The position numbers were made by a program, and so were the translations under genes. The notes under the pieces were generated by a model. The model was not told the DNA's origin and searched no databases. It saw nothing but the letters and a program-made list of their open reading frames with translations. From positions 62,001 to 126,000 of the forward strand of contig CALJAM010000029.1 of assembly GCA_938027685.1 (NCBI GenBank): DNA of 64,000 nt. The letters run 5' to 3'. This DNA is from an uncultured Bryobacteraceae bacterium. Its GTDB lineage: Bacteria > Acidobacteriota > Terriglobia > Bryobacterales > Bryobacteraceae. Shown piece after piece: positions 1-64,000 of the stretch. Each line of letters begins with the position of its first letter. Position 1 is the first letter of the stretch.

Positions 1-2880
1 TCCTACGTGCCGCCGGCCGACATCATTGCCGAGTTCAAAGTCCAGACAGCGACGTTCGACGCCAGCTTCGGCCAAACCGAAGGCGGCGTCACCAACATCA
101 GCATCAAGTCCGGGACCAACCAGCTCCACGGCTCCGCATACTACACCAAGATGGCGCCGGGACTGTTTGCCAACGATTTCTTCGCCAACGCCAACCGCAT
201 CCCGCGGCCCGATTTCACTTACAATCGCTGGGGCGCGCACGGCGGAGGACCGGTCCGGCTGCCCAAGCTTTACGACGGCCGCAACCAGACCTTCTTTATG
301 TGGGGCTACGAGGGGATCCATGAGGCGAGACCCCGCAACAACGGGACCTTTACCGTTCCCACCGAGCAGATGAAGCAGGGCGACTTCTCCCAGTTGCTGG
401 CCTTGGGCCCCCAGTATCAAATCTATAACCCCTTCACGCGCCGGGCTATCGGCGCCGGTCGTTACCAGCAGGATCCTTTTCCCGGCAATATCATCCCGCC
501 TTCGTTGCACAATCCGGTAGCGAAAAAGATTCTCGAGTATTACCCGAAACCGCTTACACCCGGCCGTCCGGACGGCACCAACAATTATGCCGACGCCAGC
601 TTGAAAGAGCGAGCCAAGTATTATACGCATACCGGGCGCTTCGACCACGTAGTTAGCGAGAGACAGCGCCTGTTCGTGCGCGGCAGCGTCTATCGGCGTG
701 ACAGCGATTACAACAACTACTTCTATAACATCGCCACCGGTCAGTGGTTTCAATTCCTCGCCCGGGCTGGCGTCTTCGACGACGTCATCACGCTCAGCCC
801 CACTACGGTGGTGAATTTTCGCTACGGCTACAACCGCTTCATTCGCGTGCAGAAGCCCAATCCGGGCGCGAAGGGCTTCGATTTGACGACTCTCGGTTTT
901 CCCAAAGCCTACAACGATCTGATCCCCAAAGAAATCCGTACATTCCCGCGCATCGACTTCCCGGGCGGGACCTATCAGGGCACCGGAGCGAGCGGGGAGT
1001 GGCGGCCCAACGACATCCACTCGTTCAACACCACCCTCCAGCGCGCCGCCGGTTCCCACTTCCTCAAGACCGGCATGGAGTTCCGCGCCTACCGGGAGAA
1101 CAACTTCTTCTTCAGCAACGACCAGACGGGCCGTTTCAATTTTGACGCCACTTGGACCCGCGGCCCACTGGACAATTCGCCGACGGCGCCCGGCCAGCTC
1201 GGCCAGTCGGTGGCCTCGTTGCTGCTTGGCTTGCCGTCGCCCACCAACAGCCTAGTGGAGCGCCGCGCCAGCTATGCCGAGCAATCGACTTCCTGGGGCT
1301 TTTTCGTGCATGACGATTGGAAAGTGCACCCCAGGCTGACCCTCAACATCGGCCTGCGGTGGGAGTTCGAAGGTCCGCTGACCGAGCGTTTCAATCGCAG
1401 CGTGCGCGGCTTCGATTTCGTTTATGTCCAGCCCTTCGAGGCCGCCGCGCGGGCCAAATATGCCCTGAACCCGACGCCTGAAATCCCGCCTGAGCAGTTC
1501 TTCCTGCGCGGCGGATTGACCTTCGCAGGCGTGGACGGCCAGCCGCGCGGTCTTTACGAAACCCCCAAGAGGAACCTGATGCCCCGATTCGGCATGGCTT
1601 GGACGGCGGCCAACCGGACCGTCGTGCGCGGCGGCTACGGCATTTTCTACGGCTTCCTCGGCCAGCGCCGGGGCGATGTGATCCAGAGCGGCTTCAGCCG
1701 TACAACGCCCATGATCCCCTCCCGCGACGACGGGCTGACCTTCATCGCCACGTTGTCGAACCCGTTCCCTGACGGGATCCTGGAGCCGCTGGGCGCTGCC
1801 CTGGGCCGCCAGACTTTCGTCGGTCAGAGCATCGCTTTCTTCGATGAGTTTCCCCTGATGCCTTACATGCAGCGCTGGCAACTGGGCGTTCAGCGCGAGT
1901 TGGGCGGCGGCTTCGTGGCCGAGGTCGGCTACGTGGGCAACCGGGGCACGCACATCGAAATCAGCCGCAACGTCAACGTCACCCCGCAGCGCTACCTGAG
2001 CACCAGCCCGGTACGTGATCAGGCGCGCATCAACTATCTGAGCGCAGCTATGCCGAACCCGATGGCGGGCTTGCTGCCCTCCGGGGCCGTCGCCGCGTTG
2101 ACCAGCAGCATGATCGCGCGCGAGCGGCTGCTGCGGCCTTATCCGCACTTCGACGCCGTGACTCACTCGCGCTTCGACGGCTACTCGTGGTATCACTCGC
2201 TGCAAGTGCAAGTCGAGAAGCGCTTCTCCAAGGGCTATACCTTGATGGGCAGCTATACCTTCTCGAAGTTCATGCAGGCTACGGAGTTGCTCAACGCCGA
2301 CGACGCCCGTCCCACGGAGGTGATCTCGGATTTTGACCGGCCCCATCGTTTTGCGGTCAGCGGCATCTGGGAGCTACCCTTCGGGCGCGGGCGCCGGTTC
2401 CTGAGTACCGCCGGCCCCGTGCTCTCGCGGATCGTGGGCGGCTGGCAGCTCAACGGCATCTGGACTTTCCAGAGCGGCGCTCCGTTGAACTGGGGCAACA
2501 TCATCTTCTACAACCCGGACATCAAGAGCATCCGCCTGCCCGCGAGCGAGCGCAGCGTGGCGCGCTGGTTCAATACGGCGGCGGGCTTCGAGCGCAATTC
2601 CGCGCTTCAGCTCGACCGCAACGTCCGCACCTTCCCTCTGCGCTTCGGCTTCATCCGCGCACATAATGTCAACAACTATGACCTCTCCGCGCTCAAGAAT
2701 ACGCGGATCGCCGAAGGCAAGGACATCCAGCTCCGCGCGGAATTCCTGAACGCCTTCAATCACCCCTTGTTCCCGGCTCCCAATACGACTCCCACCGCCG
2801 TCGCGTTCGGCACCATTGCGGCCGCCAACCAAGCGAATTACCCCCGCCGGATCCAGTTGACGGCCAAATTCATCTTCTGA
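1..2880 (+). CDS. TonB-dependent outer-membrane receptor, Oar-like (5' end outside window)
   Basis: The reading frame is open from base 1 and ends at TGA 2880, giving 959 visible residues. The first residues match the end of a plug domain (a stretch like [19 protein letters not shown]), so the signal peptide, carboxypeptidase-regulatory-like repeat and most of the plug lie upstream of the window. The rest is a long beta-barrel rich in aromatic/Gly segments, with the 'YVGNRGTH' and '[20 protein letters not shown]' blocks seen in Oar/CarboxypepD_reg-type receptors. It ends in Phe, as expected for BamA-dependent barrels. Such proteins are expanded in Acidobacteria and probably import large substrates across the outer membrane using TonB; the substrate is unknown. 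No SusD partner is seen. A stem-loop follows the stop. Confidence 0.9.
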
Positions 2881-3209
2881 GCACGGCTTCGCGATCGGGG
2901 CCCGGCCCACGCGGGCCGGGACCCGATTGCGGGGCGGGGTCGAAGAGTTCGTCAACAAACTCTTACCGGCGCCTCGGCAGGAGTACGCGGCGGCTTCGCG
3001 ACTTTGACAGATCAAGCGCTTGCAGCACTTAGTAATTCTGCATAGTAAAATCAGGCCGGCTTTCTCGACGAATCTCCGGCGGTCCGTTGATCAAGCCTTG
3101 CATACGCTCCGAGTCGGCAACGGCTTCCCTCTACGAGTTCGGAAAACCCGCCCCAGAGCATCGCAGTAGGTTGCAGTATAAGTGGCGAGAGCGGCTTTTC
3201 GGCGACCGC
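2881..3209. other. Intergenic region between convergent genes, no gene seen
   Basis: Besides the stem-loop at 2894-2927, this stretch holds a small hairpin (AAGAGTT at 2943-2949 pairing with AACTCTT at 2958-2964). It also has a perfect -35-like TTGACA at 3004-3009 without a well-spaced -10 (nearest TA-rich hexamers are 20 or more nt away). Short open frames here have no recognisable protein features. Confidence 0.5.
2894..2927 (+). terminator. Strong stem-loop after the TonB receptor gene
   Basis: Two 15-nt arms (2894-2908 and 2913-2927) pair with a single G-A mismatch around a 4-nt ACGC loop, starting 14 nt after the stop codon. There is no U-tract, so it may be a 3'-end protector or a Rho-assisted terminator rather than a textbook intrinsic one. 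Confidence 0.6.
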
Positions 3210-5324
3210 TTAACGGAAGGGCTCCACGCGAAAAACGTCGGCGTTGGAAGGATCCACGCGCACGCAGAGCAGATAGCGCCCGTCGGGAGAGAGCGAGAAC
3301 GGCCCGCTGCCGATGGGTGAAAGCGGCTCGGGGTAATCCAGTACCAGCCGGTCCCGCCCGGCAGAAAAATCGTGAAAGTACAGCGCCTGACGTCCGCCCG
3401 AGCCAGCCTTCGATCCCAGATAGTAAATGCCTGTTGCAGCCAGCACCCAGCAACTGGAGCAGTAGGGCAACAGACCTTCCACCACCTTTTCGGTCCTGCC
3501 CGTCGCCGCATCGGCTCGCCAAAGCACCGTGTCGCTCGCCTCGCGGACGAAGTAGACGAAGCGGCCGTCGCGCGAGACGTCGAGGGAAATGCCCCGCTGG
3601 GGGGTCAATTGTGCAGCCGGGCCACCCCGCACCGGGATGCGCAACAGCGCGCTCATCGTGCCGGCGAAGATCCAGTGGCCGTCCGGCGAGAAGACCGGAT
3701 GATAGCCCGTGAAGCCGGTGGAGTGGGTCTCCCATGATCCCCCCGGATTCTGACGGGCCAGATGGATCTCGCCGCTGCGTGCGTTGTTGAAGACGATCGC
3801 CCGCCCGTCGGGAGACCATCGCCCGACCGAAGGCCACAGGGGGCCGCGGGTGATCTGGACGGCGTTGTTGCCGTCGGCATCGGACACCCAAAGCTGCTCT
3901 TCACCGGATCGGTCGGAACGGAAGCAGATCCGGCTCCCGTCGGGCGAGTACTGCGGCGAGGCGTCCTGACCGGGCGAGGCAACGATCCGGCGCCAGCGAT
4001 CCGCCTCGCGAGAGGGCTTCAGATCCAGCCGCCAGATGTTGAGGTCGTGTTGCAGCACAGAGTACAGGAGCACCTGCGCGCGTCGAGCGACGGCCACCTG
4101 GATCGGGAAATCCGCGTAGATGCCGGTAGGGGTGGGCTTTGCACCGGCCTTACCCACCGTAAGCTTCCAGAGCCGGAACTCCCCAGTGCGGTCGGAGCCG
4201 AACACCAGCGCATGGCCGTCAGGCAACCAGTCGTGCCCGCTGATCTGTTTACCGTCGAAAGTCAGTTGCTGCGGCGGGCCGCCGTCCGCGGGCAGCAGGA
4301 ACAATTCTTGGTGGGCACGATGGAAGACTCGGACGAACGAGAGGTATCGCCCGTCAGGGGAAAAGCGGGGGTCGGTGTCCCCGATATAGAAAGTTTCGGT
4401 CCGGGTCAAGCGCTTGCGCTGCCCCGTGTCAACCGAAACCAGGAAAATCCCTAGCGACTCGTGCGGGGATTCGGCGTCGTCCAGAGCGAGCCAGCGCCCA
4501 TCGGGAGACCAATCCAGGTGCCGCCAGGCAATGCCGTACCGGGAGGGAAAGACGGGGCAGAGGATCTTGTCGGCCGCATTCTCGAGATCGTGCACTACCA
4601 GCGCACCCGCAGAACCTTGAAACCAGAGGTAGGCCAGGCGGCGCCCGTCCGGCGACCACGCCGGACTGCTTGCCTCACCGACTTCGCTACTGACCCGCCT
4701 TGGCGGTCTTTGGGGTTCCTCCCGCAACCAGACGCCGCCCAGTCCGCCATCCGGTTTTTCCCATACGTAAGCCACGCGGCGGCCGTCGGGAGATACCGCG
4801 GGCTGGTATTCCTTGCCGGCCTGTCGTGCGACCGGCGTGCGGGGGAGCACGTCCGGGCCGGTCGCGCGACTTGCCTCTCGCCACAGGAGCCAGACCGCAG
4901 CCATGGCGACGCCGGCCGCCAGCCCCATAACTGCGAACAGGGTGAGGCGACGCTTGCTGCGCGTCTGGAGTCCGGATGGAGGCGGCACCTCGGGGGATAC
5001 CTCGGCCAAGGTGACCGGCCCCACCAGTCGGTACCCGCGCCCTGGGAAGGTCTCGATGTAGCCGGGTTCTCCTTTGGGGACGTTGAGAGCCTTCCGGATG
5101 ACCGCGATGTTCTGTGCCAGGTTGGCCTCGTCGACCACGCGGTCAGGCCACACGGCCGTGAAAATCTCTTCCTTGGTAACGACCTGTCCGGCGCCCTGCA
5201 CCAATACCAACAGCGTCTCCACTGCCTTGCGCGTCAGGCGCACCGGCTGCCCCTCGCGGAGCAGCACCTTCGCCTCCGCGTCCAGCTGGAACGGGCCGAA
5301 CGAGTATACGCGGTGAGGCTTCAC
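3210..5324 (-). CDS. Membrane-anchored winged-helix regulator with periplasmic PD40 propeller
   Basis: 704 residues. Residues about 4-103 are an OmpR/PhoB-type winged-helix DNA-binding domain (FGPFQLD, TRKAVETLLVL, VVTKEEIFTAVWP, GRGYRLVG). One transmembrane helix spans about 127-148. The remainder is a WD40/TolB-like propeller with at least seven 'SPDG' repeats. This is the ToxR/CadC topology: cytoplasmic DNA-binding head and extracytoplasmic sensor, a combination common in Acidobacteria. Start is GTG at 5324, with an AAGG-type ribosome site. A tandem 9-bp repeat just upstream (5347-5364) is a plausible autoregulatory operator. The ligand sensed by the propeller is unknown. It is convergent to the TonB receptor gene, so regulation of that receptor is possible but unproven. 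Confidence 0.88.
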   Translation of the reverse strand: MKPHRVYSFGPFQLDAEAKVLLREGQPVRLTRKAVETLLVLVQGAGQVVTKEEIFTAVWPDRVVDEANLAQNIAVIRKALNVPKGEPGYIETFPGRGYRLVGPVTLAEVSPEVPPPSGLQTRSKRRLTLFAVMGLAAGVAMAAVWLLWREASRATGPDVLPRTPVARQAGKEYQPAVSPDGRRVAYVWEKPDGGLGGVWLREEPQRPPRRVSSEVGEASSPAWSPDGRRLAYLWFQGSAGALVVHDLENAADKILCPVFPSRYGIAWRHLDWSPDGRWLALDDAESPHESLGIFLVSVDTGQRKRLTRTETFYIGDTDPRFSPDGRYLSFVRVFHRAHQELFLLPADGGPPQQLTFDGKQISGHDWLPDGHALVFGSDRTGEFRLWKLTVGKAGAKPTPTGIYADFPIQVAVARRAQVLLYSVLQHDLNIWRLDLKPSREADRWRRIVASPGQDASPQYSPDGSRICFRSDRSGEEQLWVSDADGNNAVQITRGPLWPSVGRWSPDGRAIVFNNARSGEIHLARQNPGGSWETHSTGFTGYHPVFSPDGHWIFAGTMSALLRIPVRGGPAAQLTPQRGISLDVSRDGRFVYFVREASDTVLWRADAATGRTEKVVEGLLPYCSSCWVLAATGIYYLGSKAGSGGRQALYFHDFSAGRDRLVLDYPEPLSPIGSGPFSLSPDGRYLLCVRVDPSNADVFRVEPFR

Positions 5325-5346
5325 GACCGACGCCTTTTTCTATTCC

Positions 5347-5364
5347 TTTTAGAAATTTTAGAAA
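5347..5364 (-). promoter_or_regulatory. Tandem 9-bp AT-rich direct repeat, candidate operator over a -10 box
   Basis: TTTTAGAAA occurs twice head-to-tail (5347-5355, 5356-5364), 22 bp from the GTG start of the winged-helix regulator, in an otherwise GC-rich region. On the coding strand the repeats contain TAAAAT (5360-5355), a good -10 hexamer. OmpR-family winged-helix proteins typically bind direct repeats, so an autoregulatory site overlapping the promoter is the natural reading. This is inference. Confidence 0.45.
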
Positions 5365-5518
5365 TTTCTTCCCCCGAGCTGATTGCGAGACGCGGGCAGC
5401 CGCCTGCAAGCTAGTGCCGAAGCGTAGTTTATCGCAGCGGGCTCCGCCCGGTGCGTCCCTGCCCCTGACCGCGGCGGGCGGGCCTGCTGCTTTTCACGAT
5501 GGGTACTGCCGCTTGGCT

Positions 5519-6502
5519 TCAGTGCGGCAGCTCGATCACCGGATCAGGTCCCGCTCCTTGCGGCGTCCGGAACGTGCGCAGGACCCGGCGCTCTCCTACG
5601 GAGATGCAGTAGACGGTGTCGCGTTCCTGCACGGCGGCGTAGGCCCGCCGGCCGTCGCGCGAAAGGGAGAGGGAGACCGGGCGACCCTGCACCTTGACGG
5701 AGCCGAGCACCCGGCGGCTCGTCGTGTCGGCAAATTCGACCGCCTCGTCGTGCATCAGCGCGTAAACCAGAGTGCCGCCATCGGGAGTAACTGCGACGCG
5801 CACCGGGCCGCGCCCGGTTGCAAGCTCGCCCACGGCTTGGTTACGAGCGGCGTCAATCACGCTGATGCGGTGCGACTCCCGATTCACGACGTAGATGAAT
5901 TTTCCGTCCGGCGAGCGCGCACTACCCTCGGGTCGTTGCCCCGTCCCGATCAGCATGACCCGGCCCGTCTCGAGTTCGATCGCGGCCACGGTGCCCGAGC
6001 CCGCGTTACTGACGTAGGCGTAGCGCCCGTCGGGCCCCCAGACTACCATGTGCGCGGTCTTGCCTCCGGTCTGGTAGATGCGCACCACGCGTCGGCCGAG
6101 CGGATCGATGAGCAGGAGGCGATCCGGGTTTTCCGTAGTCACCAGGAGCCGGCCGCTACGCGGTTCGAGGTCGATTCCGTGCGGTCGGCGGAACTCGCCT
6201 AAGGAGATCTCGCCGATCTTCTTTTGCGCTCTGATGTCCACGACCGAAACGGTGTTGCCGCCCGGCCCCGCATCTTCGATGCGCATGACTCCGTTGTCGG
6301 TGATGTAGGCCAGTCGGCCATCGGCCGATAGAGCCATCTCGTGGGGGTGGCGACCCACCTCCACCTGGGCCAGCAGCCTGCCTTCGAGGCTGTAGAAACC
6401 CAGCGTGCCGGCGGCCTTGTGAAGCACCAACAATCCAGGCGTTTCACCGGCGCGGAGAAACGCCGCCCAGGCCAGCGCAACAAGGAAGAACCGTCTCCTC
6501 AT
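5519..6502 (-). CDS. Exported YVTN/lactonase-type beta-propeller protein
   Basis: 327 residues with an N-terminal signal peptide (MRRRFFLVALAWAAFLRAG). It is built of about seven YVTN-like repeats, seen as recurring blocks such as 'GRYAYVSNAGSGTVAAIEL', 'KFIYVVNRESHRISVIDAA' and 'GTVSVVDI' variants. These form a seven-bladed propeller in the periplasm or outside the cell. Family members bind ligands or act as lactonases; nothing here fixes a substrate. A GGAGG ribosome site lies about 9 nt before ATG 6502, and only 25 nt separate it from the upstream hydrolase gene, so the two are probably cotranscribed. Confidence 0.82.
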   Translation of the reverse strand: MRRRFFLVALAWAAFLRAGETPGLLVLHKAAGTLGFYSLEGRLLAQVEVGRHPHEMALSADGRLAYITDNGVMRIEDAGPGGNTVSVVDIRAQKKIGEISLGEFRRPHGIDLEPRSGRLLVTTENPDRLLLIDPLGRRVVRIYQTGGKTAHMVVWGPDGRYAYVSNAGSGTVAAIELETGRVMLIGTGQRPEGSARSPDGKFIYVVNRESHRISVIDAARNQAVGELATGRGPVRVAVTPDGGTLVYALMHDEAVEFADTTSRRVLGSVKVQGRPVSLSLSRDGRRAYAAVQERDTVYCISVGERRVLRTFRTPQGAGPDPVIELPH

Positions 6503-6527
6503 GATTCTTTCCCTCCAGCCCGCGCCC

Positions 6528-7841
6528 TCAGCTTCCGCTGGCGTGCGAGCGCACCCACGCCGTCACGTCCTCGATCACCTGCTGATCGACGTGACCCGGC
6601 TTCTGGTATTCAGCCGGCGTGCTCTTACCTTCGCCCGCGACGAAAAGGTGGTTCAGTTTCGGATAGCTCTTCAGCGTGACGTCGCGCCGGTCTTTCAGTG
6701 CCTCCTTCCAGCGCTTGAAATCGGCCATCGTCACCTGGTAATCGCGCTCGCCCTGTAGAATGAGCGCGGGGACCTCGAGCTTGCTGAGCTCGGCCGCGGG
6801 ATCGTAGCCTTTCAGATCGCGGATATAGGCGGCAGGCATGCCCATGACCCCGCGCAACTCCGACTTACCTTCCTCGATGGCTTGGATCTGCGCCGCCATT
6901 TCCTTGAGTTTCTCCGCCTGCCGTCGCGCCGCCTCGTTGGCGGGATCCAGCGATGCGATGTACTCGGCCTGCTCGACGATCAGTGTCCCCAGCGGCCTTG
7001 TGTTGCCCGCCATGATGATGACTCCCGCCACCCACGGAGCTTGCTTGAGGATTCGCGGGGCCAAGTAGCCACCGAGGCTGTGGCCCAGGATGAACACCCG
7101 CTTGCCATCGATCTCCGGAAGCGAGCGCAACAGCTCCGCCGCTTTCACCGCGTCCTCGACCGTCTCCTGCCAGACGGTGAAATCCTGGAGCGCCGCGATG
7201 CGCGCCGCGTACTGGCGCGTCCGCTTTTCGTAGCGAAGCACTGCTATCCCACGCGAGGCCAATCCCTCGGCGAGATCCTTGAAAACCTTGCAGGCCCCCA
7301 CGGTCTGATCCCGATCCAGCGGTCCCGATCCGTGCACCAGCACGATGCCCGGCCAGGGGCCCGATCCTTTCGGCAGGGTAAGCGTGCCGGGCAATTTCCA
7401 TTCGCCATCCCCAACCGTTACCTCGCGTTCCAGGAATGCGTCGGGATTGCTGTAAGCCGGGCGCTGCCAGGGCACTTCCTGCGGTCGCAGGAACAGTCCG
7501 CGGACCCCGCCCTGGGCGTCCAGAGTAACCACCACGTTGATCCCGACCGAGGCGAACTTCACCGGCACCACCGCGACGTCGAAGTTTCCCGACTTACGCA
7601 ATTCCGGTTGACCTACGGCCTCGGGCTTGCCCAGTTGCCTGAGGGATGCACCCAGCTGATCGCGCAGCAGCTCGAGCGTCAAGCGCAGCTTCGCTTCGCC
7701 CGCCAGCGCGGAGCGCACTTGCTCGTACTGGCCCTCCAGCAGCCAGTCCACGATCTGCCGGGCCCGGACGGCCGGATCGGGCGGCTGCTGCCACCAGAGC
7801 ACAAGAGCCGACAGGGGGAGTAACAGTGCATGAAGCCTCAT
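6528..7841 (-). CDS. Exported alpha/beta hydrolase with N-terminal DUF3887-like domain
   Basis: 437 residues. A hydrophobic N-terminus (MRLHALLLPLSALVLWW) looks like a signal peptide. Residues about 25-120 resemble DUF3887, a small domain often placed before secreted hydrolases. The alpha/beta-hydrolase core follows: the oxyanion strand 'GIVLVHGSGPLDRDQT' (about 166-180), nucleophile elbow GHSLGG with Ser255, an Asp in 'LILQGERDY' and a His in 'LNHLF' near the C-terminus. The catalytic triad is therefore complete. It is likely an esterase or peptidase-like hydrolase of unknown substrate. It leads a two-gene run with the YVTN propeller. A TAAACT box lies only 7 nt from the ATG. Confidence 0.85.
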   Translation of the reverse strand: MRLHALLLPLSALVLWWQQPPDPAVRARQIVDWLLEGQYEQVRSALAGEAKLRLTLELLRDQLGASLRQLGKPEAVGQPELRKSGNFDVAVVPVKFASVGINVVVTLDAQGGVRGLFLRPQEVPWQRPAYSNPDAFLEREVTVGDGEWKLPGTLTLPKGSGPWPGIVLVHGSGPLDRDQTVGACKVFKDLAEGLASRGIAVLRYEKRTRQYAARIAALQDFTVWQETVEDAVKAAELLRSLPEIDGKRVFILGHSLGGYLAPRILKQAPWVAGVIIMAGNTRPLGTLIVEQAEYIASLDPANEAARRQAEKLKEMAAQIQAIEEGKSELRGVMGMPAAYIRDLKGYDPAAELSKLEVPALILQGERDYQVTMADFKRWKEALKDRRDVTLKSYPKLNHLFVAGEGKSTPAEYQKPGHVDQQVIEDVTAWVRSHASGS

Positions 7842-8287
7842 AGCCTCCAGTTTAGGGCAGCGGCGCCGGGACGGCCTACGAGTCGGTCGATTGCGCGCCA
7901 GTGGCGTGAGGCGTGAGTCTGATCTTCGCCGAACAGCCTCAACCCGCGGCGGTGGAACGCGAGTTCTGTGCCTCGACCGACCCTACTGTGGCTCATCAGC
8001 GGGCGGCGACGGCGCAGAGCGGGTCGTGCTGGGTTCCGGTCCGAGTCCTGTGATCATGAATAACGTTTGCGGGGTTGCTCCAAGGAGGGCCCGCGGCCGG
8101 CTGCAGACCGTGTTCGCGGCCGAGCCGTTCCCGTTACCGCCCATGCAACGGTCGGCGGTGCATGAGGGCTTCTCCGAGAGCCCTTGCCGCGACGGCGCCT
8201 CAGGCCACCTCGGTCGCTTTGCCGCCGGAGTGTGCGGTCGCTGCAAGCGGTCCCCCTGGCGTCAACCAGGACGAGTCCGCATCCTGC
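7842..8287. other. 446-bp gap with no convincing gene
   Basis: Short open frames on both strands lack any family signature and are rich in Arg/Pro/Ser, as expected for random GC-rich DNA. A 6-bp hairpin (AGGGCT/AGCCCT, 8165-8184) is present. No tRNA, known riboswitch core or insertion-sequence end was recognised. It separates the lytic transglycosylase 3' end from the hydrolase promoter. Confidence 0.5.
7849..7854 (-). promoter_or_regulatory. -10-like TAAACT box 7 nt before the hydrolase start
   Basis: On the minus strand TAAACT (7854-7849) is followed by GGAGGCT and then ATG at 7841. Transcription starting 7-8 nt after the box would begin at the start codon and leave the GGAGG outside the mRNA. 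The same arrangement (TAGACT-GGAGG-T-GTG) precedes the M1 peptidase gene at 37716-37728. Confidence 0.4.
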
Positions 8288-10459
8288 TCAGCGCGTCCTG
8301 CGCACCGATGGTGCGGACTTGGTTTTCTCAGGCGTTTTCTCGGTCTTCGGCTTTGTCGGGGAGACCGCGGGCGGCGCTCGGCCATAGATTTGGCGGTATA
8401 TTTCCGCGTTGCGTAAAACGGCCTGGACGTAGCCCCGAGTTTCAGTGAAGGGGATGGTCTCGATGAACTCGGCCGCCTCTTGAAACTCGCCCCACGTGAG
8501 CCAATTCTCCACTCGGCTGGGCCCGGCGTTGTAAGCCGCCAGCGCCACTTCCGTCCGGCCGTCGTACTTATCGATCAGCGACCGCAGGAAGTACGTTCCC
8601 AGGCGGATGTTATAATCCGGCTGGAAAAGGCGGCTGCTGCGATAGCCCGACAAGCCAAGCCGGCGCGCCAAGATTCTACCTTGTGAAGGCAGGATCTGCA
8701 TGAGGCCGTACGCGCGGGCCGGAGAGACCGCCCCCGGATTGAACTCGGACTCCTGGCGGATGAGGCCCGCAATCAGGTAGGGATCGAGCCTGTTGCGCCG
8801 GGCATGCGTTTCGATGAGGCCGCGGTGCGGCAAAGGAAACAGGATTTCCCAGAAACGTTTCGGTGCGGCTTCCAGCCGGATGCTCAGGTAGCCCGGCGCG
8901 AGCTCCTTCACGGTGCGAAGGACGCGGTGAACCGGCTCGACGCCGCGCATCAGCTCCGCCCACTCGAGCGCGGCCAGGTACGGTTGTCCGTCTACGCGCG
9001 CGCTGAACTTCAGCTCCTCGTCCACCGCCTCCGGCAGTCCCGCTGCACTCAGCAGCCTTGCCCGCCGCAGGCGGACCCGCATGGACTCGCCGGGCTTGAA
9101 GCCGTCGGCAGCGGGAGCGGCAGGCCACGCCAAGCTGCCAAGAAATAGTCGGATCTCTGCCGCGGGCGCCACGCTGCTGATTTCGGGCGTGCGGAGGCGG
9201 CGATCGGCCGCCGCGGCGTAGTAATAGCCGGGGTAGCGTTCCACGATCGCTTCGTACCAGGCCCGGGCCTGCCCCGTGCGGCCGTTGATCTCCTCCAGCC
9301 GGCCCAGGAAATACAGTGCCGCCGGGGAATGTTCGCAGGAGGAGTACCGCATCAGATGCTCGCGCAAGGCCGTCGCCGCCCCGGCTTGGCGCTCCTGGTA
9401 GAGTCGCCAAACGACCTTCCAGTGGCAATAGCAGCTTTCCGGTTGCTCTCGAAAGTCCTCCGCGCACGCGCGGAATAGCGGCAGGTATTGTTCATGCTGA
9501 TTCTCCAGCAGGTAGCGATTGGCGGCTGAGATCAGAGCCCGCAGTCGCCAGATCGAGCGCGGGTACAACTGCGCGAGTCTGCCGAGCAGCGCGCGCATAT
9601 CGGCATCCCGCTTGAGCCGGCGTGCGCATTCGACCAGGTAATAAAGGCGCTCGGCATCCGCCTCCGGATCGGCGACGTCGAACGAACGCAGGTAGTCCCA
9701 GGCGGCCGCGGTTTCGTAGTCGCGAAACAGGGCTGCGCCGACGCGCACCCGCGCAATCTCGCGCTGCCTGCCGCCCAGCATCCTGGTGAGCTCCTCGTAT
9801 TCGGCGCGGGCGCGGCGGTATTGCCGAACGCGCATCCAGAACTCGGCGCGCTCGATCATCTGCTCGGGCATCGGAGGCGGATAGCGTTCTCCGAGGGCCT
9901 GTCGCAATCGGTCGAGCGCCTGGCGGGCGGCTGCGGCTTCGGCCGAAGCCGGATAGCCGTAATAGACGCGCTGCCACGCCGCGGCGGCTGCGGGCAGATC
10001 GCCTGCGGCCTCGAGTGCGGCGGCCAACATCGCCTCACCTTCCGGTTGCGGCAGGTCCGACCAGTGTTGCTGCAGGGCCTGGCGCGCAGCCCGAGGGTCC
10101 TGGAGCTTCAGATGCGTCTGGGCCTTGAGGAGCGCGGCCTTGCCGGCCAGCGGCGACGGGATCCGGCTTCGCCAAACCTCTTCGAGCGCCTCCGATGCGG
10201 CCGCGTAGTTGCCGCGCTGGAATTCGGCCCAGGCCAGCCAATAGCCTGCGTAATCGCGAAGCTCAGGCAGCCTGGACCGCACCGGCTGGAGATTTCGCAC
10301 GGCATCCGCCCAGCGCCCCTCCCGAGCTGCGCGAATCCCTTCGCGGAGCAAGCGTTCCGGCGTCGCAGCCGCCCGTCCGGGCTCCGCGAGCGCGCCCAGC
10401 ATCCCGCCGCTAAGCAGCAGGCTAAACCAGCGGACCCGGATACTCCGTGCCCAACGCAT
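8288..10459 (-). CDS. slt: Soluble lytic transglycosylase (Slt70-like)
   Basis: About 723 residues from ATG 10459, chosen because it gives a basic n-region plus hydrophobic core (MRWARSIRVRWFSLLLSGG). An ATG at 10510 would lengthen the overlap with the upstream gene from 38 to 89 bp. The middle is a long alpha-helical superhelix of TPR-like repeats. The C-terminal 150 residues are an SLT catalytic domain: 'IRQESEFNP' containing the catalytic Glu, 'YGLMQILPS', and 'ALAAYNAGPSRVENWL'. It cleaves the MurNAc-GlcNAc bond of peptidoglycan with 1,6-anhydro product formation in the periplasm. It is the last gene of the minus-strand run beginning with xdhC. Confidence 0.92.
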   Translation of the reverse strand: MRWARSIRVRWFSLLLSGGMLGALAEPGRAAATPERLLREGIRAAREGRWADAVRNLQPVRSRLPELRDYAGYWLAWAEFQRGNYAAASEALEEVWRSRIPSPLAGKAALLKAQTHLKLQDPRAARQALQQHWSDLPQPEGEAMLAAALEAAGDLPAAAAAWQRVYYGYPASAEAAAARQALDRLRQALGERYPPPMPEQMIERAEFWMRVRQYRRARAEYEELTRMLGGRQREIARVRVGAALFRDYETAAAWDYLRSFDVADPEADAERLYYLVECARRLKRDADMRALLGRLAQLYPRSIWRLRALISAANRYLLENQHEQYLPLFRACAEDFREQPESCYCHWKVVWRLYQERQAGAATALREHLMRYSSCEHSPAALYFLGRLEEINGRTGQARAWYEAIVERYPGYYYAAAADRRLRTPEISSVAPAAEIRLFLGSLAWPAAPAADGFKPGESMRVRLRRARLLSAAGLPEAVDEELKFSARVDGQPYLAALEWAELMRGVEPVHRVLRTVKELAPGYLSIRLEAAPKRFWEILFPLPHRGLIETHARRNRLDPYLIAGLIRQESEFNPGAVSPARAYGLMQILPSQGRILARRLGLSGYRSSRLFQPDYNIRLGTYFLRSLIDKYDGRTEVALAAYNAGPSRVENWLTWGEFQEAAEFIETIPFTETRGYVQAVLRNAEIYRQIYGRAPPAVSPTKPKTEKTPEKTKSAPSVRRTR

Positions 10460-11456
10460 CCGGCTCGTCATGGGCCAGGGTCCGCACCAACTCGCGGTGG
10501 AGGTAGTCAATCATTGTGGGTGATGCGTCGATGAACTGGCGCCGGAATGCCTCACGCGCCCGGTCGATCTCGGATTTCAGTCGCGCGTAAAGCTTGCGCT
10601 CGGCGCGGCCCGCGCGGACGGCCGGCTCGTGGTGCAACCGTAGCTCGGCCACCTGCACGCGTGCGAAGCGTTGCGCCTCGAGGTGCAACTGCTGGTCGCG
10701 GCGCGAGAGGCTGGACCAATCAGGAAGCTCGCGCGGCCGGCGGAGAGGCTTCCCCGCTTCCTCTTCTGCAGACGACCAGGCACGCTCCCGCGCCGTCCAT
10801 CCGGCCGCCATCGCGATCAGTTCCAAGCCGGGGGCATCCGTCTTTTCCGGCTCGCCCTCGGCATAAAGCACAGCGATTGCTGTTTCCTCCTGGCGGACGG
10901 GGACCAGCCACGCCTTGCGGCCGTCACCCGGCCCAAGCCACGCCGCCAACGACTCCGAGAGCTCGCTTCGCGTGCGCTGCGCGATCACGGGTTCGGCGGC
11001 TTCGATCGCGTGACGGAAGGCGGCGGCCTGGCTCAGGTGCACGCGCGTCCCCACGATAGTCTGTCCAGCTGCTTCCGGGAATCCGCGCCCGTCCGCTGCA
11101 TCCAGGTATTCGCCGCGCACCAGGAAGATGGCACAGCGTTCCGCAAAAAGGGCCGCCCCGTCGGCCACCGCCGCGAGCCAGGCGCCGCGGTCTTCAGCGC
11201 CCTGCATGCGTCGGAGCACCGCCAGTAGCGCGCTCGCGGTCTCCCGACGACCTTCCTTCCTGCCCGCCTCACGCTCCTGTTCGAGCGCCTCGTGCGCCCT
11301 TTCCGCCAGCGCGGTGCTGAGCGTCGAAAAGCCTTCCGCCACGGCTTCGGCAGCGGCTTCGCAGAGCTTCTCAACTCGCTGTCGAGTCTCCTCGCGCTGC
11401 TGTTGTGCAGCCGACCGGATGTCGGATAGCAAGGCGGTAGCGCGCGGACGTTCCAT
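10422..11456 (-). CDS. Hypothetical coiled-coil/GAF-like protein
   Basis: 344 residues from ATG 11456; an in-frame start at 11534 would run into the preceding asmA gene and is less likely. Residues about 10-80 are a charged, Ala/Glu/Arg-rich coiled coil. Residues about 80-215 have the alternating pattern of a GAF-like sensor domain ('AERCAIFLVRG', 'AWLVPVRQEETAIAVLYAEGE'). The C-terminal 110 residues are helical and charged. There are no catalytic motifs or membrane segments. It sits between asmA (41-nt gap) and slt (38-bp overlap), suggesting a role linked to the cell envelope, but no function can be assigned. Confidence 0.7.
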   Translation of the reverse strand: MERPRATALLSDIRSAAQQQREETRQRVEKLCEAAAEAVAEGFSTLSTALAERAHEALEQEREAGRKEGRRETASALLAVLRRMQGAEDRGAWLAAVADGAALFAERCAIFLVRGEYLDAADGRGFPEAAGQTIVGTRVHLSQAAAFRHAIEAAEPVIAQRTRSELSESLAAWLGPGDGRKAWLVPVRQEETAIAVLYAEGEPEKTDAPGLELIAMAAGWTARERAWSSAEEEAGKPLRRPRELPDWSSLSRRDQQLHLEAQRFARVQVAELRLHHEPAVRAGRAERKLYARLKSEIDRAREAFRRQFIDASPTMIDYLHRELVRTLAHDEPDALGTEYPGPLV

Positions 11457-11497
11457 CAGAGCACTTTCATTGTATCGGACCGGGCCGGTGAGTGCCT

Positions 11498-13843
11498 TCA
11501 GGGGGAGGAGGCGCGGGCCAGTTTGAAGGGCCACAGGGTGCCCTCCAGCCGCAGGCGCCTGTGTTCGCTTGTCAGCTCGGCCACCACCTTTCCATTCGGT
11601 TCCGCTCTGACGGCGCCCTGAAAGATCGCATCGCGGTGCACGGCCTCGAGCGCCTCCACGCTCAGCCTGGGTACTCTGCGCAGTTGACGTACTGTGAAAC
11701 GCGCCGCCAGCAGTTCGAGATGATCGTCGGCAGCAATGGGGATGCCCCGTCCCAGAACGGAGCCTTGGGCGCGGAGGTTCGCGGTCAATTCCTCACCCAC
11801 CCCTTCGGTTTCGAGCCTTCCTTCGATCCACCATCGGCCGCCTCCGGCCTCCAGGGGCCCGCCGGCGAGCGTGACGGCATAGACAGGTGTGGCCCTGCGC
11901 AGGTCCACTTCGATGCGCCCCCGCAATTCGCCTTGTCCCGCACGGGCGTGCAGTTCGCGTATCGCGGCTTTGAGGCCGTCCCAGCTCAGGCGCCCTCGAG
12001 CTGCCGCGGCCAACGGCACACCGTCCAAGTCGACCGCTGCCGCTTCGATTCTGCCTTCCAGCCGGCGACGCAGAAGCCAGCCCGGAGCCGGCGCGCGCCG
12101 GCGGCGCAAGGCGCGCGCGAGCATGCCTCCGCGTCGGTCGAGGACCGGAGCCAGCAGGCGTTCCAGGTCCGCCAGATCGAGCCGCTCGATACGCACGTCC
12201 AGCCTGGCCGGGCGGCCTTCCGCCTCTTGCGCTGCGTAGTCGGCGATGAACGGAATGTCGCCCGCCGTGCCCTGCAGGCTTTGCAACCGGATCTCGTCCG
12301 CCGCCAGTCGAAACTCCGCCTGCTCGATTTTGAGAGGCGACGCAAGGCCGGGAACGGAGATCTCCGCGTGGTGCAGATCGACTCGTCCTGTCCAGCGGCC
12401 GGCTTTCGGGGGGTCCCGCACGAAGCGTAGCGTGCCCGTCCATGCACCCCGGCTGCAGGCCGCAAGCAGGGGAACGTCCGGGAGGTCGGGCCACAACCCA
12501 GGGCCGGGAACAGCGGTCGGAACCCGCTCGCCTTTGAGGATCAGCGAGAAGGCGGAGTCTTGCCGCGACCAGGACCCCTCCAGGGTAAGGCGGCCCTCGT
12601 CCGGGGTCTCGATTTTGCCGGGCCCGAGCCGCAACCGGTCGGCCTCTATGGAGATGGGTAGGCGGAGACACCGCAGTTGGAGCCCGGATGCCACCTGGGC
12701 CGTGACGTCGCGCGCCTCCAGTGCACCCTCCCAACCGGGCCCCGGTCTATAGGCGAGCACGCCTGAGACCGCTCCGCTCAAGGCGAGGCCGGTCGGAGCC
12801 GGCACACCCACCACGCGCAACAGTTCCAGAAGGGCATCCGCGGGCATCGCCTCGAGTGCTACCTCGGCCTTCCACTCGGGCTCGCTGAGATACTGCACGG
12901 CCTCCCACCGGAATTTCAGCGGGAGGCCGGTGGCCGGCGCCGCCTCCAGTTTCAGGCGCTGGCCGGGCAGATCGGCGGCGCCCTCGTAGTTGAGGCGCCA
13001 GTCACCACCCAGCGAGGGCAACAGGTCCCAACGTCGAAAATCCCGCACCTGCGCCACCCCGGTGATGCGCAGTGCGGAGGCGGGGCCTTGCACTCGGGCG
13101 CGGGATGTCAATTGTCCGCGCAAGCCGAGGTCCCGCCCGGCCAGCAGGGTGGAGATCTCCTCGAGGTACGTGCGTTCGACCGTGACGTCGAGTTCCAACT
13201 CTTTACCGGCCAGCACACGTCCACGGCCCGCAATTCTTCCCAGTCCGTGCGCGGGTCGATCGGCGCGGGCGGGCTCGCCGCTAAACCGCACCTCCCATGC
13301 CGGCTGCCCGCGGGAGGGCGGTTGCAGATCCACGTCCGCATTGGCCAGGTAAAGTACTGACTTGGTATCGCCGAACTTGAAGTTGATGCGGCCTTTGCGA
13401 ACGGAGATGGCAGGCAGGCGCCCAGCGCCACTCCCGGGAATTTCCGGCGGGCGACTCACCAGGTCCACGAAATTCCAGGAGCCGGTGGCGGGCTTCACCA
13501 AATTGACACTCGGCTCCACCAGGCGCAAGGAGGCGAACTCGAGCTTGCCGGTCCACAGACTGCGCAGCGCAAGCCGCGCCTCGAGCGAGGTGACGTAAGC
13601 GAACGGCTCGCGCCCCACGCGAGGATCATCCTCGATGATGACGTCGGAGAGGGAGACGCTTGGGCCACCCAGCAAGCCCAGACGTGCTTTCCCTGCGGTC
13701 ACGCGCCGGTGCAATTCGCGCTCCAGGCTGGCCTGGATGCGGCGCCGATGGCGCTCGAGGTTCCAGTAAGGAGCCGCTGCCAGGGCGACCGCCACCGCGG
13801 CCGCCGCCGCAGCGAGCAGGCGCCGCCAACTCGGTCCGCTCAT
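11498..13843 (-). CDS. AsmA-family envelope protein
   Basis: 781 residues. An N-terminal membrane anchor (about 8-28, Ala-rich) is followed by the AsmA opening 'RRRIQASLERELHRRVTAGKARLGLLGGPSVSLSDVIIEDDP' region, then long beta-rich repeats typical of AsmA/TamB-like proteins. Current knowledge places such proteins as bridge-like lipid carriers or outer-membrane assembly factors between the inner and outer membranes. The start ATG 13843 overlaps the stop of the upstream nucleotidyltransferase gene (ATGA), indicating translational coupling. The C-terminal part (about 600-781) again resembles AsmA_2-like repeats. Confidence 0.82.
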   Translation of the reverse strand: MSGPSWRRLLAAAAAAVAVALAAAPYWNLERHRRRIQASLERELHRRVTAGKARLGLLGGPSVSLSDVIIEDDPRVGREPFAYVTSLEARLALRSLWTGKLEFASLRLVEPSVNLVKPATGSWNFVDLVSRPPEIPGSGAGRLPAISVRKGRINFKFGDTKSVLYLANADVDLQPPSRGQPAWEVRFSGEPARADRPAHGLGRIAGRGRVLAGKELELDVTVERTYLEEISTLLAGRDLGLRGQLTSRARVQGPASALRITGVAQVRDFRRWDLLPSLGGDWRLNYEGAADLPGQRLKLEAAPATGLPLKFRWEAVQYLSEPEWKAEVALEAMPADALLELLRVVGVPAPTGLALSGAVSGVLAYRPGPGWEGALEARDVTAQVASGLQLRCLRLPISIEADRLRLGPGKIETPDEGRLTLEGSWSRQDSAFSLILKGERVPTAVPGPGLWPDLPDVPLLAACSRGAWTGTLRFVRDPPKAGRWTGRVDLHHAEISVPGLASPLKIEQAEFRLAADEIRLQSLQGTAGDIPFIADYAAQEAEGRPARLDVRIERLDLADLERLLAPVLDRRGGMLARALRRRRAPAPGWLLRRRLEGRIEAAAVDLDGVPLAAAARGRLSWDGLKAAIRELHARAGQGELRGRIEVDLRRATPVYAVTLAGGPLEAGGGRWWIEGRLETEGVGEELTANLRAQGSVLGRGIPIAADDHLELLAARFTVRQLRRVPRLSVEALEAVHRDAIFQGAVRAEPNGKVVAELTSEHRRLRLEGTLWPFKLARASSP

Positions 13844-14430
13844 GGGAGGTCGCCCAGCAGCCGTTCGTAGCCGACGGGATCATCGGCATCCTCGACGACG
13901 CCCGGGTCCTCGACTTCCACGTAGCGCGTCGATTCGCGGTGGCGACGCAGCACGAGGCGGGCCTGGGATTCCGGGGGCTCGGCAAGCATCTCGGCCGCCA
14001 ACGGCCACGCGCAACAGACGGGATGCCCGCCTCGTCCCCGGTATCGTGGCGCTACGACCTGCGCTCCGCCGCGCAGGAACTCCGCCACCACGTTCTCGAT
14101 CGTGTCGGCCCGCACCGCCGGGTGGTCCACGGGAGTGAACAGAAAACCCGAGATGTGTTCCGGCAAGGCCGCCAACGCGCATTGCAGCGAGCTGAACTGG
14201 CCGCGCTGCGGTTCGGGGTTGATCACGAATTGGGCCTCGGCGGCTCGGCGGATTCCCGCCCGGATCCGTTGCGCGTCGGCACCCAGCACGACCAGCACCG
14301 GATCGCAGTGCGGGCGCAGCAGCCCGATCCAGCGGTCCAGCCAGGTTTGCCCGTGATAGTCGAGCAAGGCTTTCGGCGTTCCCATGCGCCGCGAAGCGCC
14401 TGCGGCAAGGATGATGCCCGCGATGCTCAC
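13840..14430 (-). CDS. mocA: MobA/MocA-like molybdenum cofactor nucleotidyltransferase
   Basis: 196 residues from GTG 14430, which overlaps the xdhC stop as GTGA. The open frame extends further upstream but only inside xdhC. The signature LAAGASRRMGTPKALL (about 8-23) is the NTP-binding loop of the MobA/MocA/IspD-type fold. 'RGQFSSL', 'FTPVDHPAV' and 'GRGGHPV' match the CTP-binding, metal-binding and substrate segments of MocA. It probably transfers CMP (or GMP) to molybdopterin to make the dinucleotide cofactor of xanthine-dehydrogenase-family enzymes. Pairing with xdhC supports MocA, but no such enzyme is encoded in this window. Confidence 0.85.
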   Translation of the reverse strand: MSIAGIILAAGASRRMGTPKALLDYHGQTWLDRWIGLLRPHCDPVLVVLGADAQRIRAGIRRAAEAQFVINPEPQRGQFSSLQCALAALPEHISGFLFTPVDHPAVRADTIENVVAEFLRGGAQVVAPRYRGRGGHPVCCAWPLAAEMLAEPPESQARLVLRRHRESTRYVEVEDPGVVEDADDPVGYERLLGDLP

Positions 14431-15263
14431 GTCAACAGCTCGCGGAAGCGTTCCTGCAAGAAAATGGATTTGGAAAGCTCGCGCCAGTTGCTGTTCGCCC
14501 GCCGCCGCACGGCGATCATCTCCGCCACCACCGCCACGGCGATCTCTTCCGGCGTCACCGCACCGATGTCGAGTCCCATGGGGGCGTGCAGATGCCGGAA
14601 AGCGCTCCCGGGCACGCCCTGTTTCTTCAACTCTTGCACGGTCTCGATAACCTTGCGGCGGCTGCCCACCATGGCGATGTAACGCGCCGGTGTCGTCACG
14701 GCCAGGCGCAGCACGCGCATGTCGTCGCGGTGACCGCGCGTCACAATCACCAGGTAGCAATTTTCGTTGACGGCCAGCTTCTGGAAAGCGCTTTCGTAGG
14801 GTTCAGCGTAAATGGCGTCCGCCTCGGGGAAACGCTCGCGCGAGGCGAAGCTCTCACGGTCATCCACGACGGTGACGGCGAAACCGGCCAGCGAGGCGAT
14901 CTTGGCCAGGCTGCGCGAGATGTGGCCTGCGCCGAAGAGGATCGCCCGCGGCGGGGGCAAAACGGGCTCAACGTAGATCTCCACCTGCCCTCCGCATAGC
15001 AGGCCGCTCTCGCCGGCTGCGTCCTGGCTGAGAGCGAAGGAAAGCAGCCGGGGTGTTTCGGTCTCCATGACGTCCCGGGCGGCGTTCCAGACCTCGGCCT
15101 CCACACAGCCTCCCCCGACCGTGCCGAGGATCGAGCCGTCGTCCCGCACCAGCATCTTGGCGCCGGCGTAGCTCGGTATGGACCCGCGCGCGCCGATAAT
15201 GGTGGCCAAGGCGCACTTGCGTCCCTCACGGCGCAGCCGCACCAGTTCCTCGAATACGTCCAC
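14427..15263 (-). CDS. xdhC: XdhC/CoxI-family molybdoenzyme maturation protein
   Basis: 278 residues. The N-terminal XdhC_CoxI segment has 'ALATIIGARGSIPSYAGAKMLV', 'GTVGGGCVEAEVW' and 'LLCGGQVEIYVEP'. The C-terminal Rossmann-like domain has 'AILFGAGHISRSLAKIA', 'VVDDRESFASRERFP' and 'YIAMVGSRRK'. Family members bind molybdenum cofactor and promote its sulfuration and insertion into xanthine dehydrogenase-type enzymes. It is the first gene of the xdhC-mocA-asmA-GAF-slt run. Start GTG 15263 has no ribosome-binding sequence, and a perfect TATAAT lies 9 nt upstream, suggesting a leaderless mRNA. Confidence 0.88.
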   Translation of the reverse strand: MDVFEELVRLRREGRKCALATIIGARGSIPSYAGAKMLVRDDGSILGTVGGGCVEAEVWNAARDVMETETPRLLSFALSQDAAGESGLLCGGQVEIYVEPVLPPPRAILFGAGHISRSLAKIASLAGFAVTVVDDRESFASRERFPEADAIYAEPYESAFQKLAVNENCYLVIVTRGHRDDMRVLRLAVTTPARYIAMVGSRRKVIETVQELKKQGVPGSAFRHLHAPMGLDIGAVTPEEIAVAVVAEMIAVRRRANSNWRELSKSIFLQERFRELLT

Positions 15264-15272
15264 CGAACGGGG

Positions 15273-15281
15273 ATTATACCA
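15273..15281 (-). promoter_or_regulatory. Extended -10 promoter of xdhC, predicting a leaderless transcript
   Basis: The minus strand reads TGGTATAAT (15281-15273), an extended -10 element with a perfect hexamer. The distance from the hexamer to GTG 15263 is 9 nt, so the expected transcription start is about 3 nt before the start codon. No convincing -35 is present. Confidence 0.6.
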
Positions 15282-15355
15282 CCCTGAGCGCGCCCCAACC
15301 CGCGCGTTCTAGTACTCGAACATTAGGTACCGACTGTGTTCTAAGCGGGCGATTG

Positions 15356-15364
15356 TGGTATGAT
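15356..15364 (+). promoter_or_regulatory. Extended -10 promoter of the HAD hydrolase gene
   Basis: TGGTATGAT fits the TGnTATAAT extended -10 pattern. The expected transcript start is near 15371, about 20 nt before GTG 15391. It is divergent from the xdhC promoter 75 bp away. Confidence 0.5.
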
Positions 15365-15390
15365 CCCTCGGGAATCGTAGGGCGCCGCTT

Positions 15391-16044
15391 GTGGTTTCGG
15401 CACTTATTTTCGATCTGGACGGGGTTATCGTGGACTCGAACCCGGTGCACGTGCTGGCTTGGGAGCGTTACCTGGCCCGCTGGGGACGTCCGCTGCCGCC
15501 TCGTCCCGGCGCCCTGATTTTCGGCCGCCACAACGATGAGATCGTGCGCGCGCTGTTTGGCGACTGGCTCAGCCCGGAAGAGGTCGCGGCTCACGGCGCC
15601 GCCAAGGAGGCGCTTTATCGCGAATTGATGCGTCCCGTGTTGCGGGAGCGACTGGTGCCCGGGGTGGCGGAGTTTCTCGAGAGGTGGTCGGCGCTGCCGA
15701 TGGCGGTGGCCAGCAATGCCGAGCGCGCCAACGTGGATTTCGTGCTGGAGGAGTCCGGGTTGCGCCCTTACTTCCGCGTGGTGCTCGACGGCGCGCAGAT
15801 CCTGCGACCCAAGCCCGATCCTGAAATCTACCTGGAAGCGGCGGCGCGGCTGGGTGTGGAGCCTGCAACCTGCGTCGTTTTTGAAGACTCTCCCTCAGGG
15901 GTGGCGGCAGCTGAGGCCGCGGGAGCGCAAGTGGTCGGCGTCTGCACTACTTATAAAGAGTTGGCCGGCGTCGCGCTGGCCGTTCGTGATTTTCGCGATC
16001 CGGAGCTGGAAAGATGGATGCGGTCGCGTCTGGCTGCCTGCTGA
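15391..16044 (+). CDS. HAD-superfamily hydrolase, beta-phosphoglucomutase/phosphoglycolate-phosphatase type
   Basis: 217 residues from GTG 15391. Motif I is FDLDGVIVDSNPVH (nucleophile and acid Asp), motif II is the Ser in 'AVASNAERA', motif III is the Lys in 'RPKPDPEIY' and motif IV is 'FEDSPSGVAAAEAAG'. The cap after motif I is the helical type of subfamily IA. It should remove or move phosphate on a small sugar phosphate in the cytoplasm; the exact substrate is not readable. Its 3' end overlaps the next gene by 31 bp. Confidence 0.85.
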   Translation: MVSALIFDLDGVIVDSNPVHVLAWERYLARWGRPLPPRPGALIFGRHNDEIVRALFGDWLSPEEVAAHGAAKEALYRELMRPVLRERLVPGVAEFLERWSALPMAVASNAERANVDFVLEESGLRPYFRVVLDGAQILRPKPDPEIYLEAAARLGVEPATCVVFEDSPSGVAAAEAAGAQVVGVCTTYKELAGVALAVRDFRDPELERWMRSRLAAC

Positions 16045-17813
16045 CCGTGCTGGGAACATGGGACGTCTCGGCGCCCGGCGAACACCCTGCGACGGCTTAC
16101 TGGCTGAGTCTGGCAGGAGTCGTCCCCGGCATGCAGATCAGCCTCGCCGTTTTCCTCGCCGTCATCGCCGTGCTGGGCCTGACGATGGCCATGGCCCGGG
16201 CGCGAGGAAGACGACTGGAAGCCCAGCGACAAGTTATTCGGAAGCTTTTCGCGCTCGGGGAGGAAGTGCTGGCCGCCGGCTCGCCGGAGGAACTGGTTCG
16301 TCAAATCCGAGCGGTGCTGCCGGCCTTGCTGGGGGCCACCGGCCTGCGGTTATACCTCTATAACCGCAGCGCTCACACGCTGGAGGAAATCGGGACCGAC
16401 GGGGCTTCGCGCCCGGCGGTCATTCCCGTCGATCGTGCGCGCGGACTTGTGCCCGGGGCGGTGGCGGCCTGCTTCCGCAACCAGACGCTGTTGAGCGTGC
16501 CGGACGCTCGCCAAAGCCCGTTTCTCGAACACCCTGGAGAGGCAGATCGCGCGCGTGCCTTGCTGTTGGCGCCGATGACCGCCCAGCATGAAGTCCGCGG
16601 CGTCCTCGAAATCTCCGATGCCCGGCGCAGGCGCGAGTTCGGGCCGGACGAACGCATGATGGTCCAGCACATCGCCAACCAGGCCGGCATTGCGCTTCGT
16701 CTAATGGAAGAACAAAGAGTGCGCGAGCAGCTTTCACGCACGGAGCGCATGGCGGCCGCCGGCCAGTTGCTCTCCAGCGTCGCCGCCGAGCTGCGTGGGC
16801 CGGTCAACGCGATCGTGCGCCTCACCGACGCCTTCCTCTACAATCGGCACGGCCCCCTCACCGAGGAGGAGATGCGCACCATCGCGGTGGAGGCGGAGCG
16901 CGCCAAGAACATCCTCGAACGCCTGGTCTCCTTTATTCAGCCGGACCGCACCGAAGCCCGCCCCGTCGACCTGAGGAGCCTGCTCGTGCAGATGCTGGAG
17001 TTTCGACGGCCTCACTGCGCGACGCGCGGCATTGAAATCCACGAGCAGCTCGGCGTCGAGCCGGTTTGGGTTCTCGGATCCCGAGGCCAACTGGAACGCG
17101 TCTTCCTCAACCTTCTGATGCACGCAGAGCAGGCCCTGGCCGATGCGTTCGAAAAGCGGATGAGCGTCAGCCTGAGCGTGCTGGCCCATCGGGCCCTGGT
17201 CGAGATCACTTATACCGCCGGTGGGCCGCAAGCGTCGACGGGCGCCGAGCGGGGGGATACCAGCGTCCTGATCGAGGGGGTCATTCGCGGCATCGTACAA
17301 AGCCACGGCGGCGAGACGCGTCTGGTGCGCCTGGGCAGCGTCGGCTCGCGCATGGAAGTGGAGTTGCCGCTGGCGCCGGAGCGATCGGGGGTGCGTCCGG
17401 GGCTTTTGGGCGAGCGCTTCGCGCCGCGCCTCTCCACGGTGTTGCTGGTCGAGCCGGACTCTGGCGCGCGCAGCCGCCTGATGAGTCTGCTGAGCAGCCG
17501 CGGCTACCGTGTGGTGCCGGCGACCGGCGCCGAGCAGGGCGCCGAGCTTGCCCAGCGCATCCGCTTCGATCTGGTTTTCTGCTCTTCGCAGTTGCCGGGC
17601 CTGAACTGGTTGGATTTCTTCCGCACCGTGCAGCGTCGCGTGCAGGCCTTCGTCCTGGTGACGCCCGCTTTCGATCCCGAACTGGCGCGGCAACTCCCCG
17701 AGGGCGGAATCCACGTGCTGGCCAGACCCATCGTGGAAATCGAGCTCGAGCGGCTGCTTCTGGCGCTGGAATCGACCGTGGAGACCGGGCCGGCGGCGCC
17801 TCCCCCGAAGTGA
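16014..17813 (+). CDS. Degenerate hybrid sensor kinase (TM-GAF-pseudo HisKA/HATPase-pseudo REC)
   Basis: 599 residues. A membrane segment at about 41-63 is followed by a GAF domain (about 75-230), a HisKA-like dimerisation helix, an HATPase-like domain (about 350-455) and a C-terminal receiver-like domain (about 474-585). Key residues are missing. The phospho-acceptor His of the usual 'AHELRNP' motif is Ala258 (VAAELRGP). The N-box Asn is His370 (NLLMHAEQAL). No DxGxG or GxGxG lid motif exists. The receiver phospho-Asp is Ser524 (DLVFCSSQLPG) and its conserved Lys is Arg571 (LARP). It is therefore probably a non-phosphorylating scaffold or ligand-responsive partner. ATG 16131, just before the membrane helix, is an alternative start. 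Confidence 0.85.
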   Translation: MDAVASGCLLTVLGTWDVSAPGEHPATAYWLSLAGVVPGMQISLAVFLAVIAVLGLTMAMARARGRRLEAQRQVIRKLFALGEEVLAAGSPEELVRQIRAVLPALLGATGLRLYLYNRSAHTLEEIGTDGASRPAVIPVDRARGLVPGAVAACFRNQTLLSVPDARQSPFLEHPGEADRARALLLAPMTAQHEVRGVLEISDARRRREFGPDERMMVQHIANQAGIALRLMEEQRVREQLSRTERMAAAGQLLSSVAAELRGPVNAIVRLTDAFLYNRHGPLTEEEMRTIAVEAERAKNILERLVSFIQPDRTEARPVDLRSLLVQMLEFRRPHCATRGIEIHEQLGVEPVWVLGSRGQLERVFLNLLMHAEQALADAFEKRMSVSLSVLAHRALVEITYTAGGPQASTGAERGDTSVLIEGVIRGIVQSHGGETRLVRLGSVGSRMEVELPLAPERSGVRPGLLGERFAPRLSTVLLVEPDSGARSRLMSLLSSRGYRVVPATGAEQGAELAQRIRFDLVFCSSQLPGLNWLDFFRTVQRRVQAFVLVTPAFDPELARQLPEGGIHVLARPIVEIELERLLLALESTVETGPAAPPPK

Positions 17814-17875
17814 AACACGCCGGCAACAGCACGCCCTGCCGCAGAGCTTCCTACCGCGATATCATGAACTCCGCC

Positions 17876-19219
17876 ATGACCCGACGTGAGTTTCTTTCCG
17901 CACCGGCTGTGCTGCCCGCTTTGCGCGAGGGCGCACGCCCCAACATTCTGCTGATCCTGGCCGACGATCTCGGCTACGGCGACCTGGGCTGTTACGGCCA
18001 GCAACGCATCGCCACTCCCAACCTTGATCGGTTGGCCGCGGAAGGAATACGCTTCACCCAGGCTTACGCCGGATCCACGGTGTGCGCACCATCACGGTGC
18101 GTCCTGATGACCGGCCTGCACACCGGCCATGCCTGGGTGCGTGGGAACCGGTACCCTGATTTGCCCTTGCGGCCGCAGGATATAACCCTAACCGAGATCC
18201 TGAAAAAGGCCGGTTACCGTACCGCTTTGTTCGGGAAATGGTCGCTGGGAGGCCTCGCGACGACCGGTTACCCGACGCGTCGGGGGTTCGACGAATGGTT
18301 CGGATATTTCAGCCAGACACAGGCTCACGACTATTACCCATACCTGTTGCTGGAAGGAGAGCGCGAGTATCTGGTTCGCGGCAATTTCGGGGCTAAGAAG
18401 ACCGTCTGGGTGCACGACCTCTTTACCCAGCGCGCCTTGGATTTCATCCGCCGTCGGCCCCAGCCTTTCTTCCTCCATCTCTGCTGGACCATCCCCCACG
18501 CCAACAACGAACTGGGCCGCGATACCGGCAACGGCATGGAAGTTCCCTCCGACGAACCTTACTCGAACCGCGACTGGCCGCAGCCGGAGAAAAACTTCGC
18601 CGCCATGATCGCGCGCATGGACGCCGACGTAGGCAAACTCCTGCAGGCCCTGCGCGAGACCGGTCAGGACGAGAACACCATCGTCATCTTCACCAGCGAC
18701 AACGGCCCGCACCGCGAGGGGGGCCACGATCCGGACTTCTTCGACTCGAACGGTCCGTTGCGCGGCATCAAGCGCGATCTTTACGAAGGCGGCATCCGCG
18801 TTCCCATGATCGTGCGTTGGCCTGCGCGGATCCGTCCGGGCCAGGTCAGCGACCAGGTCTGGGCCTTCTGGGATCTGTTGCCTACGCTGGCGGAAGCGGC
18901 AGGCCTGACGTCGCCTGCGGGCCTGGACGGCATCTCGATGCTCGATGCCTGGCTGGGACGGCCGCAGCGCAATCACGAGTACCTCTACTGGGAGTTCCAC
19001 GAGGGCGGATTCAAGCAGGCCGTGCGCATGGGGGACTGGAAGGCCGTCAGGCCGGCGCCGGGCAAGCCACTGGAGCTTTACGATTTGGCCCGCGATCTCG
19101 GGGAAACGCGCAATCTGGCGGCCGAGCGCCGCGACATCGTCGAACGCATCGAGCGCGTTCTGGCCGGCGCGCGCACGGACTCGCCCGAGTTTCCCGTGCG
19201 CGCCGCCACGTCAGGCTAG
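17876..19219 (+). CDS. Tat-exported type I sulfatase
   Basis: About 447 residues from ATG 17876 (an ATG at 17864 adds four residues). The N-terminus MTRREFLSAP is a twin-arginine-type signal. 'PNILLILADDLGYGDLGCYG' carries the metal-binding Asp pair, and CAPSRCVLMTG contains the Cys (residue 70 from this start) that is converted to formylglycine in the CxPSR sulfatase signature. 'FTSDNGPHREGG' gives the second metal site. It hydrolyses sulfate esters, most likely on an extracellular glycan. An anaerobic or formylglycine-generating maturation enzyme is not in the window. It is followed 12 nt later by an apiosidase-like hydrolase gene. Confidence 0.9.
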   Translation: MTRREFLSAPAVLPALREGARPNILLILADDLGYGDLGCYGQQRIATPNLDRLAAEGIRFTQAYAGSTVCAPSRCVLMTGLHTGHAWVRGNRYPDLPLRPQDITLTEILKKAGYRTALFGKWSLGGLATTGYPTRRGFDEWFGYFSQTQAHDYYPYLLLEGEREYLVRGNFGAKKTVWVHDLFTQRALDFIRRRPQPFFLHLCWTIPHANNELGRDTGNGMEVPSDEPYSNRDWPQPEKNFAAMIARMDADVGKLLQALRETGQDENTIVIFTSDNGPHREGGHDPDFFDSNGPLRGIKRDLYEGGIRVPMIVRWPARIRPGQVSDQVWAFWDLLPTLAEAAGLTSPAGLDGISMLDAWLGRPQRNHEYLYWEFHEGGFKQAVRMGDWKAVRPAPGKPLELYDLARDLGETRNLAAERRDIVERIERVLAGARTDSPEFPVRAATSG

Positions 19220-19222
19220 ACT
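19217..19222 (+). promoter_or_regulatory. -10-like TAGACT box 9 nt before the DUF4038 gene
   Basis: TAGACT overlaps the sulfatase stop codon and lies 9 nt upstream of ATG 19232, with no ribosome-binding sequence between. It would give a leaderless transcript in addition to any read-through from the sulfatase gene. Confidence 0.3.
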
Positions 19223-19231
19223 AGTCGGTTG

Positions 19232-21076
19232 ATGCCCTCGCGCGCGCTGGTTGTAGTCCTACTGGGGGCAAGCGTGTCGGCGGCGCAGACGCTCTGCCCG
19301 CCGACGCCCGCGTATTCACCCTGCGAAATCGTGTTCGAGCTTTCCGAGGCTGACGGGGCGGCGCATCCCAACCCCTATCTGACGATCACGTTCGACGTCG
19401 AATTTCGTTCGCCCCGCTTCCGCACGCTGAAGTTGCCCGGCTTCTGGGACGGGGGCCGCCGCTTCGTGGTGCGCTTCGCACCGACCGGCCCGGGCGAGTG
19501 GAGCTTCCGCACCGTAAGCAATGCGCCATCGCTCGACGGCCGCGAGGGCGCCGTCACGGCGCTGCCCTCGGATTCGCCCGGATTCGTGCAACCGGCCAAC
19601 GTGCATCACTGGGCGTGGGTGGACGGCATCAACCGCAGGCCCCATTTGTGGATGGGCGACACCTGCTACCCGTTTGCCTTCCTAGAGCGCGAGCTTTTCG
19701 AAAAGCTCGTCGAGACGCGTGCGGCGCAGAAGTTCAACCACCTGCGCGGGATCCTGATCGGCTCCCGTCAGTACTCGGCCCGCGCCTTCCCGGAGCCCGA
19801 CCGACCTGATCCCGCGTTCTTCCAGGAACTCGACCGGCGCATTCTCTTCATGAACCGGAAGGGCATCATCGCGGACCTGGTGCTGGCGGGCGACGAGAAT
19901 CACCTCGCGGAACTGTTCCCGAGGCCGGCGCAGCGCGAGCGCTATATCCGCTACGTCGTGGCCCGCTACGCCGCCATGCACGTCACCTGGCAGGGGGTGC
20001 AGGAGTTCGAGGAGTACCCGGACGGCCGCGCCCTGCTCAAGGAAATCGGTCAGCTTCTGCTCAGGCTCGATCCCTACGGACATCCGCGCTCGACTCATAC
20101 CGTAGCCACTTCCTCGCCGCTGTTCCAGGACGGCTGGATGAACTATCTCGTCTACCAATCCCATGACGACCAGCTCGGCGCCATCGAGCATCAGATCTAC
20201 CCCGCGCCGCAGGTGAATGTCGAGTTCGCCTACGAGGACAGCGGCGCGGGGCGAGCCCTGCCGCATCACGTGGATACGGATACCTTCCGCCGCCGCCTGT
20301 GGAACGCCACGATGAACGGGCAGTATCCCACCTTCGGAAACACCGGCACCTACGGCGGCCGTTTCCCGGTAGACGCACGTTACCTGGATTCCCCCGGCGC
20401 ACGGCAGATGACGCACTGGTTCGATTTCTTCTCCCGCACGCGCTTCTGGGAGCTGGAGCCCTTTTTCGACGTGGAAGGCGGCCGTGCGCTGGCGCTGGAG
20501 GGCGTCGAGTACGTCGTCTACGTGGAAAAGCCCGGCCCGGTGGAGGTGCTGGTCGAGAAGCACAGCTACGACGTAGCATGGTTCAACCCGCGCACCGGCC
20601 AGTACGTAAAGCAGAAGGACTTCAAGGGGGATCGCTTCCGCGCCGAGCCTCCCACCCGCGATCAGGACTGGGTGCTGCACCTCTCGCGCGAGGGCCGCAA
20701 GCAGTCGATGCTGCGCAGCTACAAGTTCGAGTCGCGACCGGTACTGATGCAGGAAATCGAGCAGAGCCCGCAGCGGGCGCCCTTCGAAATTGCCTCTCCG
20801 CTCGAGGAAAGTATCTCGCTGCGGCTGCCGCCGCGCTACGCCGTCAAGCTTACCCGGCAGAGCCGCGCCACCCGCTCCATGATGTGGCTCTGGATCGGCG
20901 AGGCGCCGGCCGACGGTCTAGGTTTCCGAGTGCTCGGCACGGGTCCCGAGGGCACGTTCCGCTTCCCGCGCTACTTCGCGCGCAACCTCCCCGGGGTGCT
21001 TGCCCTCCGACTGTACGGGCTCAACGCCAACGGCAAACTCTACGCGCTGGACCACGTCTACAAGCTGCTGCCGTGA
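19232..21076 (+). CDS. Exported DUF5060/DUF4038 (apiosidase-like) glycoside hydrolase
   Basis: 614 residues from ATG 19232. A signal peptide (PSRALVVVLLGASVSAAQT) precedes an Ig-like DUF5060 domain ('NPYLTITFDVEFRSPRFRTLKLPGFWDGG', 'GPGEWSFRTVSNAPSLDG'). A TIM-barrel region follows from about residue 120, opening with 'RRPHLWMGDTCYPFAFLERE' as in DUF4038 proteins. The DUF4038 family includes GH140 apiosidases of rhamnogalacturonan-II breakdown, but the catalytic residues could not be assigned by eye, so the substrate is uncertain. The C-terminal 150 residues are a beta-rich accessory domain. Its stop overlaps the start of tsaB (GTGA). Confidence 0.75.
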   Translation: MPSRALVVVLLGASVSAAQTLCPPTPAYSPCEIVFELSEADGAAHPNPYLTITFDVEFRSPRFRTLKLPGFWDGGRRFVVRFAPTGPGEWSFRTVSNAPSLDGREGAVTALPSDSPGFVQPANVHHWAWVDGINRRPHLWMGDTCYPFAFLERELFEKLVETRAAQKFNHLRGILIGSRQYSARAFPEPDRPDPAFFQELDRRILFMNRKGIIADLVLAGDENHLAELFPRPAQRERYIRYVVARYAAMHVTWQGVQEFEEYPDGRALLKEIGQLLLRLDPYGHPRSTHTVATSSPLFQDGWMNYLVYQSHDDQLGAIEHQIYPAPQVNVEFAYEDSGAGRALPHHVDTDTFRRRLWNATMNGQYPTFGNTGTYGGRFPVDARYLDSPGARQMTHWFDFFSRTRFWELEPFFDVEGGRALALEGVEYVVYVEKPGPVEVLVEKHSYDVAWFNPRTGQYVKQKDFKGDRFRAEPPTRDQDWVLHLSREGRKQSMLRSYKFESRPVLMQEIEQSPQRAPFEIASPLEESISLRLPPRYAVKLTRQSRATRSMMWLWIGEAPADGLGFRVLGTGPEGTFRFPRYFARNLPGVLALRLYGLNANGKLYALDHVYKLLP

Positions 21077-21744
21077 GTCCCCGTATTCTGGCCCTGGATA
21101 CGACGACCGAATTCGGCAGCCTGGCGCTGTCCGAGGGAGAACAAGTGCTCGAAGAAATGTTGATTCATTCGCCGGACGGCTTCGCGCACGTTCTCTTCGA
21201 CCAACTCAGGCAACTGCTGGAACGCCATGGCCGGCGCATCGATGAGGTGGACTGCTTCGCCTCGGCCGCAGGGCCCGGCGCCTTCACGGGCGTGCGCGTA
21301 GGCCTGGCGGCGGCCAAGGGCCTGGCGGAAGCTACCGGCAAGCCGCTGGTGGCGGTTTCGAATCTCCAGGCGGTCGCCTGGTTCGGGACGGCGCCGCTTC
21401 GGGCGGCTGTGCTGGACGCCCGCCGGGGGGAGATCTACGGCGCGGTCTACGGGCCGCAACTGGAGCCGGTCTTGCCCGAGACGGTCATGAAGTTTCCCGC
21501 GTGGCTGCAGACGCTGCCCGAAGGCGAGCTCGAGTTCCTATCCACGGATTTCTCGCCCTTCCGCCATGCGCTGGCGGGCACAAAATGGGCTCAGGCGCCG
21601 GTCCGACAGGTTCCACGCGCTCTTGCGGGGGCTATCGCGCGCATCGCGCTCGAGCGCTATCGGGCCGGGCAGGCCCAGGATCCGGCGGCAGTCGATGCGC
21701 TCTACGTGCGTCGGTCTGACGCCGAACTAGCCTGGCGGGAGTGA
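21073..21744 (+). CDS. tsaB: tRNA threonylcarbamoyladenosine biosynthesis protein TsaB
   Basis: 223 residues from GTG 21073, translationally coupled to the preceding gene through GTGA. 'ILALDTTTEFGSLAL' is the ASKHA phosphate-1 motif, and 'ASAAGPGAFTGVRVGLAAAKGLA' is the TsaB/TsaD hallmark. TsaB partners with TsaD and TsaE to place t6A at position 37 of ANN-decoding tRNAs. The C-terminal half is shorter and more variable, as usual for TsaB. It converges on kdsA with only 3 bp between stop codons. Confidence 0.92.
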   Translation: MSPRILALDTTTEFGSLALSEGEQVLEEMLIHSPDGFAHVLFDQLRQLLERHGRRIDEVDCFASAAGPGAFTGVRVGLAAAKGLAEATGKPLVAVSNLQAVAWFGTAPLRAAVLDARRGEIYGAVYGPQLEPVLPETVMKFPAWLQTLPEGELEFLSTDFSPFRHALAGTKWAQAPVRQVPRALAGAIARIALERYRAGQAQDPAAVDALYVRRSDAELAWRE

Positions 21745-21747
21745 GCC

Positions 21748-24203
<2,456 letters not shown>

Positions 24204-24959
24204 TCATTTGAGCGCCCCTGCGATCAAGCGCTCCACCGCCGCCAAATCCTCGGGCGTATCCACCCCCCGCGATTCGTATTGCGTCTCGACCACCCGGATG
24301 CGGTAACCGTTCTCGAGCGCGCGGAGCTGCTCGAGTTTCTCCGCCCTCTCGAGCGGTCCCACGGGCAGCTCGGAGTAGCGCAGCAGGAACTCGCGCCGGT
24401 AAACATACAGCCCGACGTGCTTGTAGCAGGGCGCCTCTTCAGCCCCCGCGCGGACATAAGGGATCCGCGATCGCGAGAAGTAGATCGCATTGCCAAAGCG
24501 GTCCGTCACGACCTTGACGACGTTCGGGTTGGTCAGCTCGGAGGGGTCCTCGATGAGTTTCTTGAGCGTGCCCATGGGGATTTCCGGCGCCTCCAGCAGG
24601 CCCAACACTGCGGCGTCGATAGCGTCGGGATCGATCAGGGGCTCGTCACCCTGGATGTTCACGACCAGTTCGGAGCGGTCCGCCGACGCGACCTCGGCCA
24701 CGCGATCCGTGCCGGAGGCATGGTCCGGTCTGGTCATGCGGACGGGGGCGCCGAAAGCGCGGGCCGCCTCGGCGATGCGCTCGTCGTCGGTGGCGATAAC
24801 GAGCCGGCTCAGGTAACGGGCGCGCGCGGCTCGCTCGAAGACATGCTGGATGAGCGGCCGGCCGGCCAGCATGGCGAGCGCTTTGCCGGGAAAGCGCGAA
24901 GAGGCGTAACGGGCGGGGATAACACCCAGAATTCGGGGACGCACGAACGATGATACCAC
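24204..24959 (-). CDS. kdsB: CMP-KDO synthetase (3-deoxy-manno-octulosonate cytidylyltransferase)
   Basis: 251 residues. '[16 protein letters not shown]' is the CTP-binding loop; '[13 protein letters not shown]', '[11 protein letters not shown]' and '[16 protein letters not shown]' are KdsB blocks. It activates KDO with CTP to CMP-KDO in the cytoplasm. The start is probably GTG 24959, or GTG 24944 five codons later. It is the first gene of kdsB-pyrG-kdsA (15-nt gap to pyrG). It is divergent from the first VWFA gene, with overlapping -10 boxes near 24971-24978. Confidence 0.95.
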
Positions 24960-24970
24960 GCCGCCCGCGT

Positions 24971-24978
24971 GTTATACT
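24971..24978. promoter_or_regulatory. Overlapping divergent -10 boxes (kdsB / VWFA gene)
   Basis: The plus strand reads TATACT (24973-24978) toward the VWFA gene, whose ATG 25016 has a GGAGG site. The minus strand reads TATAAC (24976-24971), 11 nt from the kdsB GTG. The two polymerases could not occupy the site together. No good -35 is visible on either side. Confidence 0.4.
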
Positions 24979-25015
24979 TGTGGTGGCAAGGGGCGTGACG
25001 CGGGGAGGATTGAGG

Positions 25016-26020
25016 ATGGCGGCGCGGGCCCCGGTGGCTTGGGTCTTACTGGCTGTGATGTTTGTTTGGGGGGCCGATTCCGCGCCCAAGGAGGCCGACG
25101 CCCGCGGCTCCCAGCAGCCCCGAGTCACCATCCAGCCGCGGGGTCGCGGCGCAGCGGAAGATACGGGCCCGCGCACGGCTAACATTCGCGTGGACACCGA
25201 GCTGGTGCTGATCCCGGTGACCGTGACGGACCCGCTGAACCGTTTCGTGACCGGTCTCGAGAAGGAGCATTTCCGGATTTACGAGGACAAGGTCGAACAG
25301 ACCATAACCCATTTCGCCAGCGAGGATGCGCCGCTGTCGGTCGGCTTTGTCTTCGACGTCAGCGGCAGCATGGGCGCCAAGTTGCGCAAGTCGCGCGAGG
25401 CGGTGGCGCAGTTTCTGAAGACCTCCAACCCCGAAGACGAGTTTTTCCTGGTCCAGTTCAGCGACCGGCCCGAGCTCGTTATTCCCTTCACCCGCGAAGG
25501 CGAGGAGATCCAGAACCGGATAACATTTACCCAGTCGAAGGGCCGCACGGCCTTGCTGGATGCCATTTATCTTGCGCTGCACGAGATGAAGCGGGCACGT
25601 AACCCGCGCAAGGCCCTGCTGGTGATTTCGGACGGCGGCGACAACTCCAGCCGTTACACCCAAAGCGAGATCAAGAAGCTGGTGCGGGAGGCCGACGTCC
25701 AGATTTACGCCATCGGCATCTTCGAACCGATTTACTCCCGGGGCCGCACGGCGGAGGAGCTCGCCGGCCCCACTTTGCTCAGCGAAATCGCAGAGCATAC
25801 CGGCGGTCGGCACTACCCGGTGGAAAACGTCAACGAGCTGCCCGATATTGCCGCCAAGATCGGCATCGAGCTGCGCAATCAGTACATCCTGGGTTACTCG
25901 CCCACCAACCGACAGAAGGACGGCAAATACCGCCGCGTGCAGGTCAAGCTGGTGCAGCCCAAGGGACTGCCTCCGCTGCGGGCCTTCTGGCGCCTGGGCT
26001 ACTATGCGCCTGTGGAGTAA
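25016..26020 (+). CDS. VWFA-related protein (Acidobacterial type), first of a tandem pair
   Basis: About 334 residues from ATG 25016, chosen because a GGGGAGG site lies 7 nt upstream and the N-terminus is then a clean signal peptide (MAARAPVAWVLLAVMFVWG). The N-terminal beta domain ('VDTELVLIPVTVTDPLNRFVTGL' and 'HFRIYEDKVEQTITHFASED') precedes a von Willebrand A domain with the MIDAS motif DVSGSMG and the 'KALLVISDGGDNSSRYT' block. It ends with 'NQYILGYSPTNRQKDGKYRRVQVKL', typical of the VWFA-related Acidobacterial family. It is extracytoplasmic; the partner is unknown. It overlaps the next, homologous gene by 17 bp. Confidence 0.85.
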   Translation: MAARAPVAWVLLAVMFVWGADSAPKEADARGSQQPRVTIQPRGRGAAEDTGPRTANIRVDTELVLIPVTVTDPLNRFVTGLEKEHFRIYEDKVEQTITHFASEDAPLSVGFVFDVSGSMGAKLRKSREAVAQFLKTSNPEDEFFLVQFSDRPELVIPFTREGEEIQNRITFTQSKGRTALLDAIYLALHEMKRARNPRKALLVISDGGDNSSRYTQSEIKKLVREADVQIYAIGIFEPIYSRGRTAEELAGPTLLSEIAEHTGGRHYPVENVNELPDIAAKIGIELRNQYILGYSPTNRQKDGKYRRVQVKLVQPKGLPPLRAFWRLGYYAPVE

Positions 26021-26963
26021 CTTGCTCGCCGCCGAGCTGGTGCTGGGGGCGTGGCTGCCGGCGCAGGAAAGCGGGCCGGTCTTTCGGGCCGACACCCGTC
26101 TGGTCGTCTTGCACGCCAGCGTCGTGGACCGCAACGGCAAGCTGCTGACCAACCTGCCGCGCAGCGCCTTCCGCGTCTACGAGGACAACGTCGAGCAGCA
26201 GATCAAGATCTTCCGCCGCGAGGACGTGCCCGTGTCCATGGGCCTGGTCATCGACAACAGCGGCAGCATGCGCGACAAGCGGCAGAAGGTGGAGGCGGCG
26301 GCCATTCAACTCGTCAAGGCCTCCAATCCGCAGGACGAGGTTTTCATTGTCAACTTCAACGACGACGCCTACCTGGACGTCGAGTTCACGTCCGACATTC
26401 ATCAGATGGAAGAAGGCATCGCCCGGATCGACTCCCGCGGCGGGACCGCCATGCGCGATGCCATCCTGCTTTCCGTAGACCATCTGCGCGAAAAGGGCAA
26501 GCACGACAAGAAAGTGCTCTTCGTGGTGACCGACGGCAACGACAACGCCAGCGAGATCACCCTCGAGAAACTGGTGCAGCGGTTGCAACAGACCGAGGTG
26601 GTGGTTTACGCCATCGGCCTGCTCAGCGAGGAGGACAAACGGGAGGCGCGACGCGCCCGGCGCGCGCTCGACGCGATCACCCAGGCCACCGGCGGCCTGG
26701 CTTTTTATCCGGAGTCGCTGGAAGAGGTAAACAAGATCGCCCTCCAGATCGCGCACGACATCCGCAACCAGTACATCATCGCCTATTCGCCCACGAACCA
26801 GGTCCTGGACGGCAGTTACCGGCAGATCCGCGTCACGGTCAGCGGGCCCAACCGCCCCGTCGTCCGCACGCGCACCGGTTACTACGCTACGCCCGAGCCC
26901 GCCAGGAGACCTGCTGCCGGTCCCGCTCCGCCGGTCAAGCCGGCATCCGCCCTGCGTCCCTGA
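26004..26963 (+). CDS. VWFA-related protein, second of a tandem pair
   Basis: 319 residues from ATG 26004, which lies inside the end of its paralogue. It repeats the same architecture: signal peptide, 'TRLVVLHASVVDRNGKLLTNL', 'FRVYEDNVEQQIKIFRRED', MIDAS 'IDNSGSMRDK', 'KKVLFVVTDGNDNASE' and 'NQYIIAYSPTNQVLDGSYRQIRV'. The two proteins are clearly related by duplication but diverged. The C-terminus is a Pro/Ala-rich tail. Both carry the metal-binding loop, so both could bind ligands through Mg2+. Confidence 0.85.
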   Translation: MRLWSNLLAAELVLGAWLPAQESGPVFRADTRLVVLHASVVDRNGKLLTNLPRSAFRVYEDNVEQQIKIFRREDVPVSMGLVIDNSGSMRDKRQKVEAAAIQLVKASNPQDEVFIVNFNDDAYLDVEFTSDIHQMEEGIARIDSRGGTAMRDAILLSVDHLREKGKHDKKVLFVVTDGNDNASEITLEKLVQRLQQTEVVVYAIGLLSEEDKREARRARRALDAITQATGGLAFYPESLEEVNKIALQIAHDIRNQYIIAYSPTNQVLDGSYRQIRVTVSGPNRPVVRTRTGYYATPEPARRPAAGPAPPVKPASALRP

Positions 26964-26964
26964 G

Positions 26965-27174
26965 ATGCTCCGTCTGTTTTGGGAACTAGGGCGCGGTCAC
27001 CGCCTGCGGCCCTGGCGCAGTCCTTACCTTTGCTGGCGCATTGAAACCTACTGGGGCATCCCTGCAGCAACGTTGGACTTCCGTTCTTTCTGGCGCTTCG
27101 TGTGGCAGCGCCGCCGCGATCTGCTGCGCTACGCCAGGTGGGCGACGCGCATGCGCCGGCTCAGCCGCGCCTGA
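26965..27174 (+). CDS. Small basic, Trp-rich hypothetical protein
   Basis: 69 residues, starting one base after the VWFA stop codon (TGAG-ATG). The composition is unusual: six Trp and about 17 Arg, with 'SPYLCWRIETYWG' near the centre. No domain, signal peptide or membrane segment was recognised. The tight spacing and complete frame suggest a real gene cotranscribed with the VWFA pair, but the short length leaves doubt. Confidence 0.55.
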   Translation: MLRLFWELGRGHRLRPWRSPYLCWRIETYWGIPAATLDFRSFWRFVWQRRRDLLRYARWATRMRRLSRA

Positions 27175-27187
27175 AGGGGCTCTTCTC

Positions 27188-27949
27188 TTAGCGCGGCGTT
27201 GCGATCTGCACCAGGAAATTGCGGAACATTTCTACGGCGGGCAACGCGGGCCCGGCGTGCTCTCGGCGTCCGCCGCTCGCCTCGAGGATGTGCGAGAGCG
27301 CGACCCAGCGCGTGCTTTGCAGACCGCGGCCGTCATCGAAGCAATAGAGGATCTCCGAGAACTTGACGGGCAACGGAACCATCCGGATGGTCTCGGGTCG
27401 GGGATCTGCGCAGTGCGCCGGCGGGGAGGTGACAAAATACTCGCGGCAGCGCATAGGCCGGTCCGGGTAGATGCTGCACGATTGGTTTTCCAGAAACGGG
27501 CACGGCTCGCCCAACAGGAAGTACTCCATGCCGATGCGACGACGCGCATCCAGATCGGCCAGCTTGCCGGTGTCGAGCAGCCGTTCCCACAGGCCCGCAG
27601 CCGTCAGCTTCCCGCGCAGGTGCTGAAAGCGATCACGCAGCCGGCTCCGACGAGGCTCCGGCATTTCGTGCAGCAGTCGCGCCAGGCGGCGAGCCTCGGC
27701 CTCGCTCACGGGGACCAACTGCGCACAGCAGGCTCCGCATCCGGCTTTGCAGGAAACCCTCTGTCCCAGCTCTTCGGCCTGCGCAATGACGGCGCCCAAG
27801 TAGGCGTCCGCGAAGGCGTAAAGGACGGGAAGCAGTTCCTCCACCGTGACGGATTCGGCGGGCAGGTTTACGGCGGCCTCCAGCGTCCGGTTGCCCACCC
27901 GCAATCGGAAACGCGCCTCGATCCGCCGGTCGCTTGCCTCCTGCGCCAT
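27188..27949 (-). CDS. YkgJ-family cysteine-cluster protein
   Basis: 253 residues. 'CKAGCGACC' (Cys67, 71, 74, 75) and the downstream 'EPCPFLENQSCSIYPDRPMRCREY' are the CxxxCxxCC...CPF...CxIYxxRPxxCR pattern of the YkgJ/Fe-S zinc-cluster (CxxCxxCC) family. Members are thought to bind a metal or Fe-S cluster; their role is not established. It lies 13 nt downstream of the sugar-isomerase-like gene, probably in the same transcript. Confidence 0.8.
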   Translation of the reverse strand: MAQEASDRRIEARFRLRVGNRTLEAAVNLPAESVTVEELLPVLYAFADAYLGAVIAQAEELGQRVSCKAGCGACCAQLVPVSEAEARRLARLLHEMPEPRRSRLRDRFQHLRGKLTAAGLWERLLDTGKLADLDARRRIGMEYFLLGEPCPFLENQSCSIYPDRPMRCREYFVTSPPAHCADPRPETIRMVPLPVKFSEILYCFDDGRGLQSTRWVALSHILEASGGRREHAGPALPAVEMFRNFLVQIATPR

Positions 27950-27962
27950 CCCCGGCCCGCTT

Positions 27963-29357
27963 TCACATCTCGTGTATGACTTCGAAGCCCATCAGCCGGC
28001 CCATTTTCTCCAGCACGCTGACGTGATCCCCGTAGAATATCACGCGGTGCAATCCGGCCTGGTAGGAATGCAGCCACTTCTCGGCATCCTTGACGCGCGT
28101 GCGGATCTTGGTCCGGCAGCCGCGGTCGCTGTCCTCTGCTGCGGTCACTTCCGCCGTCGATACCAGCATCGCCGCCGGATCGCGGAACTCCGCGCAGGTG
28201 ACGGTCTCACCCGCAGGCATGAGCACCTGCATCACTACGCCGTCGTTGGTTTCCAGATGGTTGCGCAGGATGTAAGGCGACGCGGGCCCGCGGATGCCTT
28301 TCATGCGCGTGGCCGAAACGCAGTGGGCGTGGATGACCTCGTTGCGGCTGGTGTCGAAGACCGGGTCGGAAACAAAGCCCGGCATGCCCGAGTACGAGGT
28401 GACGAGCAGTTGCGTCATCGTGGACCGCAGGTCGGCCTCGCAGACGCCGTACAGACCCACGTCGTTCAGCTTCGACCAGGCGATGCAGGGATAGGCCGGC
28501 ATCCTGCCCGCCAGCAGGCCGCCGAAACAATCCACCGTCATCGCGTTGGCCTGCTCGCGCCGCAGGATCTCGCAGACGCCGTGGTAGTAGCGAACCGCGT
28601 CTTCGATTTCCGGCGATTTGGGCTCCACCACGCGCAGGGCGCCCGCCACGAGTTCCTCGGCCTCCCTGCGCGCGCGGTTCCGGTCCGCGGCGCGGAAGGC
28701 CTCGTGCAGATCGTCGTAGGTGAGGAACTTGATCGTCGTGCCGTAGCGTTCGGTGAAGCCTGCGGCCAGCTTTTCCAGATTCTGCGGCCGCATGGCAACT
28801 ACGAGCACTTTGCTTTTGCGCAGGTGGCGAATGGTGCGGAAGATCCCCATGTAGGGATCCAGATCGCCAAAGCTGGATGAGGCTACGACGTCGAGCCTGC
28901 CGCGCGTCCTGCGCCGCTGGGCGATGCCCGCCCAGTGATGGCCCGCATAAGGCAGCGCCAGGACCAGCACCGGCAGCTTCACGGCCTCCAGCAGCTCGGG
29001 CAGCGGACTCGGGATGCTGACGTAGGTCGCCAGCACCGCGTCCACGTCGCCCAGTTTCTGCGCCCAGGCTTCGATATCGTCGCGCGTGCGCAGCAGCTCG
29101 CCGCCCACGAAACGCACGCGCCCGGCATGCTTGCGCTCGACTTCAGCCAGGCGGGCCTCGATCTGCTTGACCTCGGCTTCGACGTCCAGGGTCGGCTTCG
29201 GCCAATGCAGTTGCGTGCCCGAAAGGTAGACCTTGTGAACTACCGCCGGCTCGGACCACGGGCCCTCCAGGATAGGCCCCTCAGCCGCGCGGAGTCTTAA
29301 CGGCAAACAACCGAGTGAGAGAGCGAATTCACGACGCGTCAATAGTTCCGCCGGCAT
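27963..29357 (-). CDS. Tat-signal sugar-isomerase-like protein (L-fucose/L-arabinose isomerase fold)
   Basis: 464 residues. The N-terminus 'LTRREFALSLGCLPLRLRAAEG' is a twin-arginine-type signal. The body resembles COG2407 (L-fucose isomerase-related): alternating Rossmann-like segments, 'VLVLALPYAGHHW', 'DLDPYMGIFRTIRHLRKSKVLVV', and the C-terminal 'MTVDCFGGLLAGRMPAYPCIAWSKLND' with 'CEADLRSTMTQLL'. Cytoplasmic isomerases normally lack export signals, so an exported homologue is odd; it may bind rather than convert sugars. TATAAT lies 10 nt before ATG 29357 with no ribosome site. The ykgJ-like gene follows. Confidence 0.72.
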   Translation of the reverse strand: MPAELLTRREFALSLGCLPLRLRAAEGPILEGPWSEPAVVHKVYLSGTQLHWPKPTLDVEAEVKQIEARLAEVERKHAGRVRFVGGELLRTRDDIEAWAQKLGDVDAVLATYVSIPSPLPELLEAVKLPVLVLALPYAGHHWAGIAQRRRTRGRLDVVASSSFGDLDPYMGIFRTIRHLRKSKVLVVAMRPQNLEKLAAGFTERYGTTIKFLTYDDLHEAFRAADRNRARREAEELVAGALRVVEPKSPEIEDAVRYYHGVCEILRREQANAMTVDCFGGLLAGRMPAYPCIAWSKLNDVGLYGVCEADLRSTMTQLLVTSYSGMPGFVSDPVFDTSRNEVIHAHCVSATRMKGIRGPASPYILRNHLETNDGVVMQVLMPAGETVTCAEFRDPAAMLVSTAEVTAAEDSDRGCRTKIRTRVKDAEKWLHSYQAGLHRVIFYGDHVSVLEKMGRLMGFEVIHEM

Positions 29358-29367
29358 GATGCCGACG

Positions 29368-29406
29368 ATTATACTGCCGACGCGACCCCGTCGGGGCCGC
29401 TATAAT
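29368..29406. promoter_or_regulatory. Divergent TATAAT promoters around a CCCCG-T-CGGGG palindrome
   Basis: A perfect TATAAT faces each way: 29373-29368 on the minus strand (isomerase-like gene, 10 nt from its ATG) and 29401-29406 on the plus strand (zf-TFIIB gene, 19 nt from ATG 29426). An 11-bp palindrome at 29386-29396 sits between them where -35 contacts would fall, and could be an operator. Confidence 0.5.
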
Positions 29407-29425
29407 GTCTGCTTTCCGAACGATC

Positions 29426-29728
29426 ATGCCGTTCAAGCCCAGCGAGAAGGAAGAGGAATACTTCGCGCGCCAGCAGGTCGAGCTGAAGCGCAAGCTTGCC
29501 GAGGAGGCCCGGCGCAAACTGGAGGCCGAGGAACGCGAGCGGGCGCGTCAGTTGCACTTCATGAAATGCCCCAAGTGCGGCATGGATTTGGAGGAGGTTG
29601 CCTTCTCGGACGTGCGCGTGGACAAATGCTTCAGTTGCGGCGGCCTCTGGCTGGATGCGGGCGAGCTGGACCGCATCCTCGACAAGGAAGCGGGCTTCCT
29701 CCGCCGGCTCCGCAGCATTTTTGCCTGA
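29426..29728 (+). CDS. zf-TFIIB-type zinc-ribbon protein
   Basis: 100 residues from ATG 29426; the in-frame ATG at 29405 lies inside the -10 box and is rejected. Residues about 8-43 are a charged coiled coil. Cys48-x2-Cys51 and Cys68-x2-Cys71 form a zinc ribbon ('CPKCGMDLEE...VDKCFSCGGLWLDAGELDRI') of the zf-TFIIB family (COG3809). It is a small cytoplasmic protein of unknown role, convergent with the methyltransferase gene (2 bp between stop codons). Confidence 0.8.
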   Translation: MPFKPSEKEEEYFARQQVELKRKLAEEARRKLEAEERERARQLHFMKCPKCGMDLEEVAFSDVRVDKCFSCGGLWLDAGELDRILDKEAGFLRRLRSIFA

Positions 29729-29730
29729 AT

Positions 29731-31233
29731 TCAGGCCGACGCGTCGTCCGGCGACAGGCTTTCCGGCAGTAGGAAACCGCGAAGCATCAAGTCGCGCACG
29801 AGCGGCAGGGCCTGCGCGATCACTTTATCGGGGGCCACGCCGAGCTCCACCGCCAAGTGGACCAGCAGGTCGCGCAGTTGCTGCCTGCCGTCCATGCGCG
29901 CGAGCAGACCCCTGATCCTCGCATCCACGCGTCCCTCACAGGTCGGGCCTGCGGACAGGCGTATGTGCGCCGTGGTCGTCCGCCACCGTCCCTGATGCGC
30001 TTCGGATTCTTCGATCAGCCGGGCATCGGGCGAGAGTCGCAGTCGGGCCGTCAACAGCTCGTCATCGGCAGTGGACTCCAGGTAGTCGCGCAGCCGGAAC
30101 CCTAGTTCCACCCACCGGCCCGTCTCCGGCCCGATCTGCCCGGGCACGTCGTCAAATCGCGTCCAATTGCGTCCGCTGCGGCGCCGCATTACCAGTACGC
30201 CGCTGGAAACCGCCTCGATCCGCTCCCGTTCCAGATACTCCATCCACTCCCGGTACAGACGACCGCTTTGCTCAGGACCCACGGGCTCGGTGTCCCGCAC
30301 CCAAAGGTAAGCGTAGATTGGCGCGGTCTGGCGCGACTGCCGCAGCACCCAGGCGTCGCATCCCGAGCCGGCGAACCACGTTTGCAGCCGGTCCCGCCAG
30401 TCCTCGCCTGCGCGCTCGGCCCAGTCCAGCGTCATCTGGAGGAAGCCGCCTTCTTCCAGGAACTCGGGGGCCTCGCGCACCAACGTCTCTGCAAAACGAT
30501 CGGCGGGTTCGCCGCTGTCGCGATAATAGTAGCGCAAGGCGGGCGAGATGGCGAAGGGCGGGTTGACCACGATGAGATCGAACTTGCTTCCGGACAGGGG
30601 CTCGAAACGGTCGCCCTGAATTAAACATATTTTGTCGACATTGTTCAATTGGAGGTTGAAGCGCGCAAACTCCAGTGCGCGGGGGTTGCAATCGGTCGCC
30701 ACGACGCGCTCGGAGTGCGCCGCGGCCAGCAGGGCCTGCACGCCGCATCCGGTGCCCAGATCGAGGGTGCTGCGCACCGGCCTGCGCAGGGTGAAATTAG
30801 CCAGGGTGACGGTGCTGGGAGTGACGCCCATGACCTGATCGGTCCGTCGGGCGATCTCCGGCCGCTGCGGCTGATCGACGGCTAACAGCAGGCTGCGGAA
30901 AGGCGTCAGCCGCACGCAGGCGGTCACTGCGTCGCCCCGTCGCTCGATCAGGCCCCAGCCGGCGCAGGCCGGCAGCAGATCGGCGCCGAGCGCCGATTCT
31001 GCCTCGCTGTGCGTTACCGTGAGGCCGAGCAGAAAGAGCCGGACGAGGACGTCCAGGCGCTTGCCTTCACGGGTCAAATAGAGCAGGTGGGGCAGGTGGG
31101 TGTCCAAACGTTCGGGCAAGTGGGTTGCGCCGAGCAGCGCGAGCAATCCCTGCTCGTCGTAGCCGGCTTCCTGTAAAGTCTTCCGCAATGCGGCTAAATC
31201 CTGGGAACCGGGCGTGACCAGCATATGGTTCAC
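29731..31233 (-). CDS. Class I SAM-dependent methyltransferase (HemK/RlmG-like NPPF motif) with flanking helical domains
   Basis: 500 residues from GTG 31233 (ATG 31224 also possible). An N-terminal all-helical domain (about 1-135) precedes the Rossmann methyltransferase. Motif I is LDLGTGCGVQALLAA (about 157-171), the acidic end of strand 2 is 'VVATDCNPRALEFAR', and motif IV is VVNPPF (about 222-227). NPPF/NPPY enzymes methylate an amide or ring nitrogen on protein, rRNA or DNA; the substrate is not readable. The C-terminal 170 residues are an extra domain of unknown role. Confidence 0.82.
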   Translation of the reverse strand: MNHMLVTPGSQDLAALRKTLQEAGYDEQGLLALLGATHLPERLDTHLPHLLYLTREGKRLDVLVRLFLLGLTVTHSEAESALGADLLPACAGWGLIERRGDAVTACVRLTPFRSLLLAVDQPQRPEIARRTDQVMGVTPSTVTLANFTLRRPVRSTLDLGTGCGVQALLAAAHSERVVATDCNPRALEFARFNLQLNNVDKICLIQGDRFEPLSGSKFDLIVVNPPFAISPALRYYYRDSGEPADRFAETLVREAPEFLEEGGFLQMTLDWAERAGEDWRDRLQTWFAGSGCDAWVLRQSRQTAPIYAYLWVRDTEPVGPEQSGRLYREWMEYLERERIEAVSSGVLVMRRRSGRNWTRFDDVPGQIGPETGRWVELGFRLRDYLESTADDELLTARLRLSPDARLIEESEAHQGRWRTTTAHIRLSAGPTCEGRVDARIRGLLARMDGRQQLRDLLVHLAVELGVAPDKVIAQALPLVRDLMLRGFLLPESLSPDDASA

Positions 31234-31283
31234 ATTGTCGACAGAACGATGCTACCAATGCTTTCAGTTGGGCGCACGGGGTC

Positions 31284-31313
31284 TTGACGCGTTCGGCGGC
31301 GCTGCGTTACGAT
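31284..31313 (+). promoter_or_regulatory. Promoter of tRNA-fMet
   Basis: TTGACG (31284-31289) and TACGAT (31308-31313) are spaced by 18 bp. The predicted start, 6-8 nt after the -10, coincides with the first base of the mature tRNA at 31319. Confidence 0.5.
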
Positions 31314-31318
31314 CAAAT

Positions 31319-31395
31319 TGCGGGGTGGAGCAGCCTGGTAGCTCGCCGGGCTCATAACCCGGAGGTCGGTGGTTCAAATCCACCCCCCGCAACCA
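31319..31395 (+). tRNA. Initiator tRNA-Met (CAT anticodon)
   Basis: The 77-nt cloverleaf includes an encoded CCA: 7-bp acceptor (TGCGGGG/CCCCGCA), D stem GAGC/GCTC, anticodon stem CCGGG/CCCGG with loop CTCATAA, and T arm GGTGG-TTCAAAT-CCACC. Three consecutive G-C pairs in the anticodon stem and the A11-U24 pair identify the initiator. Unlike the classic bacterial C1xA72 mismatch, this gene predicts a U1-A72 pair. Confidence 0.97.
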
Positions 31396-31480
31396 CCACT
31401 CGCGCCGGTCAGCACCGCTTAAGGAAGACTCGCCCGCAGGATGCCGAGTTTCCACGCAACGGCACGCGACCCGGATTCGT

Positions 31481-31486
31481 TATACT
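31481..31486 (+). promoter_or_regulatory. -10 box of the S41 protease gene
   Basis: TATACT at 31481-31486 gives an expected start near 31493. A GGGGAG ribosome site (31502-31507) follows, before ATG 31519. No matching -35 is seen. Confidence 0.45.
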
Positions 31487-31518
31487 GTTAGCGGATCCCG
31501 CGGGGAGCCTTTTTCTTT

Positions 31519-33126
31519 ATGCGACGAAGTCGGAAATACTGGCTCTTGATTCCGCTGGTGGTGGCGCTGTCGTCCGCGCTGGGCGGCATGCTGAGCCCCG
31601 CCGCCGGCACGCCGGAGACCTTCGCCGAAGACGACATCAAGGCGGTCCTGCGCACCTTCACGACCATCTATCGCGCGGTCGAACAGAACTACGCGGCCCC
31701 GCCGGATCCGGATCGTGCCATTTACAAGGGGGCCATCCCCGGGATGCTGCGCACGCTGGATCCGCATTCCAGCTTCCTGGATCCGCGCGAGTTCCAGCTC
31801 ATGCGCGAGGAGCAGAGAGGCCACTATTACGGCGTGGGCATGCAGATCGGCCCTGACCGCCACGGTCGCATCGGCAAGACCATCGTGATCGCGCCGTTCA
31901 CGGGCTCGCCCGCTTACAAAGCGGGCATCCGTCCCGGCGACCTCATCCTGGCCGTGGACGACAAGCCGGTGGAAGGTCTCTCGCTGAACGAGATCGCGGA
32001 CATGCTCAAAGGCCCCAGGGGCACCAAAGTCAAGGTGACCATCGGGCGCGAGGGGCATGAGCAGCCTCTGGTGTTCGAGATCGTGCGCGATGAGATCCCG
32101 CGCCGCAGCGTGGAGGACGCTTTCTGGCTGCGCCCCGGCATCGCCTATCTGGGCATCTCGCAGTTCAGCGAAACCACCAGCCGCGAAGTCGAGGAGAGCC
32201 TCAGGCGCCTGGGCGAACACCAGATCAAGGGACTGATCCTCGATCTGCGTTACAACCCCGGCGGCCTGCTCAGCGAGGGCGTGGCCGTCGCCGACCGCTT
32301 CCTACAGAAGGGCCAGACCATCGTTTCGCACCGCGGCCGCTCGTCGCCCGAGAAACCTTACGTGGCGCGGCGCGGCAGCAATTACAACTACCCCATCGTT
32401 GTGCTGGTGGATCGCGGATCGGCCTCGGCCGCCGAGATCGTGGCCGGCGCCCTTCAGGATCACGATCGCGCTTGGATCCTGGGTGAAACGACTTTCGGCA
32501 AGGGCCTCGTGCAGACGGTTTATCCGCTTTCGGAAAACACGGGGCTGGCACTTACTACGGCGAAGTATTACACGCCGAGTAACCGATCCATCCAGCGGGA
32601 GTACGCAGGGCTCTCCTTCTTCGATTACTATTTCCGCAAGAAGGAGGACGTCAAGAATCCGCAGGATGTGAAGATGACCGACAGCGGACGGACCGTCTAC
32701 GGGGGCGGCGGCATCGTGCCCGACGAGAAGTTCGAGCCGCCTAAGCTGAACCGCTTCCAGTCCGAGCTTTCGCGGCGGTACGCCTTTTTCAACTTTGCCG
32801 CGCGATATCTGGGTTCGCGCAACCCATCGCTACCCAGAAACTGGGAGCCCGATCAGGAAGTTCTGAACGCCTTCCATCAGTTTCTGCTCGAGGAAGGTTT
32901 CCGTTTCACCGAGGCGGAGTTCGCCGAGGTTCACGACTGGATCAAGTTACAAGTCAAGCTGGCGATTTACTCCAGCGCTTTCAGCGTGGATGAGGCTCGG
33001 CGCCTGACGATCCAGACCGATCCGGCCGTGGCCCGGGCCATCGAGTGCCTGCCCAAGGCCAAGGCCTTGCTCGAAAACGCGCGCCGTGTGGTGGCCCAGC
33101 GGACCGCGCCGCGAAAAGGAAATTGA
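31519..33126 (+). CDS. ctpA: C-terminal processing protease, S41 family
   Basis: 535 residues. A membrane anchor or signal (about 7-25) is followed by the CtpA lead domain ('GMLRTLDPHSSFLDPREF'), a PDZ domain (about 100-190, 'YKAGIRPGDLILAVDDKPV') and the S41 protease core. The catalytic Ser303 lies in GSASAAE and the general-base Lys328 in FGKGLVQ, so the Ser/Lys dyad is intact. The C-terminal 130 residues are helical. It cleaves C-termini of periplasmic or membrane proteins. Its TGA overlaps the TTG start of guaA (TTGA), so the two are translationally coupled, an uncommon pairing. Confidence 0.93.
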   Translation: MRRSRKYWLLIPLVVALSSALGGMLSPAAGTPETFAEDDIKAVLRTFTTIYRAVEQNYAAPPDPDRAIYKGAIPGMLRTLDPHSSFLDPREFQLMREEQRGHYYGVGMQIGPDRHGRIGKTIVIAPFTGSPAYKAGIRPGDLILAVDDKPVEGLSLNEIADMLKGPRGTKVKVTIGREGHEQPLVFEIVRDEIPRRSVEDAFWLRPGIAYLGISQFSETTSREVEESLRRLGEHQIKGLILDLRYNPGGLLSEGVAVADRFLQKGQTIVSHRGRSSPEKPYVARRGSNYNYPIVVLVDRGSASAAEIVAGALQDHDRAWILGETTFGKGLVQTVYPLSENTGLALTTAKYYTPSNRSIQREYAGLSFFDYYFRKKEDVKNPQDVKMTDSGRTVYGGGGIVPDEKFEPPKLNRFQSELSRRYAFFNFAARYLGSRNPSLPRNWEPDQEVLNAFHQFLLEEGFRFTEAEFAEVHDWIKLQVKLAIYSSAFSVDEARRLTIQTDPAVARAIECLPKAKALLENARRVVAQRTAPRKGN

Positions 33127-34895
33127 CAGGCGCGCCTGATCGGCCCCAAATCACGGTTCTGGATGCAGGGGGGCAATACTGTCATCTGATCGCGCGCAAG
33201 GTGCGCGAGGCCGGCGTCTACGCGGAGGTCCGCCCCAGCGATACGCCGGCGGCCGCGCTGGCGGGCCGCCGGGGACTGATCATCTCGGGCGGACCCAGCA
33301 GCGTTTACGAGCCCGGCAGCCCCTCGGTCGACCCCCGCATCTTCGAGCTTGGCATTCCCGTGCTCGGCATCTGTTACGGCCACCAGTTGATGGCGCACCT
33401 GTTGGGCGGCGTCGTCCAACGCGGCGATAAAGGCGAATACGGCCTGGCCATACTGGAGCAAAAGGACGCCGGACGGCTTCTGGACGGCTTGCCTGAGCGG
33501 CATCAGGTTTGGATGAGCCACCGTGATACGGTCACCGCCCTGCCGCCCGGCTTTCGGCTGTTGGCCGCCACCTCTGTCTGCCCCATTGCGGCTATGGGCG
33601 AGTTGAGCCGCAATTTCTTCGGCGTGCAGTTCCATCCCGAGGTCGTACACACCGTTCACGGGCGGCAGATTCTCGACAATTTCCTCTTCGCCATTTGCGG
33701 GTGCCGTCGTGATTGGGACGTGCGGGGGCGCGTTCCCGAACTCGAAGCGCGAATCCGCACCACCGCGGGCGACCGCAAGGTCTTCTTCTTCGTTTCGGGG
33801 GGAGTCGATTCGGCGGTGGCGTTCACGCTGTGCCTGCGCGCACTGGGCGCCGAGCGCGTGACGGGCTTCTACGTGGACACGGGATTCATGCGCGAGGGCG
33901 AAACCGAGTTCGTCCGCGAGCTGTTCGAGCGGCTTGCCCCGGGTGCCGTCCGCATCGTGGAAGCCGCGCCGCGCTTTCTTTCGGCGCTGGCGGGCGTGTG
34001 CGATCCGGAGCGCAAGCGCCGCATCATCGGCGACGAGTTCATTCACATCCAGCAGGAGATTCTGGAAGGCGGCCGGTTCCTGGAAGGCCGCTGGATGCTG
34101 GGACAAGGAACGATTTATCCGGATACGATCGAGTCGGGCGGCTCCGGCCAAGCGGCCGTCATCAAGACGCACCACAACCGCGCGCCCGGCGTCCAACGCT
34201 TGCTGGAAGCGGGCCTGGTCATTGAACCGCTGAGTTCCTTTTACAAGGACGAAGTGCGCGCGATCGGACGTGAGCTCGGCCTGCCGGAAGAGCTTCTGGA
34301 GCGCCATCCTTTTCCCGGGCCCGGTCTGGCGATCCGTTGTCTGTGTGCGGAGGCCGAGAGTGCCATGGAGCGCCGTCCCGAAGGCTGGCTGGCGCCGCTG
34401 CGCTCGGTCGGGGTGCAGGGCGATGCGCGGAGTTATCGCGCCGTGCTGGTGCTGGCGGAGCGGCCCGCGCCGGAGCTGGAAACCCGTGCCGCGGATCTGG
34501 TCAATCGCATCCCGGGCATCAACCGCGTCGTAGCGCGCGTGGCCGGACACGCTCCGCTCGAAAGGCTGCGCGTGCGCCCGGCCACGCTTACGGAGGAGCG
34601 CCTGGCGCGTTTGCGTCGCGCCGATGCCGAGGTGCGCGCCATCTCGCATCGCTCGGGCTTCGACCGCCGAGTCTGGCAGTTCCCGGTCGTGCTGATCCCG
34701 CTGGGCGAGCGCGAGCGTCCCGATTCCGTGGTCCTGCGCCCGGTGGATTCCGTGGACGGCATGACGGCCCGTGCCGTCCTCATGGATCGCCCCCTTTTGG
34801 ATGAGATGGCCGCCGCCCTGCTAGCGGTGGAAGGGATCTCTGCCGTCTTCTACGATCTCACGCACAAGCCGCCTGCCACGATCGAGTGGGAATGA
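33123..34895 (+). CDS. guaA: GMP synthase (glutamine-hydrolysing), long eukaryote-like form
   Basis: 590 residues from TTG 33123; an AAAGGA site lies just upstream and longer frames only run into ctpA. The amidotransferase domain has Cys84 (GICYGHQL), His171 and Glu173 (FHPEV). The ATP-pyrophosphatase has the SGGVDS loop (225-230), 'IKTHHN' and 'RHPFPGPGLAIR'. E. coli GuaA has 525 residues; here the C-terminus contains an additional block ('SVGVQGDARSY', 'NRIPGINRVV', 'ATLTEERLARLRRADAE', 'QFPVVLIPLG') before the usual 'KPPATIEWE' end. This extra dimerisation-like block resembles the one in human GMPS. It makes GMP from XMP. Confidence 0.95.
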   Translation: MTGAPDRPQITVLDAGGQYCHLIARKVREAGVYAEVRPSDTPAAALAGRRGLIISGGPSSVYEPGSPSVDPRIFELGIPVLGICYGHQLMAHLLGGVVQRGDKGEYGLAILEQKDAGRLLDGLPERHQVWMSHRDTVTALPPGFRLLAATSVCPIAAMGELSRNFFGVQFHPEVVHTVHGRQILDNFLFAICGCRRDWDVRGRVPELEARIRTTAGDRKVFFFVSGGVDSAVAFTLCLRALGAERVTGFYVDTGFMREGETEFVRELFERLAPGAVRIVEAAPRFLSALAGVCDPERKRRIIGDEFIHIQQEILEGGRFLEGRWMLGQGTIYPDTIESGGSGQAAVIKTHHNRAPGVQRLLEAGLVIEPLSSFYKDEVRAIGRELGLPEELLERHPFPGPGLAIRCLCAEAESAMERRPEGWLAPLRSVGVQGDARSYRAVLVLAERPAPELETRAADLVNRIPGINRVVARVAGHAPLERLRVRPATLTEERLARLRRADAEVRAISHRSGFDRRVWQFPVVLIPLGERERPDSVVLRPVDSVDGMTARAVLMDRPLLDEMAAALLAVEGISAVFYDLTHKPPATIEWE

Positions 34896-34905
34896 CCGCG
34901 GCCGG

Positions 34906-36579
34906 CTAGCGCCGCGTAACGAGATCGCCGAAGGCCGCCAGCAGGTCGTACTTGTTTTCCCACGTCGTGTACATGATGCCCATGGCGCCGGGCGTCTGGT
35001 CCAGCGCCTCCAGCCAGCCGCGGGGATTCTGCAGATCGTCCGCATCGTAGTAGGCGCCCGCCAGGGTCCGGAAGCCCAGCCGCGAGAAATGCTGCAGGCT
35101 CTCTCGTCGCTTCTCGTAATACCAAGTGACGATGCCCAGCTGGCGCGGCACGTGCTTCCAGGAGCCGGTGTAATCGCCTTCCGCCAGGTAGTAATTGGGG
35201 CGCGCGTTGTGGTTCGGATCGAGCATGTCCGACCAGACCCAGATTTCCGCCTCGGGATTGGCCTCGCGTAGCATGCGGAACTGGCGCGTGATGCAGTCGC
35301 CCAGGATCTGGGCCATCGAAAGCCCGCGCCGTCGGCAGGCTTCGCACGAGCCGCCCATCCTCACTTCGTCCATCGAGAGCAGGAAGAAGCGCAGCGGGCC
35401 TAAAGTCCGGCGAATGCGTCGCACCTGCTCGGCCCAGATCTCGTAGACCTTCGGCTCGGACATGCAGACGGGAGTCTGGCTCTCGTGGATGGTCATGCCG
35501 TGGTAATAGTCCACGCGGAGGCGCTCGCCGTCGCGGATGCGGCTGCCCGGTAGCAGCCGGATGGCAGGTCCCTCGTGATCGAAGCGGAAGTTGAGTTGCG
35601 GATCGGCGATGGGAGCATAGTCCCGGTTCTCTTCGTACTCGATCCCGCTCTCTTCCCCCCGCACGCGCACGGGCGTTCCCGGCCGCCGGAGTACGTTGAC
35701 TAGGCCGACTTCCTCCAGGCGCAGGTCGTCTACCCACACGCGACCGCCACGCCCGCCCCAGACGCCCACGTAAATGCGCACGCGATCGTAGTCCAGGCTG
35801 TTGAATCCCCAAACCAGCCGCTGCCACTCGCCGGTGACGGGAAGGCGCGGGTTCCACGGCGCCAGCGCTCGCCCGTCCGCAGCGAGCACGCGCACACGGA
35901 AAGCACGCGGCGGATCGAGGTTTTCGGTCCTCACCGAGAAGCTCAGCCGATATTGCCGCCGCGGGCGTACCCGGACCTCCTGCATCAACCGCGCCTGCCC
36001 CTGGGGGTCCGCGGCAAAATTCTCGAGGCGCAGGGAAGCGCGGCCTTCGCGGAAAACCTCGCGGTCCGCGAACGTCAGTCGAGCTGGGGCATCCTGGAGC
36101 GCGTAGCCGCTCAGCCGATGGCCTTCGGAAGACTCCATGCCGCCGTTGGCCAGCGGGGGCGCCGGATCGGGCACGTGCCTGGCCTCGCCGCCCGAAGCGA
36201 CGAAGAGCGCTCCGCGGACGGCGAGTCCTTCGGCCAGGTTGGGGTCGTGGGCGAGAACGGAACCGCCATAGCCCGCCGAAAAGACGATGGGAATCAGCTC
36301 GAGACGCTTCTCCGTCAGGATGGCTTGCACGCGCCGCAAGCGCTCGAAGTACTCGGGCGGCTGCAGATCCAGCCGGTCCAACCCCGCCGCCAGGACCATC
36401 CCGTTCAGCCCGTGTTCCGACGCGACGGCGGCGATGCGCTCGACGTCCGCGACGTGCTGGTCGCTGCGCAGACTGCGCGACACATACACCCAGCGGTAGG
36501 GGTAGACCTTCTTTTCTGCCCGCTCTGAGGGCGAGCAGCTTGGCAGCAGCAGGAGCAAAGGTGCAAGCGCCAGCCTCAT
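34906..36579 (-). CDS. Lipoprotein with carbohydrate-binding-like and TIM-barrel-like regions
   Basis: 557 residues from ATG 36579. The N-terminus MRLALAPLLLLLPSCSPS carries a lipobox with Cys15. An initial barrel-like segment ('RWVYVSRSLRSDQHVADVERIAAVASEHGLNGMV' region) precedes a beta-sandwich resembling a CBM4/9-type module (about 170-300, 'GYALQDAPARLTF', 'YRLSFSVRTENLDPPRAFRVRV', 'GRVWVDDLRLEE'). The second half has 'FFLLSMDEVRMGGSCEACRRRG' and 'EIWVWSDMLDPNHNARPNYY', reminiscent of GH20-like barrels. No family is certain. It is cotranscribed with the sugar-binding lipoprotein (10-nt gap). Likely a surface or periplasmic glycan-active protein. Confidence 0.7.
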   Translation of the reverse strand: MRLALAPLLLLLPSCSPSERAEKKVYPYRWVYVSRSLRSDQHVADVERIAAVASEHGLNGMVLAAGLDRLDLQPPEYFERLRRVQAILTEKRLELIPIVFSAGYGGSVLAHDPNLAEGLAVRGALFVASGGEARHVPDPAPPLANGGMESSEGHRLSGYALQDAPARLTFADREVFREGRASLRLENFAADPQGQARLMQEVRVRPRRQYRLSFSVRTENLDPPRAFRVRVLAADGRALAPWNPRLPVTGEWQRLVWGFNSLDYDRVRIYVGVWGGRGGRVWVDDLRLEEVGLVNVLRRPGTPVRVRGEESGIEYEENRDYAPIADPQLNFRFDHEGPAIRLLPGSRIRDGERLRVDYYHGMTIHESQTPVCMSEPKVYEIWAEQVRRIRRTLGPLRFFLLSMDEVRMGGSCEACRRRGLSMAQILGDCITRQFRMLREANPEAEIWVWSDMLDPNHNARPNYYLAEGDYTGSWKHVPRQLGIVTWYYEKRRESLQHFSRLGFRTLAGAYYDADDLQNPRGWLEALDQTPGAMGIMYTTWENKYDLLAAFGDLVTRR

Positions 36580-36589
36580 CTGTTCATCT

Positions 36590-37621
36590 TCATCCACGCT
36601 TGCGCGGCGAGGGCGGTTGCGCGCGGATGAATTCCTCGACGTTGCTTTTGTCCACCAGCGTGACGCCCGTATCGACCACCATGGGGAACGGCGCGAAGAT
36701 GTTGCGCGCCCAGTCCGCATCCAGGGAGGCGGGCCGGTGGTGGTGCAGGTCGTCGAGCACCTTGAGGCCGTAGAAAGCCATGGTGTAGGGCTTCTGCGCC
36801 ACGGTGGCGGCGATCACGCCCTTGCGGATCCATTCCAGCGTCATTTCCTGCGTATCCATGGCGACCACCAGCTTGCCCGTGATGCGGTTGCGATCGAGCA
36901 CGTCGGCCACTTCGGCGCAGGCGATGGCCTCCAGACAAGCGAACGCGTCGGGCAGGTCCTTGGCCGCCTGAACGATCTCCTTAGTGCGGTCGAAGGCGAT
37001 CCGCGGGTCACCCCGAATGTCCACGATCTCTCGTACCCGGATCTGGGGATGCTCGGCGAAGACGGCCTGGTAGCCGCGCAGCCTCTCCTTGAGGTTCTCC
37101 TGCCCGCTGATGGTGTAAATGACGACGGATCCCTTGCCCTTGAGCTCCCGCGCCAGGACCCGGGCGCCCATCACGCCCGCCTGGTAATTGTTGGTTCCCA
37201 CGAACAGCAGCCGTCTGCTGGCCGGGGCGTCGGAATCCATCGTGATCACCGGAATGCCTTGCGCGATGGCTGCGTTGATTTCGGGGGTGAGCACATCGGG
37301 ATCCGCGACGGAGACCATGATGCCCGTCGGCTTCTTGGCCAGCACGCGGCGAAACTCCTCACGTTGGGCCTGGGGATCGTAGGTATCCGGTCCCACCATT
37401 TCCGCCAGCACGCCGAGCTGACGCGCCGCTGCGGTTAGGCCTGCGTTGGCCGCCTGCCAGTAAGGCAGCTTGATGTTGGTCGCCACCAGCCAGTATTTCT
37501 CACTGGAGGCGTGCGGTCCTCCTCCGCAGTTCACCAGCGGCAAAACCAGCAACAGGGGCGCCAAGCGACGCACCGGCAACGACAGGCTGAATCCTGAGAG
37601 CGGGCAACGTTTCCTAGCCAT
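36590..37621 (-). CDS. Sugar-binding periplasmic lipoprotein (RbsB-like, orphan)
   Basis: 343 residues. The lipobox LVNC gives a lipidated Cys near residue 32. The mature part is a type I periplasmic binding protein (Peripla_BP_4): 'KLPYWQAANAGLTAAARQLGV', 'PVITMDSDAPASRRLLFVGTNNYQAGVMGA', 'GSVVIYTISGQENLKERLRGY', 'VVAMDTQEMTLEWIRKGVIAATVAQKPYTM'. These are ribose/galactose-type ligand-binding blocks. No ABC permease or ATPase gene is nearby, so it may feed a distant transporter or act as a sensor. The 5' leader contains a hairpin that can cover its GGAG ribosome site. Confidence 0.88.
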   Translation of the reverse strand: MARKRCPLSGFSLSLPVRRLAPLLLVLPLVNCGGGPHASSEKYWLVATNIKLPYWQAANAGLTAAARQLGVLAEMVGPDTYDPQAQREEFRRVLAKKPTGIMVSVADPDVLTPEINAAIAQGIPVITMDSDAPASRRLLFVGTNNYQAGVMGARVLARELKGKGSVVIYTISGQENLKERLRGYQAVFAEHPQIRVREIVDIRGDPRIAFDRTKEIVQAAKDLPDAFACLEAIACAEVADVLDRNRITGKLVVAMDTQEMTLEWIRKGVIAATVAQKPYTMAFYGLKVLDDLHHHRPASLDADWARNIFAPFPMVVDTGVTLVDKSNVEEFIRAQPPSPRKRG

Positions 37622-37629
37622 ATGCTAAT

Positions 37630-37671
37630 GCTCCGTGCGGCCGCGGAGCAGCGGCCAACCTTCGCAGTATA
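37630..37671 (-). promoter_or_regulatory. -10 box and ribosome-site hairpin upstream of the sugar-binding lipoprotein
   Basis: On the minus strand TATACT lies at 37671-37666, with the expected start near 37659. The leader contains an inverted repeat (GCTCCG 37630-37635 with CGGAGC 37644-37649) whose arm includes the GGAG ribosome-binding sequence, so folding could repress translation. Confidence 0.4.
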
Positions 37672-37715
37672 GGGCAGGCGACGGTCGCGTGGTGCGGCGT
37701 CTCCGTTCAGCCATG

Positions 37716-37721
37716 TAGACT
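37716..37721 (+). promoter_or_regulatory. -10-like TAGACT box 6 nt before the M1 peptidase start
   Basis: TAGACT is followed directly by GGAGGT and GTG 37728. The ribosome-like GGAGG is one base from the start codon, too close to work, while a transcript starting 7 nt after the box would begin at the GTG itself. Confidence 0.4.
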
Positions 37722-37727
37722 GGAGGT

Positions 37728-40133
37728 GTGGGGGCCTTTCGAATCGCGCTGCTTGGGATGCTCTTAAGCGCATCCCTGACGGCGAGCGCAACCGAGGCAG
37801 CCCGCGAAGCGCTGTCGGCAGGGCTCGATCCGGCCGAGTGCTACCGCGTCCGTGATCTGCATTTCAGCCGCCAGGATCTGCGCTTTTACTTTACCGACGG
37901 CTATCTCATATTCGGCAAACCCGTTCGCGGCCGACGCGTGACCGCGGTCTTCTCGGCCGAGACGGAGGCCGGCGACGGCGAGGTGGTCCTCTTCCCGCCT
38001 ACCGCGGCCGAACGGCGTTCCCTGGCGTTTTTCGCCGGCGCCCCCAATTTGACCGAACGGTTCCGCTCGGCCGTGCTGGTTTTCACCGATGACAGCGCGT
38101 CGGTGCTGACGCGGCAGTTGCGTCTGCGCGGAGAGCCGGTGCGCGCGGAGGAAATGGGCTTGCTCATGAGCCGGAACTGGGACGCGGTGGTGCGCAACTT
38201 TCTCGAGAGTTTTCAGGTCAGGCTGGTCGCCGATCTGCTGGCCGAGCGCAGCGAGGCGGACGGCTTTTTCTATGCCGCGCTGGCAGGTCGCACGCTGGGT
38301 AACTTCGATTGCTTTTACGATCCGCGGGCCCGCGAGCAGATTGCCGTCGGACAGGTGGTGTTTCGAGACAATCGAACTTTCTTCGATTACTGGACCAGCT
38401 TCGTGGCGCGATCCTTCCGCCACCGCCCGCCCGAGGAGCGCCCGCCGGACTTCACCATTTCCTCTTACCGCATCCACGCGACGATCGAGCCCGACCTGCG
38501 GCTTCGCGTCGTGACCCGAGCACGGCTCGTGCCTCAGGCCGCGGCGCCGGTGCTGGTCTTCCAGATTTCGCCGCGCATGGTTGTTCGTCAGGTCCTTGTT
38601 CAGGGAGAAACGGCTGAGGTCCTGCAGCCCGAGTCCCTGCGCGTGAACTTGCTGCGCGGCGACGGGAACGCATCTTTCCTGGTCGTACCAGCGCGGCCCC
38701 TGGAGGCCCGCCGCGAATACGAAATCGAGTTCCATCACGACGGCGCGGTCATTTCCGAGGCGGGGCAGCGCGTCTACTACGTCGGTGCGCGCGGCTCCTG
38801 GTACCCGAACGCGGGATTGCACTTCGCACGCTACCAGTTGATCTTCCGTTACCCCAAGCCGTTGCACCTGGTGGCCACCGGAGAGCTCGTCGAGGAACTC
38901 GAAGACGGCCCCTGGCGCGTGACCGAACGGCGGGTCGATGTGCCGGTGCGCCTGGCGGCTTTCAACCTGGGCGAATACGTGCGTGAGCGGGTCAGCCGCG
39001 GCGGTTTCACCGTCGAAGTCTACGCCAACCGCCGTTTGGAACGCGCGCTCGAGCCGCCCCAGCGCGTTTTGATCGTGCCTTCTCCGCAGCCGCCGTGGAA
39101 CCGTAGCCGGTCCTCCTCGTCCCCCGCCATAGCCGTTCCCATCGAGCCGCCAAGGCCTGATCCTGCCGCCCGACTTCAGCCGGTGGCTACCGAGATCGCG
39201 GGCGCGCTCGAGTTTATGTCCCGGCATTTCGGGCCACCTCCCCTGCGGGCCTTGACCGTTTCCCCGATACCCGGCGCCTTCGGCCAGGGATTCCCCGGGC
39301 TGATCTATCTTTCGACGCTGGCTTACCTCGACCCGGCGCAACGGCCGGCTGCCGCGCGCGACGAGTTCCAGCAACTTTTCTTTTCCGAAATCCTGCACGC
39401 GCACGAGACCGCGCACCAGTGGTGGGGCAACACGGTCACCACGGCCCACTACCAGGACGAATGGCTTATGGAAGCGCTGGCCAACTACTCGGCGCTGCTT
39501 TGGCTGGAGCAACGCAGGGGCTGGCGGGCTGTGGAATCCGTGCTGAACGAGTATCGCCGTCGCCTGCTCGCCAAGACCAGCGAGGGCATGGAAATCGAAT
39601 CCGTGGGCCCGCTGGTTTGGGGCGTCCGGCTGCGCGTTTCGCAGGCGCCGGGAGCATGGCAGACCATTATTTACGACAAAGGCACCTGGGTGATGCACAT
39701 GCTTCGGCGCAGGCTGGGCGACGAGCGTTTCCTGGCCATGCTTGGCCAACTGCGTCGCCGCTACCAGTACCGGGCGGTTACTACCGATCAATTCCGGCGA
39801 CTGGCTGCCGAATTTCTCCCCTCGGGCTGGCACGATCCGCAACTGGAAAACTTCTTCGAGCAGTGGGTTTATTCGACAGGCATTCCCTCCCTGAAGCTCG
39901 AACACAAAATCGAAGGTCGCCCGCCGGCAATCATCCTGCGCGGCCGCGTGTTCCAGTCGGGTGCAGGCGAGGACTTCATCACCGAAGTTCCGATCGAAAT
40001 CCAGTTGGCCAAATCGAAGCCGATCCGGCGCTGGGTGCGTACCGGCGCCGAACCGGAATCTTTCGTTATTAAGCTGCGCGAGCGTCCCGCCCGCGTGCTT
40101 CTCGATCCCGAGCACGCAGTGCTGAAACGCTGA
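37728..40133 (+). CDS. Exported M1-family zinc aminopeptidase
   Basis: 801 residues from GTG 37728. A signal peptide (MGAFRIALLGMLLSASLTASA) is present. The catalytic region has HETAHQWWG with His559, Glu560 and His563, and Glu582 exactly 18 residues after the second His, giving the complete HExxH-18-E zinc site of gluzincins. The GAMEN-like exopeptidase motif is replaced by 'PGAFGQGFPGLIYLS', as in many M1-like bacterial proteins. The C-terminal region is a beta domain. It trims N-terminal residues from peptides outside the cytoplasm. It converges with a tricorn-type protease gene (16 bp between stop codons). Confidence 0.88.
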   Translation: MGAFRIALLGMLLSASLTASATEAAREALSAGLDPAECYRVRDLHFSRQDLRFYFTDGYLIFGKPVRGRRVTAVFSAETEAGDGEVVLFPPTAAERRSLAFFAGAPNLTERFRSAVLVFTDDSASVLTRQLRLRGEPVRAEEMGLLMSRNWDAVVRNFLESFQVRLVADLLAERSEADGFFYAALAGRTLGNFDCFYDPRAREQIAVGQVVFRDNRTFFDYWTSFVARSFRHRPPEERPPDFTISSYRIHATIEPDLRLRVVTRARLVPQAAAPVLVFQISPRMVVRQVLVQGETAEVLQPESLRVNLLRGDGNASFLVVPARPLEARREYEIEFHHDGAVISEAGQRVYYVGARGSWYPNAGLHFARYQLIFRYPKPLHLVATGELVEELEDGPWRVTERRVDVPVRLAAFNLGEYVRERVSRGGFTVEVYANRRLERALEPPQRVLIVPSPQPPWNRSRSSSSPAIAVPIEPPRPDPAARLQPVATEIAGALEFMSRHFGPPPLRALTVSPIPGAFGQGFPGLIYLSTLAYLDPAQRPAAARDEFQQLFFSEILHAHETAHQWWGNTVTTAHYQDEWLMEALANYSALLWLEQRRGWRAVESVLNEYRRRLLAKTSEGMEIESVGPLVWGVRLRVSQAPGAWQTIIYDKGTWVMHMLRRRLGDERFLAMLGQLRRRYQYRAVTTDQFRRLAAEFLPSGWHDPQLENFFEQWVYSTGIPSLKLEHKIEGRPPAIILRGRVFQSGAGEDFITEVPIEIQLAKSKPIRRWVRTGAEPESFVIKLRERPARVLLDPEHAVLKR

Positions 40134-40149
40134 CGGCCTCGGCCTGACG

Positions 40150-43100
40150 CTACCTTCTCACTTTCGTCCCTGCCGTGACGGGCGCATGGTAGTTCGGGTA
40201 AGGCGGTCTGCGGATTGCGGGAGGCGGGGTTTTCTTCAACTCGGCCAGGACCACCTCGATCGCCTTTTCCAGTTGCGGGTCCCGCCCCTGCCTGACCGCC
40301 TCCGGGTCCAACTCCACTTCGATATCGGGCGCGACGCCGATGTTTTCCACTTCCCATTGCCCGCTGATGGGATTGAATACCCCGGAAGAGGGTGCGGTGA
40401 CGGTGCCGCCGTCCATCAACTCGGGAGCGCCCGCTCTTCCCACCAACCCGCCCCACGTCTTTTTGCCGATGAGCTTGCCCACGCCCGCGCGGCGGAAATA
40501 CCACGGCATGGCGTCGCCGCCCGAGCCGGCGAATTCGTTGATAATCATCACCTTGGGCCCGAAAATCAAACCCTGCGGCTGGATCTCTTCCTTGCCGTCC
40601 CGGGTCGCCACCGCGCTGAGCAGGCGCCGGCTTAGATGCTCGATGATGTCGGTGGCCAGCATGCCCCCGCCGTTGAACCGCTCGTCGATGATGGCGCCCT
40701 GCTTGCCCGCCTGAGCGAAGAAGTAACGGTTGAAGAAAGTAAGTCCGCCGAAGGCCGTATCCGGCATGTAAATGTAGGCCACGCGCCCGCCGGTGGCCTG
40801 CTCGACCTTTCTCCGGTTCTCCTCCACCCAGGCCATATTGCGTAGCGCCGCCTCGCCGGCCACCGGCACCACGGTGACTTCGCGCGCCCCTGCGCCGGTG
40901 GGATCCGGCCCCACGCGCAGCACGACCTGTTTGCCCGCCGTCCCCTCGAAGAAGGCGTACACGTTGTCGGAAGCGCGCAATTCCCGCCCGTTCACCGCAA
41001 GCAGATATTCGCCCACGGCCACGTTCACGCCGGGTTCGGTCAGCGGCGCGCGCAATTGCGGGTTCCAATTTTCGCCGCTGAAAATGCGCGCGAAGCGGTA
41101 GCGCCCGTCCGCCAATTCGAAATCCGCACCGAGCAAGCCTGTCTCCACGCGTCGGACCTCCGGCATGTCGCCGCCGCCCACGTTCAAGTGTCCGACGCTC
41201 ATTTCGCCCAGCATCTCGGCGAAAAGATAGTTCAGATCGGCGCGCGAGGCGATATTGTCGAGGTACGGTTCGTACCTTTTTTCGGCAGCCTTGAGATCGA
41301 GACCGTGGTAGCCGGGGTCGTAGAAAAACTCGCGTTCGATCCGCCACGCCTCCCGATACATCTGCCGCCATTCCTGACGGGGATCCACCCGCAGCTCGAG
41401 GTTGTCGGTTCGCAGAGGCTGGAGCTGGGGTTGCGATTGGGCGGCGGCCTGTCCGGCGCTCGGACCGGCGGCCATGGGCCGCAGCGGCGCAATATACCAG
41501 CGGTCCTGTTGGCGATAAAGCATCTTCTCGCCGTTGGCTGAGATCTCGAAGAAACGCACGCCCGAAAGCACCACGTCGGACTTACGGCTCTTGAGATCGA
41601 ACCTATGCACCGTGTAGGAGGGCTCGGCGCCGGGCGCGGGCAGCGGCGCTTCCACCGCAAAGAGTACCCCGGCCTTGCCCACCTGAAGCTCGCTGTAAAG
41701 GCGGGGCGGCAGGGGTAGCGCGAGGATGCGCTGCCCCAGGTTCTCCGGATCGAGCCGCACGGCGGGGAGCTCCCCGGGCTTCCGCGTTTCCGGCTTGGGC
41801 TCCGGCTTGGCGGGCGGTTTCTCCTCGTCGCTCTCAGGGCGCAGCGGCGAGGGCTCGTCCTTCGCCAGCACCGCCAGATACACCGTGCGCGTCACACGTC
41901 GCACGAACGAATGCAGGTCCGGCTGAAGGGAAGGTCCGGAATCAGTCGAAGCCGTAAAGTAGAGATATTTGCCGTCGCGGTCGAAAACGGGATGCCGCGC
42001 GTCGCTCATCCCGTCAGTAACCTGGAGCGGCTTGCCTCGCTCGAGCGAATAAAGGAAGATCGCACCGAGATGATTCTCCAAGCGCTTGGAGTACGCCAGC
42101 CACTTGCCGTCGGGCGACCAGACCGGGACCTGGTCGCGATGGCCGCTCCAGTAGATTCCTTTGTCCGCCAGGACCGCCTTTTTGCTTTCTAGATCCACGT
42201 ACCAGATACCGAGATGGCAGTCTATATAGGCGATCTTTTTACCGTCCGGCGACCAACGGGGCGAAAAGTAAAACGTGGGTCGATCGGCCAGGGCGATCTT
42301 GAGTACGTGCCCGCTACCGTCCTGCGCCGATACGTGAAGCTGGTACTCGCCCGATTCGTCGGAAAACCATGCGATACGGCTTCCGTCCGGCGACCAAGCG
42401 GGATCTCGGTCCATGACGCCCGGGCTGTTGGTCAGATTGCGCGGATCGCCCTTTTCGGCGGGCACGGTCAGGATCTCTCCGCGGGCCTCGAAGACGGCGC
42501 GTGCGCCGGTCGGCGAGATGTGGGCGTTACGGAGCCTTGCGCCGACCTTGACCAATCGGGGCCGCAGCTCGGGGAAGTCGCCGGCAATTCGGATGGGGAT
42601 GCGGCGCGAGGTGCCGGCGGACAGGTCATAGAGATAAAGTCCGCCGAATTGTTCGTAGACGATCGCACCGGGCCCGGCCGAGGCCGACTTCAGGTCCGGT
42701 CCGCCGTTCGGCAGCAGTTGGGAGACCCGGCGAGTGCGCAGATCGTAACCGAACAGCGTCACCGGACCGTTGCGATCCGAAAGGAAGTAAATCCGTTCGC
42801 CCACCCACATTGGATTGAAGTCGTTGGAATTCTCGCGGGGAACTTTCTCGATCCGGCTCGTAGCCAGATCGGCGATCCAGATCGGTGTTGTCCTGCCGCC
42901 GCGGTATCGCTTCCATACAGTGAAGGCCCGTGGCAGGGGAACATAGGCTAGTCGTTTCCCCTCGGGCGAGTAAGCGGCCTCGTAACCCATCGGCAGCGGC
43001 ACTTTCTCGGGGAAGCCGCCCTCGATGCTGATCGTGAACAGCTCGGAAAAGCGTGAGTAACTGGTGCGGTTGGAACTGAAAAGGATCCGTTTGCCGTCAG

Positions 43101-43440
43101 GCGTCCAGGCCAACACGAAGTCCGGCGCCGGATGGTAGGTCAGCCGGCGCGGCGTGCCGCCCGCGGCAGGCATTACGTAGACGTCCACGTTGCCCTCGTA
43201 TTCGCCGGTGAAGGCGATCATCGTTCCGTCGGGCGAGAAAACGGGATTGGTCTCGACGCCGGCGCCCGCGGTCAGGCGCACGGCTTCGCCGCCCTCTCGT
43301 GGAACGCTCCAGAGGTCGCCGGCGAAAACGAAAACCACCTGAGTGCGGCTGAGAGCCGGCTTTTGGAACAGGTACAGATCGTTCGCACGGCAAAAAGTGG
43401 GGATCAGGATGAGAATGAAAGCCGAGAAAGCGCGGTACAT
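40150..43440 (-). CDS. Exported tricorn-type protease (PD40 propellers, PDZ, S41 core)
   Basis: 1096 residues from ATG 43440, which has a GAGGAAGG ribosome site and yields a signal peptide (MYRAFSAFILILIPTFCRA). Residues about 25-560 are repeated PD40/TolB-like propeller blades ('NPVFSPDGTMIAFTGE', 'AWTPDGKRILFSSNR', 'RWSPDGKKIAYID'). Then follow a helical lead domain with His in 'EMLGEMSVGHLNV', a PDZ domain (about 770-850) and the S41 core with the nucleophile Ser in 'FAGSGGDAMPWYF' and Glu in 'WEVENIGVAPDIEVE'. Tricorn degrades oligopeptides entering through its propellers; here the signal peptide puts it outside the cytoplasm. Confidence 0.9.
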   Translation of the reverse strand: MYRAFSAFILILIPTFCRANDLYLFQKPALSRTQVVFVFAGDLWSVPREGGEAVRLTAGAGVETNPVFSPDGTMIAFTGEYEGNVDVYVMPAAGGTPRRLTYHPAPDFVLAWTPDGKRILFSSNRTSYSRFSELFTISIEGGFPEKVPLPMGYEAAYSPEGKRLAYVPLPRAFTVWKRYRGGRTTPIWIADLATSRIEKVPRENSNDFNPMWVGERIYFLSDRNGPVTLFGYDLRTRRVSQLLPNGGPDLKSASAGPGAIVYEQFGGLYLYDLSAGTSRRIPIRIAGDFPELRPRLVKVGARLRNAHISPTGARAVFEARGEILTVPAEKGDPRNLTNSPGVMDRDPAWSPDGSRIAWFSDESGEYQLHVSAQDGSGHVLKIALADRPTFYFSPRWSPDGKKIAYIDCHLGIWYVDLESKKAVLADKGIYWSGHRDQVPVWSPDGKWLAYSKRLENHLGAIFLYSLERGKPLQVTDGMSDARHPVFDRDGKYLYFTASTDSGPSLQPDLHSFVRRVTRTVYLAVLAKDEPSPLRPESDEEKPPAKPEPKPETRKPGELPAVRLDPENLGQRILALPLPPRLYSELQVGKAGVLFAVEAPLPAPGAEPSYTVHRFDLKSRKSDVVLSGVRFFEISANGEKMLYRQQDRWYIAPLRPMAAGPSAGQAAAQSQPQLQPLRTDNLELRVDPRQEWRQMYREAWRIEREFFYDPGYHGLDLKAAEKRYEPYLDNIASRADLNYLFAEMLGEMSVGHLNVGGGDMPEVRRVETGLLGADFELADGRYRFARIFSGENWNPQLRAPLTEPGVNVAVGEYLLAVNGRELRASDNVYAFFEGTAGKQVVLRVGPDPTGAGAREVTVVPVAGEAALRNMAWVEENRRKVEQATGGRVAYIYMPDTAFGGLTFFNRYFFAQAGKQGAIIDERFNGGGMLATDIIEHLSRRLLSAVATRDGKEEIQPQGLIFGPKVMIINEFAGSGGDAMPWYFRRAGVGKLIGKKTWGGLVGRAGAPELMDGGTVTAPSSGVFNPISGQWEVENIGVAPDIEVELDPEAVRQGRDPQLEKAIEVVLAELKKTPPPAIRRPPYPNYHAPVTAGTKVRR

Positions 43441-43501
43441 GACCTTCCTCGTCGCCGCCCAGTATAACGCAGCGCTCAGCGGCATCCCGGCGCCTGGCGG
43501 C

Positions 43502-44131
43502 TCACCACAGCACTCCGTGGGCTGCCAGATCCTCAGCCAGTTGCCCGGCCGAGCGGAACCGTACGGCTAGGATCCCGTGCCGTCGCGCCGCCTCCACAAA
43601 CTCGGCAATATCGTCGGTGTAAAAACACTGGCTCGCCTCGCAACCCGCCCGCCGCACGGCCTCCTCGTAGATCCGTGCCTCCGGTTTCACGGCGCCGATT
43701 TCGTAAGAGAGCACCCGCTCGTGAAAGTGACGGACGATGCCGTAGCGCCGTTCGATCATTGCGTAATGGATGGCGTTGGTATTCGAGACCAGCACCAGGC
43801 GGTAGCGGCGGGCCAGGGCTTCGATGAAGGAGTCGGGAATCAACGTCTCGGGCAGGAAGATGCTGCTCCACAGCTCGCAGAACTGCTCGTAGCCGACGTT
43901 CAGTTGCAGCAACTCGCTGAGCCGGCGGGCGAACTCGCGCGGGGGGATCCGTCCCTGCTCGAAGGGCGGCAGCAGTTCGCAGTCGGCGATCCGCTTCTTG
44001 ATTTCGCCGGGCGAGTAGGGAGAGTGGGCGCCGAGTGCCCGCAGACCCCGCTCGAGGTCGAAGGGCACCAGAACCTGCCCGAGATCGAAAAGAATGGCGC
44101 GAATCAAGGTCGTGTCGCGGCCCGTACTCAA
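43502..44131 (-). CDS. HAD-superfamily hydrolase (subfamily IA)
   Basis: 209 residues. Motif I is 'ILFDLGQVLVPFD' (nucleophile Asp retained; the second Asp is replaced by Gly-Gln, as in HAD-IA sec-like members), with motif II 'VLVSNTNAIHYAM', motif III 'KPEARIYEEA' and motif IV 'YTDDIAEFVEAAR'. It is probably a cytoplasmic phosphatase or dehalogenase-like enzyme. Start is TTG 44131, overlapping the stop of the haem-binding gene (TTGA); an internal TTG at 44107 is possible. It ends the peroxidase-haem-HAD run. Confidence 0.78.
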   Translation of the reverse strand: MSTGRDTTLIRAILFDLGQVLVPFDLERGLRALGAHSPYSPGEIKKRIADCELLPPFEQGRIPPREFARRLSELLQLNVGYEQFCELWSSIFLPETLIPDSFIEALARRYRLVLVSNTNAIHYAMIERRYGIVRHFHERVLSYEIGAVKPEARIYEEAVRRAGCEASQCFYTDDIAEFVEAARRHGILAVRFRSAGQLAEDLAAHGVLW

Positions 44132-44556
44132 CGCACTGCCTGGCAGATCAGATTCGCCTCTTTAGGAGTGAGTCGGGCCTCCGGATGCAGGAACAGGTAA
44201 CTGCGCAAGGGCATTTTGCCCTCGCGCACCTCCTCGCAGGCCTCTTCGAGCCGCCTCCGAGCCGCTTGGGGGCTGTAACGTCCCCACTCGGAGAAATTCA
44301 AATGCCCCCGCCCCTCCCTGACGTGGTTCGCCAGCAACCAGGAGACCGGCGCTACGCGGCTGTACCACGGCCACCTGGTCTCGTTGCTGTGACAGTCGTA
44401 ACAGGCGCGACGCAGCGCGGCCGCGAGCTCCGCGTCGGGCTTGGCCATCGCTTCGTAAGTACCCTGCGGATCGGCCGGCGGGTTGCTCCGGTCGGGTTGG
44501 AAAAATTGCATGGCCACTAAGAGAACCGCCACGCCCGCGAGCACCCATTTGAACAT
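44128..44556 (-). CDS. Haem-binding domain protein (Haem_bd, single c-type haem)
   Basis: 142 residues. One N-terminal membrane helix or signal (about 4-18) is followed by the c-type haem attachment site CYDCH (52-56) in 'ACYDCHSNETRWPWYSRVAPVSWLLANHVREGR', the hallmark of the Haem_bd family. The next block 'HLNFSEWGRYSPQAARRRLEEACEEVREGKMPL' is also typical. It sits in the periplasm and likely passes electrons. It lies 17 nt downstream of the di-haem peroxidase gene and is coupled to the HAD gene. Confidence 0.88.
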   Translation of the reverse strand: MFKWVLAGVAVLLVAMQFFQPDRSNPPADPQGTYEAMAKPDAELAAALRRACYDCHSNETRWPWYSRVAPVSWLLANHVREGRGHLNFSEWGRYSPQAARRRLEEACEEVREGKMPLRSYLFLHPEARLTPKEANLICQAVR

Positions 44557-44573
44557 CGGCGTTTTCTCCCGGC

Positions 44574-45614
44574 TCAGTCGCTCAGATCGGGCGGCGGCGT
44601 GCGCGGCGTGCTTTTGGGCAACTCCGGCGCCTTTATGTAATCTTTGGGCAGTTCGCCGGTTAAAGATTTCAGGAAAGCGACGATATACTCGACCTCACGT
44701 CGGCTGAGACGCTTGCCGAGCTGGTAGTCGGCCATCTCCTCGACAGCCTGCTCGAGAGTGGCCACCTTGCCGTTGTGGAAATAGGGGCCCGTTTTCTCCA
44801 CATTGCGCAAGGGCGGAACCTTGAAAACCATACGGTCCGATTCCTTCTGGGTGACCCGGTAGCGACCCGGGTCGGACTGGTCGGGATAGGGCTTCATCAC
44901 GCCCAACACCTGGAACATGTCGCCCCCAAGCAGAACGCCGGAATGACAGGCCTGGCAACCGCTGTCCAAGAAAACGTTCAGGCCGGCCTTCTCCTGGGGC
45001 GTGAGCGCCTGTTCGTCGCCTGCCAGGAACTTATCCCAGCGGGCGGGAGTGAGCAGTTTGCGCTCGAAGGCGCCGATCGCGCGAGCGACGTTGTCCATGG
45101 TTATCGGGTCTTTGTCGTTGGGGAAGGCTCGGCGAAACGCCTCGACGTACTCTGGGATGGACTTGAGGACCGCCAGCACCAGTTTGTCGGAAGGCATCGC
45201 CATTTCGACCGGGTTGAGAATCGGCCCTTTCGCCTGCTCTTCCACATCGGTCGCGCGACCGTCCCAGAACTGCGCGAACTGCAGAGCCGCATTGTAAACC
45301 GAAGGCGAGTTGCGATCGCCTTTCTGGCCCTTGTGGCCCTCGGATGTAGGTTCATTGTCCACGCCGTATTTGCTCAGATCATGACAACTGTTGCAGGAAA
45401 TTTTCTGGCTTTTGGAAAGACGCGGATCGTAATACAGCATCCGTCCGAGGGCTATCAGTTCTTCGGAAGGCGGTCCCGCCGCGCCCGCCGCCACGGCCGG
45501 CAGCGGTTGGAACAATTTCAGCTTCGTCGGATCCACCCTCTCGGAAGGCTTGCGCTGACAACCAGAGCAGAACACGAGCAGCAGTAACCCCGGCGCTAAA
45601 AGCCCGGCTCGCAT
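44574..45614 (-). CDS. Di-haem cytochrome c peroxidase/MauG-family lipoprotein
   Basis: 346 residues from ATG 45614, which has GGAGG 7 nt upstream. The N-terminus ends in a lipobox (CSGC, Cys19). Two c-haem sites are present: CNSCH (74-78) and CQACH (220-224). '[19 protein letters not shown]' and '[19 protein letters not shown]' are bacterial cytochrome c peroxidase blocks. It reduces hydrogen peroxide with electrons from small cytochromes, or oxidises another substrate as MauG does. The adjacent haem-binding gene could encode its electron donor. Confidence 0.92.
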
Positions 45615-45663
45615 CCAACACCTCCTGAGTGGACGACCGCCAGTGAGAAAAGGTGAAGGCGAC

Positions 45664-45669
45664 ATTATA
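45664..45669 (-). promoter_or_regulatory. -10 box of the di-haem peroxidase operon
   Basis: A perfect TATAAT on the minus strand (45669-45664) predicts a start near 45657 and a leader of about 43 nt containing the GGAGG ribosome site. In this window it is an example of a conventional leadered promoter. Confidence 0.5.
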
Positions 45670-45749
45670 CTATACGCGCATCGGCGCGAGGGTCCCCCGG
45701 CGGAAAGCGGTTTGTATGAGGTGCCGGGCTTTCTGCGGCGTTGCCGTCA

Positions 45750-48062
45750 TCACCGCTTCAGTTCGAAGGTGCGGCGCACCAGGGTCCAGCCGCTTCGCAG
45801 TCCTCGTCCCCAACCCGTCGTGTTGGGCTCCAGGATCCAACCCGGCGGCAACCGCACGGGACCGTGGCCCGGCACGTCGGGCAGCCCCGGCAGATACTCG
45901 ATTACAGTTAGCTTGGGCGACGCCGCCGCCGATAACTCCAGCTCCACTTCGGCAGTCTTTTCCCCGAACCCGTGATATTCGAACCACCATGGCCGACCCG
46001 CAGCGTACGGCTTTCCGTTGACGCGCGATGCGAGCACCTCCGCCTCCGGGCTTAAGTGCAACGCCACACGCTGGGCTCCGGCCGGCGAGCGCAATCGCAA
46101 AGACAGCCGTCGCACTGCGCCGCTCACGCTGTCGGCCGCAACGTCGCATTGGAAGGCTGCGATGCCGACGGTCGGCGCGGGTTGCTTCAGGTAAGACTCG
46201 GGGTCACGCGGACGAAATTCGTCGATCGGACCACGCGGACTATCCGCAGAGAGAAACCGCTGCTCGAAGCGGTTGGGTTTACTCGCGCGGCTTATCCAGT
46301 AGGCGCGTCCTTGGTCCGCGTTCAAAGCATAGGATAGGCTCACCACTTGCGGTCTGCCGGCCGAGGGCGCACTCGAACCCCGAACGATGACGGCCCCGAT
46401 GGTTACGAGGGCAGCCGCGGCCGACAGAGCAGGCAGCAGGCGCGGGGACAGGGCCTTGAGCCATGCAAACCAGGGGATCAGCAGTCCCAGGGCCAGGGCC
46501 ATCCAGAGCGCGGTAACGGGGACGAGGACGGCCGTGATGCCGTCGTGCAGAATGAGGATGGCGGGAACTGCAAACAGGATCACCGCGGTCATACAAGCGG
46601 CATGGCAGACCGCGCGGAGCGCAACGCTCAACCGCCCGTTTCCCGACGTCACTTCCGCAGTTACGCCGAGCAGTGCGAACAGGAGAGGCCACTGGAACGC
46701 GAAGGAGGCGGCCGGCAGCGCCGCTGCCGAAACCGTCAGCAGCCCGGCCCACACGCAGGTTGCCCCCGTAAAGGCCTCCTGCCAGGTTACGGCTCGCAGG
46801 GATTTACGCAAACTTGCCTCGAATACCAATACCGTCATCGCGGCTGCTGCGGTCAGATAGAGCGCATCGTCGTAGACCATGTAGTAGCGCCGCCACCACC
46901 AGGCCGCCAGAGTGGCGGCCAGGGTGGCTGCCGCCGCCGCCAGGACAGCGGCCAGAAATCCGCCGGCGCCTATGAGGATGCCTTTGCCCCGCACGCGTCC
47001 GCGTCGCGTGCCGACCAGTAGGAGCCCCGCCAGCCACGCGACCGTACACAGGGCAAGCGGAGCGGCCAGTTCAACAGGGTAATAAACGAGGCGGAAGCCG
47101 ACGGGATTGAAGTAAATTGCCTCGCGGCTGCGCAGGCCTTCCAGAGGCAGGTTTCCGAAGTATCTTGCCAGCTCGAGCGCGTTGTTGCCCTGGTGTTGCA
47201 GGCTCCGCAGGTCGAGATTCTCCGGGCGGTCATTCGCCGTATGGTAGTAGGCGATCCCGCGGATGAAAGCGAAATTGAGTCCTCCCAGTCCCAGTCGGCG
47301 GAACGGCGTGAAATCGGAATTCAGCCCCATGCGGTAGTAAATGCCGGTCATCAGGGAGTTAGCCAGCGGGCGCGAGCAGGCGCGGGCGAAGTGCGCAATG
47401 AGCGGGAGGTTTCCGGGGCCGGTTTCGAACATGCAAGAGGGCCCCGCCACTCCGCGGACATCGAAGTTGAAGACCAAAGCCACCTCGCGCATCCACGGAT
47501 GCTCGCCTGCGAAAGCGTGGGCGCCCAGGAGGCCGGACTCCTCGGCGTCGGCGAACAGGAAAATGACGTCGTTGTCGAGCGGCGGCCCGGCCTTCAGCGC
47601 TCGCAAGGTCTCCAGCAATACGGCGCAACCGCTGCCGTCGTCGGCCGCGCCCGGCCCCCACACCACCGAGTCATAGTGCGCGACGAATAGCAGCGCCTTG
47701 CCGGAACGCCGACCCGGCAGACGCGCCGCAATGTTGCGCACATGCGCCACGCTGGTTCCGGGAGTCGGCGGGGTTCCCGGGAGCACGCGCACGGCGGTTG
47801 TCTCTTGGACGTGGGCAATTACGCCCATGGCCTGGAGAGTGCGAACGAGGTAATCGGCGACTCTTCGGTGCGCGGCGGTCCCTGCCGGATGCGGCTCGGT
47901 GAACGCTTGGGCTACGTGGCGGTACGCCCTCTCGGCGGAGAAAACTTCGGGCGGCGTCGCCGCAGGCGCTACCGGCGGAGGCTCGATGGATCTGACGGCG
48001 ACGTACGCCAGAACGAGGGGATATGCGAGTGCTGCCGTGGCCGCTGCCCACCGGGGCCTCAT
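45750..48062 (-). CDS. M28-family membrane metallopeptidase (ERMP1/FXNA-like)
   Basis: 770 residues from ATG 48062. One N-terminal helix (about 5-24) precedes an M28 di-zinc peptidase domain: His129 (VAHYDS), Asp141 (ADDGSG), Glu174/175 (ADAEESG), Asp201 (NFDVRG) and a final His in 'AYYHTANDRPEN'. Residues about 320-560 are a bundle of roughly seven hydrophobic helices, and the C-terminal 200 residues are a soluble beta-rich domain. This order matches eukaryotic ER metallopeptidase 1 and related bacterial proteins. All metal ligands are present, so aminopeptidase-type activity is expected at the outer face of the inner membrane. Confidence 0.85.
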   Translation of the reverse strand: MRPRWAAATAALAYPLVLAYVAVRSIEPPPVAPAATPPEVFSAERAYRHVAQAFTEPHPAGTAAHRRVADYLVRTLQAMGVIAHVQETTAVRVLPGTPPTPGTSVAHVRNIAARLPGRRSGKALLFVAHYDSVVWGPGAADDGSGCAVLLETLRALKAGPPLDNDVIFLFADAEESGLLGAHAFAGEHPWMREVALVFNFDVRGVAGPSCMFETGPGNLPLIAHFARACSRPLANSLMTGIYYRMGLNSDFTPFRRLGLGGLNFAFIRGIAYYHTANDRPENLDLRSLQHQGNNALELARYFGNLPLEGLRSREAIYFNPVGFRLVYYPVELAAPLALCTVAWLAGLLLVGTRRGRVRGKGILIGAGGFLAAVLAAAAATLAATLAAWWWRRYYMVYDDALYLTAAAAMTVLVFEASLRKSLRAVTWQEAFTGATCVWAGLLTVSAAALPAASFAFQWPLLFALLGVTAEVTSGNGRLSVALRAVCHAACMTAVILFAVPAILILHDGITAVLVPVTALWMALALGLLIPWFAWLKALSPRLLPALSAAAALVTIGAVIVRGSSAPSAGRPQVVSLSYALNADQGRAYWISRASKPNRFEQRFLSADSPRGPIDEFRPRDPESYLKQPAPTVGIAAFQCDVAADSVSGAVRRLSLRLRSPAGAQRVALHLSPEAEVLASRVNGKPYAAGRPWWFEYHGFGEKTAEVELELSAAASPKLTVIEYLPGLPDVPGHGPVRLPPGWILEPNTTGWGRGLRSGWTLVRRTFELKR

Positions 48063-48111
48063 CGCAGTAACAAAGCAGCCTAGCACACCAACGTCGGCGA
48101 GCGGCTTCGGT

Positions 48112-48117
48112 TAGAAT
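48112..48117 (+). promoter_or_regulatory. -10-like TAGAAT box 7 nt before the Gfo/Idh gene
   Basis: TAGAAT is followed by TCGCATC and ATG 48125 (a second ATG is adjacent at 48128). There is no ribosome-binding sequence, so the mRNA may be leaderless. Confidence 0.35.
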
Positions 48118-48124
48118 TCGCATC

Positions 48125-49315
48125 ATGATGCCTCGGCCTACGCGTCGCGATTTCGTAATCGCCGGCGCCGCCCTCATCGGCGAGCGCGCCGCCCCCCGCC
48201 CGGTTCGCCTGGGAATCGTAGGCGGCCGATTCGGCGCCACGTTCCAGTGGCATCTGCACCCGCACGCCCGTGTGACCGCCGTCTGCGACATCGATCCCAA
48301 AGGTCTGGAACGTCTTGCCCAGGTCTATCGCTGCGACAACCGCTACCGCAGCTTCCGGGAACTGCTGCGTCATCCTGAACTGGACGCCGTCGGCATCTTC
48401 ACCCCGGCGCCTACGCACGCCTGGATGGCGGTGGAAGCCATGAAAGCCGGCAAACACGTCATCAGCGCCGTACCCGCCGGCATGACCATCGAAGAGCTCG
48501 AGCGGCTCATCGATACGGTCAGGCGCACCGGCTTGCGTTACATGATGGCCGAAACCAGTTACTATCGTCCGGAAATCATTACCTGCCGCGAATGGTCGCG
48601 ACAGGGACTGTTCGGCACGATCTTCTATAGCGAATCCGAGTATCACCACGAAGGGCTGCTTTCGCTGATGTACGACGATCGCGGCCTTCCGACCTGGCGG
48701 CACGGCTATCCGCCGATGCTCTACCCGACGCACTGCACGGGGATGATCATCCCGGTCACGGGGGAGCGTCTGGTCGAAGTGCAGGCCGTGGGTTGGGGCG
48801 ACGGGCACGAGATCTTGCAGACGAATCAGTACAAGAACCCTTTCTGGAACACGACCGGTTTTTTCAAGACATCGCGCGGCCACTGCTGCCGCATCTCCGT
48901 GTGCTGGCACCTTGCGGCGGGCGGTACGGAACGGGCCTCCTTTTACGGCGATCGCCTTTCTTACATCATGGCGCGACCGGAGGGTTCGCCCAATACCATC
49001 GTGCGGATCGCCAAAGAGGGCCGCACGGTGCTCGATGCGGAGGGCTACCCGCAAGGCTCGCTCTCCATCGAGGCATACAAGCAGCCCAACCACCATGAGA
49101 AACTGCCTGAAGCGCTGCGTGTGCCAACAGGCCATGGCGGCTCCCACGCTTTCATCACCCACGAGTTCGTGCAGGCCATTCTTGAAGGCCGCCACCCTGA
49201 GGTGAACGCGTGGGAAGCGGCGGCGTATACTGTGCCGGGGATCGTCGCGCACCAATCGGCGCTGCGCGGCGGCGAGCCGCTGAAGATACCGGATTTCGGC
49301 GTCGCGCCGGCCTGA
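48125..49315 (+). CDS. Gfo/Idh/MocA-family oxidoreductase with Tat-like N-terminus
   Basis: 396 residues. 'RPTRRDFVIAGAALIG' is a twin-arginine-type leader. The nucleotide-binding domain starts at 'VRLGIVGGRFGATF' (about 28-40), followed by 'VTAVCDIDPKGLERLA' and 'LDAVGIFTPAPTHAWMAVEAMKAGKHV'. The usual EKP motif after GKHV is absent: it reads SAVPAGM (114-120), so the conserved Lys is missing. The C-terminal half is the sheet domain that binds the sugar. It may act on glycans outside the cytoplasm, with a tightly bound cofactor, or be a binding protein. It precedes GH127 by 45 bp. Confidence 0.82.
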   Translation: MMPRPTRRDFVIAGAALIGERAAPRPVRLGIVGGRFGATFQWHLHPHARVTAVCDIDPKGLERLAQVYRCDNRYRSFRELLRHPELDAVGIFTPAPTHAWMAVEAMKAGKHVISAVPAGMTIEELERLIDTVRRTGLRYMMAETSYYRPEIITCREWSRQGLFGTIFYSESEYHHEGLLSLMYDDRGLPTWRHGYPPMLYPTHCTGMIIPVTGERLVEVQAVGWGDGHEILQTNQYKNPFWNTTGFFKTSRGHCCRISVCWHLAAGGTERASFYGDRLSYIMARPEGSPNTIVRIAKEGRTVLDAEGYPQGSLSIEAYKQPNHHEKLPEALRVPTGHGGSHAFITHEFVQAILEGRHPEVNAWEAAAYTVPGIVAHQSALRGGEPLKIPDFGVAPA

Positions 49316-49360
49316 GGCGGCAAGCGGCGGCACAAAGACTCCCGCAAAAGGAGCAGTCCC

Positions 49361-51325
49361 ATGTCGATGACGCGTCGTGAGTTTCTGAGCGTTGCGGGTC
49401 CCGGGTTGACCGCGCGCGGGCCAGAGGCGGCGGACTGGCGCGCACAGGGCATTCTCCACCTGGAGCATTCGCCCCATGCGCGGCTGAAGAACGTCCCCGT
49501 GCGCGCCGTGGCGTTGCACGAGGGCTTCTGGACCGCGCGCCGCAAGGCCAACTTCGAGCGCAGCATTCCCACGCTGCTGCAATTGCTCGAAGAACACGGC
49601 GTGGTGGACAACTTCCGGCGCCTCAGCGGACGCAAGAACGTCCCTCGCCGCGGACCGCTCTACACGGACTCCGACCTTTATAAATGGATGGAAGCGGTGG
49701 CCTTTGTTCTCCAGTCCGGGGAGGATCCCGGCTTGCGCGCGACCTTCGAACGGCTCACCGACGAGATCCTTGCTGCTCAAGAGGAGTCCGGTTACCTGAA
49801 CACTTACTATGTCGAGGAACGCAGAGCCCTACGGTTTCAGGAAATGCACCGGGGCCACGAACTTTATTGTCTCGGCCACTTACTCCAGGCCGCCATTGCC
49901 TATTACCGGGCGACAGGGGATACCCGCCTGCTTGACGGCGGCATTAAGTTCGTGAACTACCTTGCGGAAAACTTCGGTCCCACGCGCCGCCCGCTGTTGG
50001 CCGGACACCCGTGTCTGGAAATGGCCCTTGTCGAACTTTACCGCATCACACGCGAGCGACAACACCTGGATCTGGCCGGTTACCTGCTCGAGGGGGACGG
50101 CGAGCGTCTGAAGCTCACCCGGCAGCAGTCGATCTATTTGTTCAGCGGCAAGCCCTTCACCTCGCGCACGCGGCTCGAAGGCCACGCCGTCCGCGCCATG
50201 TACGCCTGCTGCGGCGCAACCGACTATTACATGGAGACAGGCCGATCCGACTACGCGGCCACACTCGAGCGGCTCTGGCAGGATCTGGCGCGCGGCAAGG
50301 TTTACATCACGGGCGGCGTGGGCTCGCGCGCGCAGGGGGAGGCCTTCGGCGACCCTTACGAGTTGCCCAACCGGCTTGCCTACACGGAAAGCTGCGCCGC
50401 CATCGGCAACATGATGTGGAACTGGCGTCTGCTGGCCGCCCGCGGGGAGGCTCGCTTCGCCGATATGCTCGAGCGCGCCCTCTACAACGGCGTCAATTCG
50501 GGCATGTCGCTCTCGGGTGATCTCTACTGCTACCGCAATCCACTCGAGCTGAGCGGCGATCCTGACGACCGCATCCGCAATCCCTGGTACGATACCACTT
50601 GCTGCCCGCCCAACCTTCAGCGCATCCTGGCATCGCTGCCCGGTTACTTTTACAGCACGAGCGCCGAAGGCCTGTGGGTTCACCTTTATCACGGCGGAAC
50701 GCTGGAGTGGCGCTTGCGCGGCGAGGTGCGGGTGCAAATCGTTCAGAGGACCCGCTACCCATGGGAAGGGCGAATCGAGCTGGAAATGCGCCCGGAACGT
50801 CCCGCGGAGTTCACCCTCGCGCTGCGGGTTCCGGCTTGGGCTTCGGGCGCCCGACTTTGGGTGAACGGCGAAGCTCGCGCCGCCCCTGCGGGACAGTACG
50901 CGGTGGTGCGCAGGCTCTGGCAGCCGCGCGATCGTGTCGTGCTCGATCTACCCCTTGAGGTACGGCTTACCGCGGCCAATCCCATGGTCGCCGAGAACTG
51001 GGGCAAGGCGGCCGTCGAACGCGGACCTCTGGTCTATTGCATCGAGCAACTGGACCATCCCGACGTTTCGATATTCGACCTGCTGCTCGATCCCGACGCC
51101 GGTTTTCAGGAAGAGTTCCGGGCCGACATGCTCGGCGGCATCGTGATGCTCCGCCACAAGGGGCGCGCTTGGCGCAGCTCGCCCACGGCCGAGCCTCTTT
51201 ACACGCGCTGGCCCCCGCCGGCACGGGCTACGCGAACCGCAGAGATTACGCTCATCCCCTATTACACGTTCCACAACCGCGGCATCACCGCGATGAGGGT
51301 TTGGATGCCGCCGGCGGGGGCCTGA
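49361..51325 (+). CDS. GH127 family glycosidase (beta-L-arabinofuranosidase-type), Tat-exported
   Basis: 654 residues. MSMTRREFLSVAG is a Tat-type signal and an AAAAGGAG ribosome site precedes ATG 49361. The (alpha/alpha)6 barrel carries the GH127 zinc/catalytic set: Glu327 (SRAQGEAFG), Glu343 and Cys345 (YTESCAAIGN), and Cys414/Cys415 (DTTCCPPNLQ). These correspond to the zinc-bound Cys nucleophile site of HypBA1. It should release terminal beta-L-arabinofuranose or a related sugar from plant glycans or glycoproteins. The C-terminal 180 residues are beta-sandwich domains. The Gfo/Idh gene lies immediately upstream. Confidence 0.92.
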   Translation: MSMTRREFLSVAGPGLTARGPEAADWRAQGILHLEHSPHARLKNVPVRAVALHEGFWTARRKANFERSIPTLLQLLEEHGVVDNFRRLSGRKNVPRRGPLYTDSDLYKWMEAVAFVLQSGEDPGLRATFERLTDEILAAQEESGYLNTYYVEERRALRFQEMHRGHELYCLGHLLQAAIAYYRATGDTRLLDGGIKFVNYLAENFGPTRRPLLAGHPCLEMALVELYRITRERQHLDLAGYLLEGDGERLKLTRQQSIYLFSGKPFTSRTRLEGHAVRAMYACCGATDYYMETGRSDYAATLERLWQDLARGKVYITGGVGSRAQGEAFGDPYELPNRLAYTESCAAIGNMMWNWRLLAARGEARFADMLERALYNGVNSGMSLSGDLYCYRNPLELSGDPDDRIRNPWYDTTCCPPNLQRILASLPGYFYSTSAEGLWVHLYHGGTLEWRLRGEVRVQIVQRTRYPWEGRIELEMRPERPAEFTLALRVPAWASGARLWVNGEARAAPAGQYAVVRRLWQPRDRVVLDLPLEVRLTAANPMVAENWGKAAVERGPLVYCIEQLDHPDVSIFDLLLDPDAGFQEEFRADMLGGIVMLRHKGRAWRSSPTAEPLYTRWPPPARATRTAEITLIPYYTFHNRGITAMRVWMPPAGA

Positions 51326-51368
51326 CCCCCTCTAATCCCGGAGGCCGTTCGCTGCCGATAGTAAGGAC

Positions 51369-51644
51369 GTGCGCGAGCGGCGTCTGATCCGGCTTTACAT
51401 CAGCGGCGCCACTCCCCGATCGGCTGCCGCGGTCGAGGCACTCAAAGCCCTGCTCGACGAGCTGAACGAGGAATGCGAGCTGGAGATCATCGACGTGTAC
51501 CAGCAAGCCGGCCGCGCCGGGCAGGACGACGTTCTGATCACGCCCACGTTGATCGAAAAGTCCCACGGCACTGTCCGTCGGCTGGTCGGCGATCTGGGGG
51601 ACCGGCGCCGCTTGCGCGCAGCCTTGGGGTTGACGGGAAGATGA
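51369..51644 (+). CDS. kaiB: KaiB-like protein
   Basis: 91 residues from GTG 51369. 'IRLYISGATPRSAAAVEALKALL', 'CELEIIDVYQQAGRAGQDDVLITPTLIE' and 'VRRLVGDLGDRRRL' align along the whole length of the KaiB/thioredoxin-like domain, including the TPTL and GDL motifs. In cyanobacteria KaiB switches fold and binds KaiC and the kinase SasA; no kaiC or kaiA is in this window. Its stop overlaps the start of the histidine-kinase gene (ATGA), so the proteins are made together and probably interact. Confidence 0.9.
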   Translation: MRERRLIRLYISGATPRSAAAVEALKALLDELNEECELEIIDVYQQAGRAGQDDVLITPTLIEKSHGTVRRLVGDLGDRRRLRAALGLTGR

Positions 51645-52930
51645 GCGAAGGGCTGCACCGCGAGCTGATGCGGCTCCGCGCGCGCCTGGCTGCGGCCGAG
51701 CAGGCCTTGCAGGCGATACGCGAAGGCAAGGCCGATGCCGTTGTGGCTGGAGGTCCCGGGGGTTGTCGCGTTTTCACGCTTGAGGGCGCCGACCACCCTT
51801 ACCGCGTCTTTTTGGAGCAGATGCAGGAGGGCGCGGCAGCGCTCGATCGTCACGGAGCGATTCTCTACGCGAACCAGCGGCTCGCCGCCATGTTGGCGAC
51901 GCCGCTCGAGAAAGTCATCGGCCGCGATCTCGATAGTTGGGTCCCTGCCGAAGCCCGTCCCATCTTTCGCGAATGGCTGGAGGGCGCCTTGCGCGAGGGG
52001 GCGCGGGCGGAACTCGACCTGGTGGCTGCTGACGGGCGTCGCGTCCCGGTCTGCCTTTCCGGGCGTTCGCCCGGGGCCGGCGTCGCGCCCGCGCTCTGCG
52101 TTGTGATCACGGATCTGAGCGAGCCGCGCCGGCGCGAGCAACAGTTGCGGCGCCAGACCGAGCTGCTGGCCCGAGCGCGTGCCGAGCTGGAACGCCAGGC
52201 GGCGGAGCTGTCTCGCTCCAACGCGGAACTGGAGCAGTTCGCTTCCGTGCTGGCGCACGACTTGCGCGAACCGCTGCGCGCGGTGCTCAACTACGCGCGG
52301 CTGCTGGCGAGCCGCGGTCTCCGGCAATCGGAGGATCGCTCGCAGCGGTACCTTGCCAGGGTGCTGGGCGGCGCGGAGCGGCTCGACCGCATGATCGAGG
52401 GGCTGCTGGAATTCTCGCGCGTCGGCACCCGCGGTCGGCCTCCGCAGCCAACCGATGCGCAGGCCGTCTTCGAACAGGCCTGCTCGGATCTGCGCGAGCT
52501 CATCGAGAGCGCCGGGGCGACCGTGACGCACGAGCCGTTGCCCACGGTGATGGCCGATGAAACGCAACTGTTGCGGCTCATCGAGAATCTGCTTGCCAAC
52601 GCGATCAAGTTCCGCGGTGCTGAGCCGCCACGCGTCCACGTTCGGGCTGAATGGCGCCAGGGTGAGTGGGTGTTCGCGGTGCGGGACAACGGCATCGGGA
52701 TCGACGCGCGCGACTACGATCGCATTTTCGCGCCCTTTCAGCGACTTCACCGGAACGCCGACTATCCGGGCGACGGTCTGGGCCTCGCCGTTGCGCGCCG
52801 CATCGTCGAGCGGCACGGGGGTCGGATCTGGGTGGAATCGCAGCCGGGCAAGGGATCTACGTTCTTTTTCACCATGCCCGCCGTCACGGATCGCGCGCAT
52901 GAGCAGGCCTGCGGCGCGCGGGCGGGCTGA
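51641..52930 (+). CDS. PAS-domain sensor histidine kinase
   Basis: 429 residues from ATG 51641, no membrane segment. Residues 1-50 are a helical cap ('QAIREGKADAVVAGGPGGCRVFTL') common in kinases found near kaiB-like genes. A PAS domain spans about 55-165 and a coiled coil 165-203. HisKA has the phospho-acceptor His206 (LAHDLREPL). The HATPase retains Asn320 (NLLANAIKF), DNGIGI (349-354) and GDGLGLA (377-383), so it should be fully active. It lies between a kaiB-like gene and a receiver-CpaE fusion, suggesting a KaiB-to-kinase-to-receiver chain. Confidence 0.92.
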   Translation: MSEGLHRELMRLRARLAAAEQALQAIREGKADAVVAGGPGGCRVFTLEGADHPYRVFLEQMQEGAAALDRHGAILYANQRLAAMLATPLEKVIGRDLDSWVPAEARPIFREWLEGALREGARAELDLVAADGRRVPVCLSGRSPGAGVAPALCVVITDLSEPRRREQQLRRQTELLARARAELERQAAELSRSNAELEQFASVLAHDLREPLRAVLNYARLLASRGLRQSEDRSQRYLARVLGGAERLDRMIEGLLEFSRVGTRGRPPQPTDAQAVFEQACSDLRELIESAGATVTHEPLPTVMADETQLLRLIENLLANAIKFRGAEPPRVHVRAEWRQGEWVFAVRDNGIGIDARDYDRIFAPFQRLHRNADYPGDGLGLAVARRIVERHGGRIWVESQPGKGSTFFFTMPAVTDRAHEQACGARAG

Positions 52931-52956
52931 AGGCACGAGTCGAGGAGGAATGCAAC

Positions 52957-54105
52957 ATGAGCGCTGAAGCGTCCGGCACGACATCGATCCTGCTGGTGGA
53001 GGACAGCGAGGCCGATGCGGAGTGGGTCTTCGATTGCCTGGAGGAGTCAGGTCGGACGTATCGTATCGAGCACGCTCCGCGGCTGGCCGACGCCGCCGCC
53101 AGGCTCGAAAGCTCCCGGCCCGATGTTATCGTGCTCGACCTGATGCTGCCTGATAGCGCCGGCTGGCAGACGTTCCGGGAGCTTCGCCGTCGCGCTCCGG
53201 ACGCCGCGCTGGTGGTGCTGAGCGGTCTCGGTGACGAAACGCTCGCGCGCAACGCCGTACGCCAGGGGGCGCAAGATTTCCTGGTGAAAGGACGGACGCC
53301 GCCGGAGATTCTGGTCCGCGCGCTCGATTACGCGGTCGAGCGACAGCGCTCCCTGCTGCGTCTGAGGCAGACGACGAATCGCCGCGGCAAGCTGATTGCG
53401 TTCATCGGCGCCAAGGGCGGCGTGGGTGCGACCACCGTCGCTACAAGCGTGGCCGCCGCGCTCGCACGGCGGCTCGATGTGATCATCGCCGAGCTGGAGA
53501 GCCTTGGCTGCGGTCTGGCGGGCGCTTTTCGTATTCGCGCGCAGGCCGGCGCCGCCTGGAGCGCCGATTTCTCCGACCCGGACCAATTGACGCATCAGCT
53601 ATGGAAGCTGCCGTCGGGATTGCGCGTGTTGTTGGGACCTCCCCCGGATCGTGAAGTCACGGCCGCGCAAGCGGAAGCCGTTGTGGACGCCCTGGTGGCC
53701 GCAGCCGATCGTGTCGTCGTGGATCTGGCGCCGCGGGCATCTGCAGCGAACGCCGCCGTGTTACGCCGGGCCGATCGCATCGTGATGGTGCTCGAGCGTG
53801 AGCCCGCTTCGGTGGCGGCAGCTTCTCGCCTGCTCGAGTACCTGCGCGCCGCGTGCCGACTGGAAGGGCTCGTGCACGCTGTTGTGGTCAATCGCGTGGC
53901 CCTGGCGTGCCCGTTGCCCCTCGAGGAGATCGAGCGCCAGTTACAGATACCGGTGCTCGCCGTCATCCCGCCCAACGCGGATCTTTGCGTGCAAGCCCGC
54001 CGCAGCGGGGCGCCGGTGGTGTTCTATCAACCGGAAAGCGCCTTGGGCGGCTGCCTGCTCGAACTGGCCGCAAAACTGGAAGAGGACCACGCGGTCGCAT
54101 CCTGA
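52957..54105 (+). CDS. Response receiver fused to CpaE/TadZ-like (MinD/ParA) ATPase
   Basis: 382 residues with an AGGAGG ribosome site. The N-terminal receiver has phospho-Asp61 (IVLDLMLPD), an acidic pocket (VEDSEAD) and Lys111 (FLVKG). After a linker (about 130-145) comes a deviant Walker A ATPase: GAKGGVGATT (151-160), keeping the signature Lys153 but with Ala in place of the P-loop Lys, as is usual in CpaE. 'VVVDLAPRASAANAAVLRRADRIVMVLE' is the switch II region. CpaE/TadZ proteins position pili or other polar structures; no tad genes are nearby. It is the expected target of the upstream kinase. Confidence 0.9.
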   Translation: MSAEASGTTSILLVEDSEADAEWVFDCLEESGRTYRIEHAPRLADAAARLESSRPDVIVLDLMLPDSAGWQTFRELRRRAPDAALVVLSGLGDETLARNAVRQGAQDFLVKGRTPPEILVRALDYAVERQRSLLRLRQTTNRRGKLIAFIGAKGGVGATTVATSVAAALARRLDVIIAELESLGCGLAGAFRIRAQAGAAWSADFSDPDQLTHQLWKLPSGLRVLLGPPPDREVTAAQAEAVVDALVAAADRVVVDLAPRASAANAAVLRRADRIVMVLEREPASVAAASRLLEYLRAACRLEGLVHAVVVNRVALACPLPLEEIERQLQIPVLAVIPPNADLCVQARRSGAPVVFYQPESALGGCLLELAAKLEEDHAVAS

Positions 54106-54249
54106 AGACGAGTTTCCGGGGACCTTCAGGTCGGGTCCTACATCGTCGCGGCGAGTGCGACAGACCGCCTGCATCGATCATCTACGGCCCGGCCGCGGAC
54201 GACGTCGCCTCCTCGGGGAGTTCGCTTCGTCCGGCGTGTAGGTGGAGGG

Positions 54250-54310
54250 AAAAACGCAAGCGCCCGACGGCCGGTGGGGGGTCAGCGCGCCCGGCCGTCA
54301 GGCGCTTGCG
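54250..54310 (-). terminator. Intrinsic terminator of the Spy-like gene
   Basis: A long stem (54255-54274 with 54291-54310, 19 pairs and one C-A mismatch, 16-nt loop) is followed on the minus strand by TTTTT. It begins 11 nt after the stop codon of the gene at 54321-54890. It can also fold in the plus-strand transcript of the receiver-CpaE gene, but without a U-tract. Confidence 0.8.
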
Positions 54311-54320
54311 CCGATCACCC

Positions 54321-54890
54321 TCACTGCGGGAGCGAGGGAACTCGGCGGAGGCCGCGCATCGGCCCCGTGCCCGCAAGCGGTCTCGCTTGCAGCCGAGCCG
54401 CGGCCGGTCTCCATTCTGGCCCGAGCCAGCCCAGTCCAGGCCTAGGCCACCCCTGAGGCCCGGCAGGCGCCAACAGACCCAACGCCTCCGCCTGCCGGAT
54501 GGCCGGCGCGAGTTTACGAGCCTGCTCGAGCGCTTCCAGCTTCGCCCGCTGATCACCGGTCAACACGCCCAACGCCTGGTTGCGTGCGGCAGTGTGGGCA
54601 TCCGCCAGGCGCTTGCGCAGGCTCTCGATCTCGAGCAACGCCTTGCCTAGGGCCGCGGCATCCGCGGAGCCTCGATCCAGTTGCTCACGGAGGGCCTCAT
54701 GCTTGGCGGCCAGCTCCGCAATCAGCGGCCGCACGGCCTGAAAATGCTGTTGCTGAAACTGTCGCAGGGATTGGATCTGAGAGTCTTGCAATCCCAGATA
54801 ATTCTTGAGTGCATCCACGGGAAGGGGAGCAGGCGTTTGAGCCGCTAGCACTCCTGCCATCGTCGCCACCAGTAGCATCCGCCGCATCAT
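54321..54890 (-). CDS. Periplasmic helical protein (Spy/CpxP-like)
   Basis: 189 residues from ATG 54890 (GTG 54908 or ATG 54887 also possible; a GGAGG site favours 54890/54887). A signal peptide (MMRRMLLVATMAGVLAAQT) leads into about 110 residues of charged alpha-helix ('LGLQDSQIQSLRQFQQQHFQAV', 'KHEALREQLDRGSADAAALG', 'ALGVLTGDQRAKLEALEQARKL'), the pattern of Spy/CpxP heavy-metal or chaperone-like proteins, although no strict LTxxQ pair is present. The tail is Pro/Gly/Trp-rich. It likely acts in periplasmic stress, but this is an inference from composition. Confidence 0.7.
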   Translation of the reverse strand: MMRRMLLVATMAGVLAAQTPAPLPVDALKNYLGLQDSQIQSLRQFQQQHFQAVRPLIAELAAKHEALREQLDRGSADAAALGKALLEIESLRKRLADAHTAARNQALGVLTGDQRAKLEALEQARKLAPAIRQAEALGLLAPAGPQGWPRPGLGWLGPEWRPAAARLQARPLAGTGPMRGLRRVPSLPQ

Positions 54891-55094
54891 TTTCCGATTC
54901 GCCTCCACGTTGAATCACGTGCGTTCTTTTGGCTCCGTCTCGGGCTCCACTTTGATTAAACGCAATCGGCCGCCAAAGGTAGGTCAAGACGAGGCAAAAA
55001 GGCCTTTACATTATTAACCGGTCCTGCGCCTGCGGCTACCGCTTTCCCGGTGCGACGCCGCCCGCCACCGTCGCGCGGTGCTACGCTACGCGGC

Positions 55095-55895
55095 ATGCGC
55101 GTTCCCAATCTCTTGCTCGTCGTCGCAGGGCTCGCCGTCGCGCAACCCACGCGCGAGATGGCGGAACTGAACTGGATGGAATTCCGCGAGCTGGTGCCGG
55201 CGAAGATCCGCACGGTGTTGCTGCCCACGGGCACGCTGGAAGCTCACGGCGTCCTCGCCAACGGCGCGGACATGCTGGCGCCGCCGGCGCTGGCCCGAGC
55301 GATCGCCTCGCGCGTCGACGCATTGGTGGCGCCGGTCATTGCGTACGGCGTCACCGGCAGCCTGGATGCTTACGCGGGGGGCTTCTCGGTCAGCGAGGCC
55401 GCCTATCGCGCTTATGTCGCTGACGTGCTGGCCGGACTCGCGCAGACCGGATTCCGCAACCTGATCGTCATCAACGGGCACGGCGGACCGCAGACCGCCA
55501 TCCTGAACGAGCTGGCCGAACGCACGGGGCGGGATCGCGGCGTTCGAACTCTCGTCGTCAACTGGTGGTCCTATTGCTCCGACGTGACGCTGCGCATCTT
55601 CGGCGAAGACGGGGGCCACGCGGGCTGGAACGAAACCGCGATGATCCAGGCCATCGATCCGAAGCTGGTGAAGCCGCAGCTTTATCGCGAGCGGCTTGCC
55701 CTGCCGCGCCCTGCGGAGGCAACCTGGTCGGCCTATCCCTTCCCGGCCACCATCATCCTCTACAAGCCCGGCGAAGGTTACCCGCGATTTGACGAGAAAA
55801 AAGCCAAGGCTTACTTCGAGGCCGTGGTCGAGAAACTCACTGCCTTGATCCGTGACGTCATCGCGCGGTGGGACGAGGCCGGGGTGCTGCGGTGA
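55095..55895 (+). CDS. Creatininase-family amidohydrolase, exported
   Basis: 266 residues from ATG 55095, which gives a signal peptide (MRVPNLLLVVAGLAVAQ). The family fold is visible in 'AKIRTVLLPTGTLEAHGVLANGADMLAPPALARAIA' (Glu-x-His and Asp metal ligands), 'NLIVINGHGGPQTAILNELA' and 'EDGGHAGWNETAMI'. In typical members the last motif is HAGExET; here the first acidic residue is Trp, so activity may differ. Cytoplasmic creatininases hydrolyse cyclic amides; an exported one is unusual. TACGCT lies 7 nt before the ATG. The 3' end overlaps the convergent ogt gene by 38 bp. Confidence 0.8.
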   Translation: MRVPNLLLVVAGLAVAQPTREMAELNWMEFRELVPAKIRTVLLPTGTLEAHGVLANGADMLAPPALARAIASRVDALVAPVIAYGVTGSLDAYAGGFSVSEAAYRAYVADVLAGLAQTGFRNLIVINGHGGPQTAILNELAERTGRDRGVRTLVVNWWSYCSDVTLRIFGEDGGHAGWNETAMIQAIDPKLVKPQLYRERLALPRPAEATWSAYPFPATIILYKPGEGYPRFDEKKAKAYFEAVVEKLTALIRDVIARWDEAGVLR

Positions 55896-56427
55896 CCTGC
55901 CGTTCCAAATCCAGCAAGAATTGTTTCAATCGGAGTCCGCCTCCGTAGCCTCCGAGCGCTCCGTCGCTACGCACCACTCTGTGGCAGGGCACGAGGATGG
56001 CCACAGGGTTGGCTCTGCAAGCGCCCCCCACGGCTCGCGCGCCCCCCGGGATCCCGGCAGCCGCGGCCACTTCGCCGTAGCTGCGCGTCTCGCCGTAGGG
56101 GATGCGCGTCAAAACGCGCCACACCCGAAGCTGGAAAGCGGACCCGCTGAGCTTCACCGGCAACTCGAAGCGCTGCCTGCGCCCCGCGAGGTATTCATCG
56201 AGCTGCCTGGCGGCCTCGCGCAGCAGCCGCTCGTCGGAGCTCCGCTCCGCCCGGAGCCCGCTCAGGCGCCGCAGCTCGGCGAGAAACTCCCGCTCGTTGC
56301 AACCGGGCGCGATCCGCACGATCGCCTCGGCGTCGGCTGCGATCCAGACCGTGGCTCCGGAAGGCGTCGGCAAGCCCGCATAGCGTAGGGGACCCGAGAT
56401 CAGACCTTCCAGCAGATCAACTTGCAC
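55858..56427 (-). CDS. ogt: Methylated-DNA--protein-cysteine S-methyltransferase
   Basis: 189 residues from GTG 56427. The C-terminal domain has the helix-turn-helix 'SAFQLRVWRVLTRIPYGETRSYGEVA', the arginine-finger region 'GGARAVGGACRANP' and the acceptor PCHRVV with Cys148. It removes alkyl groups from O6-alkylguanine in DNA by a suicide transfer. The N-terminal 80 residues are the variable domain. It overlaps the end of the aldehyde dehydrogenase gene by 28 bp and is likely cotranscribed with it. Confidence 0.93.
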   Translation of the reverse strand: MQVDLLEGLISGPLRYAGLPTPSGATVWIAADAEAIVRIAPGCNEREFLAELRRLSGLRAERSSDERLLREAARQLDEYLAGRRQRFELPVKLSGSAFQLRVWRVLTRIPYGETRSYGEVAAAAGIPGGARAVGGACRANPVAILVPCHRVVRSDGALGGYGGGLRLKQFLLDLERQVTAAPRPRPTAR

Positions 56428-57818
56428 TCGGTCATCTCCTCGACGGCGTATTTCGGGCCTTCCCGCCCCATTCCGCTGAGTTTGATTCCGCCGTAAGGCA
56501 TATGATCCACGCGGTATTGCGGGATCTCGTTGATCATGACGCCGCCCACTTCGAGCCGCCGCGCCGCGGCGAACGCCTTGCTGAGGTCCCGCGTGTAGAT
56601 GCCGGCCTGCAGACCGTAGTCAGAGCGGTTCACCAGCTCGATTGCTTGGTCCAGCGTATCGTAAAGGTTGATCCCGACCACAGGGCCGAACGCTTCCCGA
56701 CAGGAAAGCCTCACGTGCGGCGGAACGTGCGCGAGCACCGCCGGCCGCATCACAGCCCCGCGTCGCTCGCCTCCCGTCAGCAACCGCGCCCCAGCCTCGA
56801 CGGCCTCCCGGATCCATTCCTCCACCCGCGCCGCTTCCGCTTCGTTGATCAGCGAGCTGATCTCCGTGGCCGGATCGTGCGGATGGCCCATGCGGAGCGC
56901 TCGGGCGCCTTCGAGGAATCGCTCGATGAATTCATCGGCCGCGCGCCGGTGCACGTAGATCCGCTGGATGGAGATGCAAACCTGCCCTGAGTTGGCGAAG
57001 CTCCCCGGCACCGCCCGCCGCGCCGCCTCCTCGAGATCGGCGTCCTGGTCCACGATCAGTGCGGAGTTGTTGCCCAGCTCGAGCGTCACCCGTTTCATGC
57101 CCGCGAGGTTGCGGATGCGCACGCCTACGTCCGGACTGCCGGTGAAGGTCACCATGGCCACGCCCGGATGCTGCGTCAGCAGATCTCCGATGGTTCCGCC
57201 CGGCCCGGGGATCACGTTCAGCGCGCCCGCCGGCAGGCCGCATTCATGCAGGATCTCGGCCAGAAGCAGCGCGCTCAGGGGCGTCGCGGATGCCGGCTTG
57301 TGCACGACCGCATTGCCCGCCGCCAACGCCGGAGCGATTTTGTGCATGGAGAGGTTCAGCGGAAAATTGAAAGGCGTGATGGCCGCGATCACGCCCAGCG
57401 GCTCGCGCACGGTCATGGCCCAGTGCCCCTTGCCGGCCGGAGCCGCCTCCATGGGCACGACCTCTCCCGCCAGCCGGTGCGCTTCTTCGGCCGAAAACAG
57501 CAAGGTCTGCGAGGCGCGCTCGACTTCGACCCGGGCTTCCCGTAAGGGCTTGCCGCTCTCCGAGCTTACCGCCAACGCTATCTCCTCGCTGCGTTCCAGG
57601 AGTCGATGGTAGGCCTTATGCAGGATGGCCGCACGCTCGGCAGCCGTCATCTCGCGCATCAGCCTTGCTGCTGCACCTGCTGCGGAAACGGCCGCCTCGA
57701 CCTCGTCCGGGCCGGCCACGCCGACTTGGGCCACGACGCTGCCGTCGAAGGGAAGCCGGACCGGCCTGCGCTCGGCTGTCTTCACCCATTGCCCTCCGAT
57801 CCACGGTGCGTATTCCAT
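56400..57818 (-). CDS. NAD(P)-dependent aldehyde dehydrogenase
   Basis: 472 residues from ATG 57818 (seven-residue longer forms are possible). 'TPFNFPLNLSMHKIAPALAAGNAVVHKPA' contains the catalytic Asn151 and cofactor Lys, 'TFTGSPDVGVRI' the nucleotide loop, 'TLELGNN' Glu247, and 'SGQVCISIQRIYV' the nucleophile Cys281, so the enzyme is complete. It resembles lactaldehyde/succinate-semialdehyde-type dehydrogenases rather than long betaine types. It oxidises an aldehyde, possibly lactaldehyde from deoxy-sugar breakdown, which would fit the rhamnosidase-like neighbour, but this is inference. Confidence 0.92.
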   Translation of the reverse strand: MEYAPWIGGQWVKTAERRPVRLPFDGSVVAQVGVAGPDEVEAAVSAAGAAARLMREMTAAERAAILHKAYHRLLERSEEIALAVSSESGKPLREARVEVERASQTLLFSAEEAHRLAGEVVPMEAAPAGKGHWAMTVREPLGVIAAITPFNFPLNLSMHKIAPALAAGNAVVHKPASATPLSALLLAEILHECGLPAGALNVIPGPGGTIGDLLTQHPGVAMVTFTGSPDVGVRIRNLAGMKRVTLELGNNSALIVDQDADLEEAARRAVPGSFANSGQVCISIQRIYVHRRAADEFIERFLEGARALRMGHPHDPATEISSLINEAEAARVEEWIREAVEAGARLLTGGERRGAVMRPAVLAHVPPHVRLSCREAFGPVVGINLYDTLDQAIELVNRSDYGLQAGIYTRDLSKAFAAARRLEVGGVMINEIPQYRVDHMPYGGIKLSGMGREGPKYAVEEMTECKLICWKV

Positions 57819-57928
57819 TCCAGCCTCCACTCCCCTCATGATAGGCGGGACCCGCGCTAGGCTCCGCCGGGGCGGCCCCTGGCAGGCATCCGAGCCGGGT
57901 TATGCTGAAGATCCGACAGAGGTGGCAG

Positions 57929-60664
57929 ATGCGCGCTTGCATCCTTGTTGTGGCCGGATTGGCCGTAGCTCCCGCGAACGCTGTTTCGCTGGTGGAGGGC
58001 TTCCGCAGACCTCCCGAAGAAGCGAAAGTCATGGTCCGATGGTGGTGGTTCGGGCCCGCGGTCAGCAAAGCGGGTCTCGAGCGCGAAATGAAGCTCATGA
58101 AAGAGGGAGGATTCGGGGGGTTCGAGGTCCAGCCAGTCTACCCTCTGACCCTCGATGACCCGGCCCGTGGTCTTGTGAACCTTCGATATCTTTCGCCGGA
58201 ATTTCTCGAGATGGTGCGCTTCACGGCCGAGACCTCGCGCCGTCTGGGCCTGCGCATGGATATGACGCTGGGCAGCGGCTGGCCCTTCGGCGGCCCTCAC
58301 ATCCCCATCGAACTGGCCGCAGGCAGGCTGCGGGTGGATCGCCGCTCGGTCGACGCCTCGACGAACGCTTTAGCGGCAGCCGGAAACTATCGTGCGGAGC
58401 GGCTGGTGGCGGCCTTCCTAGTCCCTCCCACGGGCGACCTCTCGCCCGACCGTCTCACCCTGCTCCCGGTCGTGGATGACGGCACGCCGCGCTTACTGCT
58501 TCCCGCTTCCACCCAGCCGCGCGACGTGCTGCTTTTCTTCGCCAGCCACACCCGGCAGGAAGTCAAGCGTGCGGCCTTCGGGGCCGAGGGACTCGTCCAC
58601 GACCATTACAACCGCGCTGCGCTTGCCGTCCACCTGAAGGAAGTCGGCGAAAAGCTTGTCGAGGCGGGCGGCGGCGCGATCCGCGCGGTGTTTTGCGACA
58701 GCCTGGAGGTCTTCGGCTCGGATTGGACGACGGCCTTGCCCGAATATTTTCGGCGTCGGCGTGGATACGATCTGATCCCTCATCTGCCCGCGCTGCTGAA
58801 GGAGGCAAGACCCGAGGCGGCAGCAGTCCGTCACGACTTCGGCCAGACACTCACCGAGATGTTCGAAGACGAATTCATGGCGCCCTTGGCCGAGTGGTGC
58901 CGCCGGAAGAGAGTGCTGCTGCGCGTGCAGGCTTACGGCATCCCGCCCGCGGGCATGTCCAGTTACCGTTTCGTGGACCTGCCCGAGGGCGAGGGCGCTT
59001 ACTGGAACGTTTTCACCGCGACCCGATGGGCTTCCTCCGCCGCTCACTGGCTGGCCCGACCCGTGACGTACTCGGAAACCTGGACCTGGATCCACTCGCC
59101 CGTTTTCCGGGCGACGCCGCTCGACTTCAAGGCCGAAGCCGATGCACACTTCCTTCAGGGCATCACGCAGCTTGTCGGACACGGCTGGCCGTACTCGCCC
59201 GAAGTGATCGGTAAGCCGGGCTGGCGGTTCTACGCCGCCGGCGTCATGAACGACCACAATCCCTGGTGGCACGTCATGCCGGACCTGAACGCCTATCTCG
59301 CCCGCATTTCCTACCTGCTCCGGCAAGGCGAGCCGGCGGTCGACGTCGCGCTCTACGCTCCCATACACGATGCCTGGGCAAGTTTCCACGTCGGGCGTGT
59401 CTCGCTCTTCCAGGCCGTGGGAGAGCGCCTCGGGCGCACGATCATTCCGCGACTGCTGGAAGCCGGCTACAACTTCGATCTCGTGGATGACCGCGTCATC
59501 ACCACTCTGGCGCGCGTCGAGAAGGGCCGCCTTGCGGTTGCGCGCCACAGCTATCCGATCGTCGTGCTGCCCGGCGTGGAGCGAATGCCCGCTGCCACTC
59601 TGCGCCGTCTGCGGGACTTCGTTCGGGCGGGCGGCATCCTGGTGGCAACGCGCCGTCTGCCTTCGACTGCCCCGGGGCTGGTCAATCGCGAGGAGGAATC
59701 CAAAGAGATCGCCGCCCTGGTGCGCGAGCTCTTCCAGGATGCCAAAGCGTCCGCTCACTTCGTGGCGGACGAGGATGCCGAGCTGGCTCGGACCCTCACC
59801 AAGCTCCGCCGCCCCGACGTGCTCTTCACGCCGTCGTCCCAGGGTATCGGCTTCATTCACCGCAGTGCGCCCGGCGCCGAGATTTATTTCCTCGCGAACA
59901 CCGGCAACCGACGCGTGCAGGTGAAGGCGGAGTTCCGTGTCGCGGGGCGTCGCCCGGAGTGGTGGGACCCCTTCACGGGCGAGGTGCGCGAAGCTGCCGT
60001 CGCCGGCCGCTCGGCGACCGGGACGGGCATAGAGCTCGACCTGGCGCCTTACGAATCGCGCCTCCTCGTCTTTCCGGTCTCGCCCACGCCCGGTGCACAG
60101 CCGTTGGTCAGGCGGCCCACGCCCATTCTGCTGCCGATGGATCTGAGCCACGGCTGGGAGGTCACGTTCGAGGAAACCGGCCGCAAGGTGGTCGTGAACG
60201 AGCTGCGGTCCTGGACGGAAGATCCTGCGACGCGCTACTACTCGGGCCGAGCCGTCTACCGCAAGACCGTCAGCCTGCCGCCCGAATTCCTCATGAAAAA
60301 CGTCCGTCTGAAGCTGGACTTCGGAGAAACCAGGCCACTCGAGCCCAAGCCGGCCCGCGGTTTCCGCGCCTGGGTCGAGGCGCCTGTCCGCGAAGCTGCT
60401 GAAATCTTCGTCAACGGCAAACGCGCCGGAAGCCTGTGGTGTCCGCCCTATGAAATCGATGTGACCGCGCTGCTGCGCCCCGGCGAGAATCGTCTCGAGA
60501 TCGTAGTCTCCAACCTCATGATCAACCGCATGGCGGGTGAACCTCTACCCGACTACAAGGATCTGATCGCGCGCTACGGCGATCGTTTCCAGCCGCAGGA
60601 TCTGGAGAACCTGCAGCCTGTGCCTTCCGGCCTGCTCGGACCCATCCGTCTGGTGCCATACTGA
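57929..60664 (+). CDS. GH106-like glycoside hydrolase (alpha-L-rhamnosidase family), exported
   Basis: About 911 residues from ATG 57929, preferred over ATG 57902 because it gives a clean signal peptide (MRACILVVAGLAVAPANA) and has an AGAGGTGG ribosome site. The start of the mature protein, 'FRRPPEEAKVMVRWWWFGP', and 'MKEGGFGGFEVQPVYP' with 'RLGLRMDMTLGSGWPFGGPHI' are signature blocks of GH106-type enzymes. The C-terminal 150 residues are a GH2-like sugar-binding domain ('DPATRYYSGRAVYRKTVSLP', 'EIFVNGKRAGSLWCPPYEIDVT'). Characterised GH106 enzymes remove L-rhamnose from rhamnogalacturonan. Confidence 0.85.
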   Translation: MRACILVVAGLAVAPANAVSLVEGFRRPPEEAKVMVRWWWFGPAVSKAGLEREMKLMKEGGFGGFEVQPVYPLTLDDPARGLVNLRYLSPEFLEMVRFTAETSRRLGLRMDMTLGSGWPFGGPHIPIELAAGRLRVDRRSVDASTNALAAAGNYRAERLVAAFLVPPTGDLSPDRLTLLPVVDDGTPRLLLPASTQPRDVLLFFASHTRQEVKRAAFGAEGLVHDHYNRAALAVHLKEVGEKLVEAGGGAIRAVFCDSLEVFGSDWTTALPEYFRRRRGYDLIPHLPALLKEARPEAAAVRHDFGQTLTEMFEDEFMAPLAEWCRRKRVLLRVQAYGIPPAGMSSYRFVDLPEGEGAYWNVFTATRWASSAAHWLARPVTYSETWTWIHSPVFRATPLDFKAEADAHFLQGITQLVGHGWPYSPEVIGKPGWRFYAAGVMNDHNPWWHVMPDLNAYLARISYLLRQGEPAVDVALYAPIHDAWASFHVGRVSLFQAVGERLGRTIIPRLLEAGYNFDLVDDRVITTLARVEKGRLAVARHSYPIVVLPGVERMPAATLRRLRDFVRAGGILVATRRLPSTAPGLVNREEESKEIAALVRELFQDAKASAHFVADEDAELARTLTKLRRPDVLFTPSSQGIGFIHRSAPGAEIYFLANTGNRRVQVKAEFRVAGRRPEWWDPFTGEVREAAVAGRSATGTGIELDLAPYESRLLVFPVSPTPGAQPLVRRPTPILLPMDLSHGWEVTFEETGRKVVVNELRSWTEDPATRYYSGRAVYRKTVSLPPEFLMKNVRLKLDFGETRPLEPKPARGFRAWVEAPVREAAEIFVNGKRAGSLWCPPYEIDVTALLRPGENRLEIVVSNLMINRMAGEPLPDYKDLIARYGDRFQPQDLENLQPVPSGLLGPIRLVPY

Positions 60665-60679
60665 GCGGGGTGCGCGCCA

Positions 60680-61594
60680 TCACTCCAAGAGCGTTCGCCA
60701 AACCGTGTTGGTGAGGGCGTGCGCCACCATCGCTGCACGGATTCCCCCGCCCGCCAGGTACGCGCGCCCGTAGACCAATCCGGCAAGGGTGGCCATCACA
60801 GCGAAACGCCAGTTGGGAAACCCGCGGAAGGGCAGATGCGCGGCCCCGAAGGCTAAGGAAGCCGCCAACCAACCCCACGTCGCGCTGCCCGTCCAGTCGC
60901 TCATCCAGCGTTGCAAGAGGCCGCGGAAGAAGAATTCCTCGGATAGCGCAACGACCCAGAGCATGCCGAAGAATGTGGCCACGGCCGCACCCGCCAGTTT
61001 CGCGACCGGTTCGTCGAGCGAGGCCCCGCGCAGCAGGCCCAAAGCCGACCCCATGGCCAGGCCGACGGGCAGGAACGCAAAGAAATGCACCGCCCCGATT
61101 TTCCACTCCCTTTTCGTAGGCCACCAGCCGAAACCCACGCTTTCTGCTTTGCGCAACAGCAGCGCGCTCATCACGGCCGTGCGGATCCACATGAGCTGCC
61201 CCAAGACTTCCATGGGCGGCCCCGCTGCCGGACTGGCGTAAATGCCTTTGAAAACGCGGGCGAGCATGACGCCGGCCGCGAGGACGAGGAACCCGGCGTC
61301 CCTCCAGCCCCCGGGTCCGAACACGGCGTACCAACCCGCCAGAGCCGCCGCGAGCAGCAGGAGCACGCCGAAATTAGCGGCTCCGAAGAGCCCGGTGGCC
61401 GGCGCGTATAGCAGGTAGGGCACAGGAGCTGCAAGCGCCAGAGCAAGTGCGATGGCGCCGCGCGGCAGCCGCCGCAGCACTGCACGAAGCGCGGCGGAAG
61501 CCGTGCTTGCGTAAAGCAAGAGCTCCGTCAGCCACGCTGCGACGATCCAACTGTTCAATCCTGCGAGCCAGCGCCAGTCGGTTAGCGGTCCCAA
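60680..61594 (-). CDS. CPBP-family intramembrane metalloprotease (CAAX/Abi-like)
   Basis: 304 residues from TTG 61594, about eight hydrophobic helices. The Abi/CPBP motifs are present: Glu219-Glu220-x3-Arg224 (SEEFFFRG), His253 (GAAHLP) and His292 (MVAHALTN). The motifs support an active membrane-embedded glutamic or metal-type protease. Bacterial members process leader peptides or membrane proteins, and some are linked to immunity or bacteriocin resistance; nothing adjacent suggests such a role here. The gene lies 39 nt downstream of the TonB receptor and converges with the GH106-like gene (15 bp). Confidence 0.88.
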   Translation of the reverse strand: MGPLTDWRWLAGLNSWIVAAWLTELLLYASTASAALRAVLRRLPRGAIALALALAAPVPYLLYAPATGLFGAANFGVLLLLAAALAGWYAVFGPGGWRDAGFLVLAAGVMLARVFKGIYASPAAGPPMEVLGQLMWIRTAVMSALLLRKAESVGFGWWPTKREWKIGAVHFFAFLPVGLAMGSALGLLRGASLDEPVAKLAGAAVATFFGMLWVVALSEEFFFRGLLQRWMSDWTGSATWGWLAASLAFGAAHLPFRGFPNWRFAVMATLAGLVYGRAYLAGGGIRAAMVAHALTNTVWRTLLE

Positions 61595-61633
61595 ACCGCA
61601 TCTTAGCAGCCGCGCACTCGCGCTCTAATTGCC

Positions 61634-64000
61634 TCAGAAAACGTAGCGCAGCGCGAGCACGATGCGGCGCTTACCGCCGTCCTGCCCCCACTGGTTCAGG
61701 AAGTTCGCCGAGCTGACCCGCGCCTCGGGGATCCCGAAATCACGCGTGTTGGTGGCGCGGTACAGCTCGGCGCGAATTTGCAGGATATTGTTCTCGCCCA
61801 CCCGTGTATTCTTGATGAGCGCCACGTTGAAGTTGGTGATGCCGTCCGCGCGAAGCACGTTCCGGCCCAAGTTGCCCAGCGGCTTCTCAGCCGTCACACG
61901 CGAGAACAGTTGCGCGCCGCCCGCCCAAGAGATTTCCTCCACTGACATCCGGGCCAGGTCCAGGCGCGTGCTCGCGTTGGCGCGGATGGCGTTGCCCACC
62001 AGCGCATCAATCCCGCTCAGGCGGAAGCCGGGATCGGCCCCGTCCAGCGCCGAGAAGGGCGCGCCGGACTGTAAGGTCAGGAACGGACCGACCTGCCACC
62101 CCCCCAGCAGCCTGCGCCACACTCCGCGCTGTTCACGGAAAAAGGGCGCCTCATAGACCGCGTTGGCCGTCAGACGGTGGGGACGATCGTAGCTGGAACG
62201 GCCGCGGTCGGCCCGCCGGTTGTAGGAATCCTGCGCCACCGCCACTTCGCCCGAAAGCGAGGGATTGAAAACGTCCGATGCTCCGTCGATGAAGGCGCTC
62301 CAGGTGTAGTGCGCCGCCAGCACCAAGCCGCGCGAAAGGCGCTTCTCGAGGCCGGCTTGAAGCGAATGGTAGATCGAGCCGGTCGCGTTGGCCCGTAACC
62401 GGATCACGCCTCGGCCGGGATCGAGCCGTAACGTACCCCGGTTGTTGTTCTCCGGGAGCGTCGGATTGCCGTCAATGGTCTGATAGAGCGCGGTGCCTTT
62501 AGTGCCCACGTAGCCGATCGTCAACAACCAGTCCGACCGCATCTCCCGCTGGAACTGCAGCGCGACCTGCTCCGCGTAGGGACTGCGGAAATCCGCGTCC
62601 ACGATCGTTCGCGTAGCCAGCATCGGATCGGGGATCTCGGGCGCCGCACCGCTCAGCTGTCTCAGCAGGACGAACGAGTTGGGCGTTCGCGCAGGCAAGT
62701 TCACTGCGTGCAGGAACGGGAAGGTGTTGGCGATGTTCGCAGCGATGTTCAGGAAGGCGAAGTCGTAGGTGCGCGCGTAGCCGCCGCGCAGCACGAGCTT
62801 CTCTTCGCCGGTCAGATAAGCCAGCGGGCCTGCTCCTTGGGGCAGCCGGAGGCTGAAACTGAAGCGCGGCGCCCAATTGTTGCGGTCGCGGCGGGGCACG
62901 GGCTCCAGCCGATAGCTTGGATTGCCGCCGGCCGCCGCCACGATTCGGTCGTTGACTCGTTTCAGATCGGCGATGGGATTGCCGGGCGACTCGTAGCGGA
63001 TCCCGTAGGTGAGTGTCACGCGCGATGTCAACCGCCATTCGTCCTGAACGAACCAGAAGTAATCGGAGTATCGGTAGTGCTGGACGGGCTCCGCGCCGGG
63101 CAGCGGGATCCGGACGGAAGCGGTCTGCGCTAGGTCATCCACCAGGTCCTGAAGCGTGTTGTAAACCAGCCGTCCGCGAGTCGTGGTCCAGAAAAAGCCG
63201 GCTACGTCCTGCCGTCGGAAGTCGATGCCTATCTTGAGAGCGTGAGCCCCGCGCGCTGCGCCGAAGGTGTACTGGACCTGGTAGGTATTGTGGAACCGGA
63301 ACTGAGGGAGGTTCACGGCCAGCCCGATGGCGGTGCGCGAAGGTCCGGCGTTGAAACCCGTCAGACCCAGCTCCGTTACCTCGATGCTCGGGATGCGCTC
63401 GGAGCGGGGGTCTGCCGCCGTGTTCGTGGAAGCGAGCCGCTGCCAGCCGAGGCGAACTTCGCCTTGGGCGGTGGGTGTGTATGAGCTGCTCAACCATGCC
63501 ACTGCCGCCTGCCGCCTGGCTGGCGACGCCGTCGTCAAGCCCGGCGGTGTCGCCTGGCCTGCGCCCGAACTTACCTGGTCGCTGAAAAGGTACCGCGCGC
63601 CCATGCTGTGACGCTGGTCGAAATGGTGATCGCCGCGTGCTGACCACTGCCAGTCGCGAAACTCGGCCACGGTCGAGCCCGTAAGGGTACCTAGAGGAAT
63701 GCGCAGCGCCTGGCCGCCGATCGTCAGCCGCGCGGCCAGGTTGGGCAGCGGCGTCTGCGCCGGCGGCAGGTTGTCGAGCAGCGCGCGCACGACCGGGCGA
63801 TCGCCCGCCACTTGTTCGAGGAACCGGCGGCCTTCCTCGGTAGGAACGCCGCGGATGGTCGTGCCGCTGTTGAGCTGCCGATCGGTCCACCGCTGTAAGG
63901 AACCGAAGAAGAAAGTTCTGTTCCTGCGCGCGGGACCGCCCAGTGTTGCGCCGAACTGATTTTCCCTGCGGAGGGGTGCGCTCTCGAACAAGGGGCGCGG
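61634..64000 (-). CDS. TonB-dependent outer-membrane receptor, Oar-like (5' end outside window)
   Basis: At least 788 residues are visible; the frame stays open to base 64000, so the start, signal peptide, regulatory-like repeat and plug lie beyond the window. Visible blocks include 'NQFGATLGGPARRNRTFFFGSLQ' (plug/barrel junction of Oar-type receptors), 'RGDHHFDQRHSMGARYLFSD', 'WLLTIGYVGTKGTALYQTIDGN' and 'SLQAGLEKRLSRGLVLAAHYTWS'. It ends in Phe (ALRYVF). It is a homologue of the receptor at 1-2880 but clearly diverged, so it probably serves a different substrate. No SusD-like partner is seen. Confidence 0.9.
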   Translation of the reverse strand, partial: PRPLFESAPLRRENQFGATLGGPARRNRTFFFGSLQRWTDRQLNSGTTIRGVPTEEGRRFLEQVAGDRPVVRALLDNLPPAQTPLPNLAARLTIGGQALRIPLGTLTGSTVAEFRDWQWSARGDHHFDQRHSMGARYLFSDQVSSGAGQATPPGLTTASPARRQAAVAWLSSSYTPTAQGEVRLGWQRLASTNTAADPRSERIPSIEVTELGLTGFNAGPSRTAIGLAVNLPQFRFHNTYQVQYTFGAARGAHALKIGIDFRRQDVAGFFWTTTRGRLVYNTLQDLVDDLAQTASVRIPLPGAEPVQHYRYSDYFWFVQDEWRLTSRVTLTYGIRYESPGNPIADLKRVNDRIVAAAGGNPSYRLEPVPRRDRNNWAPRFSFSLRLPQGAGPLAYLTGEEKLVLRGGYARTYDFAFLNIAANIANTFPFLHAVNLPARTPNSFVLLRQLSGAAPEIPDPMLATRTIVDADFRSPYAEQVALQFQREMRSDWLLTIGYVGTKGTALYQTIDGNPTLPENNNRGTLRLDPGRGVIRLRANATGSIYHSLQAGLEKRLSRGLVLAAHYTWSAFIDGASDVFNPSLSGEVAVAQDSYNRRADRGRSSYDRPHRLTANAVYEAPFFREQRGVWRRLLGGWQVGPFLTLQSGAPFSALDGADPGFRLSGIDALVGNAIRANASTRLDLARMSVEEISWAGGAQLFSRVTAEKPLGNLGRNVLRADGITNFNVALIKNTRVGENNILQIRAELYRATNTRDFGIPEARVSSANFLNQWGQDGGKRRIVLALRYVF

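Follow-up and report, generated by a model that had tools for sequence, protein, structure and literature searches.

A conserved acidobacterial sensor protein with the fold of a hybrid histidine kinase and joint loss of its phosphotransfer residues

Introduction

Pseudo-histidine kinases and pseudo-receivers are known kinds of signalling protein, and to our knowledge only a small number of pseudo-histidine kinases have been described, most of them as isolated cases. In DivL of Caulobacter, the DHp-CA fold is kept and the acceptor His is gone, with Tyr550 in its place; the protein is described as having no kinase or phosphatase activity and as working by binding two-component partners (PMC4211667). 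RetS of Pseudomonas aeruginosa, which is of the membrane sensor kinase type, is reported to inhibit GacS, to bind the GacS kinase domain and to work by DHp contact with it (PMC12148439). Pseudo-receivers, or aspartate-less receivers (PsR, ALR), have a receiver fold without the phospho-Asp in which the switch Ser/Thr and Lys are mostly kept, and Acidobacteria are named among the phyla richest in ALR per genome (PMC4395418). Finally, the hybrid kinases ShkA and CikA are described as carrying a pseudo-receiver that inhibits the kinase part of the same chain (PMC12632262).

Here we describe a protein that resembles these systems, encoded in a 64,000-nucleotide stretch of DNA from an uncultured Bryobacteraceae bacterium (assembly GCA_938027685.1, contig CALJAM010000029.1, positions 62,001 to 126,000), which we call the window.

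Results

A hybrid histidine kinase fold in an intact reading frame

The sensor frame is uninterrupted over 599 codons, its reverse strand contains stops, and its product shows GAF, DHp, CA and receiver folds in the order expected of a hybrid histidine kinase (Table 1). Pfam recognises the GAF domain (E 4e-11) and gives sub-threshold matches for HisKA and the receiver, the latter (PF00072) at 28.8 bits and E 1.4e-6, just under the 30.2-bit cut-off; no HATPase_c match is listed for the protein in the Pfam scan. An AlphaFold model from a 19-row alignment (mean pLDDT 80.8) contains a long N-terminal transmembrane/coiled helix, a GAF domain, a two-helix DHp, a CA sandwich and a receiver fold.

Structural comparison using VIA-align matched the CA part (residues 313–455) to the CA domain of ThkA (Z 19.3, 2.5 Å, 133 residues), the GAF part to the GAF domains 3ci6 and 3trc (PtsP; Z 17.8 each), and residues 470–598 to the PmrA receiver 7m0s (Z 16.8, 2.3 Å, 123 residues). 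DivL (4q20; Z 17.1, 198 residues, rmsd 8.7 Å) and the RetS-GacS complex (7n0e_B; Z 17.4) are also among the fold matches, beside many active kinases; the model is a fold prediction and says nothing on loss of ATP binding. A first-pass annotation of this locus had read the domain order TM-GAF-HisKA-HATPase-REC in an intact 599-codon frame and had proposed structure prediction as a check. Reading frame, Pfam and structure matches bear that order out, and each of the four folds was modelled.

Table 1 Features of the sensor locus, in window coordinates; residue numbers are those of the sensor protein.
Feature	Position	Strand	Evidence
HAD-IA phosphatase gene (beta-phosphoglucomutase-like), overlaps sensor gene	15391..16044	+	PF00702 E 1e-28, TIGR01509
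Gene overlap, 31 bases; sensor ATG inside HAD gene	16014..16044	+	Sequence, locus comparison
Pseudo-hybrid histidine kinase, 599 aa	16014..17813	+	Open reading frame, AlphaFold model
Hydrophobic segment, likely single TM helix (residues 42–61)	16137..16196	+	Sequence; inside predicted helix 38–87
GAF domain (residues 90–228)	16281..16697	+	Pfam; structural matches
Pseudo-DHp/HisKA domain (residues 231–310)	16704..16943	+	Sub-threshold Pfam; AlphaFold; structural match
Ala258 codon, acceptor-His column	16785..16787	+	Alignment with true kinases
Pseudo-CA (HATPase-like), residues 311–456, without DxGxG, short lid	16944..17381	+	Alignment, AlphaFold, structural match
His370 codon, second N-box Asn column	17121..17123	+	Alignment
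ATP-lid region, shortened (residues 400–414)	17211..17255	+	Strand 393–400 then helix 414–430 in model
Pseudo-receiver (residues 474–590)	17433..17783	+	PF00072 sub-threshold; PmrA receiver match
Ser524 codon, receiver phospho-Asp column	17583..17585	+	Alignment
Arg571 codon, receiver Lys column, usually Lys in relatives	17724..17726	+	Alignment

Catalytic positions are lost from kinase, ATP site and receiver

A competent hybrid kinase requires an acceptor His in the HisKA H-box, an ATP site with N-box Asn, DxGxG and lid, and a phospho-accepting Asp in its receiver. Alignment with the true kinases L060 and L061 places Ala258, His370 and Ser524 at the acceptor His, the second N-box Asn and the receiver Asp, just as the first-pass annotation had assigned them. 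Its statement that the G1 and G2 glycine motifs are gone holds for G1 (DxGxG), which is absent, but the Gly-Gly pair that closes the G2 region (432–433) is retained. It also named the correct residue, Arg571, at the receiver Lys position, but this is a minor variant, the column being Lys in 40 of the 51 core relatives defined below. The stretch from N-box to G2 (residues 371–433) measures 63 residues, against 73–75 in L038, L060 and L061, and the second acid of the receiver pocket is replaced by Pro481.

Because the acceptor, the ATP motifs and the receiver Asp are absent, phosphate transfer by the window protein would be very unlikely; nucleotide binding by the sensor family is also unlikely, given the additional loss of N-box Asn and DxGxG and the shortened lid. 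At the level of sequence, the protein conforms to a pseudo-histidine kinase, that is, a kinase fold without at least one catalytic function that is kept by selection, and its C-terminal domain, a receiver fold without the phospho-Asp, to a pseudo-receiver (ALR).

The losses are shared across an acidobacterial family

A search of 151 relatives gave long matches, 30–79% identical, in more than half of the same-family genomes searched, with open frames of 500–900 codons in most relatives; named matches of the same kind belong to Bryobacteraceae, Bryobacterales and Candidatus Solibacter records. When 237 genomes of the family were searched with a profile, 138 gave a strong match (E at most 5.7e-45; table count). 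The sensor is dispensable, since ~99 of the 237 genomes (~40%) are without a strong match.

Conservation was counted over 51 core relatives, all belonging to a single acidobacterial family whose named records are Bryobacteraceae/Bryobacterales. This core set was obtained from 76 aligned rows by dropping 25, namely fragments, the true kinases L060 and L061, the sister families L038, L046, L051 and L054, and short or strongly diverged forms. The acceptor His is found in none of the 51, and His, N-box Asn and receiver Asp are all lost together in 50; the receiver Asp survives in one relative (L036), DxGxG in one, and a GLGL-like G2 in eight. A wider count over 71 rows, which includes most of those dropped from the core set, found the His in one (L038) of the 69 rows with a letter at that column, the N-box Asn in two rows and the receiver Asp in 5 of 71. 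Published base rates concern single losses, 0.9% for HisKA without its His and 2.0% for receivers without their Asp (PMC12632262), whereas here all sites are lost jointly and across a family.

The first-pass annotation had proposed examining whether Ala258 and Ser524 are conserved in related acidobacterial proteins. The loss of His and Asp is shared, but column 258 is occupied by N, S, A, G, T, D or another residue, so that the position has gained no new acceptor. The E/D adjoining the His column and the Pro five positions on (263) are retained among relatives, and the Lys571 and Ser/Thr550 columns of the receiver mostly so.

A sister lineage retains every catalytic residue

We computed a quick maximum-likelihood tree of 66 rows (80 aligned rows minus 14 near-duplicates and short forms, with fragments and L059 excluded before alignment) from which the three diagnostic columns had been taken out; the outgroup comprised the best 16 of 27 rows. 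All family rows form a single clade (SH-aLRT 100), inside which L038 (sister family), three rows of a third family and a 46-row main clade (98) meet in a fork without resolution. Apart from L038 and the 16 outgroup kinases no row carries the acceptor His, those of the main clade included, and the tree needs a minimum of two changes at this site.

L038, which is the same stretch as L080, scores above the Pfam cut-offs for HATPase_c, HisKA and Response_reg, shares ~35% identity with the window protein along its length and is without a HAD neighbour. This hybrid kinase orthologue (L038/L080/L166; G091, sister family) has the His, the N-box Asn, DTGTG, GLGL and the receiver Asp all present. Because this one sister-family relative keeps every catalytic residue, the ancestor was likely an active hybrid kinase; the tree pattern would be explained if a working GAF hybrid kinase had gone dead where the main clade begins or one step before that.

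Purifying selection is strongest on the dead kinase domains

Compared with its congener L002 (79% identical), the window protein has an NG86 dN/dS of 0.127 overall, and of 0.060 in DHp (91% identical), 0.083 in CA, 0.097 in the receiver, 0.120 in GAF and 0.334 in the N-terminus; the HAD gene described below gives 0.186. These ratios are rough, as dS is ~1.1 in the congener comparison, and YN00 gave no estimate for most comparisons. Among congeners the most constrained parts are thus the two dead kinase domains, with the N-terminus loose, which argues for DHp and CA being kept as contact surfaces.

The comparisons indicate that the sensor has been kept by purifying selection since it lost its phosphotransfer sites. 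The earlier description of the gene as selected and not decayed is strongly supported by the absence of His from all 51 core relatives, by dN/dS values that are lowest in the dead kinase domains and by a conserved start codon; neither close homologues with His and Asp nor a raised dN/dS in this copy was found. Private decay of the window copy is ruled out by the loss across the core relatives together with the low dN/dS.

The N-terminal input region differs among lineages

Most relatives are ~800 residues long and carry, behind a signal-like start, ~200 beta-rich residues ahead of the TM helix. PF01336 matches, all sub-threshold, suggest that this part is OB-like, an assignment made from sequence only, the fold searches having been filled by kinase-domain matches. 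The window protein and its congeners are without the module, and a search for a split form, in which the module would be encoded at another genomic site, gave no match in G000, G001 or G002. Since the module is present in most relatives and absent here, input appears to differ among lineages while the dead kinase core stays. Tandem OB-like modules probably also stand ahead of other acidobacterial sensor kinases.

The sensor gene starts inside a HAD phosphatase gene

The gene upstream encodes a HAD-IA phosphatase that scores above the cut-off of the wider model TIGR01509 (85 bits) and below the curated cut-off of the beta-phosphoglucomutase family model TIGR02009 (144.4 bits against 153.35); what we take to be its HAD motifs look intact. 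A HAD gene lies directly 5' of the sensor, on the same strand, at 56 of 70 loci and is missing at nine, five loci with too little upstream sequence being counted as neither. Clustering of neighbouring ORFs returned HAD as the single frequent partner (30 of 50 sources), the other recurrent clusters being read-throughs of the sensor gene itself or local neighbours, and no conserved two-component gene family was found among the conserved neighbour clusters. A literature search, by titles, gave no relevant report of a HAD phosphatase and a histidine kinase in one operon.

The sensor start codon falls within the HAD gene, with an overlap most often of 31 or 28 bases, and its ATG straddles two HAD codons, taking the A from the third position of the first and the TG from a conserved Trp codon (xxA-TGG). 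This ATG is present at 42 of 55 loci with a sensor, seven more of which have GTG at the same site, against 1 of 16 HAD genes from sensor-less relatives (Fisher p 5e-7, phylogeny ignored and uncorrected for kinship; Trp-less loci, 1 of 56 with and 4 of 20 without a sensor, set aside), and only 9.6% of HAD codons have A as third base. These counts support the sensor start at 16014, and a start codon carved from a conserved HAD Trp codon points to translational coupling of the two genes. A spurious ORF or a wrong start was ruled out by this start-codon control.

The pair is not obligate, each gene also being found without the other: six sensor genomes (G025, G028, G033, G035, G039 and G062) lack a HAD match at E 1e-30, and none of twenty HAD loci chosen as being without a recognised sensor has one next door, some of these contigs ending early.

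Some further genes were named by eye. HAD neighbours in sensor-less loci include alaS-, aroC- and PNPase-like genes, and in the sensor-less family genomes of L146, L155, L158 and L161 a PNPase-like gene is often found downstream of the HAD gene. Within the window, adjoining XdhC-like and MobA-like frames (molybdenum cofactor type) occupy 13840–15263 (−), and KDO-8-phosphate synthase-like and CTP synthase-like genes stand in a row at 21748–24188 (−), with a TsaB-like frame just before them at ~21060–21744 (+), all of these last being housekeeping genes.

Discussion

With a little better than even confidence, we regard this protein as a membrane-anchored, phosphorylation-independent pseudo-hybrid histidine kinase, kept by one acidobacterial family of soil bacteria, that acts by protein contact. 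The sequences indicate descent from an ordinary GAF hybrid kinase whose acceptor His, ATP-binding motifs and receiver Asp had disappeared by the time the family radiated. The resulting pseudo-kinase would still form the DHp dimer and take its input at GAF and, in most relatives, also at the periplasmic OB-like module; the signal could then be relayed through an altered conformation of DHp, CA and pseudo-receiver, so that a two-component partner is bound or released with no transfer of phosphate, as in DivL and RetS. It might, as the first-pass annotation had suggested, be a scaffold or decoy that uses the GAF ligand to control a partner kinase; the coupled HAD gene and the OB-like module of the relatives are additions to that picture.

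The described systems differ from this family in several respects. DivL, from Caulobacter, has PAS inputs, whereas the present sensor has a GAF input, comes from a different phylum, has a dead receiver too and shows a stronger loss of ATP motifs. DivL is not known to carry a receiver, and RetS has other sensor and receiver domains than the protein described here. Compared with other aspartate-less receivers, the dead receiver is here fused to a kinase that is just as dead, and the two are conserved jointly; in ShkA and CikA the kinase part is active, in contrast to the predicted state of the one here.

The gene pair itself suggests another partner, and the sensor could be a membrane-bound regulator that binds the upstream HAD phosphatase, the sensed signal setting HAD activity or cell location. 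We consider this bolder reading unlikely, if credible: the frequent same-strand neighbourhood, the apparently intact HAD motifs and a sensor start that is conserved within the HAD gene, but almost never seen in HAD genes of sensor-less relatives, speak for it. The coupling may, however, set expression only, and the reading is the weaker alternative in that either gene can be found alone, as the nine loci without a HAD neighbour, the six genomes without a HAD match and the twenty HAD loci illustrate. A more specific form seems improbable to us. In it, a former two-component sensor, now devoid of all phosphate chemistry, would serve a metabolic HAD phosphatase as a membrane-bound subunit that responds to the signal, the two being translated in overlap from one transcript, and would act as a kinase-shaped allosteric regulator entirely outside two-component signalling.

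Some catalysis via unusual residues is also conceivable, be it weak ATP binding, a response-regulator phosphatase activity or phosphorylation at another residue. The HisKA phosphatase reaction is described as having no strict need for the His (PMC12632262), and the retained E/D and Pro 263, the eight GLGL-like G2 motifs and the mostly kept Lys571 and Ser/Thr550 columns would suit such a role; the variable column 258, where an invariant new acceptor is absent, and the additional loss of N-box Asn, DxGxG and lid length make it quite improbable. That the gene is an evolutionary remnant under relaxed selection and heading for loss, we hold to be very improbable. Strong matches are indeed missing from many family genomes, and G057 (L058) holds, behind its HAD gene, only a short piece of the sensor frame (~8355–8771, −), possibly a decaying copy; but long open frames in most relatives, a dN/dS of 0.06–0.13, the conserved start and the great age of the catalytic losses stand against this reading, which is largely refuted by the low dN/dS and the family-wide losses.

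Our literature searches place the proposed pseudo-kinase as follows. A lineage-wide dead kinase and dead receiver with an intact sister and a start inside a phosphatase gene was not among the matches listed from open-licence papers, the matches listed for pseudo-histidine kinases included no acidobacterial case, and nothing among the matches listed for Bryobacter (best 12 of 110) fitted such a protein.

In this family, dozens of genera share a dead kinase, a dead ATP site and a dead receiver, while one sister lineage keeps every catalytic residue. The family may therefore serve as a natural series for seeing which surfaces stay constrained after phosphate chemistry is lost, and hence where such proteins bind, with L038 as a natural active control and the coupled HAD gene as a concrete candidate partner.

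Follow-up and report, generated by a model that had tools for sequence, protein, structure and literature searches.

A kaiB-like gene, a gene for a PAS histidine kinase and a gene for a receiver-CpaE/MinD-like protein (REC-CpaE) form a compact locus in a Bryobacteraceae genome (Acidobacteriota; G000, 3.93 Mb, 96.7% complete). We favor, with a probability of roughly 0.55, the reading that this locus is a KaiC-free descendant of a kaiC-kaiB-kinase cluster in which KaiB regulates the kinase directly, as a signaling switch and not as an oscillator. The kaiC-kaiB-kinase system is already known, and what is new here is the KaiC-free version. A literature search covering KaiB without KaiC and CpaE-type receivers with kinases returned nothing on this gene set.

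All three genes lie on the forward strand of the window, the whole 64,000-nt stretch of DNA that was analyzed. The kaiB-like gene (51369 to 51644; GTG start, 91 amino acids) was identified by its Pfam match, by alignments and by Foldseek. Its stop and the kinase start share 4 nt in the sequence ATGA (51641 to 51644, forward strand), and the kinase gene (51641 to 52930; 429 amino acids) is followed after 26 nt by the REC-CpaE gene (52957 to 54105; 382 amino acids), which was assigned from Pfam domains and relatives. The original prediction of a tightly packed three-gene set is therefore confirmed, as is its statement that the locus lacks kaiC, since a GH127 gene lies only 43 nt upstream of kaiB, with no kaiC between them. 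A scan of the locus for promoters and terminators found neither. Carbohydrate genes surround the operon (window positions 48125 to 51325 and 57902 to 60664); they encode a GfoIdh oxidoreductase, the GH127 beta-L-arabinofuranosidase, which is on the same strand as kaiB, and, downstream of the operon, a GH106 alpha-L-rhamnosidase.

The earlier proposal to look for kaiC elsewhere in the genome was followed up with the TIGR02655 profile, and no KaiC was detected in the three genomes of the genus (97, 98, and 81% complete). Two weak PF06745 matches in the window genome were inspected as KaiC candidates and proved to be RecA and the alpha subunit of ATP synthase (AtpA). Among 366 genomes sampled from the phylum Acidobacteriota, 31 contained KaiB above the cut-off, and 28 of these also had a KaiC match at E<1e-60. 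The three without KaiC were the window genome, G464, in which kaiB sits at a contig end, and G406, which has a KaiB fragment with a stop. In the family sample (150 genomes), KaiC was found in 14 of 19 KaiB genomes; a full KaiC was missing from the three genomes of the genus, from G009, where kaiB lies close to the end of a contig, and from G103 (KaiC fragment only). A published survey found that KaiB occurs only alongside full-length KaiC (PMC5520375). The genus lacks both kaiC and one kaiB, at the locus and in the genomes. Since KaiC is gone, the operon is most likely a re-used signaling switch rather than a clock. At two other loci, L049 (3003 to 7306, in G103) and L040 (8094 to 10515, in G028), kaiB is followed by a large kinase gene with no adjoining kaiC, which may mean that kaiB and a kinase became paired away from kaiC on more than one occasion.

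The order kaiB, kinase, REC-CpaE is kept in all three genomes of the genus. At dS near 1 between these genomes, dN/dS was 0.19 to 0.31 for kaiB, 0.15 to 0.17 for the kinase, and 0.10 to 0.17 for REC-CpaE, and all three genes are therefore under purifying selection. The flanking genes for GfoIdh, GH127, and an LTXXQ protein are likewise syntenic across the genus; because the whole region is conserved, a shared gene order is by itself only a weak indication that the three genes act together. Outside the genus, the three-gene order was not seen in the family and phylum samples or in the census of KaiB loci. The arrangement is thus limited to one genus, and the conservation across Acidobacteriota that the original prediction had proposed to check does not exist for the three-gene set.

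The KaiB protein passes the family profile PF07689 with 50 bits (cut-off, 27; match over profile positions 1 to 80 of 82) and fails the circadian-clock equivalog TIGR02654 (52.3 against 145.3 bits). All three KaiBs of the genus retain the cis-proline of the TPTL motif but have neither LPxP proline; of 79 other KaiBs compared, 77 have a proline at one of these two positions and 74 at the other. They also have alanine in place of G88 and glycine in place of D90; the S. elongatus KaiB sequence that served as the reference agrees with the PDB alignment over the compared stretch. One of the three prolines tied to fold switching, which correspond to P58, P65, and P67 of R. sphaeroides KaiB, is therefore kept in the genus. 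In the R. sphaeroides protein, fold switching is limited by the isomerization of these prolines, and 474 of 487 KaiBs conserve the triad (PMC11185700). In the same work, single proline-to-alanine changes removed the thioredoxin-like state, so loss of the prolines could instead lock the ground state. Under either locked-state reading, the residues make slow, proline-driven switching unlikely.

An AlphaFold2 model of the window KaiB, built from an input of two sequences, adopts the thioredoxin-like state, which AlphaFold2 is known to favor for one KaiB (PMC10808063). Foldseek matched the model to 4kun (Legionella KaiB), 5jyt, and 8ubh, a set that includes a fold-switch-stabilized KaiB, and, at lower rank, to the N-terminal domain of SasA (1t4y). 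For the nonswitching KaiBs Lpp1115 of Legionella (4kun) and KaiB-TV-4 of T. elongatus vestitus (8ubh), the thioredoxin-like state was measured (PMC10808063), whereas that of the window KaiB is modeled; a further difference from these two proteins is that the window KaiB retains only one of the three family prolines. From the model, we infer that the window KaiB stays in the thioredoxin-like state. In the KaiB tree, the genus sits on a long branch (1.0). Relatives carry two kaiB genes in tandem, and a tree test of which copy the genus KaiB belongs with rejected neither (AU p of 0.52 with the second copy and 0.33 with the first); a YQQ motif recalls the second copy.

The kinase carries PAS_4 (51812 to 52129; E=6.7e-10), HisKA (52229 to 52426; E=4.1e-13), and HATPase_c (52556 to 52882; E=1.2e-30) domains, all on the forward strand. 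The H, N, G1, F, G2, and G3 boxes are all present, His206 (52256 to 52258) is confirmed, and hydropathy analysis found no hydrophobic segment, indicating a soluble protein. The intact cytoplasmic kinase that had been described from the sequence is borne out. Ahead of the PAS domain, residues 10 to 68 (51668 to 51844, forward strand) form a module of about 58 residues that alignment revealed to be common to kinases encoded directly 3' of kaiB. Its consensus is xxLxxRLxEAEExLxAIRxGEVDAxVVxGxxGxRVYTLxGADxxYRxLVExMxEGAxTL, a Pfam search of the module returned no family at its cut-off, and its C-terminal end probably runs on into the PAS fold.

This N-terminal module follows kaiB closely. A strong match was found in 13 of the 150 family genomes; 12 of these are KaiB genomes in which the gene immediately after kaiB carries the module. 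The exception, G060 (82% complete), encodes a module-bearing kinase at L164 (4482 to 5915) with no adjoining kaiB and none found in the genome. In the phylum sample, 20 of 366 genomes had a strong match and all 20 contained KaiB, with an extra copy of the module away from kaiB in two of them. Co-occurrence by genome was significant by Fisher's test (p=3.6e-12 in the family and p=1.9e-25 in the phylum), a test that ignores relatedness and here uses a profile built from the kaiB-linked kinases themselves. Outside the genus, 27 loci with the best transmitter matches were examined, and the module was found in none of them. In the transmitter tree, it appears on several separate lineages, requiring 10 changes by a quick method, at least 7 of them forced by well-supported branches. 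The pattern is that of a KaiB-linked input module joined to different transmitters, and the module tracks kaiB in at least two phyla, in Acidobacteriota and in alphaproteobacterial plasmid kaiC-kaiB clusters. Coupling between KaiB and the kinase is thus supported at the sequence level by the occurrence of the module almost only beside kaiB.

Comparison with known clusters places the window locus close to a recurrent arrangement. In the census of Acidobacteriota KaiB loci, the standard order was kaiC-kaiB-kaiB-kinase, with kaiC-kaiB-kinase as a variant. These clusters (for example, L041, L047, L053, and L179) share with the window the order of kaiB followed by a kinase with the N-terminal module, but they have kaiC and a second kaiB, and the window locus has neither. 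Rhodopseudomonas palustris has the order kaiC-kaiB-PAS kinase (PMC4794148), and plasmids of Cereibacter sphaeroides KD131 (NC_011962), Pararhizobium, and Rhizobium carry kaiC, one or two kaiB genes, and then a kinase. In R. palustris and C. sphaeroides, the PAS histidine kinase lies directly after kaiB, as in the window, whereas their clusters include kaiC and the window instead has a receiver-CpaE gene after the kinase. The N-terminal part of the C. sphaeroides kinase matches that of the window kinase (36% over residues 17 to 152 of a 160-residue query), although the former is of the HWE type and the latter has a HisKA transmitter. The window locus thus shares with kaiC-kaiB-kinase clusters a module-bearing kinase directly 3' of kaiB and differs from them in having no kaiC in the cluster. 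In three such clusters that were checked (L053, L179, and L185), the downstream regulators are of the LuxR type, and in a fourth the gene after the kinase encodes a receiver-only protein. In the genus, REC-CpaE thus seems to have taken the place of such outputs.

SasA offers a second comparison. Like the window pair, it ties a thioredoxin-like, KaiB-type input to a histidine kinase, and its N-terminal domain resembles the window KaiB model. In SasA, however, the KaiB-like domain is fused to the kinase, whereas the window has separate genes and no KaiB domain in its kinase. SasA is driven by KaiC, which is absent from the window genus.

The third protein combines an N-terminal receiver (52987 to 53313, forward strand; Response_reg E=5.5e-18) with a CpaE/ParA-type ATPase domain (53389 to 54084, forward strand; CbiA/ParA by Pfam). 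In the receiver, D16, D61, S89, and K111 are intact and the position of Asp61, the predicted phospho-acceptor, is confirmed; the predicted fusion of a receiver with a CpaE-type ATPase is therefore upheld. The ATPase domain has the KGGxG signature of the CpaE/ParA/MinD superfamily, with a deviant Walker A, KGGVGATT (53413 to 53436), that is without the P-loop lysine, as in CpaE-type proteins. The protein scored below the cut-off for actinobacterial Ssd (TIGR03815; 79.2 against 154.45 bits), and its predicted structure was too poor for use (pLDDT 59). CpaE/TadZ proteins of Tad pili likewise join a receiver-type N terminus to a ParA/MinD-like ATPase with a deviant Walker A. REC-CpaE differs from them in its intact phospho-acceptor receiver and its location outside a Tad locus, and it falls in a different subgroup from the CpaE encoded at the genome's own Tad locus. 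A role as a Tad pilus protein was considered and rejected, given the intact receiver, the lack of adjoining Tad genes, and the presence of a separate Tad locus in the genome. That Tad-type locus (L165, 9367 to 13857, on contig C8 of G000) encodes a CpaE with a degenerate receiver, a T2SSE ATPase, and two T2SSF proteins.

Members of the non-Tad subgroup to which the window REC-CpaE belongs are common in Bryobacteraceae, in many genomes without kaiB. The window transmitter groups within a radiation of kinases from Bryobacteraceae, and several of these adjoin receiver-CpaE genes. The association is loose: among the 10 best transmitter matches, 2 lie within 2 kb of such a gene, and among the best 70, 8 do. 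These sequence data are only suggestive of a strict evolutionary partnership between the kinase and receiver-CpaE. Tandem receiver-CpaE pairs, sometimes with kinases between or beside them, were seen at L077, L078, L082, L087, and L094; those at L077, L078, L082, and L094 combine one Tad-like and one window-like subgroup member. A CpaE-type gene also neighbors Kai genes at L043 (3913 to 9948, in G069), making this a second such case: kaiC, kaiB, and a kinase with the N-terminal module are immediately preceded there by a CpaE-like gene, whose ATPase domain is very diverged, and by a single receiver.

The favored reading can be laid out as a series of steps. An ancestral cluster of the kaiC-kaiB-kaiB-kinase type would have lost kaiC and one kaiB in the genus. 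The remaining KaiB, in the thioredoxin-like state, would act directly on the kinase, probably at the N-terminal module or the PAS region. After autophosphorylation of the kinase on His206, the phosphate would be transferred to Asp61 in the receiver, altering the dimerization or localization of the ParA/MinD-like domain. The output would then be the positioning or recruiting of proteins, replacing the LuxR-type transcriptional output of some relatives. A positioning output is suggested by the CpaE/MinD-like family of the ATPase. The original prediction was of KaiB-dependent signaling to spatial organization without kaiC nearby, with timing or positioning as possible roles. The signaling part stands as the best reading, given that the N-terminal module occurs almost only beside kaiB, and the spatial part is a possibility raised by the ATPase family; timing is not supported, because KaiC is missing from the three genomes and the residues linked to fold switching are missing from KaiB.

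The main rival holds that KaiB is a left-over of a lost kaiC-kaiB-kaiB cluster and contributes little, the working unit being a two-component pair of kinase and receiver-CpaE. The long branch of the genus KaiB, the slightly faster evolution of kaiB relative to its neighbors, and the occurrence in the family of neighboring kinase and receiver-CpaE genes without kaiB are all in keeping with this account. Nevertheless, none of the three genomes has a disrupted kaiB, the gene runs into the kinase start, and purifying selection on it is clear; the kinase, moreover, has retained its kaiB-linked N-terminal module. The selection and the retained module speak against a mere remnant, and we consider this account doubtful.

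Less probable still is that KaiB serves as a thioredoxin-like adaptor, linking the kinase to REC-CpaE or another protein and not regulating kinase activity. The fold of the model and the CpaE-type neighbor gene would suit such a role, but no sequence feature indicates a second partner, and the association with the N-terminal module points to the kinase. An hourglass timer, in which a fold-switching KaiB would cooperate with some KaiC-like protein from elsewhere in the cell, is very improbable. KaiB is a timer part in KaiC-containing systems (PMC4794148; PMC11185700), but the genus genomes contain no KaiC, the P-loop matches in the window genome are only RecA and AtpA, and KaiB lacks the LPxP prolines, G88, and D90.

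More tentatively than the favored reading of a KaiC-free signaling switch, KaiB might be a KaiC-independent, direct regulator of histidine kinases that docks on the N-terminal module and, in this genus, steers a phosphorylation-controlled positioning protein of the ParA/MinD type. KaiB has outlived KaiC beside its kinase, so a simple test is possible of whether KaiB can act on the kinase without KaiC. The N-terminal module is a likely KaiB contact site in many uncharacterized kaiC-kaiB-kinase clusters of nonphotosynthetic bacteria.
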